From contig JAFUVE010000031.1 of the NCBI GenBank assembly GCA_017483765.1, forward strand, positions 1 through 64,000: a stretch of 64,000 nucleotides of DNA, read 5' to 3'. The translations under genes were made by a program, and so were the position numbers. The stretch is from Bacteroidaceae bacterium. GTDB lineage: Bacteria; Bacteroidota; Bacteroidia; Bacteroidales; Bacteroidaceae. This document shows, one piece after another, positions 1 to 64,000 of the stretch (within the stretch, counting starts at the first letter, position 1; every line of letters starts with the position of its first letter). The notes beneath the pieces are model-generated. The model was not told where the DNA came from and did not search any database. It was given only the letters and a program-made list of their open reading frames with translations.

Positions 1-3
1 AAC

Positions 4-1587
4 ATGAAGTTTGACAGCCTGATGGAGGAAATGGGCTTTAATGAAAAGAACTACCCATTGGGCAACCAGACGTTTGAGAAGATTATCACAGACGGCAAGT
101 ACTATGTGGACAAGACGGCACTGATCTATCGAATGACACATTCTTACAATTATGTGTTCCTGAGCCGCCCCCGTCGGTTCGGCAAGTCGTTGCTGTGTTC
201 TACGTTGGCTTCCTATTTCCGTGGCGAGAAAGAGTTGTTCCAGGGCCTGGCCATGGAGCGGCTGGAGAAGGATTGGAAGCGCTATCCGGTGATCCACCTG
301 AGCCTGGCATCGGTGAAGAGCGATGACCCCTCAGAAATCAAAGACTTGATAGACGACAAGCTGGAGCTGATAGAGGATGGTTTCGGCATTCCTTCAAAGA
401 CAGGCGACTTAGGCAGGCGCCTGAACAATATCATATTGGGATGCCATAAGAAATTCGGTGAGAAGGTGGTTGTGATTCTCGACGAGTACGACGACCCTTT
501 GCTGAACGTGCTCCATGAGCCAGACAAGCTGAAAATAGTCCGTCAGATCATGCGCACACTTTTCTCCCCGTTGAAGGACTGCGATCCATATTTGCGTTTT
601 CTCTTCATCACGGGCATCACGAAGTTCTCGCAGCTGAGCATCTTCAGCGAGATCAACAACCTGACCCTTGTCAGCATGGACGACGAGTACTCCACGCTGT
701 GTGGCTTCACACAGCAGGAACTGGAGACGGTGTTCACTGACGGCATCGACGCGCTGGCAACGAAAAAAGGCTTGAGCCGTGAACAGACGCTCGACGAGCT
801 TCGCCAGACCTACGACGGCTACCATTTCTCGGCCGAATCTCCCGGTGTTTATAACCCCTACAGCATCGTCAATGCGCTCTCCGATGGAGATACAAAGAAC
901 TATTGGTTCGCCACGAGAACACCTACCTTCCTTGTCAACACACTGAAGGAATTCCATACCGACATCGCTGATGTCGACGGCAGTGAAGCCTCCGTTGAGG
1001 AGTTCGACGCACCAACGGAGAACATGCACTCTGTCCTCCCACTCTTCTACCAGAGCGGCTACCTCACCATCAAGGACTACGACCCGGAGTTCAGCATCTA
1101 TACACTGGGATACCCCAACAAAGAAGTCCGCACGGGCTTGCTCAACGCGCTCTATCCCTTCTACGTCACAGCGAACACCGACGGAAAGTCCGATACGCTG
1201 CGATCGATAGTCAAGGGATTCCGCAACCACGACCTCGACCAGGTGTTCCAGACGCTTCAGGCCTTCCTCGAGGGCATACCCTACCAGGACAGCCATTTCG
1301 ACGAGAACCACTGGACACAGATGCTCTACGTCGTCTTCTCGCTGCTCGGAATTTACACCGAGTCGCAGGTACGGACCGCCAAAGGCCGCATCGACATCGT
1401 GGTGAAGACAGCTGACGACATCTACGTGATGGAGGTGAAGCTGGACCACCCGGCACAAGAGGCGCTGGAGCAGATTGACGCGAAAAGCTACCTCGTCCCC
1501 TACACCCTCGACGGCCGTCGGCTGACGAAGATCGGCATGACGTTCTCCACTGAGCAGCGCAACGTGACGGAATGGATGGTAGGGTGA
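4..1587 (+). CDS. AAA-ATPase-like / PD-(D/E)XK nuclease (DUF1703 family), copy 1
   Basis: 527 residues. The N-terminal half is an AAA-ATPase-like domain with Walker A SRPRRFGKS (residues 54-62) and a Walker B-like VVVILDEYDDP (155-165). The C-terminus carries a PD-(D/E)XK nuclease core: GRID with D464, then EVK with E477 and K479. This matches the PF09820 + PF08011 architecture, which is expanded in Bacteroidetes and has no established function. Two paralogues lie at 33.4 and 39.0 kb. They have DEYDAP where this copy has DEYDDP, an Ala-to-Asp change beside the Walker B acid residues. Residues up to about 285 resemble copy 2, residues about 285-410 resemble copy 3, and the last 120 are common to all. 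The ATG at 4 is only three bases into the window and the protein is 7-9 residues shorter than its paralogues, so the true start may lie upstream of the window. Confidence 0.88.
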   Translation: MKFDSLMEEMGFNEKNYPLGNQTFEKIITDGKYYVDKTALIYRMTHSYNYVFLSRPRRFGKSLLCSTLASYFRGEKELFQGLAMERLEKDWKRYPVIHLSLASVKSDDPSEIKDLIDDKLELIEDGFGIPSKTGDLGRRLNNIILGCHKKFGEKVVVILDEYDDPLLNVLHEPDKLKIVRQIMRTLFSPLKDCDPYLRFLFITGITKFSQLSIFSEINNLTLVSMDDEYSTLCGFTQQELETVFTDGIDALATKKGLSREQTLDELRQTYDGYHFSAESPGVYNPYSIVNALSDGDTKNYWFATRTPTFLVNTLKEFHTDIADVDGSEASVEEFDAPTENMHSVLPLFYQSGYLTIKDYDPEFSIYTLGYPNKEVRTGLLNALYPFYVTANTDGKSDTLRSIVKGFRNHDLDQVFQTLQAFLEGIPYQDSHFDENHWTQMLYVVFSLLGIYTESQVRTAKGRIDIVVKTADDIYVMEVKLDHPAQEALEQIDAKSYLVPYTLDGRRLTKIGMTFSTEQRNVTEWMVG

Positions 1588-1624
1588 GATTCCTTTCTTA
1601 TAGACTCATTACTCGAAACTTCTC

Positions 1625-2935
1625 TTATATCATATTTCTCATCTTGATGTCGATGTACTTGTTGAGTACGTCGACAGTGAGGTGTTGTGGCTCGGTCAGC
1701 AGTGCGAGTATGCCGTTCTGCTGAAGAAGTGTGATGATGCTGCGTCGCTCCATCGCATTCTTTTCAGCCACCACATGACGGAAGTACTCCTCCACTGATT
1801 CTGGGGCGCTTTTTATGTAGTCGTTCTGCTCGTTGTCCTCGAAGAACACGATGAGCAGTCGGTGGTGCTTGCTGATCTGGCGGAGATAAGGCAGTTGCCT
1901 CCGTAGTGCGTTGATGCTGAAGAAGTTGGTGTAGAGGATGATGAGGCTTCGCTTGCGTATGAATTTCAAGATATGTGTGCTTAGGGCTGCGAAGTCGCTC
2001 TCCTGGAATTCTGTGTGTATGTTGTAGAGAGTCTCCAGTATGTTGGTCATCTGCGTCTGTCGACGTGCAGAGGCGAGGAAGGCCCCAGGCTTGTTGTTGA
2101 ACGTGGCGAGCCCCACGTTGTCGTCTTTACGCAGTGCGATATGTGAGAGTACGAGCGATGCGTTGATGGCATGGTCGAGCAATGTCATCCCTTGGAATGT
2201 CTGCTGCATGACACGCCCTGTGTCGATGACATTGTAGACATGCTGTGCCCGCTCATCCTCATAGACATTGACCATCAGCTGATGTCGTCGTGCCGAGGCT
2301 TTCCAGTTGATTTTCCGGTAGTCGTCGTCGGGAACGTAGTCCTTGATTTGTGCGAACTCCGTCGCGTTTCCGATACGACGTATGCGTTTGTTTCCCGTCT
2401 CGGTGTTGGTTCGGAGCGTTGTGAGCTCATATTTGTTGAGCTGCAGATAGGAGGGATAGACTTTCACCTCCTTGCTCTCAGCGAGTGTGAACCGCCTCTG
2501 TACGAGTCCCCACGCCGTCGTGGCAAACACGCGTATGCGTCCGAACCCGTAACTCCCTCGCTCTTTCGGACGGAGCACATAGCTGATGGATGCGGAATCT
2601 CCGGGCGCAAGACGCAGACGCCGGCTGAAATCGCGTACTTGGAAGATGACAGGCATCTCGTCAATCACCTCGGCGTCAACCATGAAGGGATATGATGAGC
2701 GCAGCTTGACTTCCACCTCGTTGTCGTCGCCGTTCGACAGGCGGTCGGCAACGATACGTTCAGCTTCGACGCCTCTGACTTTGGCATAGAGTCGCTGTCG
2801 CTCGACGGCTGCTGCTGCGAATACCGCCACCGTCATGACGCATCCTGCAATGAAGATGCCCGTGTGAAGCGCTCCGCATGCGACGACAATGATGGATATG
2901 CCCAAAAGGAGAAAAAAACGCCTGGTGAGAAACAG
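1625..2935 (-). CDS. DUF58 domain membrane-anchored protein
   Basis: About 436 residues. The N-terminus has one or two membrane segments, followed by a beta-rich region and a DUF58 core (DYRKINWKASARR around residue 200) and a VWA-like C-terminal half. DUF58 proteins are usually encoded beside MoxR AAA+ ATPases, as here, and are thought to be their partners at the membrane. The start is uncertain. The frame is open to a stop at 2939-2941 and has no ATG or GTG at its head. A TTG at 2905 is possible, but CTG at 2935 gives the N-terminus MFLTRRFFLLLG, which looks family-like. It also lies five bases after a heptamer-repeat leader of the kind that ends just before the start codon at five other genes here. 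It is last in the moxR cluster and converges on the gene at 4-1587. Confidence 0.85.
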   Translation of the reverse strand: MFLTRRFFLLLGISIIVVACGALHTGIFIAGCVMTVAVFAAAAVERQRLYAKVRGVEAERIVADRLSNGDDNEVEVKLRSSYPFMVDAEVIDEMPVIFQVRDFSRRLRLAPGDSASISYVLRPKERGSYGFGRIRVFATTAWGLVQRRFTLAESKEVKVYPSYLQLNKYELTTLRTNTETGNKRIRRIGNATEFAQIKDYVPDDDYRKINWKASARRHQLMVNVYEDERAQHVYNVIDTGRVMQQTFQGMTLLDHAINASLVLSHIALRKDDNVGLATFNNKPGAFLASARRQTQMTNILETLYNIHTEFQESDFAALSTHILKFIRKRSLIILYTNFFSINALRRQLPYLRQISKHHRLLIVFFEDNEQNDYIKSAPESVEEYFRHVVAEKNAMERRSIITLLQQNGILALLTEPQHLTVDVLNKYIDIKMRNMI

Positions 2936-2940
2936 TGGTT

Positions 2941-2969
2941 ATATTTACGATTTAAAGATTTACGATTTA
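2941..2969 (-). repeat. Heptamer-repeat leader of the DUF58 gene
   Basis: Read on the coding strand there are four 7-base units (TAAATCG, TAAATCT, TAAATCG, TAAATAT) with one extra base between the second and third. They end 5 bases before the proposed CTG start. The TAAATCG unit recurs in the flavodoxin leader at 35063-35097. Confidence 0.7.
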
Positions 2970-2993
2970 TTTCATGAACTTTGTCACGGCTCA

Positions 2994-3020
2994 ACAAAGC
3001 TCAAGCAAGCTTGGCTTTGT
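2994..3020. other. Intergenic stem-loop between moxR and DUF58 gene
   Basis: ACAAAGC at 2994-3000 pairs with GCTTTGT at 3014-3020, with an inner CAAG/CTTG stem and a single bulged base. There is no T-run after it on either strand, so it may be an mRNA processing or stability hairpin inside the operon rather than a terminator. Confidence 0.5.
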
Positions 3021-3045
3021 GTTCGCTGCTACAAAGTTTTCCGAT

Positions 3046-4005
3046 TTATTTCGGAACTTCAATCAGGCTGATGATACCTTTGATGACTTTCTCCACTGTC
3101 ATGCCTTCGAGGTCGGCCTCCGTGTTGAGCATCAGTCGGTGTCGCAGGACAGGGTAGGCCAGTCGCTGTATGTCGTCTGGCGTGATGAAGTCTCGTCCCT
3201 GCAGAAGAGCCATGCCCTTGGCAGTCTGCATCAGCGCTACGGAGGCTCTTGGGGAAGCGCCGAGGAAGAGGTATCGGTTGTTGCGTGTGGCTTGCACAAT
3301 CTGCACGATGTAGTTCATCAGCGACGGCTCCACTACGACGCTTGACGTGAGCTTCCGAAGTTCCAGCAACTCCTCCACTTTGATGACGGGCTTCAGCTGG
3401 TCGAGTTTCGTGAATCCGCTGTTGCCGTGATGTCGGTTGAGCACTTCCAGCTCCTCCTGAGATGTGGGGTATCCCACGTTGATTTTCATGACGAATCGGT
3501 CGAGCTGTGCCTCCGGCAGCTTGTATGTGCCTTCCTGCTCCACGGGGTTCTGCGTGGCAATGATGGTGAAGACGGGGTTCATCGGATAGGTCACGGAGTC
3601 AACGGTCACCTGTCTCTCCTGCATCACCTCGAACAGAGCCGCCTGGGTCTTTGCCGGCGCACGGTTGATTTCGTCCACGAGCACGATGTCAGCGAACACC
3701 GGTCCTCTGTGGAAGTCGAAGTCTCCGCTCTTCATGTTGAACACGGTGGTGCCCAGCACGTCGCTTGGCATCAGGTCAGGCGTGAACTGAATGCGTCCGA
3801 ACTGGGTGTCGATGAGCTTGCTGATGGTTCGGGCCATCAGCGTCTTCGCCACGCCCGGTACACCCTCAAGCAGGATATGCCCGTCGGCCAGGATTGCTGA
3901 CAGGATGAGGTCGACCGTGTATTGCTGGCCTACCACTACTTGTGCTATGCAGTCTCTTATCTCGCGGGTCTTCTCTGCAAACCCGCTCAGGTCAAGTCTT
4001 TCCAT
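3046..4005 (-). CDS. MoxR-family AAA+ ATPase
   Basis: 319 residues, the usual MoxR length. Walker A is GVPGVAKT (residues 48-55) and Walker B is VDEINRAP (110-117). An ATQNP sensor-1 region and the C-terminal MoxR lid follow. MoxR ATPases act as chaperone-like remodelers, often of VWA or DUF58 partners at the inner membrane; the partner here is the DUF58 gene just downstream. It lies after the DUF4350 gene in the same direction, with about 120 bases between them that carry the heptamer leader. The start is ATG at 4005, with no Shine-Dalgarno sequence, as is common in Bacteroidetes. Confidence 0.93.
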   Translation of the reverse strand: MERLDLSGFAEKTREIRDCIAQVVVGQQYTVDLILSAILADGHILLEGVPGVAKTLMARTISKLIDTQFGRIQFTPDLMPSDVLGTTVFNMKSGDFDFHRGPVFADIVLVDEINRAPAKTQAALFEVMQERQVTVDSVTYPMNPVFTIIATQNPVEQEGTYKLPEAQLDRFVMKINVGYPTSQEELEVLNRHHGNSGFTKLDQLKPVIKVEELLELRKLTSSVVVEPSLMNYIVQIVQATRNNRYLFLGASPRASVALMQTAKGMALLQGRDFITPDDIQRLAYPVLRHRLMLNTEADLEGMTVEKVIKGIISLIEVPK

Positions 4006-4012
4006 TATTTTT

Positions 4013-4043
4013 AGTTGTCAGTTTTTAGTTTTCAGTTTTCAGT
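4013..4043 (-). repeat. Heptamer-repeat leader of moxR
   Basis: On the coding strand four complete 7-base units (GAAAACT twice, AAAAACT, GACAACT) run in register, followed by AAAAATA, directly up to the moxR ATG. The same units (GAAAACT, AAAAACT) build the sufB leader at 18720-18782. Confidence 0.75.
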
Positions 4044-4127
4044 GGATTTCCCATGTTTGCTGGATGCAAGGTGACTATGGCAATGGTGTCCGGTGGGTAT
4101 TCCGTAGGCTGCCATAGCACTGACTCT

Positions 4128-5507
4128 TTACAGAATTCCCTTGTCGATCTGGTCCATACTGTCGATGAGTCTTGTCATTTTCTTTTCCGAACAGTGGGAC
4201 AGCTTTTGCAGCACTTTCAATTCTATCATTTCGTCCGGCCATGATGCATCGCCTTTCTCTTGCATGACTTCGGCTCTGACTCTCTCCATTTCCTTTCCAC
4301 GTTCCAGGAAATAGCTGTCCATGGTGTTGAGCGTCTGCTCGATGTCGGCTTCTGAGATGCCCGAAAGTGCTGAGATCCGCTGTATGGCCTCCGTCCGGTG
4401 GTCGGGGTCGGCAATGTCGACACCAGATTTTTGCTTCATGTTCTCAGTCAGCACGCGGTATTTTGTCCTGATGATGTGGTCTGTGGCTTTTTTCCGCTTG
4501 TGCATGCTTCCAATCTGCTTGATGAAGTTGAGCTGTCCGTTCATCTTTTTCTTCATCACAGTAACCACCCGCTGCTTGCGTTTGGCTGAGAAGATGCAGA
4601 AAAGCAGGAATGCCAGAATCATGAGGTTGAAAGCTGTACGCAGCGGTGTGCTCGAAAGTATATGCTTCATGAGCGCCTGATGGTCGTCGGAGCTGTTTTG
4701 TCCTTCTCCTTCTCCATTATTTCCCTTGGATGGCTGGAGTTGGTTGGCATTTCGCGTCCTGACCATAGGCTTTCTGCCCGCAAGCGACACGATTCGCATG
4801 ATGAGATTGTAGTTGTCGTTCTCCAGTATTCCGTAGTTTGTGAACAGCAGTGGCATACAGCATACCACGATTCTGCCTTTGCCGTAGTTTGCCACTTTTA
4901 CCATCGGCCATTCCTTACGTCCTCCCATGAGCAGCTTGTCAGTCCATTTCAGATAATATTTATTCTCTGATATGGTGTATCCGTAATACGAGGGATCGTA
5001 TTCTCCAAGACAGAAGTTTCCGATTGGAGCTGATACGATGTAGTTCCTGGCAGGATATGTCTCGTCCTTGGGGTATCTCACGTGTATGTAGAGATCTTTT
5101 TCAGGCTGCAGTCCGTAGCTGTATTGCCGTTGCATCCCTGTGTTCCAACCTTCTCCCATGGAGTGGGATATGCTGTTGGCACATACGATGATGCTTCCTC
5201 CCTTTTTCACAAATTCCATCGCTTTTCCTGTCTCTATGTCGACGTTGTTTCTGGCGATGAGGATGGTGTGCTGCTTATATTGAGGGTCTGCAATGAGTGA
5301 GTCTGCCGGTCTGTCGCTCACGTCGTATCCTTGCCCGACAGACTGCCGCATGATTGAGTCGAATACGAAGCATCCGTATGGCTCCTTGTCGTCAGCCTCA
5401 TACGTAGGACTCCAGGTGAAGGTGCTGCCGGATGTACAGGTCAGAACGGTCAGGATCACGATTGCAGTGACGCCGAGCACGATATACATATAATGGCTCA
5501 TTTTCAT
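4128..5507 (-). CDS. DUF4350 domain membrane protein
   Basis: 459 residues. There is an N-terminal membrane anchor (residues about 8-24), a long extracytoplasmic segment of DUF4350 type (a GATase-like fold seen in MoxR clusters), a second membrane helix around LRTAFNLMILAFLLFCIF (about residue 295), and a charged cytoplasmic tail that looks helical. The start overlaps the stop of the upstream DUF4129 gene by four bases (ATGA), so the two are probably translationally coupled. The function is unknown. The position between DUF4129 and MoxR is the standard arrangement of this cluster in Bacteroidetes. Confidence 0.8.
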   Translation of the reverse strand: MKMSHYMYIVLGVTAIVILTVLTCTSGSTFTWSPTYEADDKEPYGCFVFDSIMRQSVGQGYDVSDRPADSLIADPQYKQHTILIARNNVDIETGKAMEFVKKGGSIIVCANSISHSMGEGWNTGMQRQYSYGLQPEKDLYIHVRYPKDETYPARNYIVSAPIGNFCLGEYDPSYYGYTISENKYYLKWTDKLLMGGRKEWPMVKVANYGKGRIVVCCMPLLFTNYGILENDNYNLIMRIVSLAGRKPMVRTRNANQLQPSKGNNGEGEGQNSSDDHQALMKHILSSTPLRTAFNLMILAFLLFCIFSAKRKQRVVTVMKKKMNGQLNFIKQIGSMHKRKKATDHIIRTKYRVLTENMKQKSGVDIADPDHRTEAIQRISALSGISEADIEQTLNTMDSYFLERGKEMERVRAEVMQEKGDASWPDEMIELKVLQKLSHCSEKKMTRLIDSMDQIDKGIL

Positions 5508-6220
5508 GACGCACCTCCTTTCTCTTCCGTTGATGTGGCGGTGGTGGCGTCTATCGCCTCAGCCACGTTGGCATTTACCTCTTCCAGCATTTGCTCTGCC
5601 TGAAGAAAATCCGTCTCTCCCGTGTCGTACATGCCGTAGCGCACGCGGAGAAAGAGGGTGGTGAGCCTGGTGAAGGAGGCCAGTTTCGCCTCGTAGCTGT
5701 AGTCGGTGGGAGTCTTCTCGTGCTCCCACGTGACGATTCCCTTCTCGTCAAGATTCCGCAGTGCTTTCAGATAGACATGCCGTATGCCTTCACGCCAGTT
5801 GCCATTGGCTTTGGCTCTGCTGATTTCGTCTTCGAAGTCGATGCCTGTGATTTGCAGCTCGTCGGCGGTTTCTTCTTGTTCCTCCGATGCTTCCTCGTCG
5901 TCGTCCTCTTTTTCCTTCCTTTTCTTGTCGAAAAAACCTTGCTTATGTAGAATATAGACCGCCAGCGAGAGAATGGCGAGCAGCACCACTATTGCCAGTA
6001 TCCATCCGAAGGTGGGACTGATGGATGCGCTGGGCATGTCGATGTCGGGTATATCGATGTCGGGCATGTCGGTGTCAGGCGGGAGCGAACCGTATCCCCC
6101 CGTACCACCGCTGCTTGTAGGCGTGGTTGCCTTGTCGCTGTAGTAGTCGAAGTCTCCTGAAGAGCGGAATTTCTGTATGGCGCTCTTGCTGCATCTTATG
6201 GTGTCGCTGACTAAGCTCAT
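5504..6220 (-). CDS. DUF4129 domain membrane protein
   Basis: 238 residues. The N-terminal half contains a low-complexity run of Asp/Met/Pro/Ile repeats (DMPDIDIPDIDMP). One membrane helix follows at about residues 70-92, then a Glu-rich linker and a C-terminal DUF4129 domain (TDYSYEAKLASFTRLTTLFLRVRYG). It overlaps both neighbours by four bases, which indicates a tightly coupled operon. DUF4129 occurs in transglutaminase-like and MoxR-linked envelope proteins; no activity can be assigned. Confidence 0.8.
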   Translation of the reverse strand: MSLVSDTIRCSKSAIQKFRSSGDFDYYSDKATTPTSSGGTGGYGSLPPDTDMPDIDIPDIDMPSASISPTFGWILAIVVLLAILSLAVYILHKQGFFDKKRKEKEDDDEEASEEQEETADELQITGIDFEDEISRAKANGNWREGIRHVYLKALRNLDEKGIVTWEHEKTPTDYSYEAKLASFTRLTTLFLRVRYGMYDTGETDFLQAEQMLEEVNANVAEAIDATTATSTEEKGGAS

Positions 6221-7119
6221 TCGTCTCTCAGTTTTTCAAAATTCTCGATTTTCTCTTTCAACTCGTATCTGTGGTTGCGTTCCTCCAGCGAGCCGTACTG
6301 GAAGACAATGCCGATGGACAAGGCTGTGATGGCCAGCGTGACACTCACCGACAAGACCAGCAGCAGTGCCAGCAGCAGAATCCAGTATATGGCGTATGCC
6401 ACAATGTTGTTGGAAGGGACGGTTCCGAGGAACATTCCCTTGTACTCCACGATTACGTTGATAACCCCAATCTCCCAGAGGAAGACGAGCAAACCGACCA
6501 ACAGGAGCAACAAGGTGATGATAAGAGAGTTCCAGAAATGTGAGAATGCATACCGGATGGTGGTTTCCATGCTCTCTCCATATTTTTTCCTGCCGATGAT
6601 GAATGCGGGTGGAGCCATCTCTAAGAAGAAGAAAATGATGATTGTGAGTACTATCATCCAAAACCACTCATTGCCTTTGATGAGTACAGGCACAACCAGC
6701 AGCGCGTAGAGGATGAACGGCAGGAAGGAAAGAAACCACTTGGAAAGATTGAGAAAATATGTCATTCTCAGGTCCTGGAATCTCAGTCCCTGGATACCTT
6801 CCTTGTGTGAGTAGTGGGTGTCGATGAGCGTGAATGCCATCGGCATCACCGCTGCCGCTGTCAGGATTGGAAACAGGATGCGCAGTGTGGTGAGCGTACT
6901 GCTTTCTATATGCAGGACGTCGAGCCATTCCATGGACGTGTTCCACACATCGCTGCTCATGTATGCCTGCAGGAATACTATAGCAAAAATGATGCAGAAA
7001 GGAGCCGCCACAACGAGCACGTTGCGACAGACGGCTGTGAAGTTCTCCCTCAGGAAGTCGAAGGTGATGTTCAGTTTCTCCCCCGTACTCCGTCTTTTGT
7101 ATAGCGGTTCGCTAAACAT
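6217..7119 (-). CDS. Polytopic membrane protein of the moxR cluster
   Basis: 300 residues with about six predicted membrane helices (for example VVAAPFCIIFAIVFL near residue 37 and IYWILLLALLLVLSVSVTL near 250) and few recognisable motifs. I do not recognise a named family. It overlaps the spoIIM-like gene upstream by 8 bases and the DUF4129 gene downstream by 4 bases. It is therefore an integral part of the cluster and probably the membrane scaffold for the DUF4129/DUF4350 proteins (inference from position only). Confidence 0.75.
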   Translation of the reverse strand: MFSEPLYKRRSTGEKLNITFDFLRENFTAVCRNVLVVAAPFCIIFAIVFLQAYMSSDVWNTSMEWLDVLHIESSTLTTLRILFPILTAAAVMPMAFTLIDTHYSHKEGIQGLRFQDLRMTYFLNLSKWFLSFLPFILYALLVVPVLIKGNEWFWMIVLTIIIFFFLEMAPPAFIIGRKKYGESMETTIRYAFSHFWNSLIITLLLLLVGLLVFLWEIGVINVIVEYKGMFLGTVPSNNIVAYAIYWILLLALLLVLSVSVTLAITALSIGIVFQYGSLEERNHRYELKEKIENFEKLRDE

Positions 7120-8074
7120 GGGCTGCCTCCTTTCTGAATTTTCTTGGGTAGACCACGAAATAAATGATGATGAAAGCGAACTCCGCCACGATAGCCGTGA
7201 TTCGGATGGGATTCGGAATCTCCGTGTGTCGTGTGATGAAACTCTCGATGAATCCAGCCACGATGGTGATGGGTACGATGGCCAGCATCATTTTCAGCCC
7301 TTGCTTGGCCGACCGCTTGAAAGCCTCGAAACGCGAGTAAGTCTTTGGGAAAAGCCATCCGTGTCCGAGCGTGATTCCGGCTGCGCCGGATATGATGCAT
7401 GCCGGAATCTCGAGCGCGCCGTGCTGCCAGATGGCTAGCACAGACTCCCATCCTGCTCCGTGCTGGAAGAAGAATGTCTGGAAGCTTCCCAGCATGATGG
7501 CGTTGATGAATAGGATGTAGATGGTTGCGATGCTGGTGAAGATGCCAGAGATGAAGGTGCGTAAGTCCACCATCAGGTTGTTGAACGTAATAAAGAGAAA
7601 GCTGTCGAGCTCTGGTGACGAGGCATACACATGTGTTGGTCTTCCTTCACTGATGTTCGCAAGGGTCATGTCCACATAAGCGTCTCCCATGACCGCTCTT
7701 GCATATTCAGGGTCTTGCAGTTGTGAGAAAACTCCGATGAGCGCGAACAGCATGAACACGACGAAAGAGAACAGCAAGGACTTGCGGCATTCGTACATCA
7801 CCGTAGGCAGTTCGCGTGTCCAGATGGTGATCAGACGGCTCCATCTGGTCGGCTCTTTCTGGTAGATGTGGTTGTGGAGAGTGAATGCCAGCTCGTTCAG
7901 CTTGTTTGTGGTCGACGTGCCAGGGTAGTGTGTCTGGGCATAAGCCAGGTCGGAGGTGATGTCGAGATATGCCTCGGCCATGTCCTCTCCGCTGGCAGGA
8001 ATCTTTTTCGACACCATAAGCAGCGCGTGCGTCCATTTGTCTGAGTTTCGGTTGACGAAGTCTTTCTCTTTCAT
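7112..8074 (-). CDS. SpoIIM/DUF95-family membrane protein
   Basis: 320 residues. A soluble helical N-terminus is followed by 5-6 membrane segments with the DUF95 pattern (IISGAAGITLGHGWLFP around residues 235-250). In endospore formers SpoIIM acts in septal peptidoglycan remodelling. This organism does not sporulate, so the homologue has some other envelope role, typically found with RDD and MoxR genes as here. It is the first gene of the minus-strand cluster, and a promoter lies just upstream at 8105-8135. Confidence 0.82.
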   Translation of the reverse strand: MKEKDFVNRNSDKWTHALLMVSKKIPASGEDMAEAYLDITSDLAYAQTHYPGTSTTNKLNELAFTLHNHIYQKEPTRWSRLITIWTRELPTVMYECRKSLLFSFVVFMLFALIGVFSQLQDPEYARAVMGDAYVDMTLANISEGRPTHVYASSPELDSFLFITFNNLMVDLRTFISGIFTSIATIYILFINAIMLGSFQTFFFQHGAGWESVLAIWQHGALEIPACIISGAAGITLGHGWLFPKTYSRFEAFKRSAKQGLKMMLAIVPITIVAGFIESFITRHTEIPNPIRITAIVAEFAFIIIYFVVYPRKFRKEAAHV

Positions 8075-8104
8075 GTCTTACGGTTCGTGGTTTTTCTCAT
8101 TATG

Positions 8105-8135
8105 CAAAGGTAATGTTTTTTTGAAAAACTGCAAA
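8105..8135 (-). promoter_or_regulatory. Promoter of the moxR cluster
   Basis: On the minus strand TTTG (8132-8135) and TACCTTTG (8105-8112) are separated by exactly 19 bases, matching the Bacteroidetes sigma-ABfr -33/-7 consensus. It lies 31 bases upstream of the spoIIM-like start. Confidence 0.8.
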
Positions 8136-8258
8136 TATAAATTGAAGAAATATTTTTTATTTGTGGATTTGGTGTATGAAATGCCTTGCAGGATGTATGA
8201 ATTTCTTTTCTGCCTTCCGGCTCTTCCTGTAGCTGATTACTATTTTTATGTCTTATGT

Positions 8259-8289
8259 TTTGGCATTTGAGAAATCTTTTGTATTTTTG
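8259..8289 (+). promoter_or_regulatory. Promoter of the RDD gene
   Basis: TTTG (8259-8262), 19 bases, then TATTTTTG (8282-8289); the RDD gene starts 17 bases later. It is back-to-back with the moxR-cluster promoter in the 232-base divergent spacer, so both sides could respond to one regulator. Confidence 0.8.
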
Positions 8290-8306
8290 CAAAAAAATAG
8301 GCTTTT

Positions 8307-9047
8307 ATGACTCAGCACACATTCATAACCGGGCAGTTCGTGCGTATTGACCAGCAGTTAGCCGACGTGGGTCAAAGGGCGGTCGCTTCATTCATCGACA
8401 TCGTGATGAAAGGATTGATTTTCTCTTTCATGATGATCATCGTGTCGATGTTCGGACTCTCTCTCTATGGCCTTTTCTGGGAGGACAGTACACTAATGAT
8501 CATTCTATATTTTCTTGTGGTTTTTATCCCGATATTTCTCTACGATTCGCTCATGGAGTACTTCTGTGGCGGCCGTACCCTCGGGAAGATGATGATGGGC
8601 CTGAGAGTTGTCAGCGCCGACGGTTCGAAGCCTTCGTTTGCCGCAACCTTCACCCGCTCGCTTTTCTATCTGCTTGAGGGATATACAGGATTCGGACTTG
8701 TGGCCATGCTTTTCTCGAAGGACAACCAGCGTCTGGGAGACATCGCTGCAGACACCTATGTCATCAAGGAACGTTTCATGTATGTTGCCAATCCGCTTGC
8801 CGCCACCAAGGCTATGTTCCCTCAGGGCTATAAGCCGGCTTACCCGCAGGCCGCTGACTTGTCGCTACGTCAGGTGGAGGTGATTCAAGAGGCTTACTAT
8901 GTGGGCGGAAACCTTGGAGATGACTTGCGCCTGAAACTCTGTCAGCAGATTTGCAAATATTTGAAGATGAGTGTGTCGGGGTTGACAACCCAGCAGTTTC
9001 TCGGTCAACTCATCTATGATTACCGGTTCATCATGGCCGACCAGTAA
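8307..9047 (+). CDS. RDD family membrane protein
   Basis: 246 residues. The N-terminal RDD domain has VGQRAVASFIDIVMKG (the R..D signature), three hydrophobic segments and GRTLGKMMMGLRVV, a typical RDD core. The C-terminal 80 residues are soluble. RDD proteins are of unknown or transport-related function and are regularly found next to SpoIIM/MoxR clusters. The gene is divergent from that cluster with its own promoter. Confidence 0.85.
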   Translation: MTQHTFITGQFVRIDQQLADVGQRAVASFIDIVMKGLIFSFMMIIVSMFGLSLYGLFWEDSTLMIILYFLVVFIPIFLYDSLMEYFCGGRTLGKMMMGLRVVSADGSKPSFAATFTRSLFYLLEGYTGFGLVAMLFSKDNQRLGDIAADTYVIKERFMYVANPLAATKAMFPQGYKPAYPQAADLSLRQVEVIQEAYYVGGNLGDDLRLKLCQQICKYLKMSVSGLTTQQFLGQLIYDYRFIMADQ

Positions 9048-9131
9048 GATAACTTAAAAATTCACATACGCCTGATTGGTGGACGAAGACATGGTATTTT
9101 TCCACATTCAGACACTTCTTTATAAAAACAT

Positions 9132-11393
9132 ATGACTAAGTCGAAAATTTCAGCGAGAATTATTCTTTTGTGGGCTATGCTCCTGGCGTCGGCCGCTGTG
9201 TCGGCACAGATGGTCAATCCTGTGAAGTTCACTTCTAGTTTCAACAAGCTGTCGGACACGGCTGCGGAAATTGTCTTCTCTGGAACGATAGAGCCTGGAT
9301 GGCATGTCTATTCCACCGACGTGCCTGAGGACGGTCCCACAGCCGCCACGTTCAACGTGGACAAGCTTGAGGGCGCCACGCTCGACGGCCCGTTGAAGGC
9401 CGTAGGCAATGTGATTCGCCAGCACGACGACATGTTCGACATGGACGTCAGCTATTTCGAGAAGAGTGCCAAGTTCGTTCAGAAACTGAAACTCACTGGT
9501 GGCAAGTATGCTGTGGAGGGCTATCTGCAGTATGGTGCCTGCAACGACCAGACCTGCACTCCTCCCAAGAATGTGGAGGTGACGTACACAGGTGAGGTTC
9601 CGGCCGCATCTGCAGCAAAGACCCAGGACGCAGCGAAGGGCGCAGTGAAGAGTACGAAAGCCGACTCACCCGCCAAGCCGGACGTCCAGCCCCAGGCTGA
9701 GACCAAATCGCCAGGCAAGGCTGGCGCGGTTGCCGGTGCTGCCACAGCCGAGCAACAGTCTCTTTTGCCGGTAGCCGGTGCTGCTTCTTCGGACGACGAC
9801 AGCAAAAAAAAAGTAGAGACGGTTGCTGAGTTGGCTGATGAGGACGGAGTTGAGTCCGACGAGACGGATACGGTACTTCAGGACAGCAGCCTGACTGCGG
9901 TGCAGGGGGCTGACTCCTTGGCTGTGGCAGATATGGCCGTTGCAGGATCCGAGGGGCTCTGGACTCCTGTCGTCGAAGAACTGAAGGCGTTTGACCAAGG
10001 CGGAAATGCGTCGGCCAGCGACAGCCCGTTGTGGAAGATCTTCCTGTTAGGACTGCTGGGAGGACTTGTGGCGCTGGTGACTCCCTGCGTGTGGCCCATC
10101 ATCCCGATGACAGTCAGCTTCTTCCTCAAACGCTCGGGCGACAAGAAGAAGGGCATACGTGACGCATGGATTTATGGAGCCAGCATCGTCATTATCTATG
10201 TCCTGCTGGGCTTGATTGTCACTGGCCTTTTCGGTGCAAGTGCGCTCAACTCGCTTTCCACTAATGCCATTTTCAATATATTCTTCTTCCTCCTGCTGCT
10301 CGTCTTCGCTGCTTCTTTTTTCGGGGCGTTCGAACTGACGCTTCCCTCGTCGTGGAGCAGCGCGGTCGACTCGAAGGCGGAGAAGACCGGTGGTCTCATC
10401 GGCATCTTCCTCATGGCATTCACCCTGACGCTGGTCAGCTTTTCCTGCACCGGACCCATCATCGGGTTCTTGCTGGTGGAGGTTGCAGCCGACGGAGGAA
10501 GCATCATCGCGCCTACAGTGGGCATGCTGGGCTTCGCCATCGCATTGGCACTGCCTTTCACGCTCTTTGCCCTATTTCCCAGCTGGCTCAAGTCCATGCC
10601 CAAGTCGGGCGGATGGATGAACACGGTGAAGGTGGTGCTCGGCTTCATCGAGCTGGCTTTCGCTCTCAAATTCCTCTCTGTGGCCGACCTGGCATACAAT
10701 TGGCGAATTCTCGACCGAGAGACCTTCCTCGCTCTGTGGATCGTGATCTTTGGGCTGCTTGGCCTCTACCTGCTTGGCAAGATCAAGTTCAAGCACGACG
10801 ACGACGACACGCATATCGGTGTATTCCGCTTTTTCCTCGCGCTCATATCCCTCGCTTTTGCCGTCTATATGATTCCCGGGCTGTGGGGAGCACCGCTTAA
10901 GGCGGTCAGCGCTTTCGCCCCGCCGATGAAGACGCAGGACTTTAACCTGGCAAAAGAGAGTGAGGTCAAGCCCATGTTCATGGACTACGAGGAAGGCATG
11001 GCATACGCAGCCAAGAACCACAAGCCCGTGCTGATAGACTTCACGGGCTACGGTTGTGTGAACTGCCGGAAGATGGAGGCGGCGGTATGGACCGACCCGC
11101 GCGTGGCCGACAAGATGACTTCCAACTACGTGCTCGTTCAGCTCTATGTGGACGAGAAAACATCGCTGCCTGAGCCGGTTGTGGTCAACGAGAATGGAGC
11201 GGAACGTAAGCTCCGCACAGTGGGCGACAAGTGGAGCTTCCTCCAAAGCCATAAGTTCGGAGCCAATGCTCAGCCGTTCTATGTGCTACTCTCCCCTGAC
11301 GGTCATCTGCTCAACAAGGCATACACCTACGACGAGAATATCGACCACTACCTGGAGTTCCTCGACACTGGACTGAAGCGGATGAAGCAGTAG
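9132..11393 (+). CDS. dsbD: DsbD-type thiol:disulfide interchange protein
   Basis: 753 residues; it would move reducing power from cytoplasmic thioredoxin to periplasmic substrates. There is a signal peptide (residues 1-26). The DsbD-alpha-like domain has a Cys pair C137/C142 (GACNDQTCTPP). A low-complexity Ala/Asp/Ser linker (about 157-295) is much longer than in the E. coli protein. The transmembrane domain has the redox cysteines C319 (VTPCVWP) and C439 (FSCTGP). A C-terminal thioredoxin domain carries CVNC (642-645). All cysteines needed for electron relay are present. A run of nine A's at 9804-9812 falls in the linker and is a possible slippage point. The gene is monocistronic and followed by a strong hairpin. 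I see no clear -33/-7 promoter in the 84-base upstream gap. Confidence 0.92.
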   Translation: MTKSKISARIILLWAMLLASAAVSAQMVNPVKFTSSFNKLSDTAAEIVFSGTIEPGWHVYSTDVPEDGPTAATFNVDKLEGATLDGPLKAVGNVIRQHDDMFDMDVSYFEKSAKFVQKLKLTGGKYAVEGYLQYGACNDQTCTPPKNVEVTYTGEVPAASAAKTQDAAKGAVKSTKADSPAKPDVQPQAETKSPGKAGAVAGAATAEQQSLLPVAGAASSDDDSKKKVETVAELADEDGVESDETDTVLQDSSLTAVQGADSLAVADMAVAGSEGLWTPVVEELKAFDQGGNASASDSPLWKIFLLGLLGGLVALVTPCVWPIIPMTVSFFLKRSGDKKKGIRDAWIYGASIVIIYVLLGLIVTGLFGASALNSLSTNAIFNIFFFLLLLVFAASFFGAFELTLPSSWSSAVDSKAEKTGGLIGIFLMAFTLTLVSFSCTGPIIGFLLVEVAADGGSIIAPTVGMLGFAIALALPFTLFALFPSWLKSMPKSGGWMNTVKVVLGFIELAFALKFLSVADLAYNWRILDRETFLALWIVIFGLLGLYLLGKIKFKHDDDDTHIGVFRFFLALISLAFAVYMIPGLWGAPLKAVSAFAPPMKTQDFNLAKESEVKPMFMDYEEGMAYAAKNHKPVLIDFTGYGCVNCRKMEAAVWTDPRVADKMTSNYVLVQLYVDEKTSLPEPVVVNENGAERKLRTVGDKWSFLQSHKFGANAQPFYVLLSPDGHLLNKAYTYDENIDHYLEFLDTGLKRMKQ

Positions 11394-11419
11394 AGGAGGA
11401 CGAAAAATACTATCATACA

Positions 11420-11463
11420 ATTCGGGCGAAAAGCAGTCGTTTGACAATGCTTTTCGCCCGAAT
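11420..11463 (+). terminator. Terminator after dsbD
   Basis: A perfect 16-bp inverted repeat (11420-11435 with 11448-11463; the stem includes TTCGGGCGAAAAGC) with a 12-base loop. The following sequence is T-rich but not a pure T-run. Confidence 0.75.
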
Positions 11464-11484
11464 GATTTCTTTGTTTAGAATCTT

Positions 11485-11523
11485 ATCTGAGGCAATCCGA
11501 TAAGCAGTTCTGTTGCCTCAGAT
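11485..11523 (-). terminator. Terminator after the DUF805 gene
   Basis: ATCTGAGGCAA (11485-11495) pairs with TTGCCTCAGAT (11513-11523), an 11-bp stem beginning 18 bases past the stop of the minus-strand DUF805 gene. Confidence 0.65.
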
Positions 11524-11540
11524 TCATCATTTTGAATTGC

Positions 11541-12098
11541 TTACATCGGATATTTCTCAGATGGTCCGTACTGGTTGGTTCCAGGCTGGCTGTCCATGCA
11601 GCAGAACACGATGATGACGATTGACAGGATGCCGTTTAGAATCAGTAAAAATGATGAGATGGTTCCCAAGGTAAGTGTAAAGCTGGTTGTTGAAATAACA
11701 GCTAAGAAGATGGTTAATGCCCAGAACGCCATAATTCCGTACATAATCCAAGCTAAAATGCCAGGTTTGTTGGTGTCCTGCAGACGGCGGACTGTCACAC
11801 TCAAACTTGCGAAGCAAACAGCCAAATAGAGTACAAATACCATGAAGTATCCAAATTTACCTCCGATACTTGTGAAGATTGTATTCAAAATGAAACTTGC
11901 CACACTGATTGCCAACATCGGCCACCAGAATTCCGAACGGCGTGCTCGTCCAGAGAAGTTAGTCAAATTAGCCAGCCAGCGCTGCAATGCATCTTGGAAA
12001 GAAAGCGATGGTGTCCCTTGCCCCATAGGCATTCCCGGCTGGAAGCCCGGTTGAGGCTGATAGCCCTGCTGAGGGGCCTGCTGAAATTCATTTGCCAT
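11541..12098 (-). CDS. DUF805 membrane protein
   Basis: 185 residues. The N-terminus is rich in Gln and Pro (QQAPQQGYQPQPGF). A DUF805 domain follows with the family motif FSGRARRSEFWW (about residues 47-58), then four hydrophobic segments and VRRLQDTNKPG. DUF805 proteins are small inner-membrane proteins of unknown function, sometimes encoded near prophages or secretion loci; nothing here indicates either. It is a single-gene unit with its own promoter and terminator. Confidence 0.85.
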   Translation of the reverse strand: MANEFQQAPQQGYQPQPGFQPGMPMGQGTPSLSFQDALQRWLANLTNFSGRARRSEFWWPMLAISVASFILNTIFTSIGGKFGYFMVFVLYLAVCFASLSVTVRRLQDTNKPGILAWIMYGIMAFWALTIFLAVISTTSFTLTLGTISSFLLILNGILSIVIIVFCCMDSQPGTNQYGPSEKYPM

Positions 12099-12190
12099 AA
12101 TAATTCAATTTAAAAGGGTTTATAAAAATTTTAGTTAGTTTTTTGTATGTTCCAAAGTTGGCAACAATGAATAATTTCCGTTACCAATTG

Positions 12191-12221
12191 CAAAATTATG
12201 AATTAAAATTTAATATCCAAA
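12191..12221 (-). promoter_or_regulatory. Promoter of the DUF805 gene
   Basis: On the minus strand TTTG (12218-12221), 19 bases, then TAATTTTG (12191-12198). It predicts a leader of about 85 bases. Confidence 0.75.
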
Positions 12222-12294
12222 CAAAAACTTAAATTTTTTTAATTTTTTTTTCAGTTTTGTATGAAAAAGTAAGTAACAAACCTTCAAAACGTAA

Positions 12295-12323
12295 AAAACT
12301 CAAAGAGTTGCTCTTTGAGTTTT
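12295..12323 (-). terminator. Terminator after hisS
   Basis: AAAACTCAAAGAG (12295-12307) and its exact complement (12311-12323) around a 3-base loop: a 13-bp stem ending in T's, 47 bases past the hisS stop. Confidence 0.8.
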
Positions 12324-12369
12324 ATATTACGATATGAGTGTTGGGTTTTGTCCCCAGATGTTCCGTATG

Positions 12370-13719
12370 CTAGAAAAGCGCCGCAATCAGCTCGTGTACG
12401 CTCAGCTGTCTCTGCTCTCCGCTTTCCATGTCTTTCAGCGTCACCTTGTTTTCTGCCATCTCTGACTCGCCTACGAGTGCCACGTAAGGGATATGCTTTG
12501 CGTTGGCATAGCTCATCTGCTTCTTCATCTTCACGCTGTCGGGATATATTTCGGCGCTGATACCTGCCATACGCACCTGCTGAAGCACTTTCAGGCAGAA
12601 GTCTGCCTCTTTCTCACCGAAGTTCACGAACAGTATCTTCGTGCTTGTCATGGCGTCCTTGGGGTAGAGGTCAAGCTGGTTGAGCACGTCGAAGATACGG
12701 TCGGCACCGAATGAAATGCCTACGCCCGAGAGGCCCGGAAGTCCGAATATGCCGGTGAGGTTGTCGTAACGCCCGCCGCCGGTGATGCTTCCGATTTCCA
12801 CGTCGAGTGCTTTCACCTCGAAGATGGCTCCGGTGTAGTAGTTGAGTCCACGTGCCAGTGTGAGGTCGAGTTCTACCTCGTTCTTCAGCCCATCGAGCTT
12901 GGAGAGAATGAACTCACATTCCTCTACGCCTTTCAGTCCCGTCTCGCTTTCTTTCAGCACTTCCTTCATCGTGGCCAGTTTTTCTGCGTTCGTGCCGCTC
13001 AGATTGATGATGGGCTGAAGTTTCTCGATGGCGTCGGCAGGAATGCCGCTTTCGGCCAGTTCGGCGTTCACGTTGTCCAGGCCAATCTTGTCCAGTTTGT
13101 CGATTGCCACGGTGATGTCCACAATCTTGTCGGCCTGTCCTATCATCTCTGCTATTCCGCTCAAAATCTTGCGGTTGTTGATTTTGATGCACACTCTTAC
13201 ACCGAATTTAGAGAACACGGTGTCGACAATCTGCATGAGTTCCACCTCGTTGAGCAGTGATGTGCTTCCCACCACGTCGGCATCGCACTGGTAGAACTCC
13301 CTGTAACGTCCTTTCTGAGGACGGTCGGCACGCCATACAGGCTGAATCTGATAGCGCTTGAAGGGAAGTGTCAGTTCGTCGCGGTGCTGAACCACATATC
13401 GTGCGAACGGGACGGTAAGGTCGTATCGCAGGCCTTTCTCGCAGAATTTGCTGGCCAGCTTAGCCGCGTCGCGCGAGAGGAGCTGCTCGTCGGTGATTCC
13501 ACGGAAGTAGTCGCCTGAATTTTGGATTTTGAACAGCAGCTTGTCGCCTTCCTCTCCATACTTTCCCATGAGGGTAGAGAGATTCTCCATTGCCGGAGTT
13601 TCTATCTGCTGGAATCCGTAGAGGGCATATACTTCTTTGATGGTGTTGAATATGTAGTTGCGCTTGTTCATCTCCTCTGCTGAGAAGTCGCGCGTGCCTT
13701 TCGGAATGGATGGTTTCAT
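12370..13719 (-). CDS. hisS: Histidyl-tRNA synthetase
   Basis: 449 residues, a class II synthetase charging tRNA-His in the cytoplasm. The start [14 protein letters not shown] is the typical HisRS N-terminus. The motif 2 region [27 protein letters not shown] (split here: [13 protein letters not shown], then [12 protein letters not shown]), the HisRS signature ARGLNYYTG and GGGRYDNL are all present, with the anticodon-binding domain at the C-terminus. It is last in the long minus-strand block after sufS and carries a striking heptamer leader. A terminator follows. Confidence 0.97.
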
Positions 13720-13725
13720 TTTATT

Positions 13726-13767
13726 TAGTTGAAAGTTTAATGTTGAAAGTTTAATGTTGAAAGTTTA
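13726..13767 (-). repeat. Heptamer-repeat leader of hisS
   Basis: Six 7-base units in perfect register on the coding strand: TAAACTT alternating with TCAACAT, three rounds, the last being TCAACTA. They are followed by AATAAA and the ATG. There is no space for anything else between sufS and hisS. Confidence 0.85.
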
Positions 13768-13793
13768 AAGATATTTCAGTTTTGCAGATGGGG

Positions 13794-15005
13794 TCAGAAC
13801 ATACTGACTACTCGTTTCAGTCCTGCAGCCAGTGCGTCTATTTCCTCCTTGGTGTTGTAGAGTGCAAAGGAGGCGCGTACAGTCCCTTCGATTCCGAGCC
13901 TGTGGATGAGCGGTTCGGCACAATGATGTCCGGTTCGTACCGCGATGCCGAGCCGGTCGAGCAGTGTTCCGATGTCGAGATGGTGAATACCACGGATATT
14001 AAAGGATATGGCGGCGTCTCCGTTTTTTCCTTCCGGATGTCCGTATATCTGTATGTTGTCGATCTCTCTGAGCCGTTGTAGTGCGTAGTCCGTGAGTTCT
14101 TGCTCGTGTGCCTGTATGCGCTCCATTCCTATGCCGCTGATGTAGTCCAGTGCTGTGGCAAGGGCGTGTGTGCCGACATAGTCGGGCGTTCCAGCCTCAA
14201 ATTTGTATGGCAGCTCGTTGTATGTGGTTCGTTCGAACGACACCTTGTTGATCATCTCTCCTCCGCCCTGGTAGGGAGGCATCTGCTCCAGCCACCGTTC
14301 CTTGCCGTAGAGCACACCCACTCCGGTGGGCCCGTAAATCTTGTGGCCGCTGAATGCGAAGAAGTCGCAGTCGATTTTCTGCATGTCCACCTTGAAGTGT
14401 GGCGTGGACTGTGCGCCGTCGATGAGTATGGGTATGCCGTGCTCATGCGCTTTTGCTGTCAGTTCTTCCACGGGATTGACAGTGCCCAGCACGTTTGAGA
14501 CATGTGTGACACACACCAGCTTCAGACGGGCAGACTCCTGGAGTAATCGGTCGTATGCCCCGAGATCCAGCTGTCCGTCGTCGATGATGGGGATGACCTT
14601 TATTCTCAGCCCTTTACGCTCTGCCAGCATCTGCCATGGCACGATGTTGCTGTGGTGCTCCATCTGGCTTACCAGAATTTCGTCGCCTTTCTTCAAGAAT
14701 GCTTCTCCGAAGCTGTAGGCCAGCAGGTTGATGCTCTCGGTAGTGCCGCGGGTGAACAGGATTTCCGATGTCTTTCTGGCATTGATGAATTTCCTCACGG
14801 TCTCGCGTGCTCCCTCATGCAGGTCGGTAGCTTGCTGCGATAGAAAATGTACTCCTCTGTGTACGTTTGCGTTCACGTTGTAGTATTCTTCCACCATCGC
14901 TTCCACCACGCAACGCGGTTTCTGCGTCGTGGCGGCATTGTCGAGGTAGACCAGCGGACGGTTGTACACGGTTCTCGAGAGTATCGGAAAGTCGTCTCTG
15001 TTCAT
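13794..15005 (-). CDS. sufS: SufS-type cysteine desulfurase
   Basis: 403 residues, PLP-dependent; it takes sulfur from cysteine for Fe-S cluster assembly by SufBCD. The PLP lysine is in FSGHKIYGPTGVG and the catalytic cysteine is in RTGHHCAEPL. The N-terminus DFPILSRTVYNRPLVYLDN is typical of group II desulfurases. It lies 29 bases after sufD in the same transcript. No SufE or SufU gene is visible in the operon, so the sulfur-transfer partner must be encoded elsewhere. Confidence 0.95.
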   Translation of the reverse strand: MNRDDFPILSRTVYNRPLVYLDNAATTQKPRCVVEAMVEEYYNVNANVHRGVHFLSQQATDLHEGARETVRKFINARKTSEILFTRGTTESINLLAYSFGEAFLKKGDEILVSQMEHHSNIVPWQMLAERKGLRIKVIPIIDDGQLDLGAYDRLLQESARLKLVCVTHVSNVLGTVNPVEELTAKAHEHGIPILIDGAQSTPHFKVDMQKIDCDFFAFSGHKIYGPTGVGVLYGKERWLEQMPPYQGGGEMINKVSFERTTYNELPYKFEAGTPDYVGTHALATALDYISGIGMERIQAHEQELTDYALQRLREIDNIQIYGHPEGKNGDAAISFNIRGIHHLDIGTLLDRLGIAVRTGHHCAEPLIHRLGIEGTVRASFALYNTKEEIDALAAGLKRVVSMF

Positions 15006-15034
15006 TATAATTAATAGGAATAGAAGGTGGAAAT

Positions 15035-16249
15035 TTATTTACAAAGATTACACGTCTTGCATTTTTCCAGTTCTCCGAGGAATCGTTTCTCCACTTTCAC
15101 GTAGAGTTTGCTTCGGAGTGGCTCGTAGGATATTTGGTCGATCACCTGTCCCATGAATGCGTTTTTCAGCAGCATCCGTGCTTGCTCCTCGGGAATGCCT
15201 CTCTGCCGCATATAGAAGAGTGCCGTCTCGTCCATCACTCCGACTGTTGATCCGTGAGCGCATTTCACGTCGTCGGCATAGATTTCGAGCATGGGCTGTG
15301 AATACATCCTTGCCTCTGGACTGGCACACAGGTTGTTGTTGGTCTCTTGTGATGATGTCTTCTGTGCGTCTTTCTCCACGAGGATCTTTCCTGCGAATGC
15401 ACCTACAGCCTGCTCGTCCACCACATACTTGTACAGCTCGTTGGATGTGCAGTTTGGCGCAATGTGCCGGATGAGCGTGTTGTTGTCGATATGCTGTGTT
15501 GCGCTCGCAATCGCGCATCCGTTGAGTGTCACCTCGGTGTACTGTCCCTCCATGCTCACGTCACAGAGGTTGCGTGTAGTCCCGTTATGGAGCGTGATGC
15601 AGCTGTGACGCACGTTGCAGTCGTTTTCTGTATGTATGTAGACGTTGGAGAATCGGTTCATCCCTGGAGTGGTTTCCTCAATCTCGTAGAGGTCGAGACG
15701 TGAATTGTCGTGGCAGAACACTTCCACCACCTGCGTTGTGAGGAATGCCTGCTGGTCTGTGGCATGGTCGCCCACGATGACGGTTGCGTCTGCCCCGCTT
15801 TCCAGCACTACGAGCAACCGCCGGTTCATCATCGACGGTACGGCTCCGCGTATCCAGTTGTCCACATTGATGGGTTTCTCCACTTTTGTGTTTTTGGGCA
15901 CATAGATGAGCAGACATTCGTGTGCGAGCATCGTGTTCAGGAGTGTGATGCCGTCTGACGTGTCGGCCAGCCTGTTGTAATAGGCCGTCATGTCCTTCGG
16001 GGCATCCTTCAGGCTGAATATATAGCTGGATGGAGCGATTCCGAGTGGAGTGAAGAGGATGCCGTAGTTGGGTGCAAACGCCTTGTCCACGTCTGTGTAC
16101 TTATAGCGCTCCACTTTTTGTGACGGAAACCCATACTGTTTGAACAACTCAAAGGCTTTGTCCCTTTCGTTGTTCATCACGGCTGTGCTTTTCGACATAA
16201 TCATGTCGCGGCACTCACTATAGAATTCTATGTATTGTTGTTCGCTCAT
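15035..16249 (-). CDS. sufD: Fe-S assembly scaffold protein SufD
   Basis: 404 residues, a right-handed beta-helix paralogue of SufB that forms the SufBC2D scaffold. The C-terminal region has DDVKCAHGSTVGVMDETALFYMRQRG (shown in parts: DDVKCAHGSTVG, then ALFYMRQRGIPEEQA), the conserved SufD core with its functional His. The start MSEQQYIEF at 16249 is only 9 bases downstream of the MITE-like element at 16259-16457. Without that element its ATG would overlap the sufC stop as ATGA. Confidence 0.95.
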   Translation of the reverse strand: MSEQQYIEFYSECRDMIMSKSTAVMNNERDKAFELFKQYGFPSQKVERYKYTDVDKAFAPNYGILFTPLGIAPSSYIFSLKDAPKDMTAYYNRLADTSDGITLLNTMLAHECLLIYVPKNTKVEKPINVDNWIRGAVPSMMNRRLLVVLESGADATVIVGDHATDQQAFLTTQVVEVFCHDNSRLDLYEIEETTPGMNRFSNVYIHTENDCNVRHSCITLHNGTTRNLCDVSMEGQYTEVTLNGCAIASATQHIDNNTLIRHIAPNCTSNELYKYVVDEQAVGAFAGKILVEKDAQKTSSQETNNNLCASPEARMYSQPMLEIYADDVKCAHGSTVGVMDETALFYMRQRGIPEEQARMLLKNAFMGQVIDQISYEPLRSKLYVKVEKRFLGELEKCKTCNLCK

Positions 16250-16258
16250 TGTTCTTCC

Positions 16259-16457
16259 TTAAGGGTGGTTCTGAAAATTATGTCGGTTCGATTTTTGATT
16301 TTATGTGAGTGGTTTTTTGTTAGCGTTTGAGGGCGCATAGCGGGCTTTGTAACCGAAAAGGATGACAAAAAGACACCACAAAAAACAAAAAGCGGCCGAA
16401 ATAAGAACCATCAACAAGTTACACTTTCAAAATCATAATTTATAGAACCACCCTTAA
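16259..16457. mobile_element. MITE-like element with TTAA target duplication at the sufC/sufD junction
   Basis: A 191-bp body (16263-16453) is flanked on both sides by TTAA (16259-16262 and 16454-16457). The ends are 20-bp terminal inverted repeats beginning GGGTGGTTCT, matching at 18 of 20 positions (16263-16282 against 16434-16453). There is no ORF inside. The right end supplies the last codons and stop of sufC. Deleting the body plus one TTAA joins sufC as ...DWIKEEQ-stop with an ATGA overlap onto the sufD ATG, the kind of junction expected in this operon. That restoration is strong internal evidence for insertion. The TTAA target suggests mobilisation by a TTAA-specific transposase encoded elsewhere (inference). 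Confidence 0.8.
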
Positions 16458-17187
16458 TCCAGTCGAATCCGTTGTCTTCAATCTGTTTTGCCAGTTCCGG
16501 GCCACCTGTCTTGACAATCCTTCCGTCGAGCAGTACATGCACTGTGTCGGGCGTGATGTAGTCGAGCAGCCTCTGATAGTGCGTGATGATGATGGCGGAT
16601 GTTTCCGGCTTACGCAGCTTGTTGAATCCCTCTGCCACTATACGCAGTGCGTCCACGTCCAGTCCGGAATCCGTTTCGTCGAGTATGCAGAACGTAGGCT
16701 CGAGCATTGCCATCTGGAATATCTCGTTGCGCTTGCGCTCACCTCCGCTGAATCCTTCGTTCACGGAGCGGTTCACCAACTTGCTGTCCATAGACACCAG
16801 TTTACGCTTCTCACGCATCATCGACAGGAAATCAGAGGCTTTCATCGGATCGAGCCCCTGGTATTTGCGCTTAGCGTTGACGGCTGCTTTCAGGAAGTTT
16901 GCCATCGACACTCCGGGAATTTCGATAGGCTGCTGGAAGGACATGAATATGCCGGCATTTGCACGTTCTTCAGGCTTCATCGCCAGCAGGTCGTGCCCGT
17001 CGAACATGATGCTGCCTTCGGTCACCTCGTACGAGGGGTCTCCCACAATCACTTTGCTGAGTGTGGACTTACCGGCCCCGTTGGTGCCCATCAGCGCATG
17101 AATCTCTCCGTCTCGGATGGTGAGATCCACGCCTTTGAGTATTTCCTTGCCGTTTACGTTGGCATGCAGATTTTTTATTTCTAACAT
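16411..17187 (-). CDS. sufC: Fe-S assembly ATPase SufC (C-terminus altered by insertion)
   Basis: 258 residues, ABC-type ATPase that drives SufBD conformational change. Walker A is GTNGAGKST, the signature is FSGGERKRNE, and Walker B is FCILDETDSGLD; all are intact, so the protein should be active. After DWIK the last 13 residues (GGSINYDFESVTC) are encoded by the inserted MITE-like element. The inferred ancestral end is EEQ. The start is ATG at 17187. Its leader holds three ATCTAGA copies (about 17217-17256), a looser direct repeat than the heptamer leaders of neighbouring genes. Confidence 0.95.
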   Translation of the reverse strand: MLEIKNLHANVNGKEILKGVDLTIRDGEIHALMGTNGAGKSTLSKVIVGDPSYEVTEGSIMFDGHDLLAMKPEERANAGIFMSFQQPIEIPGVSMANFLKAAVNAKRKYQGLDPMKASDFLSMMREKRKLVSMDSKLVNRSVNEGFSGGERKRNEIFQMAMLEPTFCILDETDSGLDVDALRIVAEGFNKLRKPETSAIIITHYQRLLDYITPDTVHVLLDGRIVKTGGPELAKQIEDNGFDWIKGGSINYDFESVTC

Positions 17188-17216
17188 GATTTTGTTCTTT
17201 TTTTTGATGGCTTTTT

Positions 17217-17256
17217 TCTAGATGTCTAGATGCTCTGGATTTTCTAGATATTCTGC
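17217..17256 (-). repeat. Direct repeats (3 x TCTAGA) in the sufC leader
   Basis: Three copies of TCTAGA occur within about 40 bases of the 84-base sufB-sufC spacer, two of them 8 bases apart and the third 18 bases away. Spacing is irregular, so membership in the heptamer-leader class is uncertain. Confidence 0.5.
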
Positions 17257-17271
17257 CTGGTTTTATTCGCT

Positions 17272-18711
17272 TTATCCTACGGTTCCCTCAAGGGAGACAG
17301 AGAGCAGTTTCTGGGCTTCCACAGCGAATTCCATGGGGAGTTTGTTGAGCACGTCCTTGGCATAGCCGTTTACGATGAGCCCGACTGCCTCCTCGGTGCT
17401 GATGCCGCGCTGGTTGCAGTAGAGGAGCTGGTCCTCCGATATCTTCGATGTCGTGGCCTCATGCTCCACGGTGGCGTTGTTGTTCTGCACATCCATATAG
17501 GGGAAAGTGTGGGCTCCACATTCGCTTCCCAGCAGCAGGGAGTCGCACGACGAGTAGTTGCGTGATCCGTCGGCTTGCTTTCCCACTTTCACGAGGCCAC
17601 GGTATGAGTTCTCGCTCTTTCCTGCTGATATGCCTTTCGAGATGATTGTGGACTTTGTTCGTTTGCCCAGGTGTATCATCTTCGTGCCGGTGTCAGCCTG
17701 CTGGTAGTTGTTTGTGACGGCGACGGAGTAGAACTCGGCCTGCGAGTCGTCGCCTTGCAGCACGCAGCTCGGGTATTTCCATGTGATGGCAGATCCGGTC
17801 TCCACCTGTGTCCATGACAACTTGCTGTGGTGTCCTTTGAGCAGTCCTCGTTTGGTCACGAGGTTGAGCACGCCTCCTTTTCCTTCCGAGTCGCCTGGAT
17901 ACCAGTTCTGCACCGTGGAGTATTTCACCTCGGCGTTGTCCATCACCACGATTTCCACAATGGCTGCATGCAGCTGGTTCTCATCGCGCATCGGGGCAGT
18001 ACACCCTTCGAGGTATGACACATAGCTGCCAGATTCGCAGACGATAAGTGTCCGTTCAAACTGACCTGTGTTTCGTGCGTTGATTCGGAAGTAAGTAGAG
18101 AGCTCCATCGGGCAGCGTGTGTTCTCGGGAATGTAGACGAACGACCCGTCGGAGAACACAGCTGAATTCAGTGCTGCGAAATAGTTGTCGCGGTATGGTA
18201 CTACGCTTCCCAAGTGCTTCCTGACCAGATCTGGGTGATTTTTGACTGCCTCGCTGATGGAGCAGAAAATGATGTTTTTCTCAGCCAGCTTCTCCTTGAA
18301 CGTGGTTTTGACGGATACTGAGTCCATCACTGCGTCCACAGCCATTCCGCTGAGAGCCATACGCTCTTCAAGCGGTATTCCCAGCTTGTCGAAGGTCTTC
18401 ATCAGTTCCGGGTCGATTTCCTTGTTCTCGCTCTGCTGCTGTTTCCTGGTAGGGTCTGCATAGTATGAGATGTCCTGATAGTCAATCTCTGGCAGACGCA
18501 GGTGTCCCCAGCTGGGTGCTTTCTGATCCTTCCAGTAGCGGAATGCTTTCAGACGGAATTCCAAAAGCCAGTCAGGCTCACCTTTCTTCTGCGAGATGAG
18601 CCTTACGACGTCCTCGTTGAGGCCTTTGTCGATGATTTCAGTCTGTATGTCGGTGGTGAAACCGAATTTGTATTTCTCTTCTGCTACTTTTTTTACAAAT
18701 TCGTTTGGCAT
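17272..18711 (-). CDS. sufB: Fe-S assembly scaffold protein SufB
   Basis: 479 residues, the core scaffold of the SUF system. It has the SufB-specific N-terminal region ([19 protein letters not shown]) and the beta-helix core, including [18 protein letters not shown] and the C-terminal [21 protein letters not shown] (in parts: [21 protein letters not shown]) with the conserved Cys and Glu residues. It is the first suf gene, following cvpA after 115 bases that are almost entirely heptamer repeats. No TTTG/TAnnTTTG promoter is visible in that gap, so transcription probably continues from the rimP promoter. Confidence 0.96.
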
Positions 18712-18719
18712 TAAAAACT

Positions 18720-18782
18720 AGTTTTCAGTTTTTAGTTATCAGTTTTCTGTTATCAGTTTTCTGTTATCAGTTTTCAGTTATC
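18720..18782 (-). repeat. Nine-unit heptamer leader of sufB
   Basis: On the coding strand nine consecutive 7-base units, each GAAAACT, GATAACT, GATAACA or AAAAACT, run without a single register break and end 8 bases before the sufB ATG. Confidence 0.85.
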
Positions 18783-18796
18783 AGAGAATCTGTCTG

Positions 18797-18824
18797 ACAA
18801 CTGATAACTGGTAACTGACAACTG
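18797..18824 (-). repeat. Four inverted heptamers upstream of the sufB leader
   Basis: Four 7-base units of the form NNAACTG on the + strand (ACAACTG, ATAACTG, GTAACTG, ACAACTG) are the reverse orientation of the sufB heptamers. CTGATAACTG at 18801-18810 pairs with CAGTTATCAG at 18775-18784, giving a 10-bp stem with a 16-base loop between cvpA and sufB. Confidence 0.75.
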
Positions 18825-18826
18825 AC

Positions 18827-19375
18827 TTACAATCCGATTTTGTCGATTTTATCCTGAATGGAATGTTTCGGTGCTACTCCAGAGGCTTCCTCAGTTGAGT
18901 CTGTCACGATGATGATGTCGGGTATGAACCTCTGTGACGCATGTTTTACCTTATAATATAATTCGTCTCTCTGTATAAGCGACTCGGTACTTGTGCCGCC
19001 TTTGCTCTTGATGAAGTCGTAAACATTGAATGCCACACTGAGGATGAGCAGGTAGCCGGCAGCTCCGACCACAGCTCCAGCCAGCCTGTTGACGAAGCTG
19101 AGGTGTATGGCCTTGAACGCCTTAGTGAGCAGCGACGCGATGAGGCCTAAGACGATAGGGAAGAGGATGACGATGGCGATGAACGCGATGATGTCGGCTG
19201 TCGTCTCTTCAGTTCCCGTGAAGTCTGCCAAAACCTTTCCGAACTTGTCATATGCCATGACAGCCAGGAGAAGTCCCACGATGATGCCTCCCAGATTGGC
19301 TATTTGCTTGATGGCGCCTTGGATGTATCCAACCAAGGCGCCAATCAGGGCAACTATGATGATAAGTACTGTCAT
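18827..19375 (-). CDS. CvpA family membrane protein
   Basis: 182 residues with four membrane helices and the CvpA pattern ([20 protein letters not shown] near the N-terminus, [20 protein letters not shown] in the middle). CvpA homologues contribute to envelope robustness or colicin V export; the exact role here is unknown. The ATG overlaps the infB stop (ATGA), so it is translationally coupled to infB, an arrangement common in Bacteroidetes. Confidence 0.85.
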
Positions 19376-22308
19376 AATTTCTGTTTGATTTCCACCTCTG
19401 CGAAAGCTTCCAGCAGGTCGCCTTCCTTGAGGTCGTTGAAGTTAACGATAGAGATACCGCAGTCGAAGTTCAGGCCCACTTCCTTCACGTCGTCCTTGAA
19501 ACGTTTCAAGGCATTGATGTTTCCTGTGTGGATGACGATTCCGTCGCGTATCACGCGGATTTTGTCGCTGCGGTGGATTTTTCCTTCTGTGACGATTGCA
19601 CCAGCAACGGTTCCAACCTTCGTGATTTTGTAGACTTGCTTGACTTCAGCCGTTCCGGAGTATTCCTCCTTGATTTCAGGAGCCAGCATGCCTTCCATCG
19701 CGCTCTTGATTTCCTCAATCGTGTCGTAGATGATGGAGTAGAGGCGTATGTCCACGCCTTCCTGCTCGGCGAGTCGTCGTGCAGGCTGGGAAGGACGTAC
19801 CTGGAATCCGATGATGATGGCGTCTGACGCCTTTGCGAGCGATACGTCGTTCTCAGATATTTGTCCCACAGCCTTGTAGATGACGTTGACCTGAATCTTC
19901 TCTGTTGAGAGCTTGATGAGCGAATCGCTCAATGCCTCGATTGATCCGTCGACGTCGCCCTTGACGATGAGGTTGAGGTCTTTCACTCCGCCGATTGCGA
20001 TGTCGTGTGCCAGGTCTTCAAGTCCCTTGCGCTTGGTTGTGCGTATACCCTGCTCGCGCTTCAGCTGCTCTCGCTTGTTGGCCAGCTCACGTGCCGCTTG
20101 CTCCGTCTCCATCACGTGGAACGTGTCTCCGGCAGTTGGTGCCCCGTTCAGTCCGAGAATCAGTGCCGGCTCTGCTGGCAGCACCTTGTCGATGCGCTTT
20201 CCGCGCTCGTTGAACATGGCCTTGATTTTTCCCCAGCTTGTTCCGGCAAGCACGATGTCGCCTTGTTTGAGCGTTCCGTTCTGCACCAGCACGGTTGCCA
20301 CGTATCCTCGTCCTTTGTCGAGCGACGACTCAATCACGCTTCCCACGGCTTTGCGGTTGGGGTTGGCTTTGAGGTCGAGCATCTCTGCCTCAAGCAGCAC
20401 TTTCTCCATCAGCAGGTCGACATTGACACCTTTCTTCGCAGAGATGTCCTGGCTCTGGTATTTTCCGCCCCAGTCCTCGACAAGGTAGTTCATGGCAGCC
20501 AGCTGCTCCTTGATTTTCTCAGGGTTGGCTCCCGGCTTGTCAATCTTGTTGATTGCAAACACCATTGGCACGTTTGCTGCAACTGCGTGGCTGATGGCCT
20601 CCTTCGTCTGTGGCATGATGTCGTCGTCGGCAGCGATGATGATGATCGCGATGTCGGTCACCTGCGCACCGCGCGCACGCATGGCCGTGAACGCCTCGTG
20701 TCCCGGCGTATCGAGGAAAGTGATACGTTTGCCGTTAGGCATCTTCACGTTGTATGCACCGATATGCTGTGTGATACCACCGGCCTCTCCGGCAATCACG
20801 TTGGTCTTTCGGATATAGTCGAGCAGTGATGTCTTACCATGGTCGACATGTCCCATCACAGTGATAATCGGAGCGCGTGGCTGAAGATCCTCCTCAGCGT
20901 CTGCTTCTTCCTCGATGGCGTTCGATACGTCCTCGCTGACATATGTGGTTGAGAATCCGAACTCTTCAGCCACGAGGTTGATGGTCTCAGCATCCAGTCG
21001 CTGGTTGATGGAAACCATGATGCCGATTTGCATACATGTTGCAATGACCTGTGTGACAGGCACGTTCATCATGGTTGCGAGCTCGTTGGCAGTCACATAT
21101 TCCGTCAGTTTCAGGATTTTGCTCTCTGCATTTTCCTCCTCTTCCTGCTCAGCCATCCTGTTGTGTATCGCCTCGCGCTTGTCCTTGCGGTATTTCACGC
21201 CCTTCTTCACCTGCTTTGTGGTCAGACGGGCGAGCGTCTCCTTCACCTGCTTCGAGATTTCCTCATCTGTCAGCTCAGGTGCTTTCGCATTTTTGTTCTT
21301 CTTCTTTTTCTTTGCTGACTGCTGAGCTCCCTGCTGGTTCTGCTGCTTGTTCTTCTTACGAGGGTCTGTGGTCTGCTGTGCAGCCTCTGCGTTGATGTCG
21401 ACGCGCTCCTTTCCAATTCGGTTGCGCTTCTTCTTCTTTGCGCTCTCTCCCTCATGGGCTTGACGCATGGCTTCCTTGGCTTCTTTGCGCTGACGCTCTT
21501 TCTCCTCTCGCTCTTTCCTTTTCTCGGCTTTTGACTTCTTGTCGGGACGGGTCTTGGAGTTGAGGTTGCTCAGGTCGATAAAGCCCACTTGCTTCACTCC
21601 GGTAGTTGGTGTCTCAGTGCGGAAAACTCCGTCTTCGTCCACCTTTCCCATCACTTTCTGCTTCTGCTTCTTATCCTTGTGGGGTTGTGTGTCAGGCTGA
21701 GTTTTCTCCTCGTCTTTCACAGGTTCTTTGCTTTCTGAGATGGCAGATGCCGGTGATTCTGTTGGTGTCTTAGCCACAACTGCAGGCTCTACTGTTTTCT
21801 CTTCCTTCTTTTCCTCCTTTTCAGCTGTAGCAACGGCTGCGCTTGCCTCCTTCGGCTGCTCGGCCTCCACTGCGGGCTTTGTCTCTGGCTTGGATTCCGG
21901 CAGAGTCTTCTCCTCGGCAGTCTTGGCGGTCTGTGGCTGAGGTTGAGTCACCTGGACTTTCTCTTCTTCCTTTTTCTCTTCAGCCTTAGGCTGCTGAAGA
22001 TCCTTGATGTTGCCCACAACCTTGAACTGCTGCTTGGTCTCAGAAGGAGCCCTGAATATTTCCGGCTTCTGTCGCTTCTCCTGCTTGAGACGTTCGCGTT
22101 CTTGCCGTTCGCGCTCTTTCTGCTTCTGAATCTCCTCGTGTTTCGTCTTGTCGGCGCCGAAAGCATCCATGAGCAGCTTGTACTGCTCATCCGTGATCTT
22201 TGCGTTAGGGCTGGCGTCTTGCAGCGCCTTTCCCTTCTTCTGCAGGAATTCGGCCACGGTGTTAATTCCCACATTCAATTCTCTTAATGCTTTATTGAGT
22301 CTTGGCAT
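19372..22308 (-). CDS. infB: Translation initiation factor IF-2
   Basis: 978 residues, a GTPase that brings initiator tRNA to the 30S subunit. There is an IF2_N motif at the start ([12 protein letters not shown]), then a long charged Lys/Glu/Pro-rich linker (about 60-400) including a tract of K/N/Q repeats. The G domain has [23 protein letters not shown] and NKIDKPGA; domains II to IV follow. The linker is long but of the kind usual for Bacteroidetes IF-2. It lies 105 bases after nusA and overlaps cvpA. Confidence 0.97.
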
Positions 22309-22413
22309 GTATGTTGATTTTGGTTTTTACTTTATAACTTAATGGGCTGTCCTTTCTTGTGTCGCCGCGAAATGGCGTATGCTGCAGCCATGTTGGCTGT
22401 GTTGGGTAGACTA

Positions 22414-23676
22414 TTATTCCTCGAACTCAGCCCGCAGTATGCGAAGCACCTCGTCGACAGTACCCTCTTCGAGGTCGGCTTTCTCTATCAGCACCTCCCT
22501 TGGTGTGTCGAGCACGCTCTTGGCTGTGTCGAGTCCGATGTTCTTGATGGCTTCAACCACCCAATCCTCAATCTCGTCCTTGAACTCGTCGAGGTAGATG
22601 TCCTCGTTGTCGCTGTCGCTTCCGAGGTCTCTGAACACGTCGATTGAATATCCAGTGAGCATGCTGGCCAACTTGATGTTCAGTCCGTTCTTTCCGATGG
22701 CCAGTGACACCTGGTCGGGAAGGAGATAAACGCTGGCTTTCTTAGCCTCCTCGTCGATGGATATGGAGTTGATCTTTGCGGGGCTGAGCGCACGCTGTAT
22801 GTATAGCTTGATGTTGCTCGTGTAGTTGATCACGTCGATGTTCTCGTTGTGCAACTCTCTGACGATTCCGTGAATACGGCTTCCCTTGACGCCTACGCAT
22901 GCACCAACCGGGTCGATTCGGTCGTTGTAGCTCTCGACTGCGATTTTTGCACGCTCTCCTGGGATGCGTGCGATTTTATGTATGATGATGAGTCCGTCGT
23001 TGATTTCTGGCACCTCTGCCTCGAGAAGTCTCTGCAGGAAGTCGGGCGATGTTCTTGAGAGAATGATTTTCGGATTGCTGTTGGCATTGTCCACTCTCAG
23101 GATGACAGCTCGTGTGGACTCTCCCTTGCGGAAGAAGTCGCCCGGAATCTGCTCTGACTTGGGCAGCAGCAGTTCGTTGCCTTCGTCGTCGAGGATAAGC
23201 ACCTCCCGTTTCCAAATCTGATAAACCTCTCCGTTGACAATCTGTCCCACCTTGTCCGCGTATTTGTTGTAGAGGTTGTCGTGCTCGAGCTCGAGAATCT
23301 TGGCTGCCATGGTCTGACGCAGGTTCAGGATTGCCCTTCGTCCGAAGTCAGCGAAATTCACTTTCTTGCTCAATTCCTCTCCCACCTCGTAGTCAGGATC
23401 TTCCTTCTGCGCATCAGACAAGGCTATCTCAGCTGCTTCGTTCTCCACTTCTCCGTCGGGAACGACCGTACGGTTCCAGTAAATCTCGAAGTCGCCCTTC
23501 TCGGGGTTCACAATCACGTCGAAGTTGTCGTCATGACCGTACATCTTCTGAAGCACACTTCTGAACGAGTCCTCAATCACGTTGACGAGTGTGGCCTTGT
23601 CGATCTTCTTGCTTTCCTTGAAGTCTTTGAAGGTGTCCGACAAGTTTACGCTTTCTATTGCTTTCTTTGTTGCCAT
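22414..23676 (-). CDS. nusA: Transcription termination/antitermination factor NusA
   Basis: 420 residues. An N-terminal RNAP-binding domain, an S1 domain (about 130-200) and two KH domains (VGACVGVKGSRIHGIVREL and VSLAIGKNGLNIKLA) are followed by a short acidic C-terminus. The E. coli AR repeats are absent, as usual in this phylum. It sits 42 bases after rimP in the conserved rimP-nusA-infB order. Confidence 0.97.
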   Translation of the reverse strand: MATKKAIESVNLSDTFKDFKESKKIDKATLVNVIEDSFRSVLQKMYGHDDNFDVIVNPEKGDFEIYWNRTVVPDGEVENEAAEIALSDAQKEDPDYEVGEELSKKVNFADFGRRAILNLRQTMAAKILELEHDNLYNKYADKVGQIVNGEVYQIWKREVLILDDEGNELLLPKSEQIPGDFFRKGESTRAVILRVDNANSNPKIILSRTSPDFLQRLLEAEVPEINDGLIIIHKIARIPGERAKIAVESYNDRIDPVGACVGVKGSRIHGIVRELHNENIDVINYTSNIKLYIQRALSPAKINSISIDEEAKKASVYLLPDQVSLAIGKNGLNIKLASMLTGYSIDVFRDLGSDSDNEDIYLDEFKDEIEDWVVEAIKNIGLDTAKSVLDTPREVLIEKADLEEGTVDEVLRILRAEFEE

Positions 23677-23718
23677 TTTGATATGTAGTTTTTGTTTTTT
23701 CTTTGAGTCTGCACGAGC

Positions 23719-24186
23719 TTATTTGAAGTCGATGACCGACTTCACCCATTTCACGTCGTCATAGCTGTAGGTGTATTCCACTTCTACGAGCTCAGGACGT
23801 TTCTTTCCTTCTATTCTCTGTTTCTCTTCCACGGCCACCACGAAATGGTCGGTTTCGGCTTCAATCAGTGCTCCTTGCTGCTTCTTACCCTCTTTTGTCA
23901 TCAGCTCTACGTCGTAGCCGATGTTGTTGATGTATTGCTGAAGCACTTTGAACGGCTGTCCGATGCCAGCAGAACCGACTTCCAGCTCGTAGTCGTCGAT
24001 TTCCGGCTGGCACTGCTCGTTGATGAAACGGCTGAGCTCGCAGCAGTCTTCAATCCATACACCGTCCTTGTGGTCAATCTCAACCGTGATTTTGTTGTCT
24101 TTGTCTACGTTTGCCTCTACGAGGAAATATTCTTTGTCCTTGAGCCATTCCTCAGTAAGCTCGGTGATTCTTTGCTTATCTATCAT
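23719..24186 (-). CDS. rimP: Ribosome maturation factor RimP
   Basis: 155 residues; it acts in 30S assembly. The N-terminal RimP domain has EANVDKDNKITVEIDHKDGVWIEDC (in parts: EANVDKDNKITVEID, VWIEDC), followed by LEVGSAGIGQPFK and a C-terminal SH3-like domain. I chose ATG at 24186 (MIDKQRITELTEEWL). A longer reading from a TTG at 24213 adds nine residues without family support. It is the first gene of the long block, with a promoter and a structured leader upstream. Confidence 0.93.
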   Translation of the reverse strand: MIDKQRITELTEEWLKDKEYFLVEANVDKDNKITVEIDHKDGVWIEDCCELSRFINEQCQPEIDDYELEVGSAGIGQPFKVLQQYINNIGYDVELMTKEGKKQQGALIEAETDHFVVAVEEKQRIEGKKRPELVEVEYTYSYDDVKWVKSVIDFK

Positions 24187-24241
24187 ATATTCTCTCTGAC
24201 CGGGTGTGAACAATATTTCTTGTTTTTGTAGGATAATAAAT

Positions 24242-24267
24242 TAGGAGGAACCCTAAGGCACCTCCTA
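24242..24267 (-). promoter_or_regulatory. Structured 5' leader hairpin of the rimP operon
   Basis: TAGGAGG and CCTCCTA (24261-24267 and 24242-24248 on the + strand) form a 7-bp stem in the about 90-base leader. GGATA/TATCC can extend it around a bulge. The stem contains a Shine-Dalgarno-like GGAGG far from the start codon, so it could be an autoregulatory site, but no family was recognised. Confidence 0.45.
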
Positions 24268-24279
24268 TCCGGTCAGTTG

Positions 24280-24311
24280 CAAAGTTACAACTTATTTTGC
24301 TTATTTCCAAA
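24280..24311 (-). promoter_or_regulatory. Promoter of the rimP-nusA-infB operon
   Basis: On the minus strand TTTG (24308-24311), 20 bases, then TAACTTTG (24280-24287). It is the only clear -33/-7 pair seen upstream of the nine-gene minus-strand block. Confidence 0.8.
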
Positions 24312-24335
24312 GGTTTTTCGAAAAAAATGCGAAAA

Positions 24336-24376
24336 ACAGGGTCCTTTTCATCGTTTTTTTTGAAAAAGTACCCTGT
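24336..24376 (-). terminator. Terminator after the GH2 gene
   Basis: ACAGGGT/ACCCTGT outer stem with an inner TTTTTC/GAAAAG stem, followed on the minus strand by a T-rich run. It starts 14 bases past the GH2 stop and overlaps no coding sequence. Confidence 0.8.
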
Positions 24377-24389
24377 ATTCGTGTTTTTC

Positions 24390-26177
24390 TTAACGTTTTT
24401 CGTACCATTTCTGAAGCACAAAGAACGCTTTCTTCTTTTCTCCTTTGTCGCTCACCAGTCCTTTTCTGTTGTAGTAGTCCTGTATTCCTGGCAACACACG
24501 TCTTGGCGAACGGAAATCCTTCAGAATCCAGGGTGTCGTGCCGGCCAGTCCGTCGATTTTTTCTATCATCGCCAGGTTCTCGATGTAGAGGTTCTCCTGG
24601 AACTCCTCAGTCCACCGCTGGTTTTTCTCTCCATGCAGCCCGGCTCTGGCTCCTCCTCCGAACTCGCTGATGATGACCGGCTTCTCGTATGGTATTTCCC
24701 AAGTCATCTTGGGTGCGTCGTTCACGTCGCGGTACCATCCCACGTATTGGTTGAAGCTGATGATGTCTACATACTGGTTCATGTTGTCGCTGAGCCGGTT
24801 CACGTAGTTAGAGGCTCCGGTCACTTCCATGGCCATGCTGATGAGGCGTGTGTTGTCGAGGTTGCGTGCAAATGTGGCCAGGTTGCTGAGGAACGCATCG
24901 CGCTGTTGGCTGTGTGGCGTCTCGTTGGCGATGCTCCAGACGATGATGTTGGCGCGGTTCTGGTCGCGCAGAATCATGTCGCGCAGCTGGTTGCGCGCGT
25001 TTTCCAATGTAGACGGGTTGGTCCATGCGATGGTCCAGTAGCATGGGATTTCCGACCACAGGAGAATCCCTTGCCGTTCGGCCTCCCTCACCGCGTGCTC
25101 GTTGTGAGGATAGTGAGCAAATCGCATGAAGTTGCATCCCAGCTCCTTAGCCCATGATATGAGCGTGCGTGCATCGTCTGCTCCGTTCGCGCGTCCACCT
25201 CCGTATGCTTTCTCTTCGTGTGCGCTGATGCCTTTGAGGTAGATGGGCTTTCCGTTGAGCAGTATCTGCTTTCCGCGTGTGGTGATGCTGCGGAATCCGA
25301 TTTCGTCGTTGATGGTCTCGCCTCCTTGGCTAATCACGACTTTGTAGAGCTTGGGACTCTCCGGGCTCCACAGCTGGGGCTTGGCTTTCAACTCCGTGCT
25401 CACATCGCCTGAGGCATCGGTAGTGAGCGTCTTCTCGATTTTCAGCTCGGGAATGCTCAGCGTGACGGTCTCTCCAGCCACGGCTTTGTTGAGGTGTGCC
25501 GTGAAGTGGATTTTTTTGAAGTCCTCCCGGTCGAGCGCCAGCTTGTAGTTCTCCACGTAGGTGTCGTTCACTTCCACGAGCAGTACGTCGCGTGTGATGC
25601 CTCCGTAGTTCCACCAGTCGAAAATCTGTGTGGGTACATCCTCGGCATGACGCTTGTTGTCCACTTTCAGTATCAGCACGTTCTTTCCGTCCTTCAGAGC
25701 GTCGGTGATGTCGGCGTTGAACGGGGTGAATCCTCCCACATGGTGTACCACCTCCTTTCCGTTCACGTAGACATGGCTGTCGTAGTTGACGGCTCCGAAA
25801 TAGAGCAAAGTGCGCTTGCCGGCATGTCTTGTGTAGTCGAACTCGCGCTCAAACCACACGGTCCCTTCGTAGAAGAAGAGGCGCTCGTCCTGCGTGTTCC
25901 AGTCGCCGGGAATTTTCATCGTAGGAGATGCGTCGAAGTCGTATTCAATCAGGTCCTCCGGCTTTTGTGGTTTCGCATTGCGGAAAAAGCCCCATCTTGT
26001 GGGGTTCATACGGTAGTCGTAGTATCCCTCCTCCTGCACGTCGACAATATAGTGCCAGTCGCCGTTAAGGCTGACACTCTGTCGGTTGAACACGTTGCCT
26101 ACGACGGGCAGATACTCTGCGGCACGGACTGACATGCTCAGCAGTGCCATAAGGATGAGAATCGCTGTTTTTTTCAT
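24390..26177 (-). CDS. GH2 beta-glucuronidase-like glycoside hydrolase, secreted
   Basis: 595 residues with a signal peptide (1-19). The GH2 domains follow in order: jelly-roll sugar-binding (about 25-200, with FDWWNYGGITRDVLL), Ig-like, and TIM barrel. The acid/base is E419 in SIANETP and the nucleophile is E505 in ISEFGGGA. N570-R-K572 (YYNRKG) matches the N-x-K motif that contacts the carboxylate in beta-glucuronidases, so a beta-glucuronidase or related uronidase is more likely than a galactosidase. The enzyme is probably periplasmic. It follows the DUF6055-like gene by 92 bases and is last before a terminator. Confidence 0.88.
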   Translation of the reverse strand: MKKTAILILMALLSMSVRAAEYLPVVGNVFNRQSVSLNGDWHYIVDVQEEGYYDYRMNPTRWGFFRNAKPQKPEDLIEYDFDASPTMKIPGDWNTQDERLFFYEGTVWFEREFDYTRHAGKRTLLYFGAVNYDSHVYVNGKEVVHHVGGFTPFNADITDALKDGKNVLILKVDNKRHAEDVPTQIFDWWNYGGITRDVLLVEVNDTYVENYKLALDREDFKKIHFTAHLNKAVAGETVTLSIPELKIEKTLTTDASGDVSTELKAKPQLWSPESPKLYKVVISQGGETINDEIGFRSITTRGKQILLNGKPIYLKGISAHEEKAYGGGRANGADDARTLISWAKELGCNFMRFAHYPHNEHAVREAERQGILLWSEIPCYWTIAWTNPSTLENARNQLRDMILRDQNRANIIVWSIANETPHSQQRDAFLSNLATFARNLDNTRLISMAMEVTGASNYVNRLSDNMNQYVDIISFNQYVGWYRDVNDAPKMTWEIPYEKPVIISEFGGGARAGLHGEKNQRWTEEFQENLYIENLAMIEKIDGLAGTTPWILKDFRSPRRVLPGIQDYYNRKGLVSDKGEKKKAFFVLQKWYEKR

Positions 26178-26269
26178 TTTTAAATATCTTCTACGCTTTA
26201 TGAATTAGTAACTCGGGTTTAAATATCTAAATGAAATTCGAAAATTCTGGCAACTGGTACCGTAAAGCC

Positions 26270-28684
26270 TTATCTCACCATCACTTTCTTTCCGCCCACG
26301 ATGTAGATGCCAGGCTTGAGGCCTTCCGTGGAGTTTGTGCCTGTGCGCACGAGTTGTCCGGAGAGCGAATAGATGTTTCCGTCCTGCGTGGCGTGGCTCT
26401 CATCGGCCATGATGTCGTCGATGCCCACGGGGAAGGAGTTGTTGTTCGTGTTTCCGTAGACGTTGGTCTGGTAGAGTTTCACCTTGTATGGCCATTGCTC
26501 GTCGTCGGTGGTCCTTCCGTTCCATCCGCGCGGCCAGTAGTCGGTGGGTGCGCCGGTGACGACGAGCCACAGGTATGAGCATCCTGATGGGCAGTCGAAC
26601 GATACGGTCTCTCGTGTCTGGTCGTAGGTGGCGGTGGCGATGTCGCCGTACACTCGTGTTCCGTCTTTTTTGAGAGCCACGAATCCGAACTTCCATCCGG
26701 CTGCTTTCGATTTGTAGGCGATGTATCCAGTCTCGTCGGGCAGTCCGATCAGCTCGGCATACACGGTCTTGGCGCTGGATGGCACGTTCAGCCTGATGGC
26801 GTTGTTTCCGAAATTCTCCACGCAGTTGGCTGCTGTGGGCTTGAAATATCCCTCGGTGTCTTTTGTCATAGCGGTTTGTGCCCGCTTCCCGATGGTGCTG
26901 TTGCCGTATTTGCGGATGGGTTCCATGTCGAAAGTGGTCAATCGTGCCGCATATTCCCACATCTCGTTGTTCAGCTGTTCCAGCTTCTCTTCCTGTGAGA
27001 GACTGCTGTCCATCGTCAGTCGCATATAGGCCTGGAGAGGGTCTTCAAGTCGTACCGACTCGTTCCAGAGCTGTCCGATGAAGCCCATGCCATGTTTGTG
27101 GCACATATAGTCCTGGATGAAGTAGTTGTTGTAGCGCAGTTCCTCTGCGAACGGGTTTTTGTGCAGGCCGTTCAGCGTGTTCGTCAGCCACTCGTTGTTG
27201 AACTGGTAAGTGGGGTAGTACTTGTATGCCTGCCACTGTGCGCACATCTCCCAGAACACGTTGCCGTTTCCGGAGTTCATCCATGTGTACATCCATCCGT
27301 TCTGGTTGTTGTTGTCGCAGTGTACCTGATACTGGAAGCAGTGACCAATCTCATGGGCCACCGTCTGTCCGCTTCTTGAGGTGTGTGCCCCGTTGGACAG
27401 GGTGAGCATTCCGATCTGGTCGTCGATACCGCTTCCGTTTGCGGTCCATTCGCTGGTGCTGAGAAGACGGATAATCATCTTGTATGTGTCCGTCTTAGAC
27501 TTCCCTTCGTTGATTGTGATGAACTTCAGGCTGTCGGCATAGAACTCAAAGATCTTGTCGGCCGTCTCGAGGATTTCAGGCACAGAAGCCGGCACTTCCG
27601 TCCCATAGCCTTTCTCCCAGAAGAGAATCCAGTGCTTCGACTGGTAGCTTCGCTCGTAGCAATACTGGCTGTTGGCGTTTTTCAGCTGGGCGTCGGTGCC
27701 GCATGCGCTGGTGCTGCAATAGATTTTCTTGTCCACTGCGCTGATGCGGTTGTTGATGGCGCTGACGGCTGCGTTGAGTTGGAATTTGGACAGTTCGTAG
27801 TCAGTCAGTTTGTTTTCTGTTGTTTCGATGGCATTCTCCAACAACCCCAATGCCACGGACTTTCGCTCCACGTCTTTCCACCATCCCTGCACTTTCTTCG
27901 CGTAGTCGATGCGGTCCTGGAGCGCATCATAAAGTGCGCGCGATGCCTCGGCTGCCGACAGCTGGGTTTCCAGCTCTTTCTTGGCGGATTTCAGCTGTAC
28001 ATACAGCGCATCCTTGTCCCCTTCGTAGGTCTCGCTCTTGGCTTGTTCGGCGAGTGCTGAGGCGTTCTCCATGGCAGCTTTCAATGGTTCTGCCACACTC
28101 GTCTGGATACCCTTTTCCAGCAACTCGCCGGCATGTGCCGCCATATCTTCGACGACTCCGGCATAGTCTGCCATCGTCAACTCGCTGTCGTAAGTCAGCG
28201 TGAAGTAGTCCACGCAGAGCCAGTTGCCAGTTGCGTTCTCTGCCTTCACGCCAATCTCGACGCTTCCCTCACCGTCCACCACGCTGAAGCTCACGCTGTA
28301 CTGGCGCATCGCCGTGATAGGGGTCTGCTTGTGTCCAGCATAGAGGTAGGCGCCGGTCTGTGCCTTGCCGCTGTTGGCTGTGCTCGATGATGCATTCTGT
28401 TGGATATGAAGGGCATACACTTTCAGGGTGTAGTTTCCGTCGTTAAGCCCGCTCAGTGTGCGCGACACGTAGGCGTCAGGGATGTGCTTACCGCGGTCGG
28501 TCCAGATTTCCATGTAGTAAGTCCCTTTCTTGCGGGTGAAGACCGAGTTGCTCTGTTGCGTCATGTTCGTGTTCCAACCGGTCGTTCCGCTCTCAAAACT
28601 GGCGTTGCTGATCTCTATGTCGGTCTGGGCATGCCCAAACACGCATAACATCATAAAATAAATGCAAAAAAGTAGTTTTTTCAT
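26270..28684 (-). CDS. Secreted DUF6055-like putative metalloprotein with HExxH motif
   Basis: 804 residues. A signal peptide (1-19) is followed by an N-terminal beta-sandwich resembling a carbohydrate-binding module (ISNASFESGTTGWN, about 25-165) and a helical region (about 170-320). A catalytic-looking domain follows with HEIGHCFQYQ (444-453), a zinc-protease HExxH motif. A second beta domain and a C-terminal tail ending GIYIVGGKKVMVR come last. That tail is shared in form with the 40964-45211 protein and resembles type 9 secretion or surface-sorting tails. The nearest family I recognise is DUF6055; protease activity is plausible but unproven. It lies 27 bases downstream of rnz. Confidence 0.7.
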   Translation of the reverse strand: MKKLLFCIYFMMLCVFGHAQTDIEISNASFESGTTGWNTNMTQQSNSVFTRKKGTYYMEIWTDRGKHIPDAYVSRTLSGLNDGNYTLKVYALHIQQNASSSTANSGKAQTGAYLYAGHKQTPITAMRQYSVSFSVVDGEGSVEIGVKAENATGNWLCVDYFTLTYDSELTMADYAGVVEDMAAHAGELLEKGIQTSVAEPLKAAMENASALAEQAKSETYEGDKDALYVQLKSAKKELETQLSAAEASRALYDALQDRIDYAKKVQGWWKDVERKSVALGLLENAIETTENKLTDYELSKFQLNAAVSAINNRISAVDKKIYCSTSACGTDAQLKNANSQYCYERSYQSKHWILFWEKGYGTEVPASVPEILETADKIFEFYADSLKFITINEGKSKTDTYKMIIRLLSTSEWTANGSGIDDQIGMLTLSNGAHTSRSGQTVAHEIGHCFQYQVHCDNNNQNGWMYTWMNSGNGNVFWEMCAQWQAYKYYPTYQFNNEWLTNTLNGLHKNPFAEELRYNNYFIQDYMCHKHGMGFIGQLWNESVRLEDPLQAYMRLTMDSSLSQEEKLEQLNNEMWEYAARLTTFDMEPIRKYGNSTIGKRAQTAMTKDTEGYFKPTAANCVENFGNNAIRLNVPSSAKTVYAELIGLPDETGYIAYKSKAAGWKFGFVALKKDGTRVYGDIATATYDQTRETVSFDCPSGCSYLWLVVTGAPTDYWPRGWNGRTTDDEQWPYKVKLYQTNVYGNTNNNSFPVGIDDIMADESHATQDGNIYSLSGQLVRTGTNSTEGLKPGIYIVGGKKVMVR

Positions 28685-28711
28685 TTTGTTTGTTTTTTTA
28701 TATCTTTTGGT

Positions 28712-29632
28712 TCAAACGACCTCTACTGTCATTCCTTCGTTGCTGGCGATGGTGTTGGGGAAAATGGCCTGTGCTTCTTTCAGGAACAGACTGTCGTCGT
28801 CGTAGCGTGATGAGAAATGCCCGATCAAGAGCTGCTTCACTGCGGCGGCACGTGCGGTGGCTGCAGCCTGTGCGGCAGTGGAGTGCCCGTATTTCTCCGC
28901 CTGGTCTATCTCGCTCTGTAGATAGGTGGCCTCATGATAGAGGAGGGTGGTCCCTTGTATTTGCGGTATCATTGCCGGGTTGTAGCTTGTGTCGCTGCAG
29001 TAGGCGTATGAGCGAGGCTGGAATGTGCACTCTGTGGTCAGTTCGCTGTTGGGGATGACGGTGCCGTCAGGCTTTCTCCAGTCTGCTCCGGCTTTGATTC
29101 GCCCGAACTCAGTCTGTGGTATTCCCAGCGCAAGGCATTTCTGCGGAAGCAGCACCCGTGGCTTCTTCTTCTCTCTGAAAAGGAATCCGCAGCATGGTGT
29201 ACGGTGGTTGAGCGGTATGCTCTCCACCGTCATGTTTCTGCCGTCGTAGAGCACTGCTGCCTTGCACGTGTCGATGCCGTGCATGAGCAGAGGAAAGGAC
29301 AACTTGCAGTAAGTTGTGAAGTCGTACTCGAGAGGTTCTTTCAGGTCCTCGGGCAGCCAGATATGGAGCGGCGACTTGCGGTTCTGTATCAGGTCGAGGC
29401 TCGAGACGAAAGGCAGGAGACCGTAGAAATGGTCGACGTGTGCGTGGCTGATGAAGATATGGTTGAGGTTGGCGGTTTTGAACCCGAATTTCCATATCTG
29501 TGCCTGGATGCCTTCTCCGCAGTCCACCATGAATCGCTCGTTGTGTACACACACCAACTGCCCGCTCGTCATATGACGCTGGTTTGGGAAAGCTGCGCCG
29601 CAGCCTAATATGTTCACTTCGAAGCGTTCCAT
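28712..29632 (-). CDS. rnz: Ribonuclease Z
   Basis: 306 residues, a metallo-beta-lactamase-fold endonuclease that trims the 3' end of tRNA precursors. The zinc motif is SHAHVDHFYG with H63, H65, D67 and H68; the second histidine motif is YSDTSYNP..., followed by a late GHFSSRY. The N-terminus LGCGAAFPNQRH is typical. A -7 element TAAATTTG lies about 100 bases upstream (29735-29742), without a clear -33 box. Confidence 0.93.
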   Translation of the reverse strand: MERFEVNILGCGAAFPNQRHMTSGQLVCVHNERFMVDCGEGIQAQIWKFGFKTANLNHIFISHAHVDHFYGLLPFVSSLDLIQNRKSPLHIWLPEDLKEPLEYDFTTYCKLSFPLLMHGIDTCKAAVLYDGRNMTVESIPLNHRTPCCGFLFREKKKPRVLLPQKCLALGIPQTEFGRIKAGADWRKPDGTVIPNSELTTECTFQPRSYAYCSDTSYNPAMIPQIQGTTLLYHEATYLQSEIDQAEKYGHSTAAQAAATARAAAVKQLLIGHFSSRYDDDSLFLKEAQAIFPNTIASNEGMTVEVV

Positions 29633-29734
29633 CTTGGTTTAAGAATACTTGTGTCCGACAGCCTGACATGGAGTGGGGTATGTCTGCGATTTGCTTTGTC
29701 GTCTGTTTTTTTTTGCTTGTGTGCAAACCATTTG

Positions 29735-29742
29735 CAAATTTA
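29735..29742 (-). promoter_or_regulatory. Possible -7 element for rnz
   Basis: TAAATTTG on the minus strand about 100 bases upstream of the rnz start; no TTTG at the expected -33 distance, so only half of the consensus is met. Confidence 0.4.
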
Positions 29743-29817
29743 TATAAAAATATTGAATTTTTTGTCTTTTCCTAAAAAAAACACAGCTTGTCCCATGAAT
29801 TGAGACAACTTGCCCCG

Positions 29818-29970
29818 TACTTTGCGCCATATAGCTGAACAACACACGCAAAGGGAGTTCACAAGGCCGGTCAGGGATTCAGCTCGAACGAAGATTCCGT
29901 TTCTGAAGGAGTCAGGGAGATAGGCGCGGTTCCAAACCAGGCTATTGTGAACTCCTCCTTCTTTTTCCGA
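29818..29970 (+). ncRNA. Candidate small structured RNA
   Basis: The 520-base gap between rnz and the HIT gene has no credible ORF. GGAGTTCACAA (29854-29864) pairs exactly with TTGTGAACTCC (29945-29955), closing 80 bases that can fold into a TTCAG/CTGAA plus AACG/CGTT arm and a GGTT/AACC arm. A TACTTTG box at 29818-29824 (one base short of the -7 consensus) lies upstream, and CTTCTTTTT follows the closing stem. The strand is assigned from these two signals. It matches no RNA family that I can name. Confidence 0.4.
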
Positions 29971-30080
29971 ACTTTGACATCATTGGCGCACCTTGCTGTC
30001 TTCTCTTCTTCATTGTTAAAACGAGGCAACTTGTTTTTTTAGGCTACTTCACATTTTCTATTTCCTTTTTTTCCAATAAA

Positions 30081-30112
30081 TTTGCTTCGACGGAATAAAA
30101 TTCATATTTTTG
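30081..30112 (+). promoter_or_regulatory. Promoter of the HIT gene
   Basis: TTTG (30081-30084), 20 bases, TATTTTTG (30105-30112); the HIT start is 41 bases downstream. Confidence 0.8.
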
Positions 30113-30152
30113 CATATTCATTTATTAATACACTCAAACAAAAACTACTACT

Positions 30153-30578
30153 ATGTACAGCAATCCAGCCGACTGTCTCTATTGCACGAACAATGAGACA
30201 CTCCACAACCTCATGATTCAGATTGCGGAACTGCGTGTTTCGCGTGTTTTCCTTTTTAAGGAGCAGACCTACCGCGGCCGTTGCCTCGTGGCTTACAATG
30301 GTCATGTGAACGACCTCAATGAGCTGAGCGACGATGAGCGCAATGCGTTCATGGCCGACGTGACCCAGGTGACGCGTGCCATACAGAAAGCCTTTAATCC
30401 GGAGAAAATCAACTATGGGGCTTACAGCGACAAGCTCAGCCACCTCCATTTCCATCTCGCTCCCAAATACGTGGACGGGCCGGACTACGGCGGCACATTC
30501 CAGATGAATCCCGGCAAGGTGTATCTCTCCGACGAGGAATACCAGCAACTCATCGACGCCGTGAAGGCTAATCTCTGA
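30153..30578 (+). CDS. HIT family protein (histidine triad nucleotide hydrolase)
   Basis: 141 residues. The histidine triad is HLHFHLAPK with H97, H99 and H101. HIT proteins cleave nucleotide phosphoramidates or related phosphoesters in the cytoplasm. A CLYC pair (C8, C11) near the N-terminus could bind zinc, as in Hint-type enzymes, but its partner ligands are not evident. It is followed after 110 bases by pepD and could be co-transcribed with it. Confidence 0.88.
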   Translation: MYSNPADCLYCTNNETLHNLMIQIAELRVSRVFLFKEQTYRGRCLVAYNGHVNDLNELSDDERNAFMADVTQVTRAIQKAFNPEKINYGAYSDKLSHLHFHLAPKYVDGPDYGGTFQMNPGKVYLSDEEYQQLIDAVKANL

Positions 30579-30624
30579 CTTCTGTTCGTCTGCGTAAGTA
30601 AATCCATAGTCCCTCATTTTTATT

Positions 30625-30684
30625 TCAACATTCAGCATTAAACTCTCAACTCAACAGAGTAACTTCACTCTAAACTCTCAACTA
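30625..30684 (+). repeat. Heptamer-repeat leader of pepD
   Basis: Units TCAACAT, TCAGCAT, TAAACTC and TCAACTC run in register. After a partly degraded middle (AACAGAG, TAACTTC, four extra bases) come TAAACTC and TCAACTA, 4 bases before the ATG. The units are nearly identical to those of the hisS leader. Confidence 0.75.
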
Positions 30685-30688
30685 ATCT

Positions 30689-32122
30689 ATGTTTGTCTCG
30701 ACAGAACGTGTGTTCGCCATATTCAAGGAGCTGAACCAAATACCCCGCCCTTCCCATCACGAGGAGCGCGTGGCTGATTATCTGTGCCAGTTTGCACAGC
30801 GTCTTAACCTCGACTACGACCGCGACAGCCACAACTGTGTGGTGATACGCAAGCCGGCCACTCCCGGACATGAGCATGCGGAGCCGGTTGTGCTGCTCAA
30901 CCACATGGACATGGTGTGCGTGGGTATGGCTGATCCGCTCAACTCGCCAGTGGAGGCCTACGTGGACGGAGGGTGGATGAAAGCAAGGGGAACATCCTTG
31001 GGAGCCGACAACGGAATCGGACTTTCCATGGCCTTGGCGGTTCTCGAAAGCCAGGACATCGTACACGGTCCCCTTGAGGTCATCACGACCACCAACGAGG
31101 AGGACGGCATGTCGGGTGCTTCAAATCTTTCACCGGACTTCATCAAAGGACGGAAGGTTATCAACCTCGACTCCGAGGACTACGACACCATCACCACCGG
31201 CGCGGCTGGTGCCTGCCTGCAGTTCCATCGCATTCCTGTCCAATGGCAGGATGTGCAGGAGACTGACCGGCTGTGGTTCCGAATCCATTTCATGGGTGGG
31301 CTCGGAGGACATTCGGGCGTGGACATCAACAAGGGCCGGGCAAGCGCAGTGGAGATGGCATGCCGTCTGCTCACCAAAATCCATGAGGCGCACGACATGG
31401 ACATCGCCCAGTTCAACGCTGGAGAGGCCAACGCGTCTATCGCCTCTGCGGCTGAAATCGTCGTGGCAGTCTCTTCCCCTGCGGCCGTGTCGTTTGTGGA
31501 GAAACAAGTGGAACAGATGAACCTTTGGCTGAAAAGCCATTATGGACAGACGGATCCTGGAATGCGTTGTACGATAGAGCGCTGTGATGCTCATCCTCGC
31601 GTGGCCGACAAGGCGGCTGTAGACACATTGTTATATTGCCTGGGGCATATCCCGCAGGGGGTGGTGGCCATGAGCCAGGTCATGGAAAACACCGTGGAAA
31701 CTTCCAACAACATCGGCCGTGTCGGCACACAGGATGACCATTTCTTCGTCTCTACCCACACGCGCAGTTTCGTTGATGAGGACATGGAAATTCTCAGCCG
31801 GCGAATTGCCGAATGCTTCGCCAAGCGCGGTGGTGAGTCCGAAATCATCATGTCGGCGCCGGCATGGCAGGAAAACCAACACTCCGACTTCCTGAAGCTC
31901 ACGTCCGACACTTTTGACGATGTGCTGGGATGGCGGCCGCGCATGGTGGCTATGCATTTTGTGCTTGAGGCGGGATTCTTCGTTCAGAAATTCCCGGGAA
32001 TCGAGATGGCCAGTATCGGGCCACGTATCGTCGAGCCCCATTCTGCGTCTGAGCGCGTGGAGCTGTCCACAGTCGACGATATATGGAAGGTGCTTGTCGA
32101 GTTGCTCGGCAGGCTGGCATAG
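30689..32122 (+). CDS. pepD: Aminoacyl-histidine dipeptidase (M20C peptidase)
   Basis: 477 residues, a zinc dipeptidase with broad specificity acting in the cytoplasm on short peptides. Metal and catalytic motifs of the M20 family are LLNHMDMVCVG, GADNGIGLSMALAVLE and TTNEEDGMSG, with a late EPHSASERVELS. Length and order match Bacteroidetes PepD. Only 124 bases separate it from the FGE-fold gene, and no promoter was seen in that gap. Confidence 0.94.
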   Translation: MFVSTERVFAIFKELNQIPRPSHHEERVADYLCQFAQRLNLDYDRDSHNCVVIRKPATPGHEHAEPVVLLNHMDMVCVGMADPLNSPVEAYVDGGWMKARGTSLGADNGIGLSMALAVLESQDIVHGPLEVITTTNEEDGMSGASNLSPDFIKGRKVINLDSEDYDTITTGAAGACLQFHRIPVQWQDVQETDRLWFRIHFMGGLGGHSGVDINKGRASAVEMACRLLTKIHEAHDMDIAQFNAGEANASIASAAEIVVAVSSPAAVSFVEKQVEQMNLWLKSHYGQTDPGMRCTIERCDAHPRVADKAAVDTLLYCLGHIPQGVVAMSQVMENTVETSNNIGRVGTQDDHFFVSTHTRSFVDEDMEILSRRIAECFAKRGGESEIIMSAPAWQENQHSDFLKLTSDTFDDVLGWRPRMVAMHFVLEAGFFVQKFPGIEMASIGPRIVEPHSASERVELSTVDDIWKVLVELLGRLA

Positions 32123-32246
32123 CCCAAGTGAAGTTTGCTGATGTAAGACGGATAAAGGCAGGTTCTGAGACATGTTAATATTCGTAAGTCTTCCATTTTT
32201 ATTTTAGAAACTTAAGTTGGTCATCCATATTTAAAAAATTAGAGTT

Positions 32247-33080
32247 ATGAAAAAAGTATTGATTTATTTATGCCTGATGGCATTTCCTCTGGCATTGTCA
32301 GCCCAGAGCAGACGTGGCGACGTGAACGAAGACGGAAAAGTGGACATTTCCGACATTGTGGCTATAATCAACATCATAGCGACAGGTGGAGATTCTTCCT
32401 TGCAGACCTACTCTGTCAACGGCGTGCAGTTCAAGATGGTCAGTGTGGAGGGGGGCGTGTTCAAGATGGGGTCGGAGTCAGGCGAAAACGATGAGAAACC
32501 CGTCCACGAGGTGAAGCTCAACAGTTTCTCCATCGGTCAGACCGAGGTGACTCAGGAACTTTGGGAGGCCGTGATGGGTACGAACCCGTCGAACTGGAAG
32601 GGTCTGAAATTGCCGGTGGAGAAGGTGTCATGGAATGACTGCCAGACCTTCATTACGAAGCTGAACTCACTGACCGGTCAGCAGTTCCGCCTGCCCACTG
32701 AGGCGGAGTGGGAGTATGCCGCCCGTGGCGGAAACAAGAGCAAGGGCTACACCTACAGCGGAAGCGACACTGTTGACGATGTGGCTTGGTACTCATCGAA
32801 CAGTGGAAGCAAGACTCATGAGGTCGCCACGAAGTCTCCGAACGAGCTGGGCATCTACGACATGAGCGGCAACGTGTGGGAATGGTGTCAGGACTGGTAT
32901 GGCAGCAGCTATTACTCGTCGTCCGTCATCAACAACCCTACGGGACCGTCCTCGGGCTTCTACCGCGTGTTCCGTGGTGGCTGTTGGATCAACGACTCGG
33001 GGTACTGCCGTGTGTCTTATCGCTACCACTACACCCCTGGCCACCGCAACAACGGCCTCGGCTTGCGCCTTGTCCTTTGA
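32247..33080 (+). CDS. Secreted FGE-sulfatase-fold protein with dockerin-like loop
   Basis: 277 residues. A signal peptide (1-20) is followed by a single dockerin-type calcium loop (DVNEDGKVDISD, residues 25-36), then an FGE-sulfatase (SUMF1) domain (about 57-277) with IGQTEVTQELWEAVMG, FRLPTEAEWEYAARGG and GNVWEWCQDWY. True formylglycine-generating enzymes need two active-site cysteines five residues apart near the C-terminus. Here GYC gives C254, but the partner position is Asn, so the classical oxidase chemistry is unlikely. A ligand-binding or structural surface protein fits better. A large hairpin follows 39 bases after the stop. Confidence 0.82.
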   Translation: MKKVLIYLCLMAFPLALSAQSRRGDVNEDGKVDISDIVAIINIIATGGDSSLQTYSVNGVQFKMVSVEGGVFKMGSESGENDEKPVHEVKLNSFSIGQTEVTQELWEAVMGTNPSNWKGLKLPVEKVSWNDCQTFITKLNSLTGQQFRLPTEAEWEYAARGGNKSKGYTYSGSDTVDDVAWYSSNSGSKTHEVATKSPNELGIYDMSGNVWEWCQDWYGSSYYSSSVINNPTGPSSGFYRVFRGGCWINDSGYCRVSYRYHYTPGHRNNGLGLRLVL

Positions 33081-33119
33081 GTTCCTGAAAAAATGAAAAG
33101 AATAACAAACTGAAAAGGA

Positions 33120-33187
33120 GCATTCCATGTGCGGACAGGAAGAAAATTCCAATGAAAAGGAATTTTCGCCGGTCCGCACAGGAATGC
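33120..33187. other. Long imperfect hairpin downstream of the FGE-fold gene
   Basis: Three stacked perfect stems, 7 bp (33120-33126 with 33181-33187), 8 bp GTGCGGAC/GTCCGCAC and 9 bp GAAAATTCC/GGAATTTTC, close on an 8-base loop: 24 bp of pairing in 68 bases. No T-run follows. It may be a terminator without a U-tract, an RNase-protected 3' end, or part of a small RNA. Confidence 0.7.
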
Positions 33188-33237
33188 GATGCGAAAAAAT
33201 ATGTGCAGTTTAGGAATTTTGTACACTCGTTGGGAGA

Positions 33238-33285
33238 CGATGGCTTGCAGGAGGCAGAGCTGAATCGGTTCCTGCGTGTTCATCG
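33238..33285. other. Second stem-loop in the 33.1-33.4 kb gap
   Basis: CGATG/CATCG (33238-33242, 33281-33285) and GCAGG/CCTGC (33247-33251, 33271-33275) stack around a 19-base loop. Together with the preceding hairpin it fills most of the 308-base gap before the copy 2 promoter; no ORF over 30 codons is credible there. Confidence 0.45.
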
Positions 33286-33327
33286 CAATTCGGAAATTCC
33301 TTGTTCGGAAAAAGAAAATTGCTATCA

Positions 33328-33359
33328 TTTGGTGTTTTGAAAAAATATGTGTATTTTTG
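33328..33359 (+). promoter_or_regulatory. Promoter of AAA/nuclease copy 2
   Basis: TTTG (33328-33331), 20 bases, TATTTTTG (33352-33359). The surrounding bases through GCCGTCAGAA are shared with the copy 3 promoter. Confidence 0.85.
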
Positions 33360-33388
33360 CCGTCAGAACGCAAAAAAAACGAAATGTT

Positions 33389-34993
33389 ATGGAAGAGAAC
33401 GAGACGTGCCACGAGCTTGACAACCTGATGGAGGGGGTGGACCTGGAACAGGCCAGGTACCCTTTAGGCAATCAGTCATTTGAGAAGATTATCTCAGACG
33501 GCAAGTACTATGTGGACAAGACGGCACTGATTTATCGCATGACGCATACATACAATTACGTTTTCCTGAGCCGGCCGCGTCGGTTCGGCAAGTCGTTGCT
33601 GTGTTCCACGTTGGCTTCCTATTTCCGAGGTGAGAAGGAGTTGTTCAAGGGACTGGCGATGGACCGTCTGGAGAAGGAGTGGAAGTGCTATCCTGTGATT
33701 CACCTGAGCCTGGCATCGGTGAAGAGCGACGACCCCTCAGGAATCAAAGGCTTGATAGACGACAAGCTGGAGCTGATAGAGGAGGGTTTCGGCATTTCTC
33801 CAAAGACAGGCGACTTAGGCAGGCGCCTGAACAATATCATATTGGGATGCCATAAGAAATTTGGTGAGAAGGTGGTGGTGATTCTCGACGAGTACGACGC
33901 CCCTTTGCTGAATGTGCTCCATGAGCCGGATAAGCTGAAAGATGTCCGTCAGACCATGCGTACGCTTTTCTCCCCGCTGAAGGACTGCGACCCATATTTG
34001 CGGTTCCTGTTCATCACAGGCATCACGAAGTTCTCGCAGCTGAGCATCTTCAGCGAGATCAACAACCTGACCCTTGTCAGCATGGACGACGAGTACTCCA
34101 CGCTGTGTGGCTTCACGCAGCAGGAGGTGGAGACGGTGTTCACTGACGGCATCGACGCGCTGGCAACGAAAAAAGGCTTGAGCCGTGAACAGACGCTCGA
34201 CGAGCTTCGCCAGACCTACGACGGTTACCATTTCTCGGCCGATTCTCCCGGTGTGTACAATCCCTACAGCATTGTCAACGCCTTGGCAAAGAAGAAGACA
34301 GAGAATTACTGGTTTGCCACGGGAACACCGAGCTTCCTAGTTCATATGCTCAGGCAGTTCAACACCGACTTCTCAAGCATCGACGGAAGCGAGGCGATGG
34401 AGTCGAGCTTCGACGCACCCACCGAGAACATGCACTCCATTCTCCCGCTGTTCTACCAAAGCGGCTACATAACCATCAAAAGCTACAACGAGCGTGCAAG
34501 GCTCTATACCCTGGGCTTTCCGAACAAGGAGGTGAAGAACGGACTGATGGAGAATCTCTACCCTTACTATGTGGCAGCTGACACGGAACACCGCGACACA
34601 AATATCTGGCGCATCAGCGAGGGATTCCTGAACCACGACCTCGACCAGGTGTTCCAGACGCTTCAGGCCTTCCTCGAGGGCATCCCCTACCAGGACAGCC
34701 ATTTCGACGAGAACCACTGGACACAGATGCTCTATGTCGTCTTCTCACTGCTGGGCATCTACACCGAGTCGCAGGTGCGGACGGCGAAAGGCCGTATCGA
34801 CATCGTGGTGAAGACGGCTGACGACATCTACGTGATGGAGGTGAAGCTGGACCGTCCCGCCCGCGAGGCGCTGGAGCAGATTGACGCGAAAAGCTACCTC
34901 GTTCCTTACAGCCTCGACGGCCGTCGGCTGACGAAAATCGGCATGTCGTTCTCCACCGAGCAGCGCAACGTGACGGAATGGACGGTAGGCTGA
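33389..34993 (+). CDS. AAA-ATPase-like / PD-(D/E)XK nuclease (DUF1703 family), copy 2
   Basis: 534 residues from ATG 33389; a longer frame to 33347 would start inside the promoter and is rejected. Walker A is SRPRRFGKS (61-69) and Walker B is VVVILDEYDAP (162-172). Nuclease residues are D471 (GRID), E484 and K486 (EVK). Residues 292-415 are clearly different from copies 1 and 3 (for example MLRQFNTDFSSIDGSEAM), while both ends are almost identical to copy 1. This middle block is probably a specificity or partner-binding region. The family is abundant in Bacteroidetes, its biological role is unestablished, and a nucleic-acid-targeting ATPase/nuclease is inferred from motifs. A terminator follows. 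Confidence 0.9.
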   Translation: MEENETCHELDNLMEGVDLEQARYPLGNQSFEKIISDGKYYVDKTALIYRMTHTYNYVFLSRPRRFGKSLLCSTLASYFRGEKELFKGLAMDRLEKEWKCYPVIHLSLASVKSDDPSGIKGLIDDKLELIEEGFGISPKTGDLGRRLNNIILGCHKKFGEKVVVILDEYDAPLLNVLHEPDKLKDVRQTMRTLFSPLKDCDPYLRFLFITGITKFSQLSIFSEINNLTLVSMDDEYSTLCGFTQQEVETVFTDGIDALATKKGLSREQTLDELRQTYDGYHFSADSPGVYNPYSIVNALAKKKTENYWFATGTPSFLVHMLRQFNTDFSSIDGSEAMESSFDAPTENMHSILPLFYQSGYITIKSYNERARLYTLGFPNKEVKNGLMENLYPYYVAADTEHRDTNIWRISEGFLNHDLDQVFQTLQAFLEGIPYQDSHFDENHWTQMLYVVFSLLGIYTESQVRTAKGRIDIVVKTADDIYVMEVKLDRPAREALEQIDAKSYLVPYSLDGRRLTKIGMSFSTEQRNVTEWTVG

Positions 34994-35012
34994 GACACTT
35001 TTCCTTATCAAG

Positions 35013-35051
35013 AAACACACCTCATCTGAGTTTTATTTTCAGAGGGTGTTT
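35013..35051 (+). terminator. Terminator after copy 2
   Basis: AAACAC-A-CCTC pairs with GAGG-GTGTTT (one bulged A), followed by T's, 20 bases past the stop. Confidence 0.7.
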
Positions 35052-35062
35052 TTAGAAAAACT

Positions 35063-35097
35063 TAAATACTAAATCGTAAATTCCAAACCGTAAATTC
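35063..35097 (+). repeat. Heptamer-repeat leader of the flavodoxin gene
   Basis: Five 7-base units in register (TAAATAC, TAAATCG, TAAATTC, CAAACCG, TAAATTC), ending 9 bases before the ATG. Confidence 0.75.
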
Positions 35098-35106
35098 AAT
35101 ATTAAA

Positions 35107-35673
35107 ATGAAACGTATCCTTTTAATGATGGCAGTAGTTGCAGTTACGACACTGTCATGCACCGGGCAGAACCAGAACAAAACAAGTGAACATTCAAAAA
35201 CTTCAGACATGAAGACATTAGTGACTTACTTTTCCGCCACAGGAACCACGAAAAAGGCTGCTCAGCAGCTGGCGGACATCATCGGAGCCGATCTCTATGA
35301 GATCACGCCGGAAACACCATACACCGACGCAGACCTCGACTGGACCAACAAGCAGTCGCGCTCATCCGTCGAGATGAAGGACCTCAGCAGCCGGCCTGCC
35401 ATCAAGGGAACCGTCGACAACCTCAGCCTGTACGACACCGTCTATATCGGATTCCCGATCTGGTGGTACACGGCACCTACCATCATCAACACTTTCATCG
35501 AGGCCAACGACCTCAAGGGAAAAACTGTCGTGCCGTTTGCCACATCGGGCGGAAGCACCATCGAGAAGTCTTGTGAAGACCTCAAGAAGACCTATCCCGA
35601 CCTGAAATGGAAACAAGGAAAACTGCTCAACTCCATCAACCGCGAGGAAATCGAGGCGTGGAACAAGGAATGA
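35107..35673 (+). CDS. Flavodoxin-family lipoprotein
   Basis: 188 residues. The lipoprotein signal has a lipobox ending LSC at about residue 18, so the protein is probably anchored in the periplasm or outer membrane. The flavodoxin domain has the FMN phosphate loop [13 protein letters not shown] (about 38-50), [10 protein letters not shown] (about 118-127) and ATSGGSTI (about 145-152), the flavodoxin_4 pattern. An exported flavodoxin cannot use cytoplasmic reductants directly, so it may take electrons from a membrane carrier. The gene just downstream is the kelch/AraC sensor, 43 bases away. No -33/-7 promoter is visible in the 61 bases after the copy 2 terminator. Confidence 0.85.
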
Positions 35674-35716
35674 CAAGACTTTCCATAACGGAATTACTGT
35701 TGTCTTCCCGCAACTG

Positions 35717-37054
35717 ATGACCTGGAGAATTATCATAATGACATGGCTCTTCATGCTGACAAAAGCATGGGGCTATGCTTCCGTGCCCGAAGAGGACACC
35801 ATCGCCAACTGCCCGTTCGTGCCACTCAGGGTGACGCAACTGCCGAGGCTGAACATACCCCGTACCGGTCATCACACCGTCTGTCTCGGCAACGAGATAC
35901 TTGTCGCCGGAGGGCATAAGTCTGGATTCGTTCTCACCGACACGGCCGAATTATTCGACGGTAGGGAGTGGAGGAAGATGCCAACTGCCTATAATCATGA
36001 TTTCGGACTCTTCCTAAGAATGAAGTCGGGAAAAATACTTTTTGCCGGTGGATGCAGCCAGGACCTCGGTATCGGACATATCTTCTCCGCAGAGTGCTAT
36101 CATCCTGACAACCACACTTTTGAGGGATTCGGCTGTCTCGACTACAAGCGGTGTTTCGCTGAAAGCATCGAGATGGACAGCGGACAAGTCATCATAACCG
36201 GAAACTGGTACCACGATGATGCCGTAGAGCGGTTCGACGGAAAAAAATTCTTCTCTTTCGAGAAGAAGGTGACACAAAATCGGGCCAGGCCATACATCTT
36301 CCGTACTTCCAACGACAACCTGATGATATTCAGTGCTATCGATGAACATGGAAACCCTCATGACCAAATCATTATCGACCAGCTGCACGGGCTGCCTTCC
36401 CAAGCTGAGATCTTCAAGAAGTGGAAACCTATGCCGACATTGCTCGACCATCCGGCACAAGACAGTTTTGTGGGGGACGAAAAGAAAGGGGAATACAAAT
36501 ACCTTTTTCCTGTGATTCAAGGAGATGACGGGGATCACATCCGGCAGATAGAAATCGCTATCACCGACGGCACCGACATTTCACTTCTGTCAACCAACCG
36601 GCTCATCCCCTTGACATGTGAATACGGCGACATCACTTATTTTGCCTCAGTCATTGCCGACCGTAAGTCAGGCAGGGCATACCTCATGGGGCGCGGTAAC
36701 GATGCACGGCTCTACGTGGCCAGATTTGAGTATCCACCCGTTTTCAAAGGAGAAAGGGCTAAAGTCACCCTGTTCGTGACTGAGCCATTGACGGATGTGG
36801 GGATGACAACGCCCGTACTCACTTCCGACGGCAATATCCTGCTGGCAGGAGGACACAACAACGACAATTTTGCTCCGAAAGGTGGAGCTGTGATCCTGCA
36901 TGTCAGATCAGACAAAGATGCGCTATGCATCACCGATAGTCAGGAGGGGTATGAGCAGCTGTCTTTCAAGTGGTGGATAATAGCTATAGCTGGTTTTCTG
37001 CTTTTGGCTGGGGCTGTGTTCTTTGCAAGAAAAGAAAGACATCCCGGCCTGTGA
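35717..37054 (+). CDS. Kelch-like beta-propeller membrane protein, sensor half of a split regulator
   Basis: 445 residues. An N-terminal signal or anchor is followed by an extracytoplasmic region with kelch-type repeats (NEILVAGGHKSG, GKILFAGGCSQ, GNILLAGGHNND) and a C-terminal membrane helix (WWIIAIAGFLLLAGAVFF), then seven residues and a stop. The cytoplasmic DNA-binding domain expected after such a sensor is encoded immediately afterwards in the -1 frame. Either a frameshift split a one-piece kelch-TM-AraC regulator or the two halves are made as coupled proteins. The ligand may be a glycan or sugar lactone (speculation). Confidence 0.75.
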   Translation: MTWRIIIMTWLFMLTKAWGYASVPEEDTIANCPFVPLRVTQLPRLNIPRTGHHTVCLGNEILVAGGHKSGFVLTDTAELFDGREWRKMPTAYNHDFGLFLRMKSGKILFAGGCSQDLGIGHIFSAECYHPDNHTFEGFGCLDYKRCFAESIEMDSGQVIITGNWYHDDAVERFDGKKFFSFEKKVTQNRARPYIFRTSNDNLMIFSAIDEHGNPHDQIIIDQLHGLPSQAEIFKKWKPMPTLLDHPAQDSFVGDEKKGEYKYLFPVIQGDDGDHIRQIEIAITDGTDISLLSTNRLIPLTCEYGDITYFASVIADRKSGRAYLMGRGNDARLYVARFEYPPVFKGERAKVTLFVTEPLTDVGMTTPVLTSDGNILLAGGHNNDNFAPKGGAVILHVRSDKDALCITDSQEGYEQLSFKWWIIAIAGFLLLAGAVFFARKERHPGL

Positions 37055-37482
37055 ACGCAGAGTGCTCTCAGGAGGAAGTTTCATCAGATTCTCTTGAAAG
37101 AGCAAGCAAAGCTGTGAAAAGCCAGGATCCGAAGTCGCAGGAGAGTGAGGACGAACTTATGAAACGGATTTGCCAACTCATTGAAAACGAGCGGTTATAC
37201 CTGCGCACCCGGCTCAAAGTCTCTGATGTGGCAGCCGCGCTCGAAACAAACAGCACGTATGTCACCGACTGCATCAACTCCAAGCGCGGGTGCTCATTCT
37301 CGCAATTCATCAATGAATATAGAGTGAACCATGCAAAACAGCTTATGGTCGATAACCCGGAAATGAAAATGGTGACGGTATGCACCGAGTCCGGGTTCTC
37401 CAATGAGACTTCCTTTTTCCGCACATTCAAGCAGGTCGCGGGATACACGCCGCGTGAGTGGCTCCAATTGAGAAACGGGTAA
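37051..37482 (+). CDS. AraC-type DNA-binding domain, output half of the split regulator
   Basis: About 143 residues if it starts at GTG 37051, which overlaps the upstream TGA as GTGA. A longer frame from ATG 36970 would read the sensor's membrane-helix codons out of frame and is unlikely to be natural. The C-terminal 100 residues form a complete AraC/XylS double helix-turn-helix (LKVSDVAAALETNSTYVTDCI, shown in part, and VCTESGFSNETSFFRTFKQV, then AGYTPREW). No sensor or membrane segment of its own is present, so its control must come from the kelch protein. A strong terminator follows 50 bases downstream. Confidence 0.75.
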   Translation: MNAECSQEEVSSDSLERASKAVKSQDPKSQESEDELMKRICQLIENERLYLRTRLKVSDVAAALETNSTYVTDCINSKRGCSFSQFINEYRVNHAKQLMVDNPEMKMVTVCTESGFSNETSFFRTFKQVAGYTPREWLQLRNG

Positions 37483-37532
37483 GAATCCGACACCTTTCTC
37501 AGCAGACAGGTCCGAGCCATAAATGAAAATAT

Positions 37533-37573
37533 GGAAATCCACTCACAAATCCACGATTTGTAAGTGGATTTCC
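37533..37573 (+). terminator. Terminator after the AraC-domain gene
   Basis: GGAAATCCACT/AGTGGATTTCC (11 bp) plus ACAAAT/ATTTGT (6 bp) form a nearly continuous 17-bp stem. Confidence 0.8.
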
Positions 37574-37607
37574 TTTGGTTGTTAGTTTACGAAGGTCTTT
37601 TTTTGTG

Positions 37608-37615
37608 TAAATTTG
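37608..37615 (+). promoter_or_regulatory. Likely -7 element for the 37665 gene
   Basis: TAAATTTG, 50 bases before the start; a weak TTTA lies 18 bases upstream instead of TTTG. Confidence 0.5.
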
Positions 37616-37664
37616 CCGGCAGATTGAAATCAACCACTTATTATTAACCTATTATTTATTTTTT

Positions 37665-38108
37665 ATGATGAAGAAATTTTTAGTTTTTGTGGCTTTTATT
37701 GCTGTTTGCATATCCATGAATGCACATAAAGTAAGTTCTGAGAAGCGCGACCAGGTCATCTCCAACATGATTTTCAACATGATCCCTGTGGGGAACAAAT
37801 TTGCCATCACCCGTACTCCGATTAGCTATTATCAATATTGGGTGATTACTGGAGAGAAGGCACATTCATCCACCACGAGTGTCAGCCAGGCCGCTTATGT
37901 GAGCCGTGCCAAACAGGAGAAAGTGGCCAATACGCTTAATAAGGAATGTGACGGTGTCTTGAACTTCAGGATTGCAACGCCCTCAGAAATTATGGAGGCA
38001 CAGAAACGGGGATTGCAAGGCGACATCCAGCATCATGGGGGCGGAACACATGGATTCTACCTTGTGCTCCCATTCAAACAGTGGCAGCCCTTCCAGAATG
38101 CAGGATAA
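37665..38108 (+). CDS. Small secreted protein, possibly a reduced FGE-fold domain
   Basis: 147 residues with a signal peptide (1-20). I do not recognise a named family with certainty. Three stretches echo FGE-sulfatase domains: FAITRTPISYYQYWVITGE (compare the 'iskteVTq.qW..v.G' start), LNFRIATPSEIMEAQKRG (compare FRLPTEAEWEYAARGG) and GFYLVLP (compare GLRLVL at the end of the protein at 32247). The central portion of the normal 220-residue fold is missing, so it is either a minimal relative or a decayed copy kept in frame. It is probably exported. Confidence 0.6.
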   Translation: MMKKFLVFVAFIAVCISMNAHKVSSEKRDQVISNMIFNMIPVGNKFAITRTPISYYQYWVITGEKAHSSTTSVSQAAYVSRAKQEKVANTLNKECDGVLNFRIATPSEIMEAQKRGLQGDIQHHGGGTHGFYLVLPFKQWQPFQNAG

Positions 38109-38147
38109 CAACAACTGCTCTGTATATTCTTTTTCAACTGAAACGCA

Positions 38148-38789
38148 ATGAACGATTCTGTACAGCAACAGCAATCATCCGATCCGGGCACAAGGGTGAC
38201 TTTGTGCCCGGACGGTGTGTACCGCTGGACTTACACCGTGAATCTCTACAAAAACCTGTCCATTCTCTACGATCTGCTCAAGGTTGTGGGCTTATGTTTC
38301 GGCTTTGTTTTCCTTTTGATGATAGCGGTTAACCTCTTCTCCGGAGACATGGATGCCGACGCCATCAAGGGTATCCTCATCGCCATTGTCTCTACCTGCG
38401 CGTTTATGTTTGTCATCAGCCTGATTTCTTACTACATCTGGGCTATGATGAAAGGCGGCGAATACTGTGCGCTTATGGAGATGGACGAAAACGGAGTGAC
38501 CCACACGCAGATGGACAAGCACGTGACACGCACCCGGATGGCGGGATTCATCGCCGGCCTGCTGGGAGTGGCGACGGACTCTCCCCAGCTCACCGCCAAC
38601 AGCATACTTGCAGCTTCTGTCAATTCCTGGAATACGGAGTTCAAAAAGGTGAGAAAGGTGATCCCAGTGAGAAAACGGAACCTTATCAAGGTGAACTGCC
38701 GATTCACAAAAAACCGCGTCTTTGTCGAGCCGGATGACTACGGATTCGTGCTTGACTTCATCTCAAGACGATGCATTAACACAAAGTGA
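38148..38789 (+). CDS. Hypothetical protein with two membrane helices
   Basis: 213 residues. A soluble N-terminus of about 45 residues is followed by two adjacent membrane helices (VVGLCFGFVFLLMIAVNLF and GILIAIVSTCAFMFVISLISY) and a basic C-terminal domain (about 110-213) with a predicted beta-rich pattern ending FVLDFISRRCINTK. No family was recognised. It starts 39 bases after the small secreted protein gene and is probably in the same transcript. Confidence 0.7.
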   Translation: MNDSVQQQQSSDPGTRVTLCPDGVYRWTYTVNLYKNLSILYDLLKVVGLCFGFVFLLMIAVNLFSGDMDADAIKGILIAIVSTCAFMFVISLISYYIWAMMKGGEYCALMEMDENGVTHTQMDKHVTRTRMAGFIAGLLGVATDSPQLTANSILAASVNSWNTEFKKVRKVIPVRKRNLIKVNCRFTKNRVFVEPDDYGFVLDFISRRCINTK

Positions 38790-38829
38790 CAAATAAATAT
38801 AGGACATTTGCTTTGCAAAATGGCTTCTT

Positions 38830-38857
38830 TGTGTGTCTTGAGCGAAAAAGACACACA
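38830..38857 (+). terminator. Inverted repeat, probable terminator
   Basis: TGTGTGTCTT and AAGACACACA form a perfect 10-bp stem with an 8-base loop, 40 bases past the previous stop and 60 bases ahead of the copy 3 promoter. Confidence 0.6.
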
Positions 38858-38917
38858 GCTTGCTTTTGGTTCGCTCCTGTCCTCCTGGCAGCACTCAGAA
38901 AACTTGACGCTCAATAA

Positions 38918-38949
38918 TTTGGAGAATTGGAAAAATATGCTTATTTTTG
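38918..38949 (+). promoter_or_regulatory. Promoter of AAA/nuclease copy 3
   Basis: TTTG (38918-38921), 20 bases, TATTTTTG (38942-38949), followed by GCCGTCAGAA exactly as at copy 2. Confidence 0.85.
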
Positions 38950-38976
38950 CCGTCAGAAAGTAAAAACGGAAATGAC

Positions 38977-40587
38977 ATGAACGAGAATGAGATGAGTCAG
39001 GAGCTTGAATGCCTGATGGACGGCATGGGCCAGGAGCAAGCCAGATATCCTCTGGGCAACCAGACCTTCGAGGAAATCATCACAGCCGGCAAATACTATG
39101 TCGATAAGACGGCGCTGGTGTTCCGAATGACGCATACATACAAGTACGTGTTCCTGAGCCGGCCGCGCCGGTTCGGCAAGTCGCTGCTGTGCTCCACGCT
39201 CGCCTCCTATTTCCAGGGGGAGAAGGAGCTGTTCAAGGGGCTGATGATGGAGCGGTTGGAGAAGGAGTGGAAACAGTATCCTGTGATTCACCTGAGCCTG
39301 GCGTCGGTGAAGAGCGACGACCCTGCGGAGATCAAAGGGCTGATTGACGACAAGCTGGAGGTGATAGAGGACGGTTTCGGCATTCAGGCAAAGACAGGCG
39401 GCTTGGGCAGACGCCTTGGCAATATCATATTGAAATGTCATGCGAAATACGGTGAGAAGGTGGTGGTGATTCTCGACGAGTACGACGCTCCGTTGCTCAA
39501 CGTGCTGCACGAGCCTGAGAAGCAGAAAACGGTCCGCCAGATTATGCGCACCCTTTTCTCCCCGCTGAAGGACAGCGATCCCTATCTGCGGTTCCTGTTC
39601 ATCACAGGCATCACGAAATTCTCCCAGCTGAGCATCTTCAGCGAGTTGAACAACCTGAAGGCGATCAGCATGCTGCCGGAATACGCCACGCTGTGCGGCT
39701 TCACGCAGCTGGAACTGGAAAATACATTTCAGGAAGGAATCAGCAAGCTGGCAGAGAAAACAGGGCTGACCCGGGAGCAGACGCTTGACGCGTTGCGTCA
39801 GACCTACGACGGCTACCATTTTTCCGCTGATTCACCTGGCGTTTATAACCCCTACAGCATCGTCAACGCTCTTTCCGATAGTAAATTGGAGAATTACTGG
39901 TTTGCCACGGGAACGCCGTCCTTTCTTGTAGATACATTGAAGGAATTCCATACCGATATCGCCGATGTTGACGGGAACGACGCGTCCGTAGAGGAGTTCG
40001 ACGCACCGACAGAGAACATGCACTCCATCCTTCCGCTGTTCTACCAGAGCGGCTACCTCACCATCAAGGGTTACGACCCGGAGTTCAGCATTTATACGCT
40101 GGGATACCCCAACAAGGAAGTCCGTACGGGTTTGCTTGACGCGCTTTACCCATTTTATGTCACAAAGGACACACGGGGAAGGTCTGACGCGCTGCGTTCG
40201 ATAGTCAAGGGATTCAGAAGCCACGACCTCGACCAGGTGTTCCAGGTGCTGCAGGCCTTCCTCGAGGGCATCCCCTACCAGGACAGCCACTTCGACGAGA
40301 ACCACTGGACACAGTTGCTCTACGTCGTTTTCTCCCTGCTGGGCATCCACACGGAGTCTCAGGTGCGCACGGCGAAAGGCCGTATCGACATCGTGGTGAA
40401 GACGGCGGACTACATCTACGTGATGGAGGTGAAGTTGGACCGCCCCGCCCGCGAGGCGCTGGAGCAGATCGATGCCAAGGGCTACCTCGTTCCTTACACC
40501 CTCGACGGCCGCCGCCTGACCAAGATCGGCATGACCTTCTCCACCAAGGAGCGCAACGTGACGGAATTTTGTGCCTTTGAGGTTTGA
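38977..40587 (+). CDS. AAA-ATPase-like / PD-(D/E)XK nuclease (DUF1703 family), copy 3
   Basis: 536 residues from ATG 38977; an extension to a TTG at 38947 falls in the -7 promoter box. Walker A is at 61-69 and Walker B (VVVILDEYDAP) at 162-172. Nuclease residues D471, E484 and K486 are all intact. Residues 225-275 (LKAISMLPEYATLCGFTQLELENTF, shown in part: ISMLPEYATLCGF) differ from copies 1 and 2, while residues 292-415 closely match copy 1. The extreme C-terminus (TEFCAFEV) is unique. Function is unknown as for the other copies. Confidence 0.9.
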   Translation: MNENEMSQELECLMDGMGQEQARYPLGNQTFEEIITAGKYYVDKTALVFRMTHTYKYVFLSRPRRFGKSLLCSTLASYFQGEKELFKGLMMERLEKEWKQYPVIHLSLASVKSDDPAEIKGLIDDKLEVIEDGFGIQAKTGGLGRRLGNIILKCHAKYGEKVVVILDEYDAPLLNVLHEPEKQKTVRQIMRTLFSPLKDSDPYLRFLFITGITKFSQLSIFSELNNLKAISMLPEYATLCGFTQLELENTFQEGISKLAEKTGLTREQTLDALRQTYDGYHFSADSPGVYNPYSIVNALSDSKLENYWFATGTPSFLVDTLKEFHTDIADVDGNDASVEEFDAPTENMHSILPLFYQSGYLTIKGYDPEFSIYTLGYPNKEVRTGLLDALYPFYVTKDTRGRSDALRSIVKGFRSHDLDQVFQVLQAFLEGIPYQDSHFDENHWTQLLYVVFSLLGIHTESQVRTAKGRIDIVVKTADYIYVMEVKLDRPAREALEQIDAKGYLVPYTLDGRRLTKIGMTFSTKERNVTEFCAFEV

Positions 40588-40963
40588 ACATTGAACTTTA
40601 TCTTGCGGACTCGTTTTTGTTACGGTTGCAGGGGAGACACCGTTTGTGGGCATCTCTACAGTATGTCCGTCAGCTGTGAGTGGCATCTGCGACTGCATAT
40701 CGTCAACTACAACTATTATTTTTTCGTTAAAAATAGGAGAATTCATTTGTCGGGGATATAAATAATGTGTAAATTTGCAAAATATTTTTGAATAAATTCA
40801 TCCTACAATCCAGCCAGAATGTGGAGACTGTAAGAAGAGAATGAGGTTTTAGATAGAATTGGATGTGATTTACTTTTGGAATGAATTTCGCCAAACCTCA
40901 CTATGTCAAAACTTTATCTGACTTTATTGGACTCTACAAATCGTATATCAAATTCTTATATTC
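40588..40963 (+). other. Intergenic region upstream of the Ig-like surface protein
   Basis: 376 bases without a credible gene. It contains the promoter at 40746-40777 and about 180 bases of A/T-rich leader. Two TTGAAC repeats just after the copy 3 stop are not followed by a start codon. Nothing else was seen. Confidence 0.6.
40746..40777 (+). promoter_or_regulatory. Promoter of the 1415-residue surface protein gene
   Basis: TTTG (40746-40749), 20 bases, TAAATTTG (40770-40777). The resulting leader is unusually long, about 180 bases. Confidence 0.8.
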
Positions 40964-43900
40964 ATGAAACATTTTACACAAAACTTACGATGGCTCTTTG
41001 TGAGCCTTATGCTCGTCATGGGCGTAGAATGTGCGTGGGCGGAGACGGTTACTTATGCCATATCTTCCAAAAACACACTTTCTCCCACTGGAACGGCACC
41101 AGAAGGATCGACTGCCACTTTGGTTGAGACTTATAGTACGTCTAAACAGATGACTGCTGACAACAGCCAGACACTTACATTAAGTGGATTTCAAGGCTGC
41201 ACTATTTCCAACATAACACTGAGTATGCGCTCCAACAAAAGTAGTGGTGCCGGAAAACTGTCTTATTCAACAGATGGCGGTGAGAATTACACCTATCTTG
41301 CCGGTTCTGCTCCAGCAGGAGTCGCTTTCAATACGAGTGACTGGCATGATGGTTGGTCAACCTCTTATGTTGATGTCTCTAAAGACGTTGAAATAGAAGC
41401 CACTTCTTCTGATTTAATAATCAAAATTGAGGCGACCGAAAATTCCCTTTATTGCGAGTCATACAAAATTACCTACACGAATAATTCATCAGCGGCCACA
41501 ACCACCACAATTGACGCATCGGGTATTACCAACACCGACGTTTACACAAGTACTGCTGCCGGTACCTTGTCCGCCACTGTTACATCAGGTGGGAATCCAA
41601 TTAGCGGTGCTACAGTTACGTGGACATCCAGTAATGAAAATGTTGCAATTGTCGCCAGCGACGGTATGGTTACTTTAGTGGGAGCCGGAACCACGGCAAT
41701 AACAGCATCTTACGCAGGAGAGTCGGGAACTTACAGGTCTTCTTCCGACACATACGACTTGACAGTTACAAGTTCTGCTCCGACAAACCAATTGGTAACA
41801 GTGGATGCTACGACAGGCGACATCACATTCCTGTTCAACGATACGGGTTGGGGATTGCCGGAAGGAAGCGATAATAGGACTTCTGAAATAAACAGTTACA
41901 CGAATAGTGGCTACACCATTACCCTTTGTGGCAGCGCACAAAACGGCTATTACTACTATGGTTACTTGCTGATGGGTAAGAGCGGTGCATATCTCCAGTT
42001 GCCTGCTTTCGATTTCGATGTGGAGCGTATAGAAGTGACTGGTACAGGCACAGCTTCGACAAACGTCGGTCAAAACATCTATGTGGGTGATGAACCTGTA
42101 AGTACTGCGACAACGGGTGCAAAGAATGTCACCAACTCATACACAATCGCACCAGGATATCAGGCTGCAGGTAATATTTATAAGTTGCAGGTTACATCTG
42201 CCCATAACACTCAGATTACCCAGATTAAGGTAATCAAGAAGAACACTGCCCCGTCTTTGACCTTCTCTGCGGCAAGTGCAAGTGTTCATGTTGGAGAGAC
42301 TTTCACCCAGGAAGTCAATGCCTACAACACAGGCGAGAACACCATCACATACACAACCAGCAATGCTGAGATTGCAACTGTTGATGAAAACGGTGTGGTA
42401 ACTGGTGTGGCAGAAGGAACTGTCACCATCACCGCATCTGTCACCGTTGACGTAACAGAATACACTGCCACATACGAGCTGACAGTGAATAAGAATGACC
42501 CTGAGCTGTCTTTCGAAACCGCTGTCGTCACCATCACGGAGAGCGAGACTTACGCAGGTCAGACAGTAACAAAACCGTCGGATATCACAGACGATGAAAT
42601 CACTTACAGCAGCAACAATGCGGCAGTGGCAACGGTAGATGCAGCAACGGGAGCCATCACGCTTGCAGGTGGTATTGGGTCTGCAACGATAACAGCCTCT
42701 TTTGCCGGCAATGCCAAATACAATGCGGCAAATGCCACATACACCCTCAAGGTGACAGAAGCAAGCGCGGTTTCAGGCGACTATGTGAAGATTACAAGCA
42801 CAGACGACCTTACAGACGGTGAATACCTGATTGTATATGAAGACGGACCAGTGGCATTTGATGGTGGACTTACTACTTTGGATGGCACTGGAAATAACAT
42901 CAGTGTGACAATTGACACAGAGAGTTCTCCATACACAATCGAGGCTACAGAAACTGTTGATGCCGCAACCTTTACGATAACAGCCATCGATGGTGGATAT
43001 TCCATTCTTAGCGCAAGTGGTTATTATATTGGAAGAAGTGCCACAAGCAATGGCCTCAACGCAAGTACCAGTTATTCAGGTGACTATCTAAATACTATAA
43101 CTTTTGATAATGGAAACGTAGTTATCAAAGGAAAATCAGGAAATGTATTGCGATATAACAAGACTTCTGGTCAAGAGCGTTTCCGTTATTTCGGAAGTGG
43201 TCAACAAGCAATCCAGCTCTATAAGAAGTCAACTTCATCTGTAACTGTCGCTACTCCGACTATTTCCCCTGAGACTGGCACTTATACAGAACGCCCTCAG
43301 ACTGTGACGATCTCTTGCTCTACGGTTCCGGCAGCAGGCGAGACATTGAAGATCTACTACACAACCAACGGTAGCAACCCGACAACCAGCAGCACTCAGT
43401 ACACAGCTTCCTTCAGTATTAAAAGAAACACCACAGTGAAGGCAATCGCGGTGCTGACAAAAGAAGGTACGAACTACACAAGCCGCGTGGCATCCAGTGT
43501 CATCACAATGAAAGTGAATGCACCTGTATTCTCACCGGCCACAGGAACCAGTTTCGATTCGGACTACAATGTTTCGATTTCTGCTGACCTCGGCCTGACA
43601 ATCTACTATATCACTCAGGACAACAAGATTTTCAAGTCTTCCACAGGTAAGACAGCAACCTACTCGGAAAGTACCGGTGAGCTCGTCTCAACAGCGATGG
43701 CATATAGCGGTGCCTTGACTTTCGGACAGTCGATGATGGTTACGGCTATCTGTATGGATGCCGACGGAAATCTCTCCGACCCGGTAACGGCACAATACAC
43801 TTACACGGGAAAGGTGGTTCCCCCCTACTATTCATCTTTCTCTGCATCAGAAGGCGACTTCGTTGTCACTCAGACAGCGGATGAAAACACCATCACCGGC

Positions 43901-45211
43901 AATGGTGCCCCAGAGTGGAAGATGAATTCCAATACCGGTGCCTCCGCTATTGCAAACTGGGGTGAAGAACGTTATTATATGTATGTACGCGGCACAAGTG
44001 GCAACACCAATCAAGACCGTACCCGTTGGTATGGTACTGCCGACCTCACCAGTCCGTTCATCGACCTGACAGACAAGTCACAAGCCACATTCAGTTTCAT
44101 ACATGCCGGCCACCATTTCTATGCTGACCCGAACACAAGCGCAAGCGCCACAGACAACACTTTAGAAACTACTCTGAGCGAAAGCACGGCAGGAAGCGCT
44201 GTCCGCACGTCATGTCATGTGTATATTGACGACTATGGAACAGACGGAGTGAGCCTGATCAGTTCAACAGACGTTTCTGATGACGTAAACTGGTTTGAGC
44301 AGGCATTCAGGAATGATATCGCTTCTTCAAGCAACCCAAGACAACTCGCTTCCAGCTCTACTACAAGCCGTAGCGGTTCTTTCCCTCGTGCCAACTCTGG
44401 TGATATCAGCCTTGCCACATATCAAGACCACATCATCAAGATTCGTTTCTCCTATGCTTCCACACCGGAATCCTACGGCACCTGGAACATCGATCAGGTT
44501 ACAATCAACGCAGTCGATGTGGAAGAACTGGAGATGAATGAAAGAGGATGGACCACATACGTGTTCGACCACGATATCGACGCTTATGCCACGACTCAGA
44601 ACTATATCAGCGGTGGCGAGGAGACCCTTCAAATCTACAAAGTGACGGAATTCGACTTCGACGAGGTGGTTCTCCAACAGCTTGGCAAATTTGAGGAATA
44701 TACAACAGAAAACAACAGCGAACGTTATATTCCTGCCAAGACCCCGGTCATTATCCACGGACCGGCAAGTGAGACCATCAGTTTCGAGAAATACACCGCA
44801 CCGTCGATGCTTCCAACGGTGAAGAACAACCTGCTCATCGGATCCCTCTCTCCCAATCTGGCAGTAGCCCCTGTTGGCAGTGGCATCCGCTACTTCGTCT
44901 TGCAGTGGAAGACAGAGACTGAAGAGCCTTACTTCAACAAAGTGAAGGAGGGCCGGGAGATTCCTGACCACAAAGCCTACTTGAACGGTGCTGACGAGAT
45001 TGGAATGGTTTCCACAAAGACCAACTCTGTCAAGGGTATATATGTCATGGGTGGCGACGATTATGATGAGGCGACTGGCATTATCAACCATACAGAAGAT
45101 GCTGGCACAGTGCTTGGCAATGAGTGGTTCACAATCCAGGGTGTGCGCATCGAACGTCCAACTGTCAGTGGTATATATATCAACAACGGCAAGAAAGTGT
45201 ATGTTAAATAA
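40964..45211 (+). CDS. Large secreted multidomain protein with Ig-like (BIG2) domains
   Basis: 1415 residues with a signal peptide ending AWA (residue 26). A beta-sandwich comes first (about 27-175), then BIG2-type Ig-like domains at about 178-268, 430-510 and 512-600 (motifs ITYTTSNAEIATVDENGVV, GTVTITAS, ITYSSNNAAVATVDAATG). A lectin-like segment (600-760) and a chitobiase C-terminal-type domain (about 765-850: IYYTTNGSNPTTSSTQYTA) follow. A large beta domain (950-1180) and a C-terminal tail ending GIYINNGKKVYVK complete it. No catalytic domain is recognisable. It is probably a surface adhesin or glycan-binding protein exported and anchored through its tail. The gene is followed by a hairpin and a 56-residue gene. 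Confidence 0.8.
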   Translation: MKHFTQNLRWLFVSLMLVMGVECAWAETVTYAISSKNTLSPTGTAPEGSTATLVETYSTSKQMTADNSQTLTLSGFQGCTISNITLSMRSNKSSGAGKLSYSTDGGENYTYLAGSAPAGVAFNTSDWHDGWSTSYVDVSKDVEIEATSSDLIIKIEATENSLYCESYKITYTNNSSAATTTTIDASGITNTDVYTSTAAGTLSATVTSGGNPISGATVTWTSSNENVAIVASDGMVTLVGAGTTAITASYAGESGTYRSSSDTYDLTVTSSAPTNQLVTVDATTGDITFLFNDTGWGLPEGSDNRTSEINSYTNSGYTITLCGSAQNGYYYYGYLLMGKSGAYLQLPAFDFDVERIEVTGTGTASTNVGQNIYVGDEPVSTATTGAKNVTNSYTIAPGYQAAGNIYKLQVTSAHNTQITQIKVIKKNTAPSLTFSAASASVHVGETFTQEVNAYNTGENTITYTTSNAEIATVDENGVVTGVAEGTVTITASVTVDVTEYTATYELTVNKNDPELSFETAVVTITESETYAGQTVTKPSDITDDEITYSSNNAAVATVDAATGAITLAGGIGSATITASFAGNAKYNAANATYTLKVTEASAVSGDYVKITSTDDLTDGEYLIVYEDGPVAFDGGLTTLDGTGNNISVTIDTESSPYTIEATETVDAATFTITAIDGGYSILSASGYYIGRSATSNGLNASTSYSGDYLNTITFDNGNVVIKGKSGNVLRYNKTSGQERFRYFGSGQQAIQLYKKSTSSVTVATPTISPETGTYTERPQTVTISCSTVPAAGETLKIYYTTNGSNPTTSSTQYTASFSIKRNTTVKAIAVLTKEGTNYTSRVASSVITMKVNAPVFSPATGTSFDSDYNVSISADLGLTIYYITQDNKIFKSSTGKTATYSESTGELVSTAMAYSGALTFGQSMMVTAICMDADGNLSDPVTAQYTYTGKVVPPYYSSFSASEGDFVVTQTADENTITGNGAPEWKMNSNTGASAIANWGEERYYMYVRGTSGNTNQDRTRWYGTADLTSPFIDLTDKSQATFSFIHAGHHFYADPNTSASATDNTLETTLSESTAGSAVRTSCHVYIDDYGTDGVSLISSTDVSDDVNWFEQAFRNDIASSSNPRQLASSSTTSRSGSFPRANSGDISLATYQDHIIKIRFSYASTPESYGTWNIDQVTINAVDVEELEMNERGWTTYVFDHDIDAYATTQNYISGGEETLQIYKVTEFDFDEVVLQQLGKFEEYTTENNSERYIPAKTPVIIHGPASETISFEKYTAPSMLPTVKNNLLIGSLSPNLAVAPVGSGIRYFVLQWKTETEEPYFNKVKEGREIPDHKAYLNGADEIGMVSTKTNSVKGIYVMGGDDYDEATGIINHTEDAGTVLGNEWFTIQGVRIERPTVSGIYINNGKKVYVK

Positions 45212-45242
45212 TTTTATTTTTACTGTAAATATAAACATGGTG

Positions 45243-45266
45243 GTCCCGGATGGACTCGTCCGGGAC
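45243..45266 (+). terminator. Hairpin between the surface protein and small gene
   Basis: GTCCCGGA (45243-45250) and TCCGGGAC (45259-45266). There is no T-run after it, so read-through into the small gene is likely; it may set the relative level of the two products. Confidence 0.5.
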
Positions 45267-45307
45267 TGCCTTCATAAGGTATGATAAAAAAGTAGAAAGA
45301 AAGGATT

Positions 45308-45478
45308 ATGAAAAAGATATATAAAGCACCGATAACAGAAACATGTCAGTATCCGTCTGACATTATGCTTGTGAAGGAAAGCATCCCGAATGACGACCCG
45401 ATACTCGGCAAAGAACGCGAAGACGATGTGGAAATGCCACCGGAGCCGGAGGACCACTGGTCAAAAGGTCTGTGGTAA
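45308..45478 (+). CDS. 56-residue small protein (KKxYxxP type)
   Basis: An ATG-TAA frame of 56 codons, starting MKKIYKAPITETCQYPSDIM and ending DHWSKGLW, with a very acidic Pro/Glu/Asp C-terminal half. The KKxYxxP start is common among small orphan proteins of Bacteroidetes, whose role is unknown. It has no signal peptide or membrane helix. It lies between two hairpins, so it can be transcribed with the upstream 1415-residue gene. Coding nature is inferred from the N-terminal pattern, context and terminator position. Confidence 0.6.
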   Translation: MKKIYKAPITETCQYPSDIMLVKESIPNDDPILGKEREDDVEMPPEPEDHWSKGLW

Positions 45479-45500
45479 GTCTCACGTTACCTACATACGA

Positions 45501-45537
45501 TAAAGGGGCTGTGCAAGATTGAAGCACAGCCCCTTTA
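45501..45537. terminator. Bidirectional terminator
   Basis: A 14-bp perfect stem (TAAAGGGGCTGTGC with GCACAGCCCCTTTA) and a 9-base loop, flanked by T-rich sequence on the + strand. It lies between the converging small gene and the FMN/4Fe-4S gene. Confidence 0.85.
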
Positions 45538-45552
45538 TTATGTTTTTTCTTT

Positions 45553-46665
45553 TCAGAACCGGTCCTCGGCCGTCTTCATAAGCGATCCGGTGGGGCAGAT
45601 GAAGCGGCAGTAGGGCCGTGGGATGAAAATGCTCAGGAGGGTGCAGACGATGGCCAGCACAATGACCACCCAGGAGGCGGCCTGGAAGATGAACGCCGTG
45701 AAGAACTCATAGTTGATCCAGTCGAAATAGATGCCACTCACCATCAGGCCCATTAATACGATCCATAGGATGCGCCGGAACCAGTTCAGGGCCTGCAAGG
45801 TTCCTTTCGACAACTTCCATTTCTTTTTGCTCAGCTTCCCGGCCAAGTCCTGAAGCGAACCGAACGGGCATACGTTCGTGCAGTAGTAGGCTTTCTTACC
45901 GAACAAAGGATAGACAAACGCGGTGATGAGCATGATGATGGGAATCAGGTCCACCCACCAGTCCATGCCGTTGGACAGCGCACGCAGGAACATCGTGTAG
46001 TTCAGGAATGTGCCGCACCAGAAACCGAGCACGCCCACGTTGAGCAGGAGCTGGATGGTGCGGAAGGTCTTGCTCTTGAAAAACAACGGGATCAAGGCCG
46101 CCATCAACACCACGATAAGACCGATGATGCTCTTTGCCGACAAGTCCATATTGCCCATGCCGGAGAAGGCGTCACCGTTTCCGTCGGAGTCTGGCATGTG
46201 GGCCACGGTATACGACAGGCCCTCCCTGATGTTCGTCATGATGGCGTTCGAAGAGAACGTGGCACCACTGACGGCATCAACCTGAAGTTGCAAACCCTCT
46301 TCCAGCGTCTTGCCTCTCCATTCCGCGATAATCACTTTTGCCTCGTCGAAAAACTCAGGGGTCTCGTCGTTGGCCAGTGCTTTCAAATCAACAATCTTGC
46401 CGTCCTGGATTTTGATTTCCATCGGAACGGGCCCGGCATAGCCGTCCACGTCACGGCAAAGGCTGGTGGTGTTCACCACAATCGTGCCGTCGTCTTCAGT
46501 CTGAAGCACTTCTGCACCGGCGCCAGCCAGGCTGTCGGTTGTCAACTCTGTCTTACTCTCGCCTCCTATTTTTTGGCCCAGGAGCTTGCCGTTCTTCTGG
46601 ATGGCTGCTACGGCCATCACGGCGATGCATATCAGCAGCATCACGATTTGTCGGATTCTCTTCAT
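45553..46665 (-). CDS. FMN-binding, 4Fe-4S membrane electron-transfer protein
   Basis: 370 residues. The N-terminal anchor is followed by an extracytoplasmic FMN-binding domain with the covalent flavinylation motif SGAT (133-136, flavin expected on T136). Several membrane helices (about 178-350) and two CxxxCP motifs of NapH/NosR type (C262/C266 and C353/C357) follow. The layout resembles RnfG/NosR-like systems that pass electrons across the membrane to flavins. Only two Cys pairs are visible, fewer than the eight cysteines needed for two full 4Fe-4S clusters, so the cluster number is unclear. It is a single-gene transcript; the flavin transferase (ApbE) is not in this window. Confidence 0.85.
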   Translation of the reverse strand: MKRIRQIVMLLICIAVMAVAAIQKNGKLLGQKIGGESKTELTTDSLAGAGAEVLQTEDDGTIVVNTTSLCRDVDGYAGPVPMEIKIQDGKIVDLKALANDETPEFFDEAKVIIAEWRGKTLEEGLQLQVDAVSGATFSSNAIMTNIREGLSYTVAHMPDSDGNGDAFSGMGNMDLSAKSIIGLIVVLMAALIPLFFKSKTFRTIQLLLNVGVLGFWCGTFLNYTMFLRALSNGMDWWVDLIPIIMLITAFVYPLFGKKAYYCTNVCPFGSLQDLAGKLSKKKWKLSKGTLQALNWFRRILWIVLMGLMVSGIYFDWINYEFFTAFIFQAASWVVIVLAIVCTLLSIFIPRPYCRFICPTGSLMKTAEDRF

Positions 46666-46700
46666 ATATATAAATATTGGCTTTCTCGCTTTTCGGGCAA

Positions 46701-46731
46701 CAAATTTAGGAATTTATTTTCATTTCTCAGA
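46701..46731 (-). promoter_or_regulatory. Promoter of the FMN/4Fe-4S gene
   Basis: On the minus strand TCTG (46728-46731), 19 bases, TAAATTTG (46701-46708); the -33 element deviates by one base from TTTG. Confidence 0.65.
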
Positions 46732-47116
46732 ATCATTCATGAAAAAAGCCCTTTTGCCCATGCATAATCCTCGGATGAAACACTGCTCTTTTTGACTGCC
46801 AAGAAACGGTGCTGGTTTAGTGTAATAATCCGAAAATGTGTGTGATAACAGCCTGTGGAAACATTTTTGCACAACTTTGAAAACATTTTTACATTATTGA
46901 ATATGATACGCGTACACTTAAAGAAACAATTATTAACTTTTGTTCGGTTTTTTTGTGATAATTTTGTACCGTCGAAAAATAGCCGACGAAAACGCTTCTT
47001 TTCTGACTGATTGCAATGGTTAGACTTCGGCAGAAACCGCTTTTGACTACTAACACGTCCGACACAATAATAACACGAAAATATTTCTATTAATTACTAA
47101 CTAAAAATTCAAACTA
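46732..47116 (+). promoter_or_regulatory. Upstream region and leader of the PUL susC gene
   Basis: No gene is supported here. A -7 box TAATTTTG at 46959-46966 is clear, but the nearest TTTG is 16 bases upstream instead of 19-20, which suggests an activator-dependent promoter. The predicted leader is about 145 bases and starts with a CGTCG/CGACG stem-loop. No regulator gene (hybrid two-component, SusR or sigma/anti-sigma) is adjacent. Confidence 0.5.
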
Positions 47117-50100
47117 ATGAGAAAGACGTTTCTTTTCAAAGTTGCAGTGATAGCGCTTTTCCTGCTCTTCCCTGCAATGAATGTGATGCAAGCGGGCTTA
47201 ATCTCTGCACGTGCAATCAAGGGTACGGTGGTTGATGCGGCTAACGACGAGCCGCTCATCGCTGCTTCCGTACAGGTTGAAGGCACATCGAAGGGAATGA
47301 TGACCGACATGAACGGTAACTTCACCCTTGATGTCAACGACGGAGAGACGCTTGTAGTGACTTACGTCGGCTATGTCACCCAGCGGATTACAATCCAGGG
47401 ACAGACAAACCTGACCATTCGAATGGTGGAAGACTCACAGCTGCTCAACGAGGTGGTGGTAGTGGGTTACGGCACGATGCAGAAAAAACTCGTCACTGGA
47501 GCCACCATCCAGGTTAAAGGTGAGGATGTGCAGAAACTGAACACCACCTCGCCCCTGCAGGCACTTCAGGGACAGACACCGGGTATGGCCATCGTCTCCA
47601 CTTCCGGACAGCCGGGTGAGGGCATGAAGGTCACAATCCGTGGTCTCGGTACGACCGGAGACTCAGGTCCTCTCTACATCATCGATGGTGTCCGCGGTGA
47701 CATCAGCACCGTCAACCCTGCCGACATCGAACGTATTGACGTGCTCAAGGACGCAGCCAGTGCTGCCATCTACGGTAGCCAGTCTGCCAACGGTGTCGTG
47801 CTCGTGACGACCAAGAACGGTAAGGACGGTAAGGCTGTCGTTTCGTTCGACGGATATATCGGATGGCAGAACGTGGCTCGTAAGGCGAAGATGCTCAACT
47901 CGAAGCAGTACATGGCCATCATGGACGAGCAGAACGTCAACTCGGGCAGCACACCTTACGACTGGACAAGCTACACCAGCATCTACGACAAGGACGGCAA
48001 AGTATATGACACCGACTGGGTGGACCAGATGTTCAAGGACAACGCCAAGCAGCAGAGCTACACCATCGGTGTAACGGGTGGAAACGCAAAGAACACCTAT
48101 GCTCTCTCTCTCGGATACATGAGCCAGGAAGGTATCATCGGTGGCAGCAAGGTAAGTAACTATGAGCGCTACAACTTCAGACTCAATGCCGACCAGGACA
48201 TCATCGAGAACTTCCTCAAGGTTGGTGAGCAGGTCAGCTTCGTCTACGACAAGAAACGGGGTATCAGCGTCGGCAACCAGTACAACAACACGCTGCGCAG
48301 TGCATTCGGAACCAGCCCGCTCGCACCAGTCTACAGCGACAACAACATCTACGACAGCCCGTATAACGACACGAGCAACAGCGACTGGTACAATGCGGAC
48401 GGCAACCCCTATGGTGCCATGATGACTACGGTGAACAACAAGTCGAAGAACGCCTATTTCTCTGGCAACGTATATGCTGAGATGCAGCTTATCAAGGACC
48501 TCAAGTTCCGCACCACTTTTGGAGCGCGCTACACTTCAACAGACTACCGCAGCTTCACTCCGCTCTACCACTTCTCCATCTACTCTTTCAACGACACCCG
48601 CACCTCGGCTGCTCAGAGCAAGAATGACGGATGGGAACTCACATGGACCAACACCTTAAATTATAAGTTTGACCTCGCCAGCGACCATCACTTCGACGCG
48701 TTGCTCGGTATGGAGTCCTACCGCACAGAGGGTTCCTCACTCTATGCCGCCAACGGATACCTCCGCGACGGCTTCGACTCATGGAAATATGCCTACGTGA
48801 GCAACGGTACGGCACAGAGCACAGAGGACGGGCTCAGCGCAAGCGGAACTCCTTGGGACGAGACCCGCATGATGAGCTACTTCGGACGTCTCAGCTGGAA
48901 CTACAACGAGAAGTACATGGCTACGGCAACACTCCGTGCCGACGGTTCCAGCCGATTCGCGAAAGGTCACAGATGGGGTTGGTTCCCTTCAGTCAGCGCA
49001 GGATGGATCATCTCCAATGAGAACTGGTACAAGCCAGTAGCCAGCTTCATGGACTACTTCAAACTCAGAGCCAGCTGGGGACAGGTGGGTAACCAGAACA
49101 TCGGTAACTACATGTACTCCGCTCCCGTCTCTTTCTCCAACCGCTACTACAACTTCGGCACCACGCTCGGCAGCGCGGCCGACCAATGGGGTTCTTATGT
49201 CAGCCGTCTGGCAAACGAGGACATCACATGGGAAACATCTGAGCAATGGGACCTCGGATTCGACGCACGCTTCTTCAACAGCAAGCTCAACATGACATTC
49301 GACTGGTACTACAAGACGACGAAGGACTGGCTCGTTCAGCCGCCTATTCTCGCCACCGTCGGAACAGGTGCACCTTATATTAATGGTGGCGACGTGAAGA
49401 ACGTTGGTATCGAGCTCGGACTCGGATGGAGAGACCACATCGGAAAGGACTTCAACTACTATGTAAACGCCAACTTCGCATACAACCACAACAAGGTGGG
49501 CAACATACCGAACGAGGATGGAATCATCCACGGACAGACCAACATGCTATACGACAACTCGGGCGAGTTCTATCGCGCAAGCAACGGTGAGCCTATCGGA
49601 TACTTCTGGGGCTACAAGACAGCCGGGCTCTTCCAGAACGAACAGGAAATCTACGACTGGATCGCCGCTGGAAACGGTGTGCTGCAGTCAGACGTGAAGC
49701 CGGGTGACGTCAAATACTACGACATCAACCACGACGGACAAATCAACGACGCCGACAAAGTCAACCTCGGTAACGGTATGCCGAGCTGGACTTACGGATT
49801 CTCACTCGGATTTGACTGGAAAAACTTCGACTTCTCAGTCACTGCAAACGGACTGGCCGGATACAAGATCGTGCAGAGCTACCGCAACGTAGGCTCGACT
49901 ACGGCAAACTACACCACTGAGATCCTGAAACGATGGACGGGTGAGGGAACATCTAACAAGATTCCACGTGTCACCAACACCAACATCAACTACCAGTTCT
50001 CCGACCTCTTCCTCCACAAGGGAGACTTCCTCCGCTTGTCGAACCTCACTATCGGATATGACTTCGCAGACCTCATGGCTTGCAAGTACATCAGCCAGTG

Positions 50101-50260
50101 CAGACTCTACTTCCAGATTCAGAACCTCTTCACTCTCACCAAGTACAACGGAATGGACCCTGAAATCGGTTACGGTATGGACGGATGGGTTTCGGGTATC
50201 GACCTCGGATACTATCCGCGTCCTCGCACTTTCCTCGTGGGAGTCAACCTCAAGTTCTAA
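47117..50260 (+). CDS. SusC/RagA-family TonB-dependent outer membrane transporter
   Basis: 1047 residues; it imports oligosaccharides across the outer membrane with the SusD partner. After the signal peptide comes a carboxypeptidase-D-like regulatory domain (IKGTVVDAANDEPLIAASVQ, about 35-110), then the SusC signature NEVVVVGYGTMQKK (about 113-127). The plug domain (GLGTTGDSGPLYIIDGVRG; IDVLKDAASAAIYGSQSANG) and a long beta-barrel ending LVGVNLKF follow. There is no N-terminal STN domain, so it is not itself tied to an anti-sigma factor. It is first in the PUL; susD follows after 65 bases. Confidence 0.96.
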   Translation: MRKTFLFKVAVIALFLLFPAMNVMQAGLISARAIKGTVVDAANDEPLIAASVQVEGTSKGMMTDMNGNFTLDVNDGETLVVTYVGYVTQRITIQGQTNLTIRMVEDSQLLNEVVVVGYGTMQKKLVTGATIQVKGEDVQKLNTTSPLQALQGQTPGMAIVSTSGQPGEGMKVTIRGLGTTGDSGPLYIIDGVRGDISTVNPADIERIDVLKDAASAAIYGSQSANGVVLVTTKNGKDGKAVVSFDGYIGWQNVARKAKMLNSKQYMAIMDEQNVNSGSTPYDWTSYTSIYDKDGKVYDTDWVDQMFKDNAKQQSYTIGVTGGNAKNTYALSLGYMSQEGIIGGSKVSNYERYNFRLNADQDIIENFLKVGEQVSFVYDKKRGISVGNQYNNTLRSAFGTSPLAPVYSDNNIYDSPYNDTSNSDWYNADGNPYGAMMTTVNNKSKNAYFSGNVYAEMQLIKDLKFRTTFGARYTSTDYRSFTPLYHFSIYSFNDTRTSAAQSKNDGWELTWTNTLNYKFDLASDHHFDALLGMESYRTEGSSLYAANGYLRDGFDSWKYAYVSNGTAQSTEDGLSASGTPWDETRMMSYFGRLSWNYNEKYMATATLRADGSSRFAKGHRWGWFPSVSAGWIISNENWYKPVASFMDYFKLRASWGQVGNQNIGNYMYSAPVSFSNRYYNFGTTLGSAADQWGSYVSRLANEDITWETSEQWDLGFDARFFNSKLNMTFDWYYKTTKDWLVQPPILATVGTGAPYINGGDVKNVGIELGLGWRDHIGKDFNYYVNANFAYNHNKVGNIPNEDGIIHGQTNMLYDNSGEFYRASNGEPIGYFWGYKTAGLFQNEQEIYDWIAAGNGVLQSDVKPGDVKYYDINHDGQINDADKVNLGNGMPSWTYGFSLGFDWKNFDFSVTANGLAGYKIVQSYRNVGSTTANYTTEILKRWTGEGTSNKIPRVTNTNINYQFSDLFLHKGDFLRLSNLTIGYDFADLMACKYISQCRLYFQIQNLFTLTKYNGMDPEIGYGMDGWVSGIDLGYYPRPRTFLVGVNLKF

Positions 50261-50325
50261 TCCAAGATTCTGTATGAATAAGAAATCAACGATTATGTTA
50301 TACCTTTTATAATAAAGAAGCAATT

Positions 50326-52038
50326 ATGAAATCGAAAATATTGAATATTGCCGCACTGGGACTGATGATGCTCGCTACCGCTTCTTGTGGAGACAGTTGG
50401 CTCGAGGTTGAGTCTAAGACGGAGTCTACGACAGACAACTACTTCAAGAGCGAAAGCGATGCTGCCCGTGCGCTGATCGGATGCTACGACGGATGGCAGT
50501 GCACCATCTCAAACGGACCTACTTTCAGCCTCCATTACCTCACAGAGCTCATGGGAGACCAGTGCTTCGGGGGAACCGGGGCTAACGACGTCCGAAACTC
50601 ACAGGTGGTCGACCGATGGGACATCGCACAGGACCCTTCACAGGTCAACCTCTTCAACGACCTCTGGGGATACTACTATGCTGCAATTTACAGATGCAAC
50701 GAACTTCTCGCGCATGAGGAACAGATTGCATGGACTTCTGACGCGACGAGAGGCCAGTACATGGGAGAGGCAAGGGCTATCCGCGCCATCTGCTACTTCG
50801 ACCTCGTACGTCTCTTCGAGAACGTGCCGCTGCTGACTTCTCCGTCATCGGAGAACCTGCCACAGGCGGAGCCGGCGGAGGTCTACGCACAAATCGTGGC
50901 TGACCTGAAATACGCGGCTGCCAACATCCCTGCTGACGCATATCCCAAGAGTGGGGCTGCGGAAAACGACGGGCGTATCACGCCTTATGCCGCCAAAGCG
51001 CTCCTCGCACGTGTCTACCTCTTCTATAACGGTGTGTACGGTGCAGAACCGGGCGACCTCACTAAGGCGGAGGCGCTACAAGGGCTTGAGGATATCGTCG
51101 CTTCCAAGGAGTATTCTCTTGTGCCCCTCTACAAGAACCTCTGGTATTGTGCCAGCACAAAGGCTGACGAAAACCATAACGAGGTGTCTACGTATGCGGG
51201 AGACGGGAACTCCGAGGTCATCCTCGCACAGAAATTCAACTACACCTCTGACTATAACGGAAACGCAGGTGGTAACAACGGCATCCAGATGTTCTCCATC
51301 CGTGGAGGCACTTTCAAGGCACCTTACGGACAAGGATGGGGTGGAGCTACAGTACCGAAGTATGTCGTGGCTTCCTATCCTATGGGAGACCAGCGCCGCG
51401 CGGCCAGCGTCATCGACCTCAAGTCGGAGGGCATCGAGGACATGGACGAGTACCAGAAGGCACTGCCCGACCAGCGCGAGTACACCGGCTATTTCAACAA
51501 GAAATACACGGCACGCTCGAAGTACTTCCAGCAGACAGACGGAAGCTGGAACCTCACCCACTACTACAACGACGTGATGGCAGGAGACTTCCAGATTTCA
51601 CAGCCCATCGACTATGTCATCATGCGGTATGCCGACGTGCTGCTCATGGCTGCTGAGCTCGGAAGCCAGAACGCACAGAACTACTTCAACCAGGTGCGTC
51701 AGCGCGCTTTCATGGAGGACGACGGACAGGGCAATGCAGTCCTGGGTGGCTACTACCAGGTGAAGAGCCCTACGAAGGAGAACATCCTCGAAGAACGTAA
51801 GCTGGAGTTCGCCTTTGAGGGACAGCGCTGGTTCGACATCCGCCGTCAGGACGCCAACGGAGCCTATGCGGCAAACGCCATCGCCGCCGCTAACGGTGAG
51901 GTGGTTCAGTCGGGTGGTAGCGACGAGACCATGAACTACGTGCCGTCTAACATCACTTCCAAGAGGGGATTCCTCCAGATTCCTAACACCCAGATTCAGC
52001 TCTCCAACGGAGTGCTCAAGCAGAATGCGGGATGGTAA
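50326..52038 (+). CDS. SusD/RagB-family surface glycan-binding lipoprotein
   Basis: 570 residues. The lipoprotein signal has a lipobox ending ATASC at about residue 21. A SusD domain with TPR-like helices follows (YMGEARAIRAICYFDLVRLFENVPL, in part: GEARAIRAICYFDLVRLF; and ENILEERKLEFAFEGQRWFD in the C-terminal half, both hallmarks). It forms the lid of the SusC transporter. Its downstream partners in the same direction are 30 and 22 bases apart, consistent with one PUL transcript. Confidence 0.95.
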   Translation: MKSKILNIAALGLMMLATASCGDSWLEVESKTESTTDNYFKSESDAARALIGCYDGWQCTISNGPTFSLHYLTELMGDQCFGGTGANDVRNSQVVDRWDIAQDPSQVNLFNDLWGYYYAAIYRCNELLAHEEQIAWTSDATRGQYMGEARAIRAICYFDLVRLFENVPLLTSPSSENLPQAEPAEVYAQIVADLKYAAANIPADAYPKSGAAENDGRITPYAAKALLARVYLFYNGVYGAEPGDLTKAEALQGLEDIVASKEYSLVPLYKNLWYCASTKADENHNEVSTYAGDGNSEVILAQKFNYTSDYNGNAGGNNGIQMFSIRGGTFKAPYGQGWGGATVPKYVVASYPMGDQRRAASVIDLKSEGIEDMDEYQKALPDQREYTGYFNKKYTARSKYFQQTDGSWNLTHYYNDVMAGDFQISQPIDYVIMRYADVLLMAAELGSQNAQNYFNQVRQRAFMEDDGQGNAVLGGYYQVKSPTKENILEERKLEFAFEGQRWFDIRRQDANGAYAANAIAAANGEVVQSGGSDETMNYVPSNITSKRGFLQIPNTQIQLSNGVLKQNAGW

Positions 52039-52068
52039 GACTTTCATTAACTATTTAATCGAAAACGT

Positions 52069-53901
52069 ATGAAAAAGATAGTATATTCATTAATGACATG
52101 CCTCACCCTGCTTTTCGCACTGCAGGCATGCTCGCCCGACGACTACAGTCTGGGAAAGAAGGATGTGACGTCGGAGGACTTGGTCGAGGGGATTGCCTTC
52201 ACCATCACGCACGACCAGTCGAATCCTAACATCGTTTACCTCGAGAGCAAGATGCCGGACAACTACCAGGTGCTCTGGAACCATCCTCAGGGACGTTCTC
52301 AGGGAAAGAAAGTGACGCTGAAATTCCCGTTTGCCGGAACATACCAGGTGCAGATGGGTGTGGAGACACGAGGCGGAGTTGTCTACGGAGACTATGTAGA
52401 CTTCACCATCGACGACTTCTGTGCTGACTTCGTAAGCGACCCGCTCTGGGAGACACTCACCGGTGGTGTCGGACACTCAAAGACATGGTATCTCGACCTC
52501 GACGAGAACGCGGTGTGCCGCTATTTCGTCGGACCGCTCTATTTCTATGGCACAGCCGACAACTGGAACACCGTCACGCTCGGACAGACTGTCGAAGGAG
52601 ACAGCTGGAGCTGGGGTGCAGACTGGGCAGGTAACGGAAGCTGGCTCTTCGGCTCAACGGGTGCCATCGACTTCGGATCCATGACCTTCTCCCTCGAGGG
52701 AGGTGCCAACATCATCGTGGATGACAAAGCACACAACCGCGTCATGAACGGAACTTTCCAGATGGATACCGACAACCACACGATGAAGCTCACCGACGCG
52801 GAAATATTGCACGACCCGGGACGTGACGCCATCGTCACACAGTGGGGTAACATCACCATTCTTGCACTCGACGAGAACCACATGCAGCTTGCCGTCCTGC
52901 GCGACAACGACCCGAACGAGGGACCGTGTCTGCTCTCTTACAACTTCATCTCGGAGGACTACAAGAACAACTGGACTCCCGACAACGCCGGAACCACAGA
53001 CGTGTTCCCGTCATTGGCAGAGGACTGGCGCGACTATGTGGAGCCGAAGACGTCCAAGCAGATGACATTCAAGTTCGCTGAGGAGGACTGGTTCGACATC
53101 ATGAACCTCGACGGAACAAACAAGGGGCTCACGGGCAGCTACACTGCCAATGACGCCATCAGCGACATCCGTCTCGAGTTCAACCGCAACGACAACACCT
53201 ATAAGTACACCGCCGGCAGCGGAGACGTCGTTTCGGGTACTTACACTCTCTCTGACGACGGTGTCTACACCTTCTCTGACGGCATCATCGCCGAGAACCT
53301 CTCTTCCGACGGCACTTTCCAGATGAAGGCCAATGCTGACAACACGCTGAGAATCATGCAAGTGGTACTCGACGACTATACTGGAGGCATCAAGGACCTC
53401 TGGCTCGGATCTGAGATGAAGGACGACCAGGGCAACCGCATTCAGTATATGGGATACCACCTCGTGCCTGTTGTGGCGGGAGCGGGAGACGTAAAGCGTT
53501 ACACCGGTATTCTGCAGTTCTTCGACACCGACTGGGTGTTCCAGACATCTGAGAACGTCTTCATCACAGGAGACGGATCTTACACCTTCACCATCAACGG
53601 TAGCAGCGACAAGCCATATGGTATTTTCCTCGACGTGGCTAAGATATTCAAGGACAACGTCAATGTCGACCTCATCATCACCAGCATCAAGGCTGACGGT
53701 AAGGATGTGCCGTTCGACGACACCGTCATCGACCGCGGCGTGGGCGACGACCCGGGAACGGCCAGACGTTATATCCTCAACCCGTGGGGAGCAACTGCGG
53801 CTGACGCACCTAACTATGTGTTCACCAGCTCACTCGAAGTCACTATCAAGGTGGTGATGGACAGCGGAAGCAACGTGATGAATCCAGAAGCAACTGAATA
53901 A
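52069..53901 (+). CDS. PUL surface glycan-binding lipoprotein (SusE/F position)
   Basis: 610 residues. The lipobox ends LQAC at about residue 21. A PKD-like beta-sandwich comes first (about 35-125; KVTLKFPFAGTYQVQMGVETRGG, in part: KFPFAGTYQVQMG), followed by two or three beta-rich modules with many aromatic residues (WSWGADWAGNGSWLFG). There is no catalytic signature. From its place just after SusD and its lipoprotein nature it is a surface glycan-binding protein. Sequence similarity to any named SusE is not evident from reading. Confidence 0.75.
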   Translation: MKKIVYSLMTCLTLLFALQACSPDDYSLGKKDVTSEDLVEGIAFTITHDQSNPNIVYLESKMPDNYQVLWNHPQGRSQGKKVTLKFPFAGTYQVQMGVETRGGVVYGDYVDFTIDDFCADFVSDPLWETLTGGVGHSKTWYLDLDENAVCRYFVGPLYFYGTADNWNTVTLGQTVEGDSWSWGADWAGNGSWLFGSTGAIDFGSMTFSLEGGANIIVDDKAHNRVMNGTFQMDTDNHTMKLTDAEILHDPGRDAIVTQWGNITILALDENHMQLAVLRDNDPNEGPCLLSYNFISEDYKNNWTPDNAGTTDVFPSLAEDWRDYVEPKTSKQMTFKFAEEDWFDIMNLDGTNKGLTGSYTANDAISDIRLEFNRNDNTYKYTAGSGDVVSGTYTLSDDGVYTFSDGIIAENLSSDGTFQMKANADNTLRIMQVVLDDYTGGIKDLWLGSEMKDDQGNRIQYMGYHLVPVVAGAGDVKRYTGILQFFDTDWVFQTSENVFITGDGSYTFTINGSSDKPYGIFLDVAKIFKDNVNVDLIITSIKADGKDVPFDDTVIDRGVGDDPGTARRYILNPWGATAADAPNYVFTSSLEVTIKVVMDSGSNVMNPEATE

Positions 53902-53923
53902 CCTATAAAAACTTTGACGAATT

Positions 53924-56065
53924 ATGAATGCAAAATATATTTTAGGTGCCGCATGTCTCGCGATCGGATTCTCCTTCACGGCTTGCTCCGACGATGACGA
54001 CTACAAGGCATACAGCGGAAATGTACTCTCTGTGGTACAAACAGGAGACGCGGCTGTCACCGCCACTACTGCCACCACCACGGGTACGGTGCTCGACCTC
54101 TCTTCTTTCGCATCGGCTTCTTATGAAGTGGGTGCCGTCTACTCCACGTCCAACACGCCTACTACCAGCGGAAAGCGGCAGCCGGGCTCTCTCGCCCAGG
54201 ACGGAACCGTCACCGCAACCATCTCGGAACTGACAAAGGGGCAGACATATTATTATGCCACTTATGTGACGCTCCAGGGGAAGGTCACCCAGTATGGCGA
54301 AGTGAAGTCTTTCTACACCACCGATGCCGACATCGCGTCAACAACGGGTGAGGTGACAGCCACGAAGGCAACACTCAACGCGACTGTGAGCCAGACGGCC
54401 GACATCATCAACGCCGGCGCCACCGAAATCGAATATGGTTTCAAGCTCTCAGCCGATGAGGATGGAGTGGAGGAGGGAATAGACTTCCCGGCAGTGGGTG
54501 AGTCTACGACTTTCTCACAGCAGGTGGACGGACTACTCCCTGGTAAGACCTACTACTATGCCTCTTACTTCAAGATAGGAGACGGACTGGTGTACAGCGA
54601 CGTGCAGTCGTTCACCACCAAGAACATGGAGATGGAGTACGTGGACCTCGGACTCACCGTCATGTGGGCCAAGTACAACCTGGGCGCAGAGAGCGAGACT
54701 GAGCTCGGTGGTCTCTATGGATATGGTGACCTCACAGGACTGAATACATCGGAGTATGCGGCGCAGTATGCCACCGGCGACATCGCTGGAACAGAGAACG
54801 ACATCGCGCTTGCCATCAGCAGCGCCATCGATGGCGAGGCCACCAAGCAGAGCATGATGCCGACTCAGGCTCAGATTGATGAGCTCCTGGCAAACACGAC
54901 GAAGGAATTCACCGAGATCGACGGTGTACCGGGCTACAAGCTCACGGCGAAGAATGGTAACTACGTCTTCTTCCCTGCAGCAGGATACCGCAGTCAGACT
55001 TCTGTCGCTGACGCAGGCGTGGCTGGATACTACTGGTCGGGAACGATCAACCCCACCAACGGTGACTATGCCAACACCATCACGTTCAACGAGGCTGGAA
55101 TCGCGGCTGGAACCAGTGCCCGACAGCTCGGTCTCTCAGTCCGCTCTGTTCGCGAAGCTGAGCCACAGGCTACGCTCGACGTCGACAACTCGAAGATCAT
55201 CTATGGTGACATCGAAAACAACGGACGATTCCGTATCGAGATTTTCAATCTCTACGGTGCAGGCACGAATGCCAACCCGCCTATCGACATCAACAAGCTG
55301 AAGTTTGAGAAGAATATGATCGTGAAGTTCACGCTTGAAGGACTTCCTGAGGAAGGCGTGGACTGCTATGGAGGACTGGAATACGCGGACGACAGCTGGG
55401 ATCCGTCTCTCTGGAGCGAATTCAACTGCAAGTACGACTGCCACGTCACGAAGAACGGCACGTACACCGTGTGGATGGAGACAGCTGCTTTGGCTGAGGG
55501 TGCCGCTGTATTCTGCATCGACATCGACGGTCTCCACACCCAGCTCGGTGACGCCATCAGCAATGTGAAGGCCACTATCGAGAGTATTTCCTTCGACGTC
55601 GACGACAGTGCTATCCAATATTATGTGGATAACAACCTCGTGCAGTTCAACAACAAGGATGGAAACGGAGTGGACGGACGTGTTGAAATCTTCAACGAGT
55701 GGGGCGCCACCAAGGCTGCTGGGGCTGACTACAGCGACCTCAAGTTCAAGAACTCGTATATGATTGTCAACTTCACAATCTCTGGAATCGACGGCAACCT
55801 CGTCAGTGGCGCGACCGGCAGCTACAAGACGGAGCTCTCCTTCGCCGACCAGGGATGGGGATGCCAGTACTGGGGCGGATTCGACCCGGCTGCCACTACC
55901 GTGACCGGCGACGGCACATACGAGGTATGGGCACCGCTCTCAGGCGATGCTACACCAGGCCCGTGTGTGTGGACCATCGAGCTCTACGGACTCTGGAAGG
56001 ACCTCGTGGACGGTTCGAAGGTGAAGGCCACCATCAACAGTGTGATTGTTCCAGCAAAAGAATAG
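53924..56065 (+). CDS. PUL multidomain surface lipoprotein with FISUMP-like and paired glycan-binding modules
   Basis: 713 residues with a lipobox ending FTAC at about residue 22. Two fibronectin-III-like modules (about 35-235) are followed by a module of the Fibrobacter major-paralogue (FISUMP) type starting YVDLGLTVMWAKYNLGA (about 237-405). Two related C-terminal beta-modules of about 150 residues come last, each opening with a 'D.S.I.Y....NNGRFRIEIFN / DGRVEIFNEWGA' pattern (about 410-555 and 556-713). The internal duplication suggests bivalent glycan binding. No enzyme motif is present. A GC-rich hairpin sits between it and the GH5 gene. Confidence 0.72.
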   Translation: MNAKYILGAACLAIGFSFTACSDDDDYKAYSGNVLSVVQTGDAAVTATTATTTGTVLDLSSFASASYEVGAVYSTSNTPTTSGKRQPGSLAQDGTVTATISELTKGQTYYYATYVTLQGKVTQYGEVKSFYTTDADIASTTGEVTATKATLNATVSQTADIINAGATEIEYGFKLSADEDGVEEGIDFPAVGESTTFSQQVDGLLPGKTYYYASYFKIGDGLVYSDVQSFTTKNMEMEYVDLGLTVMWAKYNLGAESETELGGLYGYGDLTGLNTSEYAAQYATGDIAGTENDIALAISSAIDGEATKQSMMPTQAQIDELLANTTKEFTEIDGVPGYKLTAKNGNYVFFPAAGYRSQTSVADAGVAGYYWSGTINPTNGDYANTITFNEAGIAAGTSARQLGLSVRSVREAEPQATLDVDNSKIIYGDIENNGRFRIEIFNLYGAGTNANPPIDINKLKFEKNMIVKFTLEGLPEEGVDCYGGLEYADDSWDPSLWSEFNCKYDCHVTKNGTYTVWMETAALAEGAAVFCIDIDGLHTQLGDAISNVKATIESISFDVDDSAIQYYVDNNLVQFNNKDGNGVDGRVEIFNEWGATKAAGADYSDLKFKNSYMIVNFTISGIDGNLVSGATGSYKTELSFADQGWGCQYWGGFDPAATTVTGDGTYEVWAPLSGDATPGPCVWTIELYGLWKDLVDGSKVKATINSVIVPAKE

Positions 56066-56081
56066 ATAGTAACATTATTAG

Positions 56082-56116
56082 GCTCCTGCCGGCATCCACA
56101 GGGCGGCGGCGGGAGC
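56082..56116 (+). other. Intergenic hairpin upstream of the GH5 gene
   Basis: GCTCCTGCCG (56082-56091) pairs with CGGCGGGAGC (56107-56116), 10 bp with one G-U, followed by A-rich rather than T-rich sequence. It is likely an mRNA processing or stability element that sets GH5 levels apart from upstream PUL genes. Confidence 0.55.
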
Positions 56117-56138
56117 AAACAAAAATCTGAAAAAAGAA

Positions 56139-57926
56139 ATGAAAAGATATTTCAAATTTATGTCGCTGCTACTGCTGGCGGTATTCGCATTTGCCAACAC
56201 GGCATGTAGCGACGACGACGAAAGCCAGGCGAACTACGGAAAGACGAAGGATTTCATCGTCAGCAAGACCGACATCACCTTCTTCAGTGAGGGTGGTACG
56301 GCTGTCCTGTCGGTGAAGGCGCCATCGGCTCCCCAGGTATCAGAAAGCGAGTCCTGGCTCACAGTCGCTCCCAAGTCATCTTCCGCTGTGACGTATAACT
56401 ACGATGTCACCGCCGCGGAATATAACGGTGTGGAGGGCAGAACAGCCACCATCAACGTGACCGTGGCCGGAGAGACGAAGACTGTCACCGTCACCCAGCT
56501 CTCTGCCGACGGAATCACCATCACTTCCGGCAAGGAGTCTACCATCGGCGCTGAGGGTGGAATCGTCAACATCAAGGTGGCGGCAAACGGAGACTATTCC
56601 GTGAAAATCAACAACGAGTGGATAACCAACTCACTGACGGCAGCCAAGACACGTGCCATGGAGGAGACCACACATGCCTTCGTCGTGGCGAAGAACGCCG
56701 GATCGGAGCGTAAGGGTACCATCTCGTTCATCCTCGACGACATCACCGTCACAGCCACCATCACGCAGGAAGGTGCACAGATGGGCAACATCACTTCCGA
56801 CGCCAAGACCATCGCGAAGAACATGTATCCCGGATGGAACCTCGGAAACACCATGGAGGCAAGCGGAAACAACCTCGCAGCCGAGACCGCATGGCAGTCT
56901 ACAAAGACCACACAGCAGCTGCTCGACTATGTCAAGAGCCAGGGCTTCAAGTCCGTCCGTATTCCTTGCTCATGGATGCAGCATGCTTCCGACGGAAAGA
57001 TTGACGCCCAGTGGATGGCACGCGTGAAGGAGGTTGTGAACTACTGCATCGCAGCCGACCTCTACGTCATGCTCAACGACCACTATGACGGGGGTTGGAT
57101 TGAGGTGCTCGGCTTCTCCAAGAGCGCTTCTTCTTACGAGAAGGTTGACGAGAATGACATCACGGCCAAGATCGCTGACCTCAAGAACATCTGGACACAG
57201 ATTGCAGAGGAGTTCAAGGACTACGACGAGCACCTGCTCTTCGCAGGCATGAACGAGCCGTTCCAGCAGTACGACCTCTTCCATAACCACCACCAGGAGC
57301 TCACGCCAATCCTCAACCGCTACAACCAGGCGTTCGTGGAGGCTGTGCGTGCCACTGGCGGTAACAACAGCCAGCGTGCCCTCGTCGTGCAGGGACCGTC
57401 GGTCAACATCGCATCCACCACCAACGCGGCTTACGGATTCACCATGCCTGACGACGCGGCGCAGGATGCGCTCATGGTGGAGGTACACTACTATGACCCG
57501 TGGGATTTCTGCGGAGGCAGCGGCGTCTACTACTGGGGCAAGGCCAACCACCACACCGAGAACAATGCTTCCTTCGGCGAGGAGGACTGGGTGAAGAGCC
57601 AGTTCCAGCTTATGAAGACCAACTTCGTCGACAAGGGTTACCCTGTCATCGTGGGTGAGTGCGGAGCCAACTGGAAAGACCTCAGCGGTGTCAGCGGAGC
57701 CAGCCAGGACAAGCACAACGCGTCCATCAAGTCATTCTTCTATGAGACGTCAAAGCAGGCGGTCGACAACGGACTCGTGCTCATGGTATGGGACATCAAC
57801 GCCACGAACCAGAACGGAACAAACGGAACCATGACCATCCTCAACCGCGGAAACCTCAGCGTGTTCTGTCCGTATGCCATGGACGGAATCAAGGAGGGTA
57901 ATGCCGCCGGCGCATGGCCATACTGA
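56139..57926 (+). CDS. GH5 endo-beta-1,4-glucanase lipoprotein with BACON domains
   Basis: 595 residues. The lipobox cysteine is C23 (NTACSDDDE). Two BACON-type Ig-like domains (about 36-120 and 125-213) are followed by a GH5 TIM barrel from KNMYPGWNLGNTMEA (about 228). The acid/base is E373 in MNEPF and the nucleophile is E507 in VIVGECGA. The GWNLGNT opening is typical of GH5 subfamily 4 endoglucanases/xyloglucanases. The enzyme is surface-exposed and would make the first cut. No xylosidase, galactosidase or fucosidase genes accompany it, so an undecorated or lightly decorated beta-1,4-glucan, or mixed-linkage glucan, is the more likely substrate (inference). Confidence 0.92.
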   Translation: MKRYFKFMSLLLLAVFAFANTACSDDDESQANYGKTKDFIVSKTDITFFSEGGTAVLSVKAPSAPQVSESESWLTVAPKSSSAVTYNYDVTAAEYNGVEGRTATINVTVAGETKTVTVTQLSADGITITSGKESTIGAEGGIVNIKVAANGDYSVKINNEWITNSLTAAKTRAMEETTHAFVVAKNAGSERKGTISFILDDITVTATITQEGAQMGNITSDAKTIAKNMYPGWNLGNTMEASGNNLAAETAWQSTKTTQQLLDYVKSQGFKSVRIPCSWMQHASDGKIDAQWMARVKEVVNYCIAADLYVMLNDHYDGGWIEVLGFSKSASSYEKVDENDITAKIADLKNIWTQIAEEFKDYDEHLLFAGMNEPFQQYDLFHNHHQELTPILNRYNQAFVEAVRATGGNNSQRALVVQGPSVNIASTTNAAYGFTMPDDAAQDALMVEVHYYDPWDFCGGSGVYYWGKANHHTENNASFGEEDWVKSQFQLMKTNFVDKGYPVIVGECGANWKDLSGVSGASQDKHNASIKSFFYETSKQAVDNGLVLMVWDINATNQNGTNGTMTILNRGNLSVFCPYAMDGIKEGNAAGAWPY

Positions 57927-57961
57927 TTTGTCACTACTAGCTAACTATATTATATTTGGGC

Positions 57962-57995
57962 GTGCCCCCGTCTGCAGTGATGCAGGCGGGGGCAC
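57962..57995 (+). terminator. Terminator of the PUL
   Basis: A 15-bp stem (GTGCCCCCGTCTGCA with TGCAGGCGGGGGCAC, one G-U) with a 4-base loop, followed by AATTTTGG. Confidence 0.85.
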
Positions 57996-58176
57996 AATTT
58001 TGGAAATGCCGGACATGACGCAGGGGCGAATTGAAAATGTTATTCAGCTATGAATTTTTTCTGTTTTGTATTTTTAACCCCATTAAAATGTATTAAATAT
58101 AGTTAAAATTAGTTAAATTACATATTAATGCAAATGAAAACACTCTCATTATATATGGTGTTTGGAGTTTTTTTTG

Positions 58177-58184
58177 TAACTTTG
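58177..58184 (+). promoter_or_regulatory. -7 element of the rpsL operon promoter
   Basis: TAACTTTG followed by CACCGC. A TTTG at 58161-58164 is too close (12 bases) to be the -33 box, so the upstream element is unclear. Confidence 0.6.
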
Positions 58185-58191
58185 CACCGCT

Positions 58192-58350
58192 TTTTAGGCC
58201 ACGTCCTAAAATTGGCCAGCGCGAGAGCTGGTCTGATAAGCGAAAAGTTAGGAGAATAATGCGCTATATATAATATAAGGTGTAGGGATGCACCGGTTAT
58301 GGAAAGTGCAGTAAGCGGTTGAGGTATTACCCGGCTGAAGATTCTCCATA
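58192..58350 (+). promoter_or_regulatory. Structured leader RNA of the str/S10 ribosomal operon
   Basis: It fills most of the 57996-58399 gap. In order there is TTTTAGG/CCTAAAA (58192-58211), GGCCAGC/GCTGGTC (58214-58233), and a domain closed by GGAGAAT/ATTCTCC (58251-58257 with 58341-58347). That domain contains GGTGTA-GGGA-TGCACC (58279-58294) and the motif GGTTGAG-N5-ACCCGG (58317-58334). Its position and folding suggest an autoregulatory ribosomal-protein binding leader. It may correspond to a published Bacteroidales leader motif, but I cannot confirm which one. Confidence 0.6.
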
Positions 58351-58399
58351 ATGGAATGAAATAAAATCATAAATATATAATAACATAAAAATTTTTAAA

Positions 58400-58780
58400 A
58401 TGCCTACTATTCAGCAACTAGTAAGAAAAGGAAGACGTGTGCTGGTAGACAAAAGTAAATCTCCTGCTCTGGACTCATGTCCTCAGCGTCGCGGAGTTTG
58501 CGTACGTGTCTACACCACGACTCCTAAGAAGCCTAATTCGGCAATGAGAAAAGTCGCGCGTGTGCGCCTCACCAACAAGAAGGAAGTGAACTCTTACATC
58601 CCAGGAGAGGGACACAACCTGCAGGAGCACTCAATCGTACTTGTACGTGGCGGCCGTGTAAAGGACCTTCCAGGTGTTCGCTACCACATCATTCGTGGTG
58701 CTCTCGACACCGCCGGCGTAGCCAGCCGTACTCAGAGACGAAGCAAATATGGCGCTAAGCGGCCGAAGGCTAAGAAGTAA
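58400..58780 (+). CDS. rpsL: 30S ribosomal protein S12
   Basis: 126 residues. The start [12 protein letters not shown] and the core [19 protein letters not shown] and [11 protein letters not shown] are diagnostic. The streptomycin-contact lysines in KKPNS and the region [10 protein letters not shown] are of wild-type form. It is first in the ribosomal operon, behind the structured leader. Confidence 0.99.
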
Positions 58781-58836
58781 TCAAGAAAAGAAGTTTAAAT
58801 TTTAAACATTTAGTTTGTCTTTAGCTATTTTTTACG

Positions 58837-58889
58837 CTGGTTGAGTAAATGACCCGGTGGGGACGTTGAAGAACGCTGATGGCAACCGG
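58837..58889 (+). promoter_or_regulatory. Structured rpsL-rpsG intercistronic element
   Basis: CTGGTTG (58837-58843) pairs with CAACCGG (58883-58889) around a CGTT-GAAG-AACG hairpin (58864-58875). It contains GGTTGAG-N6-ACCCGG (58839-58857), the same motif as in the rpsL leader. In E. coli, S7 represses by binding the equivalent rpsL-rpsG spacer, so this is a candidate S7 site (inference). Confidence 0.55.
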
Positions 58890-58916
58890 ACAGACTGAAA
58901 AAAAAGAACAAACAAA

Positions 58917-59393
58917 ATGAGAAAAGCAAAACCGAAGAAGAGGGTGATCCTGCCGGACCCCGTCTATGGCGATGTGAAGGTGACGAAATTCGTCAACAAC
59001 CTTATGTATGATGGTAAAAAGAGTATTGCTTACTCCATTTTCTACAACTCACTTGCGCTTGTCGAGAAAAAACTCAAGGATGAGGAGAAGTCTTCTCTGG
59101 AAATCTGGAAGAAGGCGCTCGACAACATCACTCCTACCGTTGAGGTGAAGAGCCGTCGTATCGGTGGTGCCACATTCCAGGTGCCTACAGAGATTCGTCC
59201 TGACCGCAAGGAGGCCATCTCCATGAAGAACCTCATTCTCTATGCTCGTAAGCGCTCAGGTAAGAGCATGGCTGAGAAGCTCAGCGCTGAAATCGTAGAC
59301 GCTTACAACCAGCAGGGAGGCGCATTCAAGCGCAAGGAGGACATGCACCGCATGGCGGAGGCTAACCGCGCTTTCGCACACTTCAGATTCTAA
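58917..59393 (+). CDS. rpsG: 30S ribosomal protein S7
   Basis: 158 residues. The start [19 protein letters not shown] and the motifs [19 protein letters not shown] and AFAHFRF at the end are typical; S7 nucleates the 30S head. It lies 136 bases after rpsL. Confidence 0.99.
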
Positions 59394-59418
59394 TCGCACG
59401 CCCAGAGCGGACAAGACG

Positions 59419-59448
59419 GCTGGTAGGCGTCGTTATCTACGCCTCAGC
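59419..59448 (+). other. Stem-loop in the rpsG-fusA spacer
   Basis: GCTG and AGGCGT (59419-59430) pair with ACGCCT and CAGC (59439-59448) with a two-base bulge and an 8-base loop. It is 26 bases past the rpsG stop and not followed by T's, so it is probably a processing site. Confidence 0.5.
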
Positions 59449-59509
59449 TTCATTCACTTGTTAGTTTTTTTTAAGGTTAAAAAGAAATAAAAAGGAATAA
59501 ATTTCAATT

Positions 59510-61630
59510 ATGGCAAAACGTGACTTGCATTTGACGCGCAACATCGGTATCATGGCGCATATTGATGCCGGAAAGACCACCACATCTGAGCGTATCCTCT
59601 TCTACACGGGTAAGACCCATAAAATCGGTGAGGTACACGACGGTGCGGCCACTATGGACTGGATGGCACAAGAGCAGGAGCGCGGCATCACAATTACATC
59701 TGCTGCAACCACCTGCTTTTGGAACTATGAGGGCCAGCAATACCAGATCAACTTGATTGACACTCCGGGACACGTGGACTTCACCGCTGAGGTGGAGCGT
59801 TCTCTGCGTGTGCTCGACGGTGCCGTCGCCACATACTGTGCCGTCGGTGGCGTACAGCCGCAGTCAGAGACCGTTTGGCGTCAGGCAGACAAATATAAGG
59901 TTCCACGTATCGGTTATGTCAACAAGATGGACCGTAGCGGAGCTGACTTCTACGAGGTGGTTCGACAGATGAAGGAGATCCTCGGTGCAAATGCTGTGCC
60001 CGTGGTTATTCCTATCGGGGCCGAGGAGAAATTCAAGGGTGTCGTTGACCTCGTAAAGATGAAAGCCATACTCTGGCACGATGAGACCATGGGCGCCGAC
60101 TACGACGTCGAGGAAATCCCTGCCGACATGATGGACGAGGCTGAGGAATGGAGAGGCAAGCTTCTCGAGGCTGTCGCTGAATACGACGACGCACTGATGG
60201 AGAAGTTCTTCGACGACCCTTCAACCATCACCGAGGAGGAGATCCTCCGTGCTATCCGCCAGGCAACCGTGGCACAGGCTTGCACGCCTATGCTCTGCGG
60301 TTCTTCTTTCAAGAACAAGGGTGTACAGACTCTCCTTGACTATGTGTGCGCATTCCTCCCGTCTCCACTCGACACAGAGAATGTGGTAGGCGAGAACCCT
60401 TCTACAAAGGAGGAGGAAGACCGCAAGCCAAGCGCTGACGACAAGACCTCGGCTCTCGCGTTCAAAATCGCGACTGACCCTTATGTCGGAAGACTTACCT
60501 TCATCCGCGTTTACTCGGGCAAGATCGAGTCCGGATCATATGTCTACAACCCTCGCTCAGGCAAGAAAGAGCGTATCAGCCGACTCTTCCAGATGCACTC
60601 CAACCACCAGAACCCGGTGGAGGAAATCAGCGCTGGTGACATCGGTGCAGTTGTCGGACTGAAGGACATCCACACTGGCGACACACTCTGCGACGAGTCA
60701 GCGCCAATCGTTCTCGAGTCTATGGACTTCCCGGATCCAGTTATCGGTATCGCCGTTGAGCCTAAGACACAGAAGGACCTCGACAAACTCTCTGTCGGAC
60801 TCGCCAAGCTGGCTGAGGAGGATCCTACGTTCACCGTACGTACCGACGAGCAGAGCGGACAGACCGTCATCTCGGGTATGGGTGAGCTGCACCTCGACAT
60901 CATCATCGACCGACTCAAACGTGAGTTCAAGGTGGAGTGCAACCAGGGACGTCCTCAGGTAAACTACAAAGAGGCCATCACCACTACCGTCAACCTGCGC
61001 GAGGTTTACAAGAAGCAGTCGGGTGGACGTGGTAAGTTCGCTGACATCATCGTCAACGTCGGACCGGTGGATGAGGACTTCAAGGAGGGCGGACTCCAGT
61101 TCTCCGACTCTGTCAAGGGCGGTAACATTCCGAAGGAGTTCATCCCGTCAGTGCAGAAGGGATTCACCAACGCCATGAAGAACGGCGTGCTCGGTGGCTT
61201 CCCTATGGACAGCCTCAAGGTGGAGCTCGTCGACGGATCATTCCACCCGGTTGACTCCGACCAGCTCTCATTCGAGATTGCTGCCATGCAGGCTTACAAG
61301 AACGCTTGCTCTCAGGCACACCCTGTCCTCATGGAGCCTATCATGAAGCTCGAGGTTGTTACCCCTGAGGAGAACATGGGTGATGTGATCGGCGACCTCA
61401 ACAAACGCCGTGGACAGGTTGAGGGTACTGAGGCTACCCGCTCAGGTGCCAGCATCGTCAAGGCTATGGTTCCGCTGGCTGAGATGTTCGGATATGTCAC
61501 CACACTCCGTACCATCACATCCGGACGTGCCACCAGCTCCATGCAGTACGACCACCACGCACCTGTAAGCAACTCCATCGCCAAGGCCGTTCTCACGGAA
61601 TGCGGCGGAAGGGTTGACCTCGTAAAATAG
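59510..61630 (+). CDS. fusA: Translation elongation factor G
   Basis: 706 residues, the translocation GTPase. The G domain motifs are [34 protein letters not shown] and NKMDRSGAD; domains II to V follow with [11 protein letters not shown] and [14 protein letters not shown]. Length and order are normal. It occupies its usual str-operon place after rpsG. Confidence 0.98.
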
Positions 61631-61721
61631 AATAAACTGTGACAGGGATGTGTGTTAGCGTATGACTCTTAACACGCACCCCTCTCACCCTTTAATAACT
61701 TTTAATTACAACAACAAAACA

Positions 61722-62027
61722 ATGAGTCAGAGAATTCGTATCAAACTGAAGTCCTACGACCACAACCTCGTGGACAAGTCAGCCGAGAAGATCGTCAAGA
61801 CCGTCAAGGCTACTGATGCAACTGTGAGCGGCCCGATTCCTCTCCCGACCCACAAACGCATCTTCACTGTCAACCGCAGTACTTTCGTCAACAAGAAAAG
61901 CCGCGAGCAGTTCGAGCTGAGCACCTACAAGCGCCTCATCGACATCTATAACGCGACACCCAAGACTGTTGACAGCCTCATGAAACTTGAGTTGCCCAGC
62001 GGTGTGGAAGTAGAGATCAAAGTGTAA
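61722..62027 (+). CDS. rpsJ: 30S ribosomal protein S10
   Basis: 101 residues from ATG 61722 ([18 protein letters not shown]). An in-frame upstream ATG at 61662 adds a 20-residue stretch with no family support and is rejected. The core [21 protein letters not shown] (in part: [14 protein letters not shown]) is diagnostic. It is the first gene of the S10 block. Confidence 0.98.
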
Positions 62028-62074
62028 GTAAACGAAAACTAAAGAGAAAAATCAATTTTTAAAATCAATTTGAA

Positions 62075-62689
62075 ATGCCAGGATTAATTGGAAAGAAAAT
62101 CGGAATGACATCCGTTTTCAGTGCCGAGGGCAGAAATCTGCCATGCACTGTTATCGAAGTAGGTCCTTGTGTTGTTACCCAGGTCAAGACCGAGGAGGTC
62201 GACGGATACAAGGCCGTGCAGGTGGGATTCCAGGAGGCAAAGGAGAAGAACACTTCCAAGCCAATGAAGGGACACTTCGCAAAGGCCGGTACAACACCGA
62301 AGAGACACTTGGCCGAGTTCACTTTTGATGAAGACTACAACCTCGGTGACGTAATCACCGTAGAGCTTTTCGAGGACGTTCCTTACGTTGACGTAGTCGG
62401 CACCTCGAAGGGTAAGGGCTTCGCCGGTGTTGTAAAGCGCCATGGTTTTGGCGGTGTCGGACAGGCAACACACGGTCAGGACGACCGTCAGCGTGCCCCA
62501 GGTTCAATCGGTGCCTGTGCCACTCCGTCCCGTGTATACAAGAACCTGCCGATGGCCGGACAGATGGGAAATGAGCGAGTGACTACTCATAACCTGCAAG
62601 TGATTAAGGTGATTCCTGAACACAACCTTCTCCTTGTGAAGGGCTCTGTGCCAGGTTGTAAAGGTTCAATCGTAATAATTAAGGCGTAA
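62075..62689 (+). CDS. rplC: 50S ribosomal protein L3
   Basis: 204 residues. The start [30 protein letters not shown] and [17 protein letters not shown] are L3 signatures; it is an early 23S-binding protein. The stop shares one base with the rplD ATG (TAATG). Confidence 0.98.
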
Positions 62690-63345
62690 TGGAAGTATCA
62701 GTATTTAACATAAAGGGCGAGGACACAGGAAGAAAGGTGGAGCTCAACGACGAGATTTTCGGAATCGAGCCTAACGACCACTGCATTTATCTCGCCGTAA
62801 AGCAGTATCTCGCTGACCAGCGTCAAGGAACTGCAAAGTCTAAGGAAAGAAGTGAAATCGCTGGATCCACACGCAAGCTCATCCGTCAGAAGGGAAGCGG
62901 TGGTGCCAGACGCGGTGACATCAAGTCTCCTGTTCTTCGTGGAGGTGGACGCGTGTTCGGTCCCAAGCCCCGCGACTACAGTTTCAAACTCAACAAGAAG
63001 GTGAAGGATCTCGCGCGTAAGAGCGCTCTCTCGTACAAGGCACAGCAGGATGCACTGATTGTCGTTGAGGACTTTGAATTCGATGCTCCAAAAACTAAAG
63101 AATTCAAAAAAATCCAAAAAAACCTTAAAATTGACGACAAGAAGCTTTTGCTCGTTTTGCCAGGTGTAAATAAAAACGTATATTTGTCAGCTCGTAATAT
63201 TCAGCGTGTTGACGTCATGACTGCGACTGACCTGAACACCTACAGGGTGATGAATGCGAATGTCCTGGTTGTGACAGAAAATGCGTTGTCTTTGGTTTGC
63301 AAGAAAACTGGACCGAAGGCTGATAACGAACCTGTAAATGATTAA
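62689..63345 (+). CDS. rplD: 50S ribosomal protein L4
   Basis: 218 residues. The exit-tunnel loop ([27 protein letters not shown]; motif [15 protein letters not shown]) is intact. In E. coli L4 is the autorepressor of the S10 operon through a leader that is not obvious here. Near the end, bases 63000-63130 become A-rich, with a Lys-rich stretch. Confidence 0.98.
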
Positions 63346-63363
63346 AATTAGGAGGCACGTAAT

Positions 63364-63801
63364 ATGGGATACATTATCAGACCTCTGGTGACAGAGAAAA
63401 TGAACGCGATCACTGAGAAGGCCTCTCAGGACAAGAAAATCGTCACTCTGAACAAGAACAAGGTTGAGACGAAGGGCGCTGTTGAGGAAACACGGTCCTA
63501 TACCGTCAAGAACAAGAAGGGCGAGACGAAAAAGACCAAGACTGTCTACACTTACAACAAGCCGGCTAGACAAGTTTACGGGTTCATCGTAAAGCCTGAG
63601 GCCAACAAGATCGAGATCAAGAAAGAGATAGAAGAAAAGTTTAACGTAACTGTAGTTTCTGTCAACACTGTACGCTACAACGGTAAGTCAAAGAGAAGAT
63701 ACACTCGCTCTGGAGTTGTCAGCGGAAGGACAAACGCCTACAAGAAGGCAATCGTCACACTTCAGGAAGGAGAAACTATTGATTTCTATAGTAACATTTA
63801 A
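63364..63801 (+). CDS. rplW: 50S ribosomal protein L23 with internal insertion
   Basis: 145 residues, against about 96-100 for most L23 proteins. The N-terminal LVTEKMNAITEKA and C-terminal region (VYGFIVKPEANKIEIKKEIE, then VNTVRYNGKSKRRYT) align with normal L23. Between them about 45 residues (about 20-67), rich in Lys, Thr and Glu, are inserted where the usual protein has a short turn. L23 lines the exit tunnel and docks trigger factor and SRP, so the insert would be expected at that surface. Confidence 0.95.
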   Translation: MGYIIRPLVTEKMNAITEKASQDKKIVTLNKNKVETKGAVEETRSYTVKNKKGETKKTKTVYTYNKPARQVYGFIVKPEANKIEIKKEIEEKFNVTVVSVNTVRYNGKSKRRYTRSGVVSGRTNAYKKAIVTLQEGETIDFYSNI

Positions 63802-63808
63802 ATAAAAA

Positions 63809-64000
63809 ATGGGTATTCGTAAATTCAGACCTACAACTCCAGGTCAAAGACACAAAGCTATTGGTACTTTCGATGATGTTACTACGTCAGTACCAGAAAA
63901 ATCTCTCGTCTATGGAAAAAAGAGCACCGGCGGACGTAACAACTACGGTCGCATGACGGTTCGCTACAGAGGTGGCGGACACAAGAGACTCTTACGTTTC
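63809..64000 (+). CDS. rplB: 50S ribosomal protein L2 (N-terminal part; runs off the window)
   Basis: The first 64 codons ([19 protein letters not shown] ... [13 protein letters not shown]) are present, seven bases after rplW. The N-terminus is typical of Bacteroidetes L2. The gene continues beyond the end of the window. Confidence 0.97.

Follow-up and report, generated by a model that had tools for sequence, protein, structure and literature searches.

The junction of sufC and sufD in the window (the whole stretch of 64,000 nucleotides analyzed here) carries a 191-bp insertion, which is very probably a nonautonomous MITE of the IS5 family that inserted itself at a TTAA of the sufC 3′ end and duplicated these four bases. 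The insertion at 16263-16453 is confirmed, and a chance origin is excluded because further copies exist in the genome (the nearest with 89% identity over its full length) and because a relative retains the empty site with a single TTAA. The element is of an ordinary kind, an IS5-type MITE, and its insertion is genuine, with a matching empty site. Its 20-nt inverted ends match at 18 of 20 positions, and the inverted arms including the TTAA span 24 nt with 92% complementarity. The segment is short and noncoding (the longest ORF beginning inside it has 40 amino acids and no Pfam match), bears terminal inverted repeats, lies between two copies of its target and has many dispersed copies in its own genome, all of which are features expected of a MITE. 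A first-pass annotation made from the sequence alone had proposed a MITE-like insertion between the two genes that encodes the last 13 residues of SufC, and both proposals were borne out: SufC here ends as GFDWIK-GGSINYDFESVTC-stop, in which the element supplies both the stop and the 13 C-terminal residues GGSINYDFESVTC (Table 1). A 14-base end pattern, with up to two mismatches allowed, was found in the window only at the element's own two ends (2 matches, compared with 0.28 expected; 4 of 100 shuffles reach 2). An Rfam search of positions 15900-17300 at E ≤ 1 produced three matches, none of them close to the gathering score.

Table 1. Features of the sufC/sufD junction in window coordinates
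Feature	Positions	Strand	Remarks
MITE body, 191 bp, IS5-type ends	16263..16453	.	TTAA on both sides, further copies, empty site in G012
Target duplication TTAA, sufD side	16259..16262	.	Single TTAA in G012
Target duplication TTAA, sufC side	16454..16457	.	Single TTAA in G012
Inverted end, counterpart of the end continuing TCGG in other copies	16263..16282	+	
Inverted end, counterpart of the end continuing ATTTT in other copies	16434..16453	-	
sufC, final 13 codons and stop inside the element	16411..17187	-	Pfam ABC_tran
Spacer from sufC stop to sufD start, 161 nt	16250..16410	-	Almost entirely element
sufD, start codon and AAGGAAG just upstream both retained	15035..16249	-	Pfam SUFBD_core

Empty Site and Variation of the Junction among Relatives

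The junction was compared, using window positions 16000-16700, among 13 genomes of the genus, including the genome that harbors the window (G000). The element was absent between sufC and sufD in all 12 same-genus relatives, and one of these (G012) exhibited the empty site, with flanks 96% and 95% identical to those of the window and joined at one TTAA. Across this junction the coding strand reads GATTAAGGAAGAACAATGAGC, the last SufC residues are GFDWIKEEQ, and the sufC stop and the sufD start overlap in ATGA, exactly the coupled arrangement that had been predicted from the removal of the body and one TTAA. The earlier reservation that relatives might lack an empty-site allele and carry the long SufC tail is thereby settled in favor of an insertion. 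The four-base ATGA overlap, which is lost in the filled allele, was found in 7 of the 12 relatives (G003 counted by eye). The SufC C-termini, for which DWIKEE(Q) had been expected, agree with that expectation in G012, and the tails of the other relatives vary; across the 12 genomes, 3 to 20 residues follow DWIK, and SufC therefore tolerates change there. The junction of G007 has a 58-nt spacer between the two genes and that of G008 a short repeated stretch of the AAAGTGAAA-like type; in G009, the SufC tail and the SufD start both contain palindromic repeats rich in G+C. On these comparisons, the sufC/sufD junction looks permissive. The repeats of G009 (L039), which add a SufC tail SLTPNPSPNGEGNSRSSSLI and a new SufD N-terminus, comprise a second case of repeats remodeling this junction.

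Copies and Spread of the MITE Family

A search of the own genome with the element yielded 57 rows, 32 of them at E ≤ 2.2e-5; because 17 of these 32 lie at contig ends and could be halves of shared copies, we estimate about 24-32 copies or remnants in the draft genome, many of which are 80-90% identical to the element over part or all of its length. The end pattern was found at 53 sites of this genome, compared with 3 for the reversed pattern. The family explains many contig breaks in the draft assembly. It was detected in 7 of the 13 genus genomes (G000, G002, G003, G006, G007, G010, and G012), so the recurrence of the body on which the first-pass annotation had made its reading depend is well supported. 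At E ≤ 1e-10, 11 of the 399 genomes sampled from the host family also contain it, spread over 4 of 30 genera, in a search that scored two candidates per genome and whose counts are not copy numbers. A genome of another genus (G134) has a 191-bp copy with 70% identity and TTAA on both sides. None of the 21 complete copies lies within an ORF of at least 100 amino acids, and in three of them (the window copy, L069, and L132) a neighboring ORF stops inside the element.

Plasmid and phage records searched with the family copy L007 gave no match. Window positions 16100-16600 matched 17 plasmid records, and among the five listed the sufC part alone matches. In viral contigs the core pattern was absent, and seven stretches with the end pattern are taken as chance.

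Target Site and an IS5-Family Partner

Exact 4-bp duplications were observed at 15 of 21 end pairs, which had been prefiltered to allow no more than one mismatch between the 4-bp flanks and include two pairs (598 and 2895 bp) that are not elements and one (176 bp) that is a sister element. The 15 duplications comprise TTAA (6), TTTA (3), TAAA (2), and TATA, TTGA, TCTA, and TGAA (1 each). Among 96 flanks, in a count that takes both ends of one copy, T occupies position -4 in 84 and A position -1 in 87, and TTAA is the commonest single flank (25/96), with other sequences in the remaining 71. The regular expressions used for the ends fix several end positions, which in part forces the conservation seen there; the flanks and position 18 were left free. 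The target rule is close to T-W-W-A over 4 bp rather than TTAA, and the TTAA-specific targeting claimed in the first-pass annotation does not hold. Its expectation that other copies would have TTAA flanks holds for part of the family, the G134 copy included, and many other copies have different flanks.

Two contigs of the own genome end alike, with GGGATGTTCTATAAATTAACATATT followed by a frame starting MQKTTIYRKPMSENL, which represents 137-140 bp of the left end of an IS. With 140 bp of this end as query, 7 of the 399 family genomes matched, the own genome included, of which G143 and G245 did so over the full length and the other four over shorter stretches. In G245 the IS is complete, with a length of 1371 bp, TAAA flanking it at either end, and ends like those of the MITE; its contig is also present in GTDB as RUG13587, an uncultured Prevotellaceae MAG. 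The transposase of this IS contains DDE_Tnp_1 and DUF772 (Pfam) and belongs to NF033581, the IS5 family (NCBIfam transpos_IS5_4), with 270.9 bits at a cut-off of 140; the closest named transposases in plasmid records are those of IS1169 (58.7%) and IS1168 (57.9%). When 16 IS loci were checked for ends, like ends together with equal 4-bp flanks were found at four distinct elements, namely L175, which is the same element as L182 (TAAA), L187 (TAAA), L194, which is IS1168 (ATTA), and L195, which is IS1194 and has more divergent ends (TTAA). TTAA is therefore not unusual for bacterial elements, contrary to the earlier claim. L183 and L184 have like ends with unequal flanks, and the remaining loci, which are most of the 16, exhibited no clear paired ends.

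The left consensus of the MITE agrees with the left consensus of the IS at 16 of 20 positions (reached in 0 of 100,000 shuffles) and the two right ends with each other at 13 of 20 (62 of 100,000). Position 18 is A in 43 of 45 left ends and C in 48 of 51 right ends of the MITE, and the same asymmetry was found among the IS ends entered by hand (A in 6/6 left, C in 5/6 right). Beyond the ends, MITE and IS have little sequence in common; they share the 4-bp duplication and the same T..A-rich target rule, the latter on few IS cases. No intact IS with both ends was seen in the own draft genome; a protein search at E ≤ 1e-80 listed no transposase there, and the IS is represented by the left end and frame start at the two contig ends. 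At the same threshold the transposase was found in 5 of the 399 family genomes and, among the seven MITE-bearing genus genomes, in G007 only, where it has 77% identity over 264 residues and a similar right end, is interrupted by another IS and is cut by the contig end. A full-length element with like ends and a transposase, as the first-pass annotation had sought, is present in G245 and was not found intact in the own draft genome; the partnership is deduced from the ends and the target, since no whole IS is seen beside the MITE in this genome. The MITE at sufC/sufD was most likely moved by an IS5-family transposase, because IS5-family elements have the same kind of ends and lie between 4-bp duplications and because an IS end is repeated in the own genome. 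This links an abundant MITE family of a Prevotella-like genus to transposases of the IS1168/IS1169 type. Two internally deleted IS5-type copies, L174 (G143) and L191 (RUG280), are possible intermediates toward nonautonomous forms.

Other transposases were also considered. PF01609 was found in 8 of 13 genomes (19 rows) and PF12762 in 4 of 13, the latter with no MITE-type end seen nearby; PF13751 was absent from 13 genomes and PF13586 from 4. The candidate L115 (G006:C127, 67-1950) is actually another IS, encoding a 548-residue DDE_Tnp_1 transposase and inserted in a MITE end. The exact 52-bp direct repeat that flanks this IS is longer than target duplications usually are. The end at L113, judged by eye, is of the sister-element type and not the end of the IS located there, and none of ten proteins beside lone ends has a transposase domain.

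The MITE entered the TTAA located within the Lys codon directly before the last three codons of SufC, duplicating the four bases; under the IS5-family reading, an NF033581-type transposase was presumably provided in trans from the IS that has its end repeated in the own genome. EEQ was thereby replaced by the 13 element-encoded residues, a net gain of 10 at a freely varying SufC tail, and a hairpin-forming spacer was placed before sufD. The insertion was most likely tolerated; the overlap coupling sufD to sufC translation is lost, and sufD would presumably start translation on its own.

Paired Changes in the Hairpin

The coding strand of the suf element has a predicted fold of -55.3 kcal/mol (z -5.33), and comparable predictions were obtained for the G134 copy (z -5.77) and for the 176-bp element, whose ends are similar and whose body differs (z -7.44). 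Covariation was analyzed in 16 chosen copies and in 14 chosen, more diverse copies (row L080 cut at an assumed end); each structure (one weak pair removed) had been predicted on the very alignment that was scored, and the excess of paired changes is inflated for that reason. The 16-copy alignment has 40 cells changed on both sides of a pair, compared with 12.0 (sd 2.6) in shuffled and 0-5 in slid alignments. Its pairs with double changes are in weak excess (9 vs 6.6 shuffled, with 21 of 500 shuffles reaching 9), and its number of pair types is no higher than in shuffles (267 of 500 reach it). In the 14-copy alignment, double changes were found in 19 of 51 pairs, 16 of the 19 outside the ends, and 44 cells changed on both sides compared with 11.0 (sd 2.5) shuffled and 3-8 slid; all measures exceed all 500 shuffles. 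As far as these alignments reach, the whole hairpin, beyond its ends, shows putative compensatory changes across genera. G-U and A-C cells occur in similar numbers (13 and 12 in the 16-copy alignment, 18 and 13 in the 14-copy alignment), and therefore neither strand is marked as a functional RNA.

These changes raise the question of what keeps the entire MITE hairpin palindromic, the part most worth following; it may be selection, a constraint at the DNA level or templated correction of quasi-palindromes. A tentative reading, which we consider rather unlikely, is that the one-sidedly bulged hairpin of about 191 bp, with an apex of about CATAGC-YCG-CTATG, would be more than a passive derivative. 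It would then be a structured nucleic-acid unit maintained by selection, which uses IS5-type ends to move and comes to rest next to genes, sufC/sufD being one instance. This reading is suggested because the compensatory changes are found across genera and at a distance from the ends required by the transposase, and because the different 176-bp element has the same ends and a similar apex.

Alternative Explanations

Many contigs of the assembly end in repeats of the MITE family, and a repeat copy could in principle have been misjoined into the suf locus; such an artefact is nevertheless very improbable, given that the suf copy is internal to a contig of 78.9 kb, lacks a near-identical counterpart in the genome (see above), is bounded by a clean TTAA duplication and has both flanks collinear with G012. 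Equally hard to credit is the piggyBac-like element with strict TTAA targeting that the first-pass annotation had suggested. TTAA on both sides of the suf copy and its rank among the single flanks speak for such an element; the suf site alone resembles the piggyBac superfamily in this respect, and across the MITE family the target is loose, with most flanks differing from TTAA. None of 151 family genomes gave a match to the piggyBac transposase domain (PF13843) above its cut-off, and the MITE ends match those of IS5-family elements. Three weak PF13843 matches in G100 (E about 5e-4; L156-L158) correspond to an IS with unrelated ends. From the earlier interpretation we therefore keep the insertion of a MITE-like element, its further copies and, in a relative, the coupling of sufC and sufD through ATGA, and abandon the piggyBac-like targeting.

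That the insertion was kept by selection as a hairpin tuning SufD relative to SufC, through mRNA processing, stability or uncoupled translation, appears unlikely. The strong fold, the position of the element between two cistrons and the compensatory changes in the family would suit such a role, but the element is present at suf in 1 of 13 genomes, and in the predicted minimum-energy fold of positions 16180-16500 it closes on itself and leaves the sufD start unpaired, as it likewise is in the empty G012 allele. Nor do the balanced G-U and A-C cells mark a working RNA strand, and the promoter-like motif TAnnTTTG was absent from the stretch tested. A tolerated insertion of an IS5-family MITE remains our preferred reading, and the filled and empty junctions form a clean pair in which the importance of the sufC-sufD overlap could be assessed.

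Known and Related Elements

IS1168, IS1169 and their relatives (IS5 family, Bacteroides) resemble the suf MITE in their ends, of the type GGNNNNTTCTATAAATTA / GGTGNGTTCTATCAATTC, in the ATTA duplication on one copy of IS1168, and in a transposase that shares 58-59% identity with the one from the Prevotellaceae IS; unlike the MITE, which has another body and no transposase, they are autonomous and about 1.3 kb long. The ATR and Correia-type MITEs of Neisseria differ from the suf MITE in sequence, and RNA processing is known for Correia elements. They are likewise small bacterial MITEs adjoining genes, and ATR has IS5-type ends, according to the passages of PMC4596501 that deal with them. The same passages describe the Porphyromonas gingivalis MITEs BrickBuilt, MITE239, MITE464/PgRS and MITE700, whose ends match IS5-family elements; these belong to the same bacterial order and similarly have IS5-type ends, whereas their end sequences (e.g., GAGACCTT) and targets are others and two types contain tandem repeats (PMC4596501). 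A title search of the open literature, with subscription journals and ISfinder outside its scope, found no description of the present family.

Several related forms accompany the family. The sister element at L095:2165-2340 has 176 bp, TAAA on both sides, similar ends and a similar apex GTAGCTCGCTAC around a different body, and among the matches listed it also occurs at L024 from 819 and at L097 from 5269. A second hairpin, which is REP-like (GTCACGACTCGGC..CAAGCAAGCTTG..GCTCTCGCTGCTC) and has complementary arms of variable sequence, sits at differing places within MITE copies (L014, L024, L025, L026, L107, and L138 among the matches listed) and also inside the sister element (L097, about 5388). 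Very short derivatives extending scarcely beyond the two ends were found, among the matches listed, at L082, L093 (3800-3840), L097:2976-3019, and L100:3035-3070.
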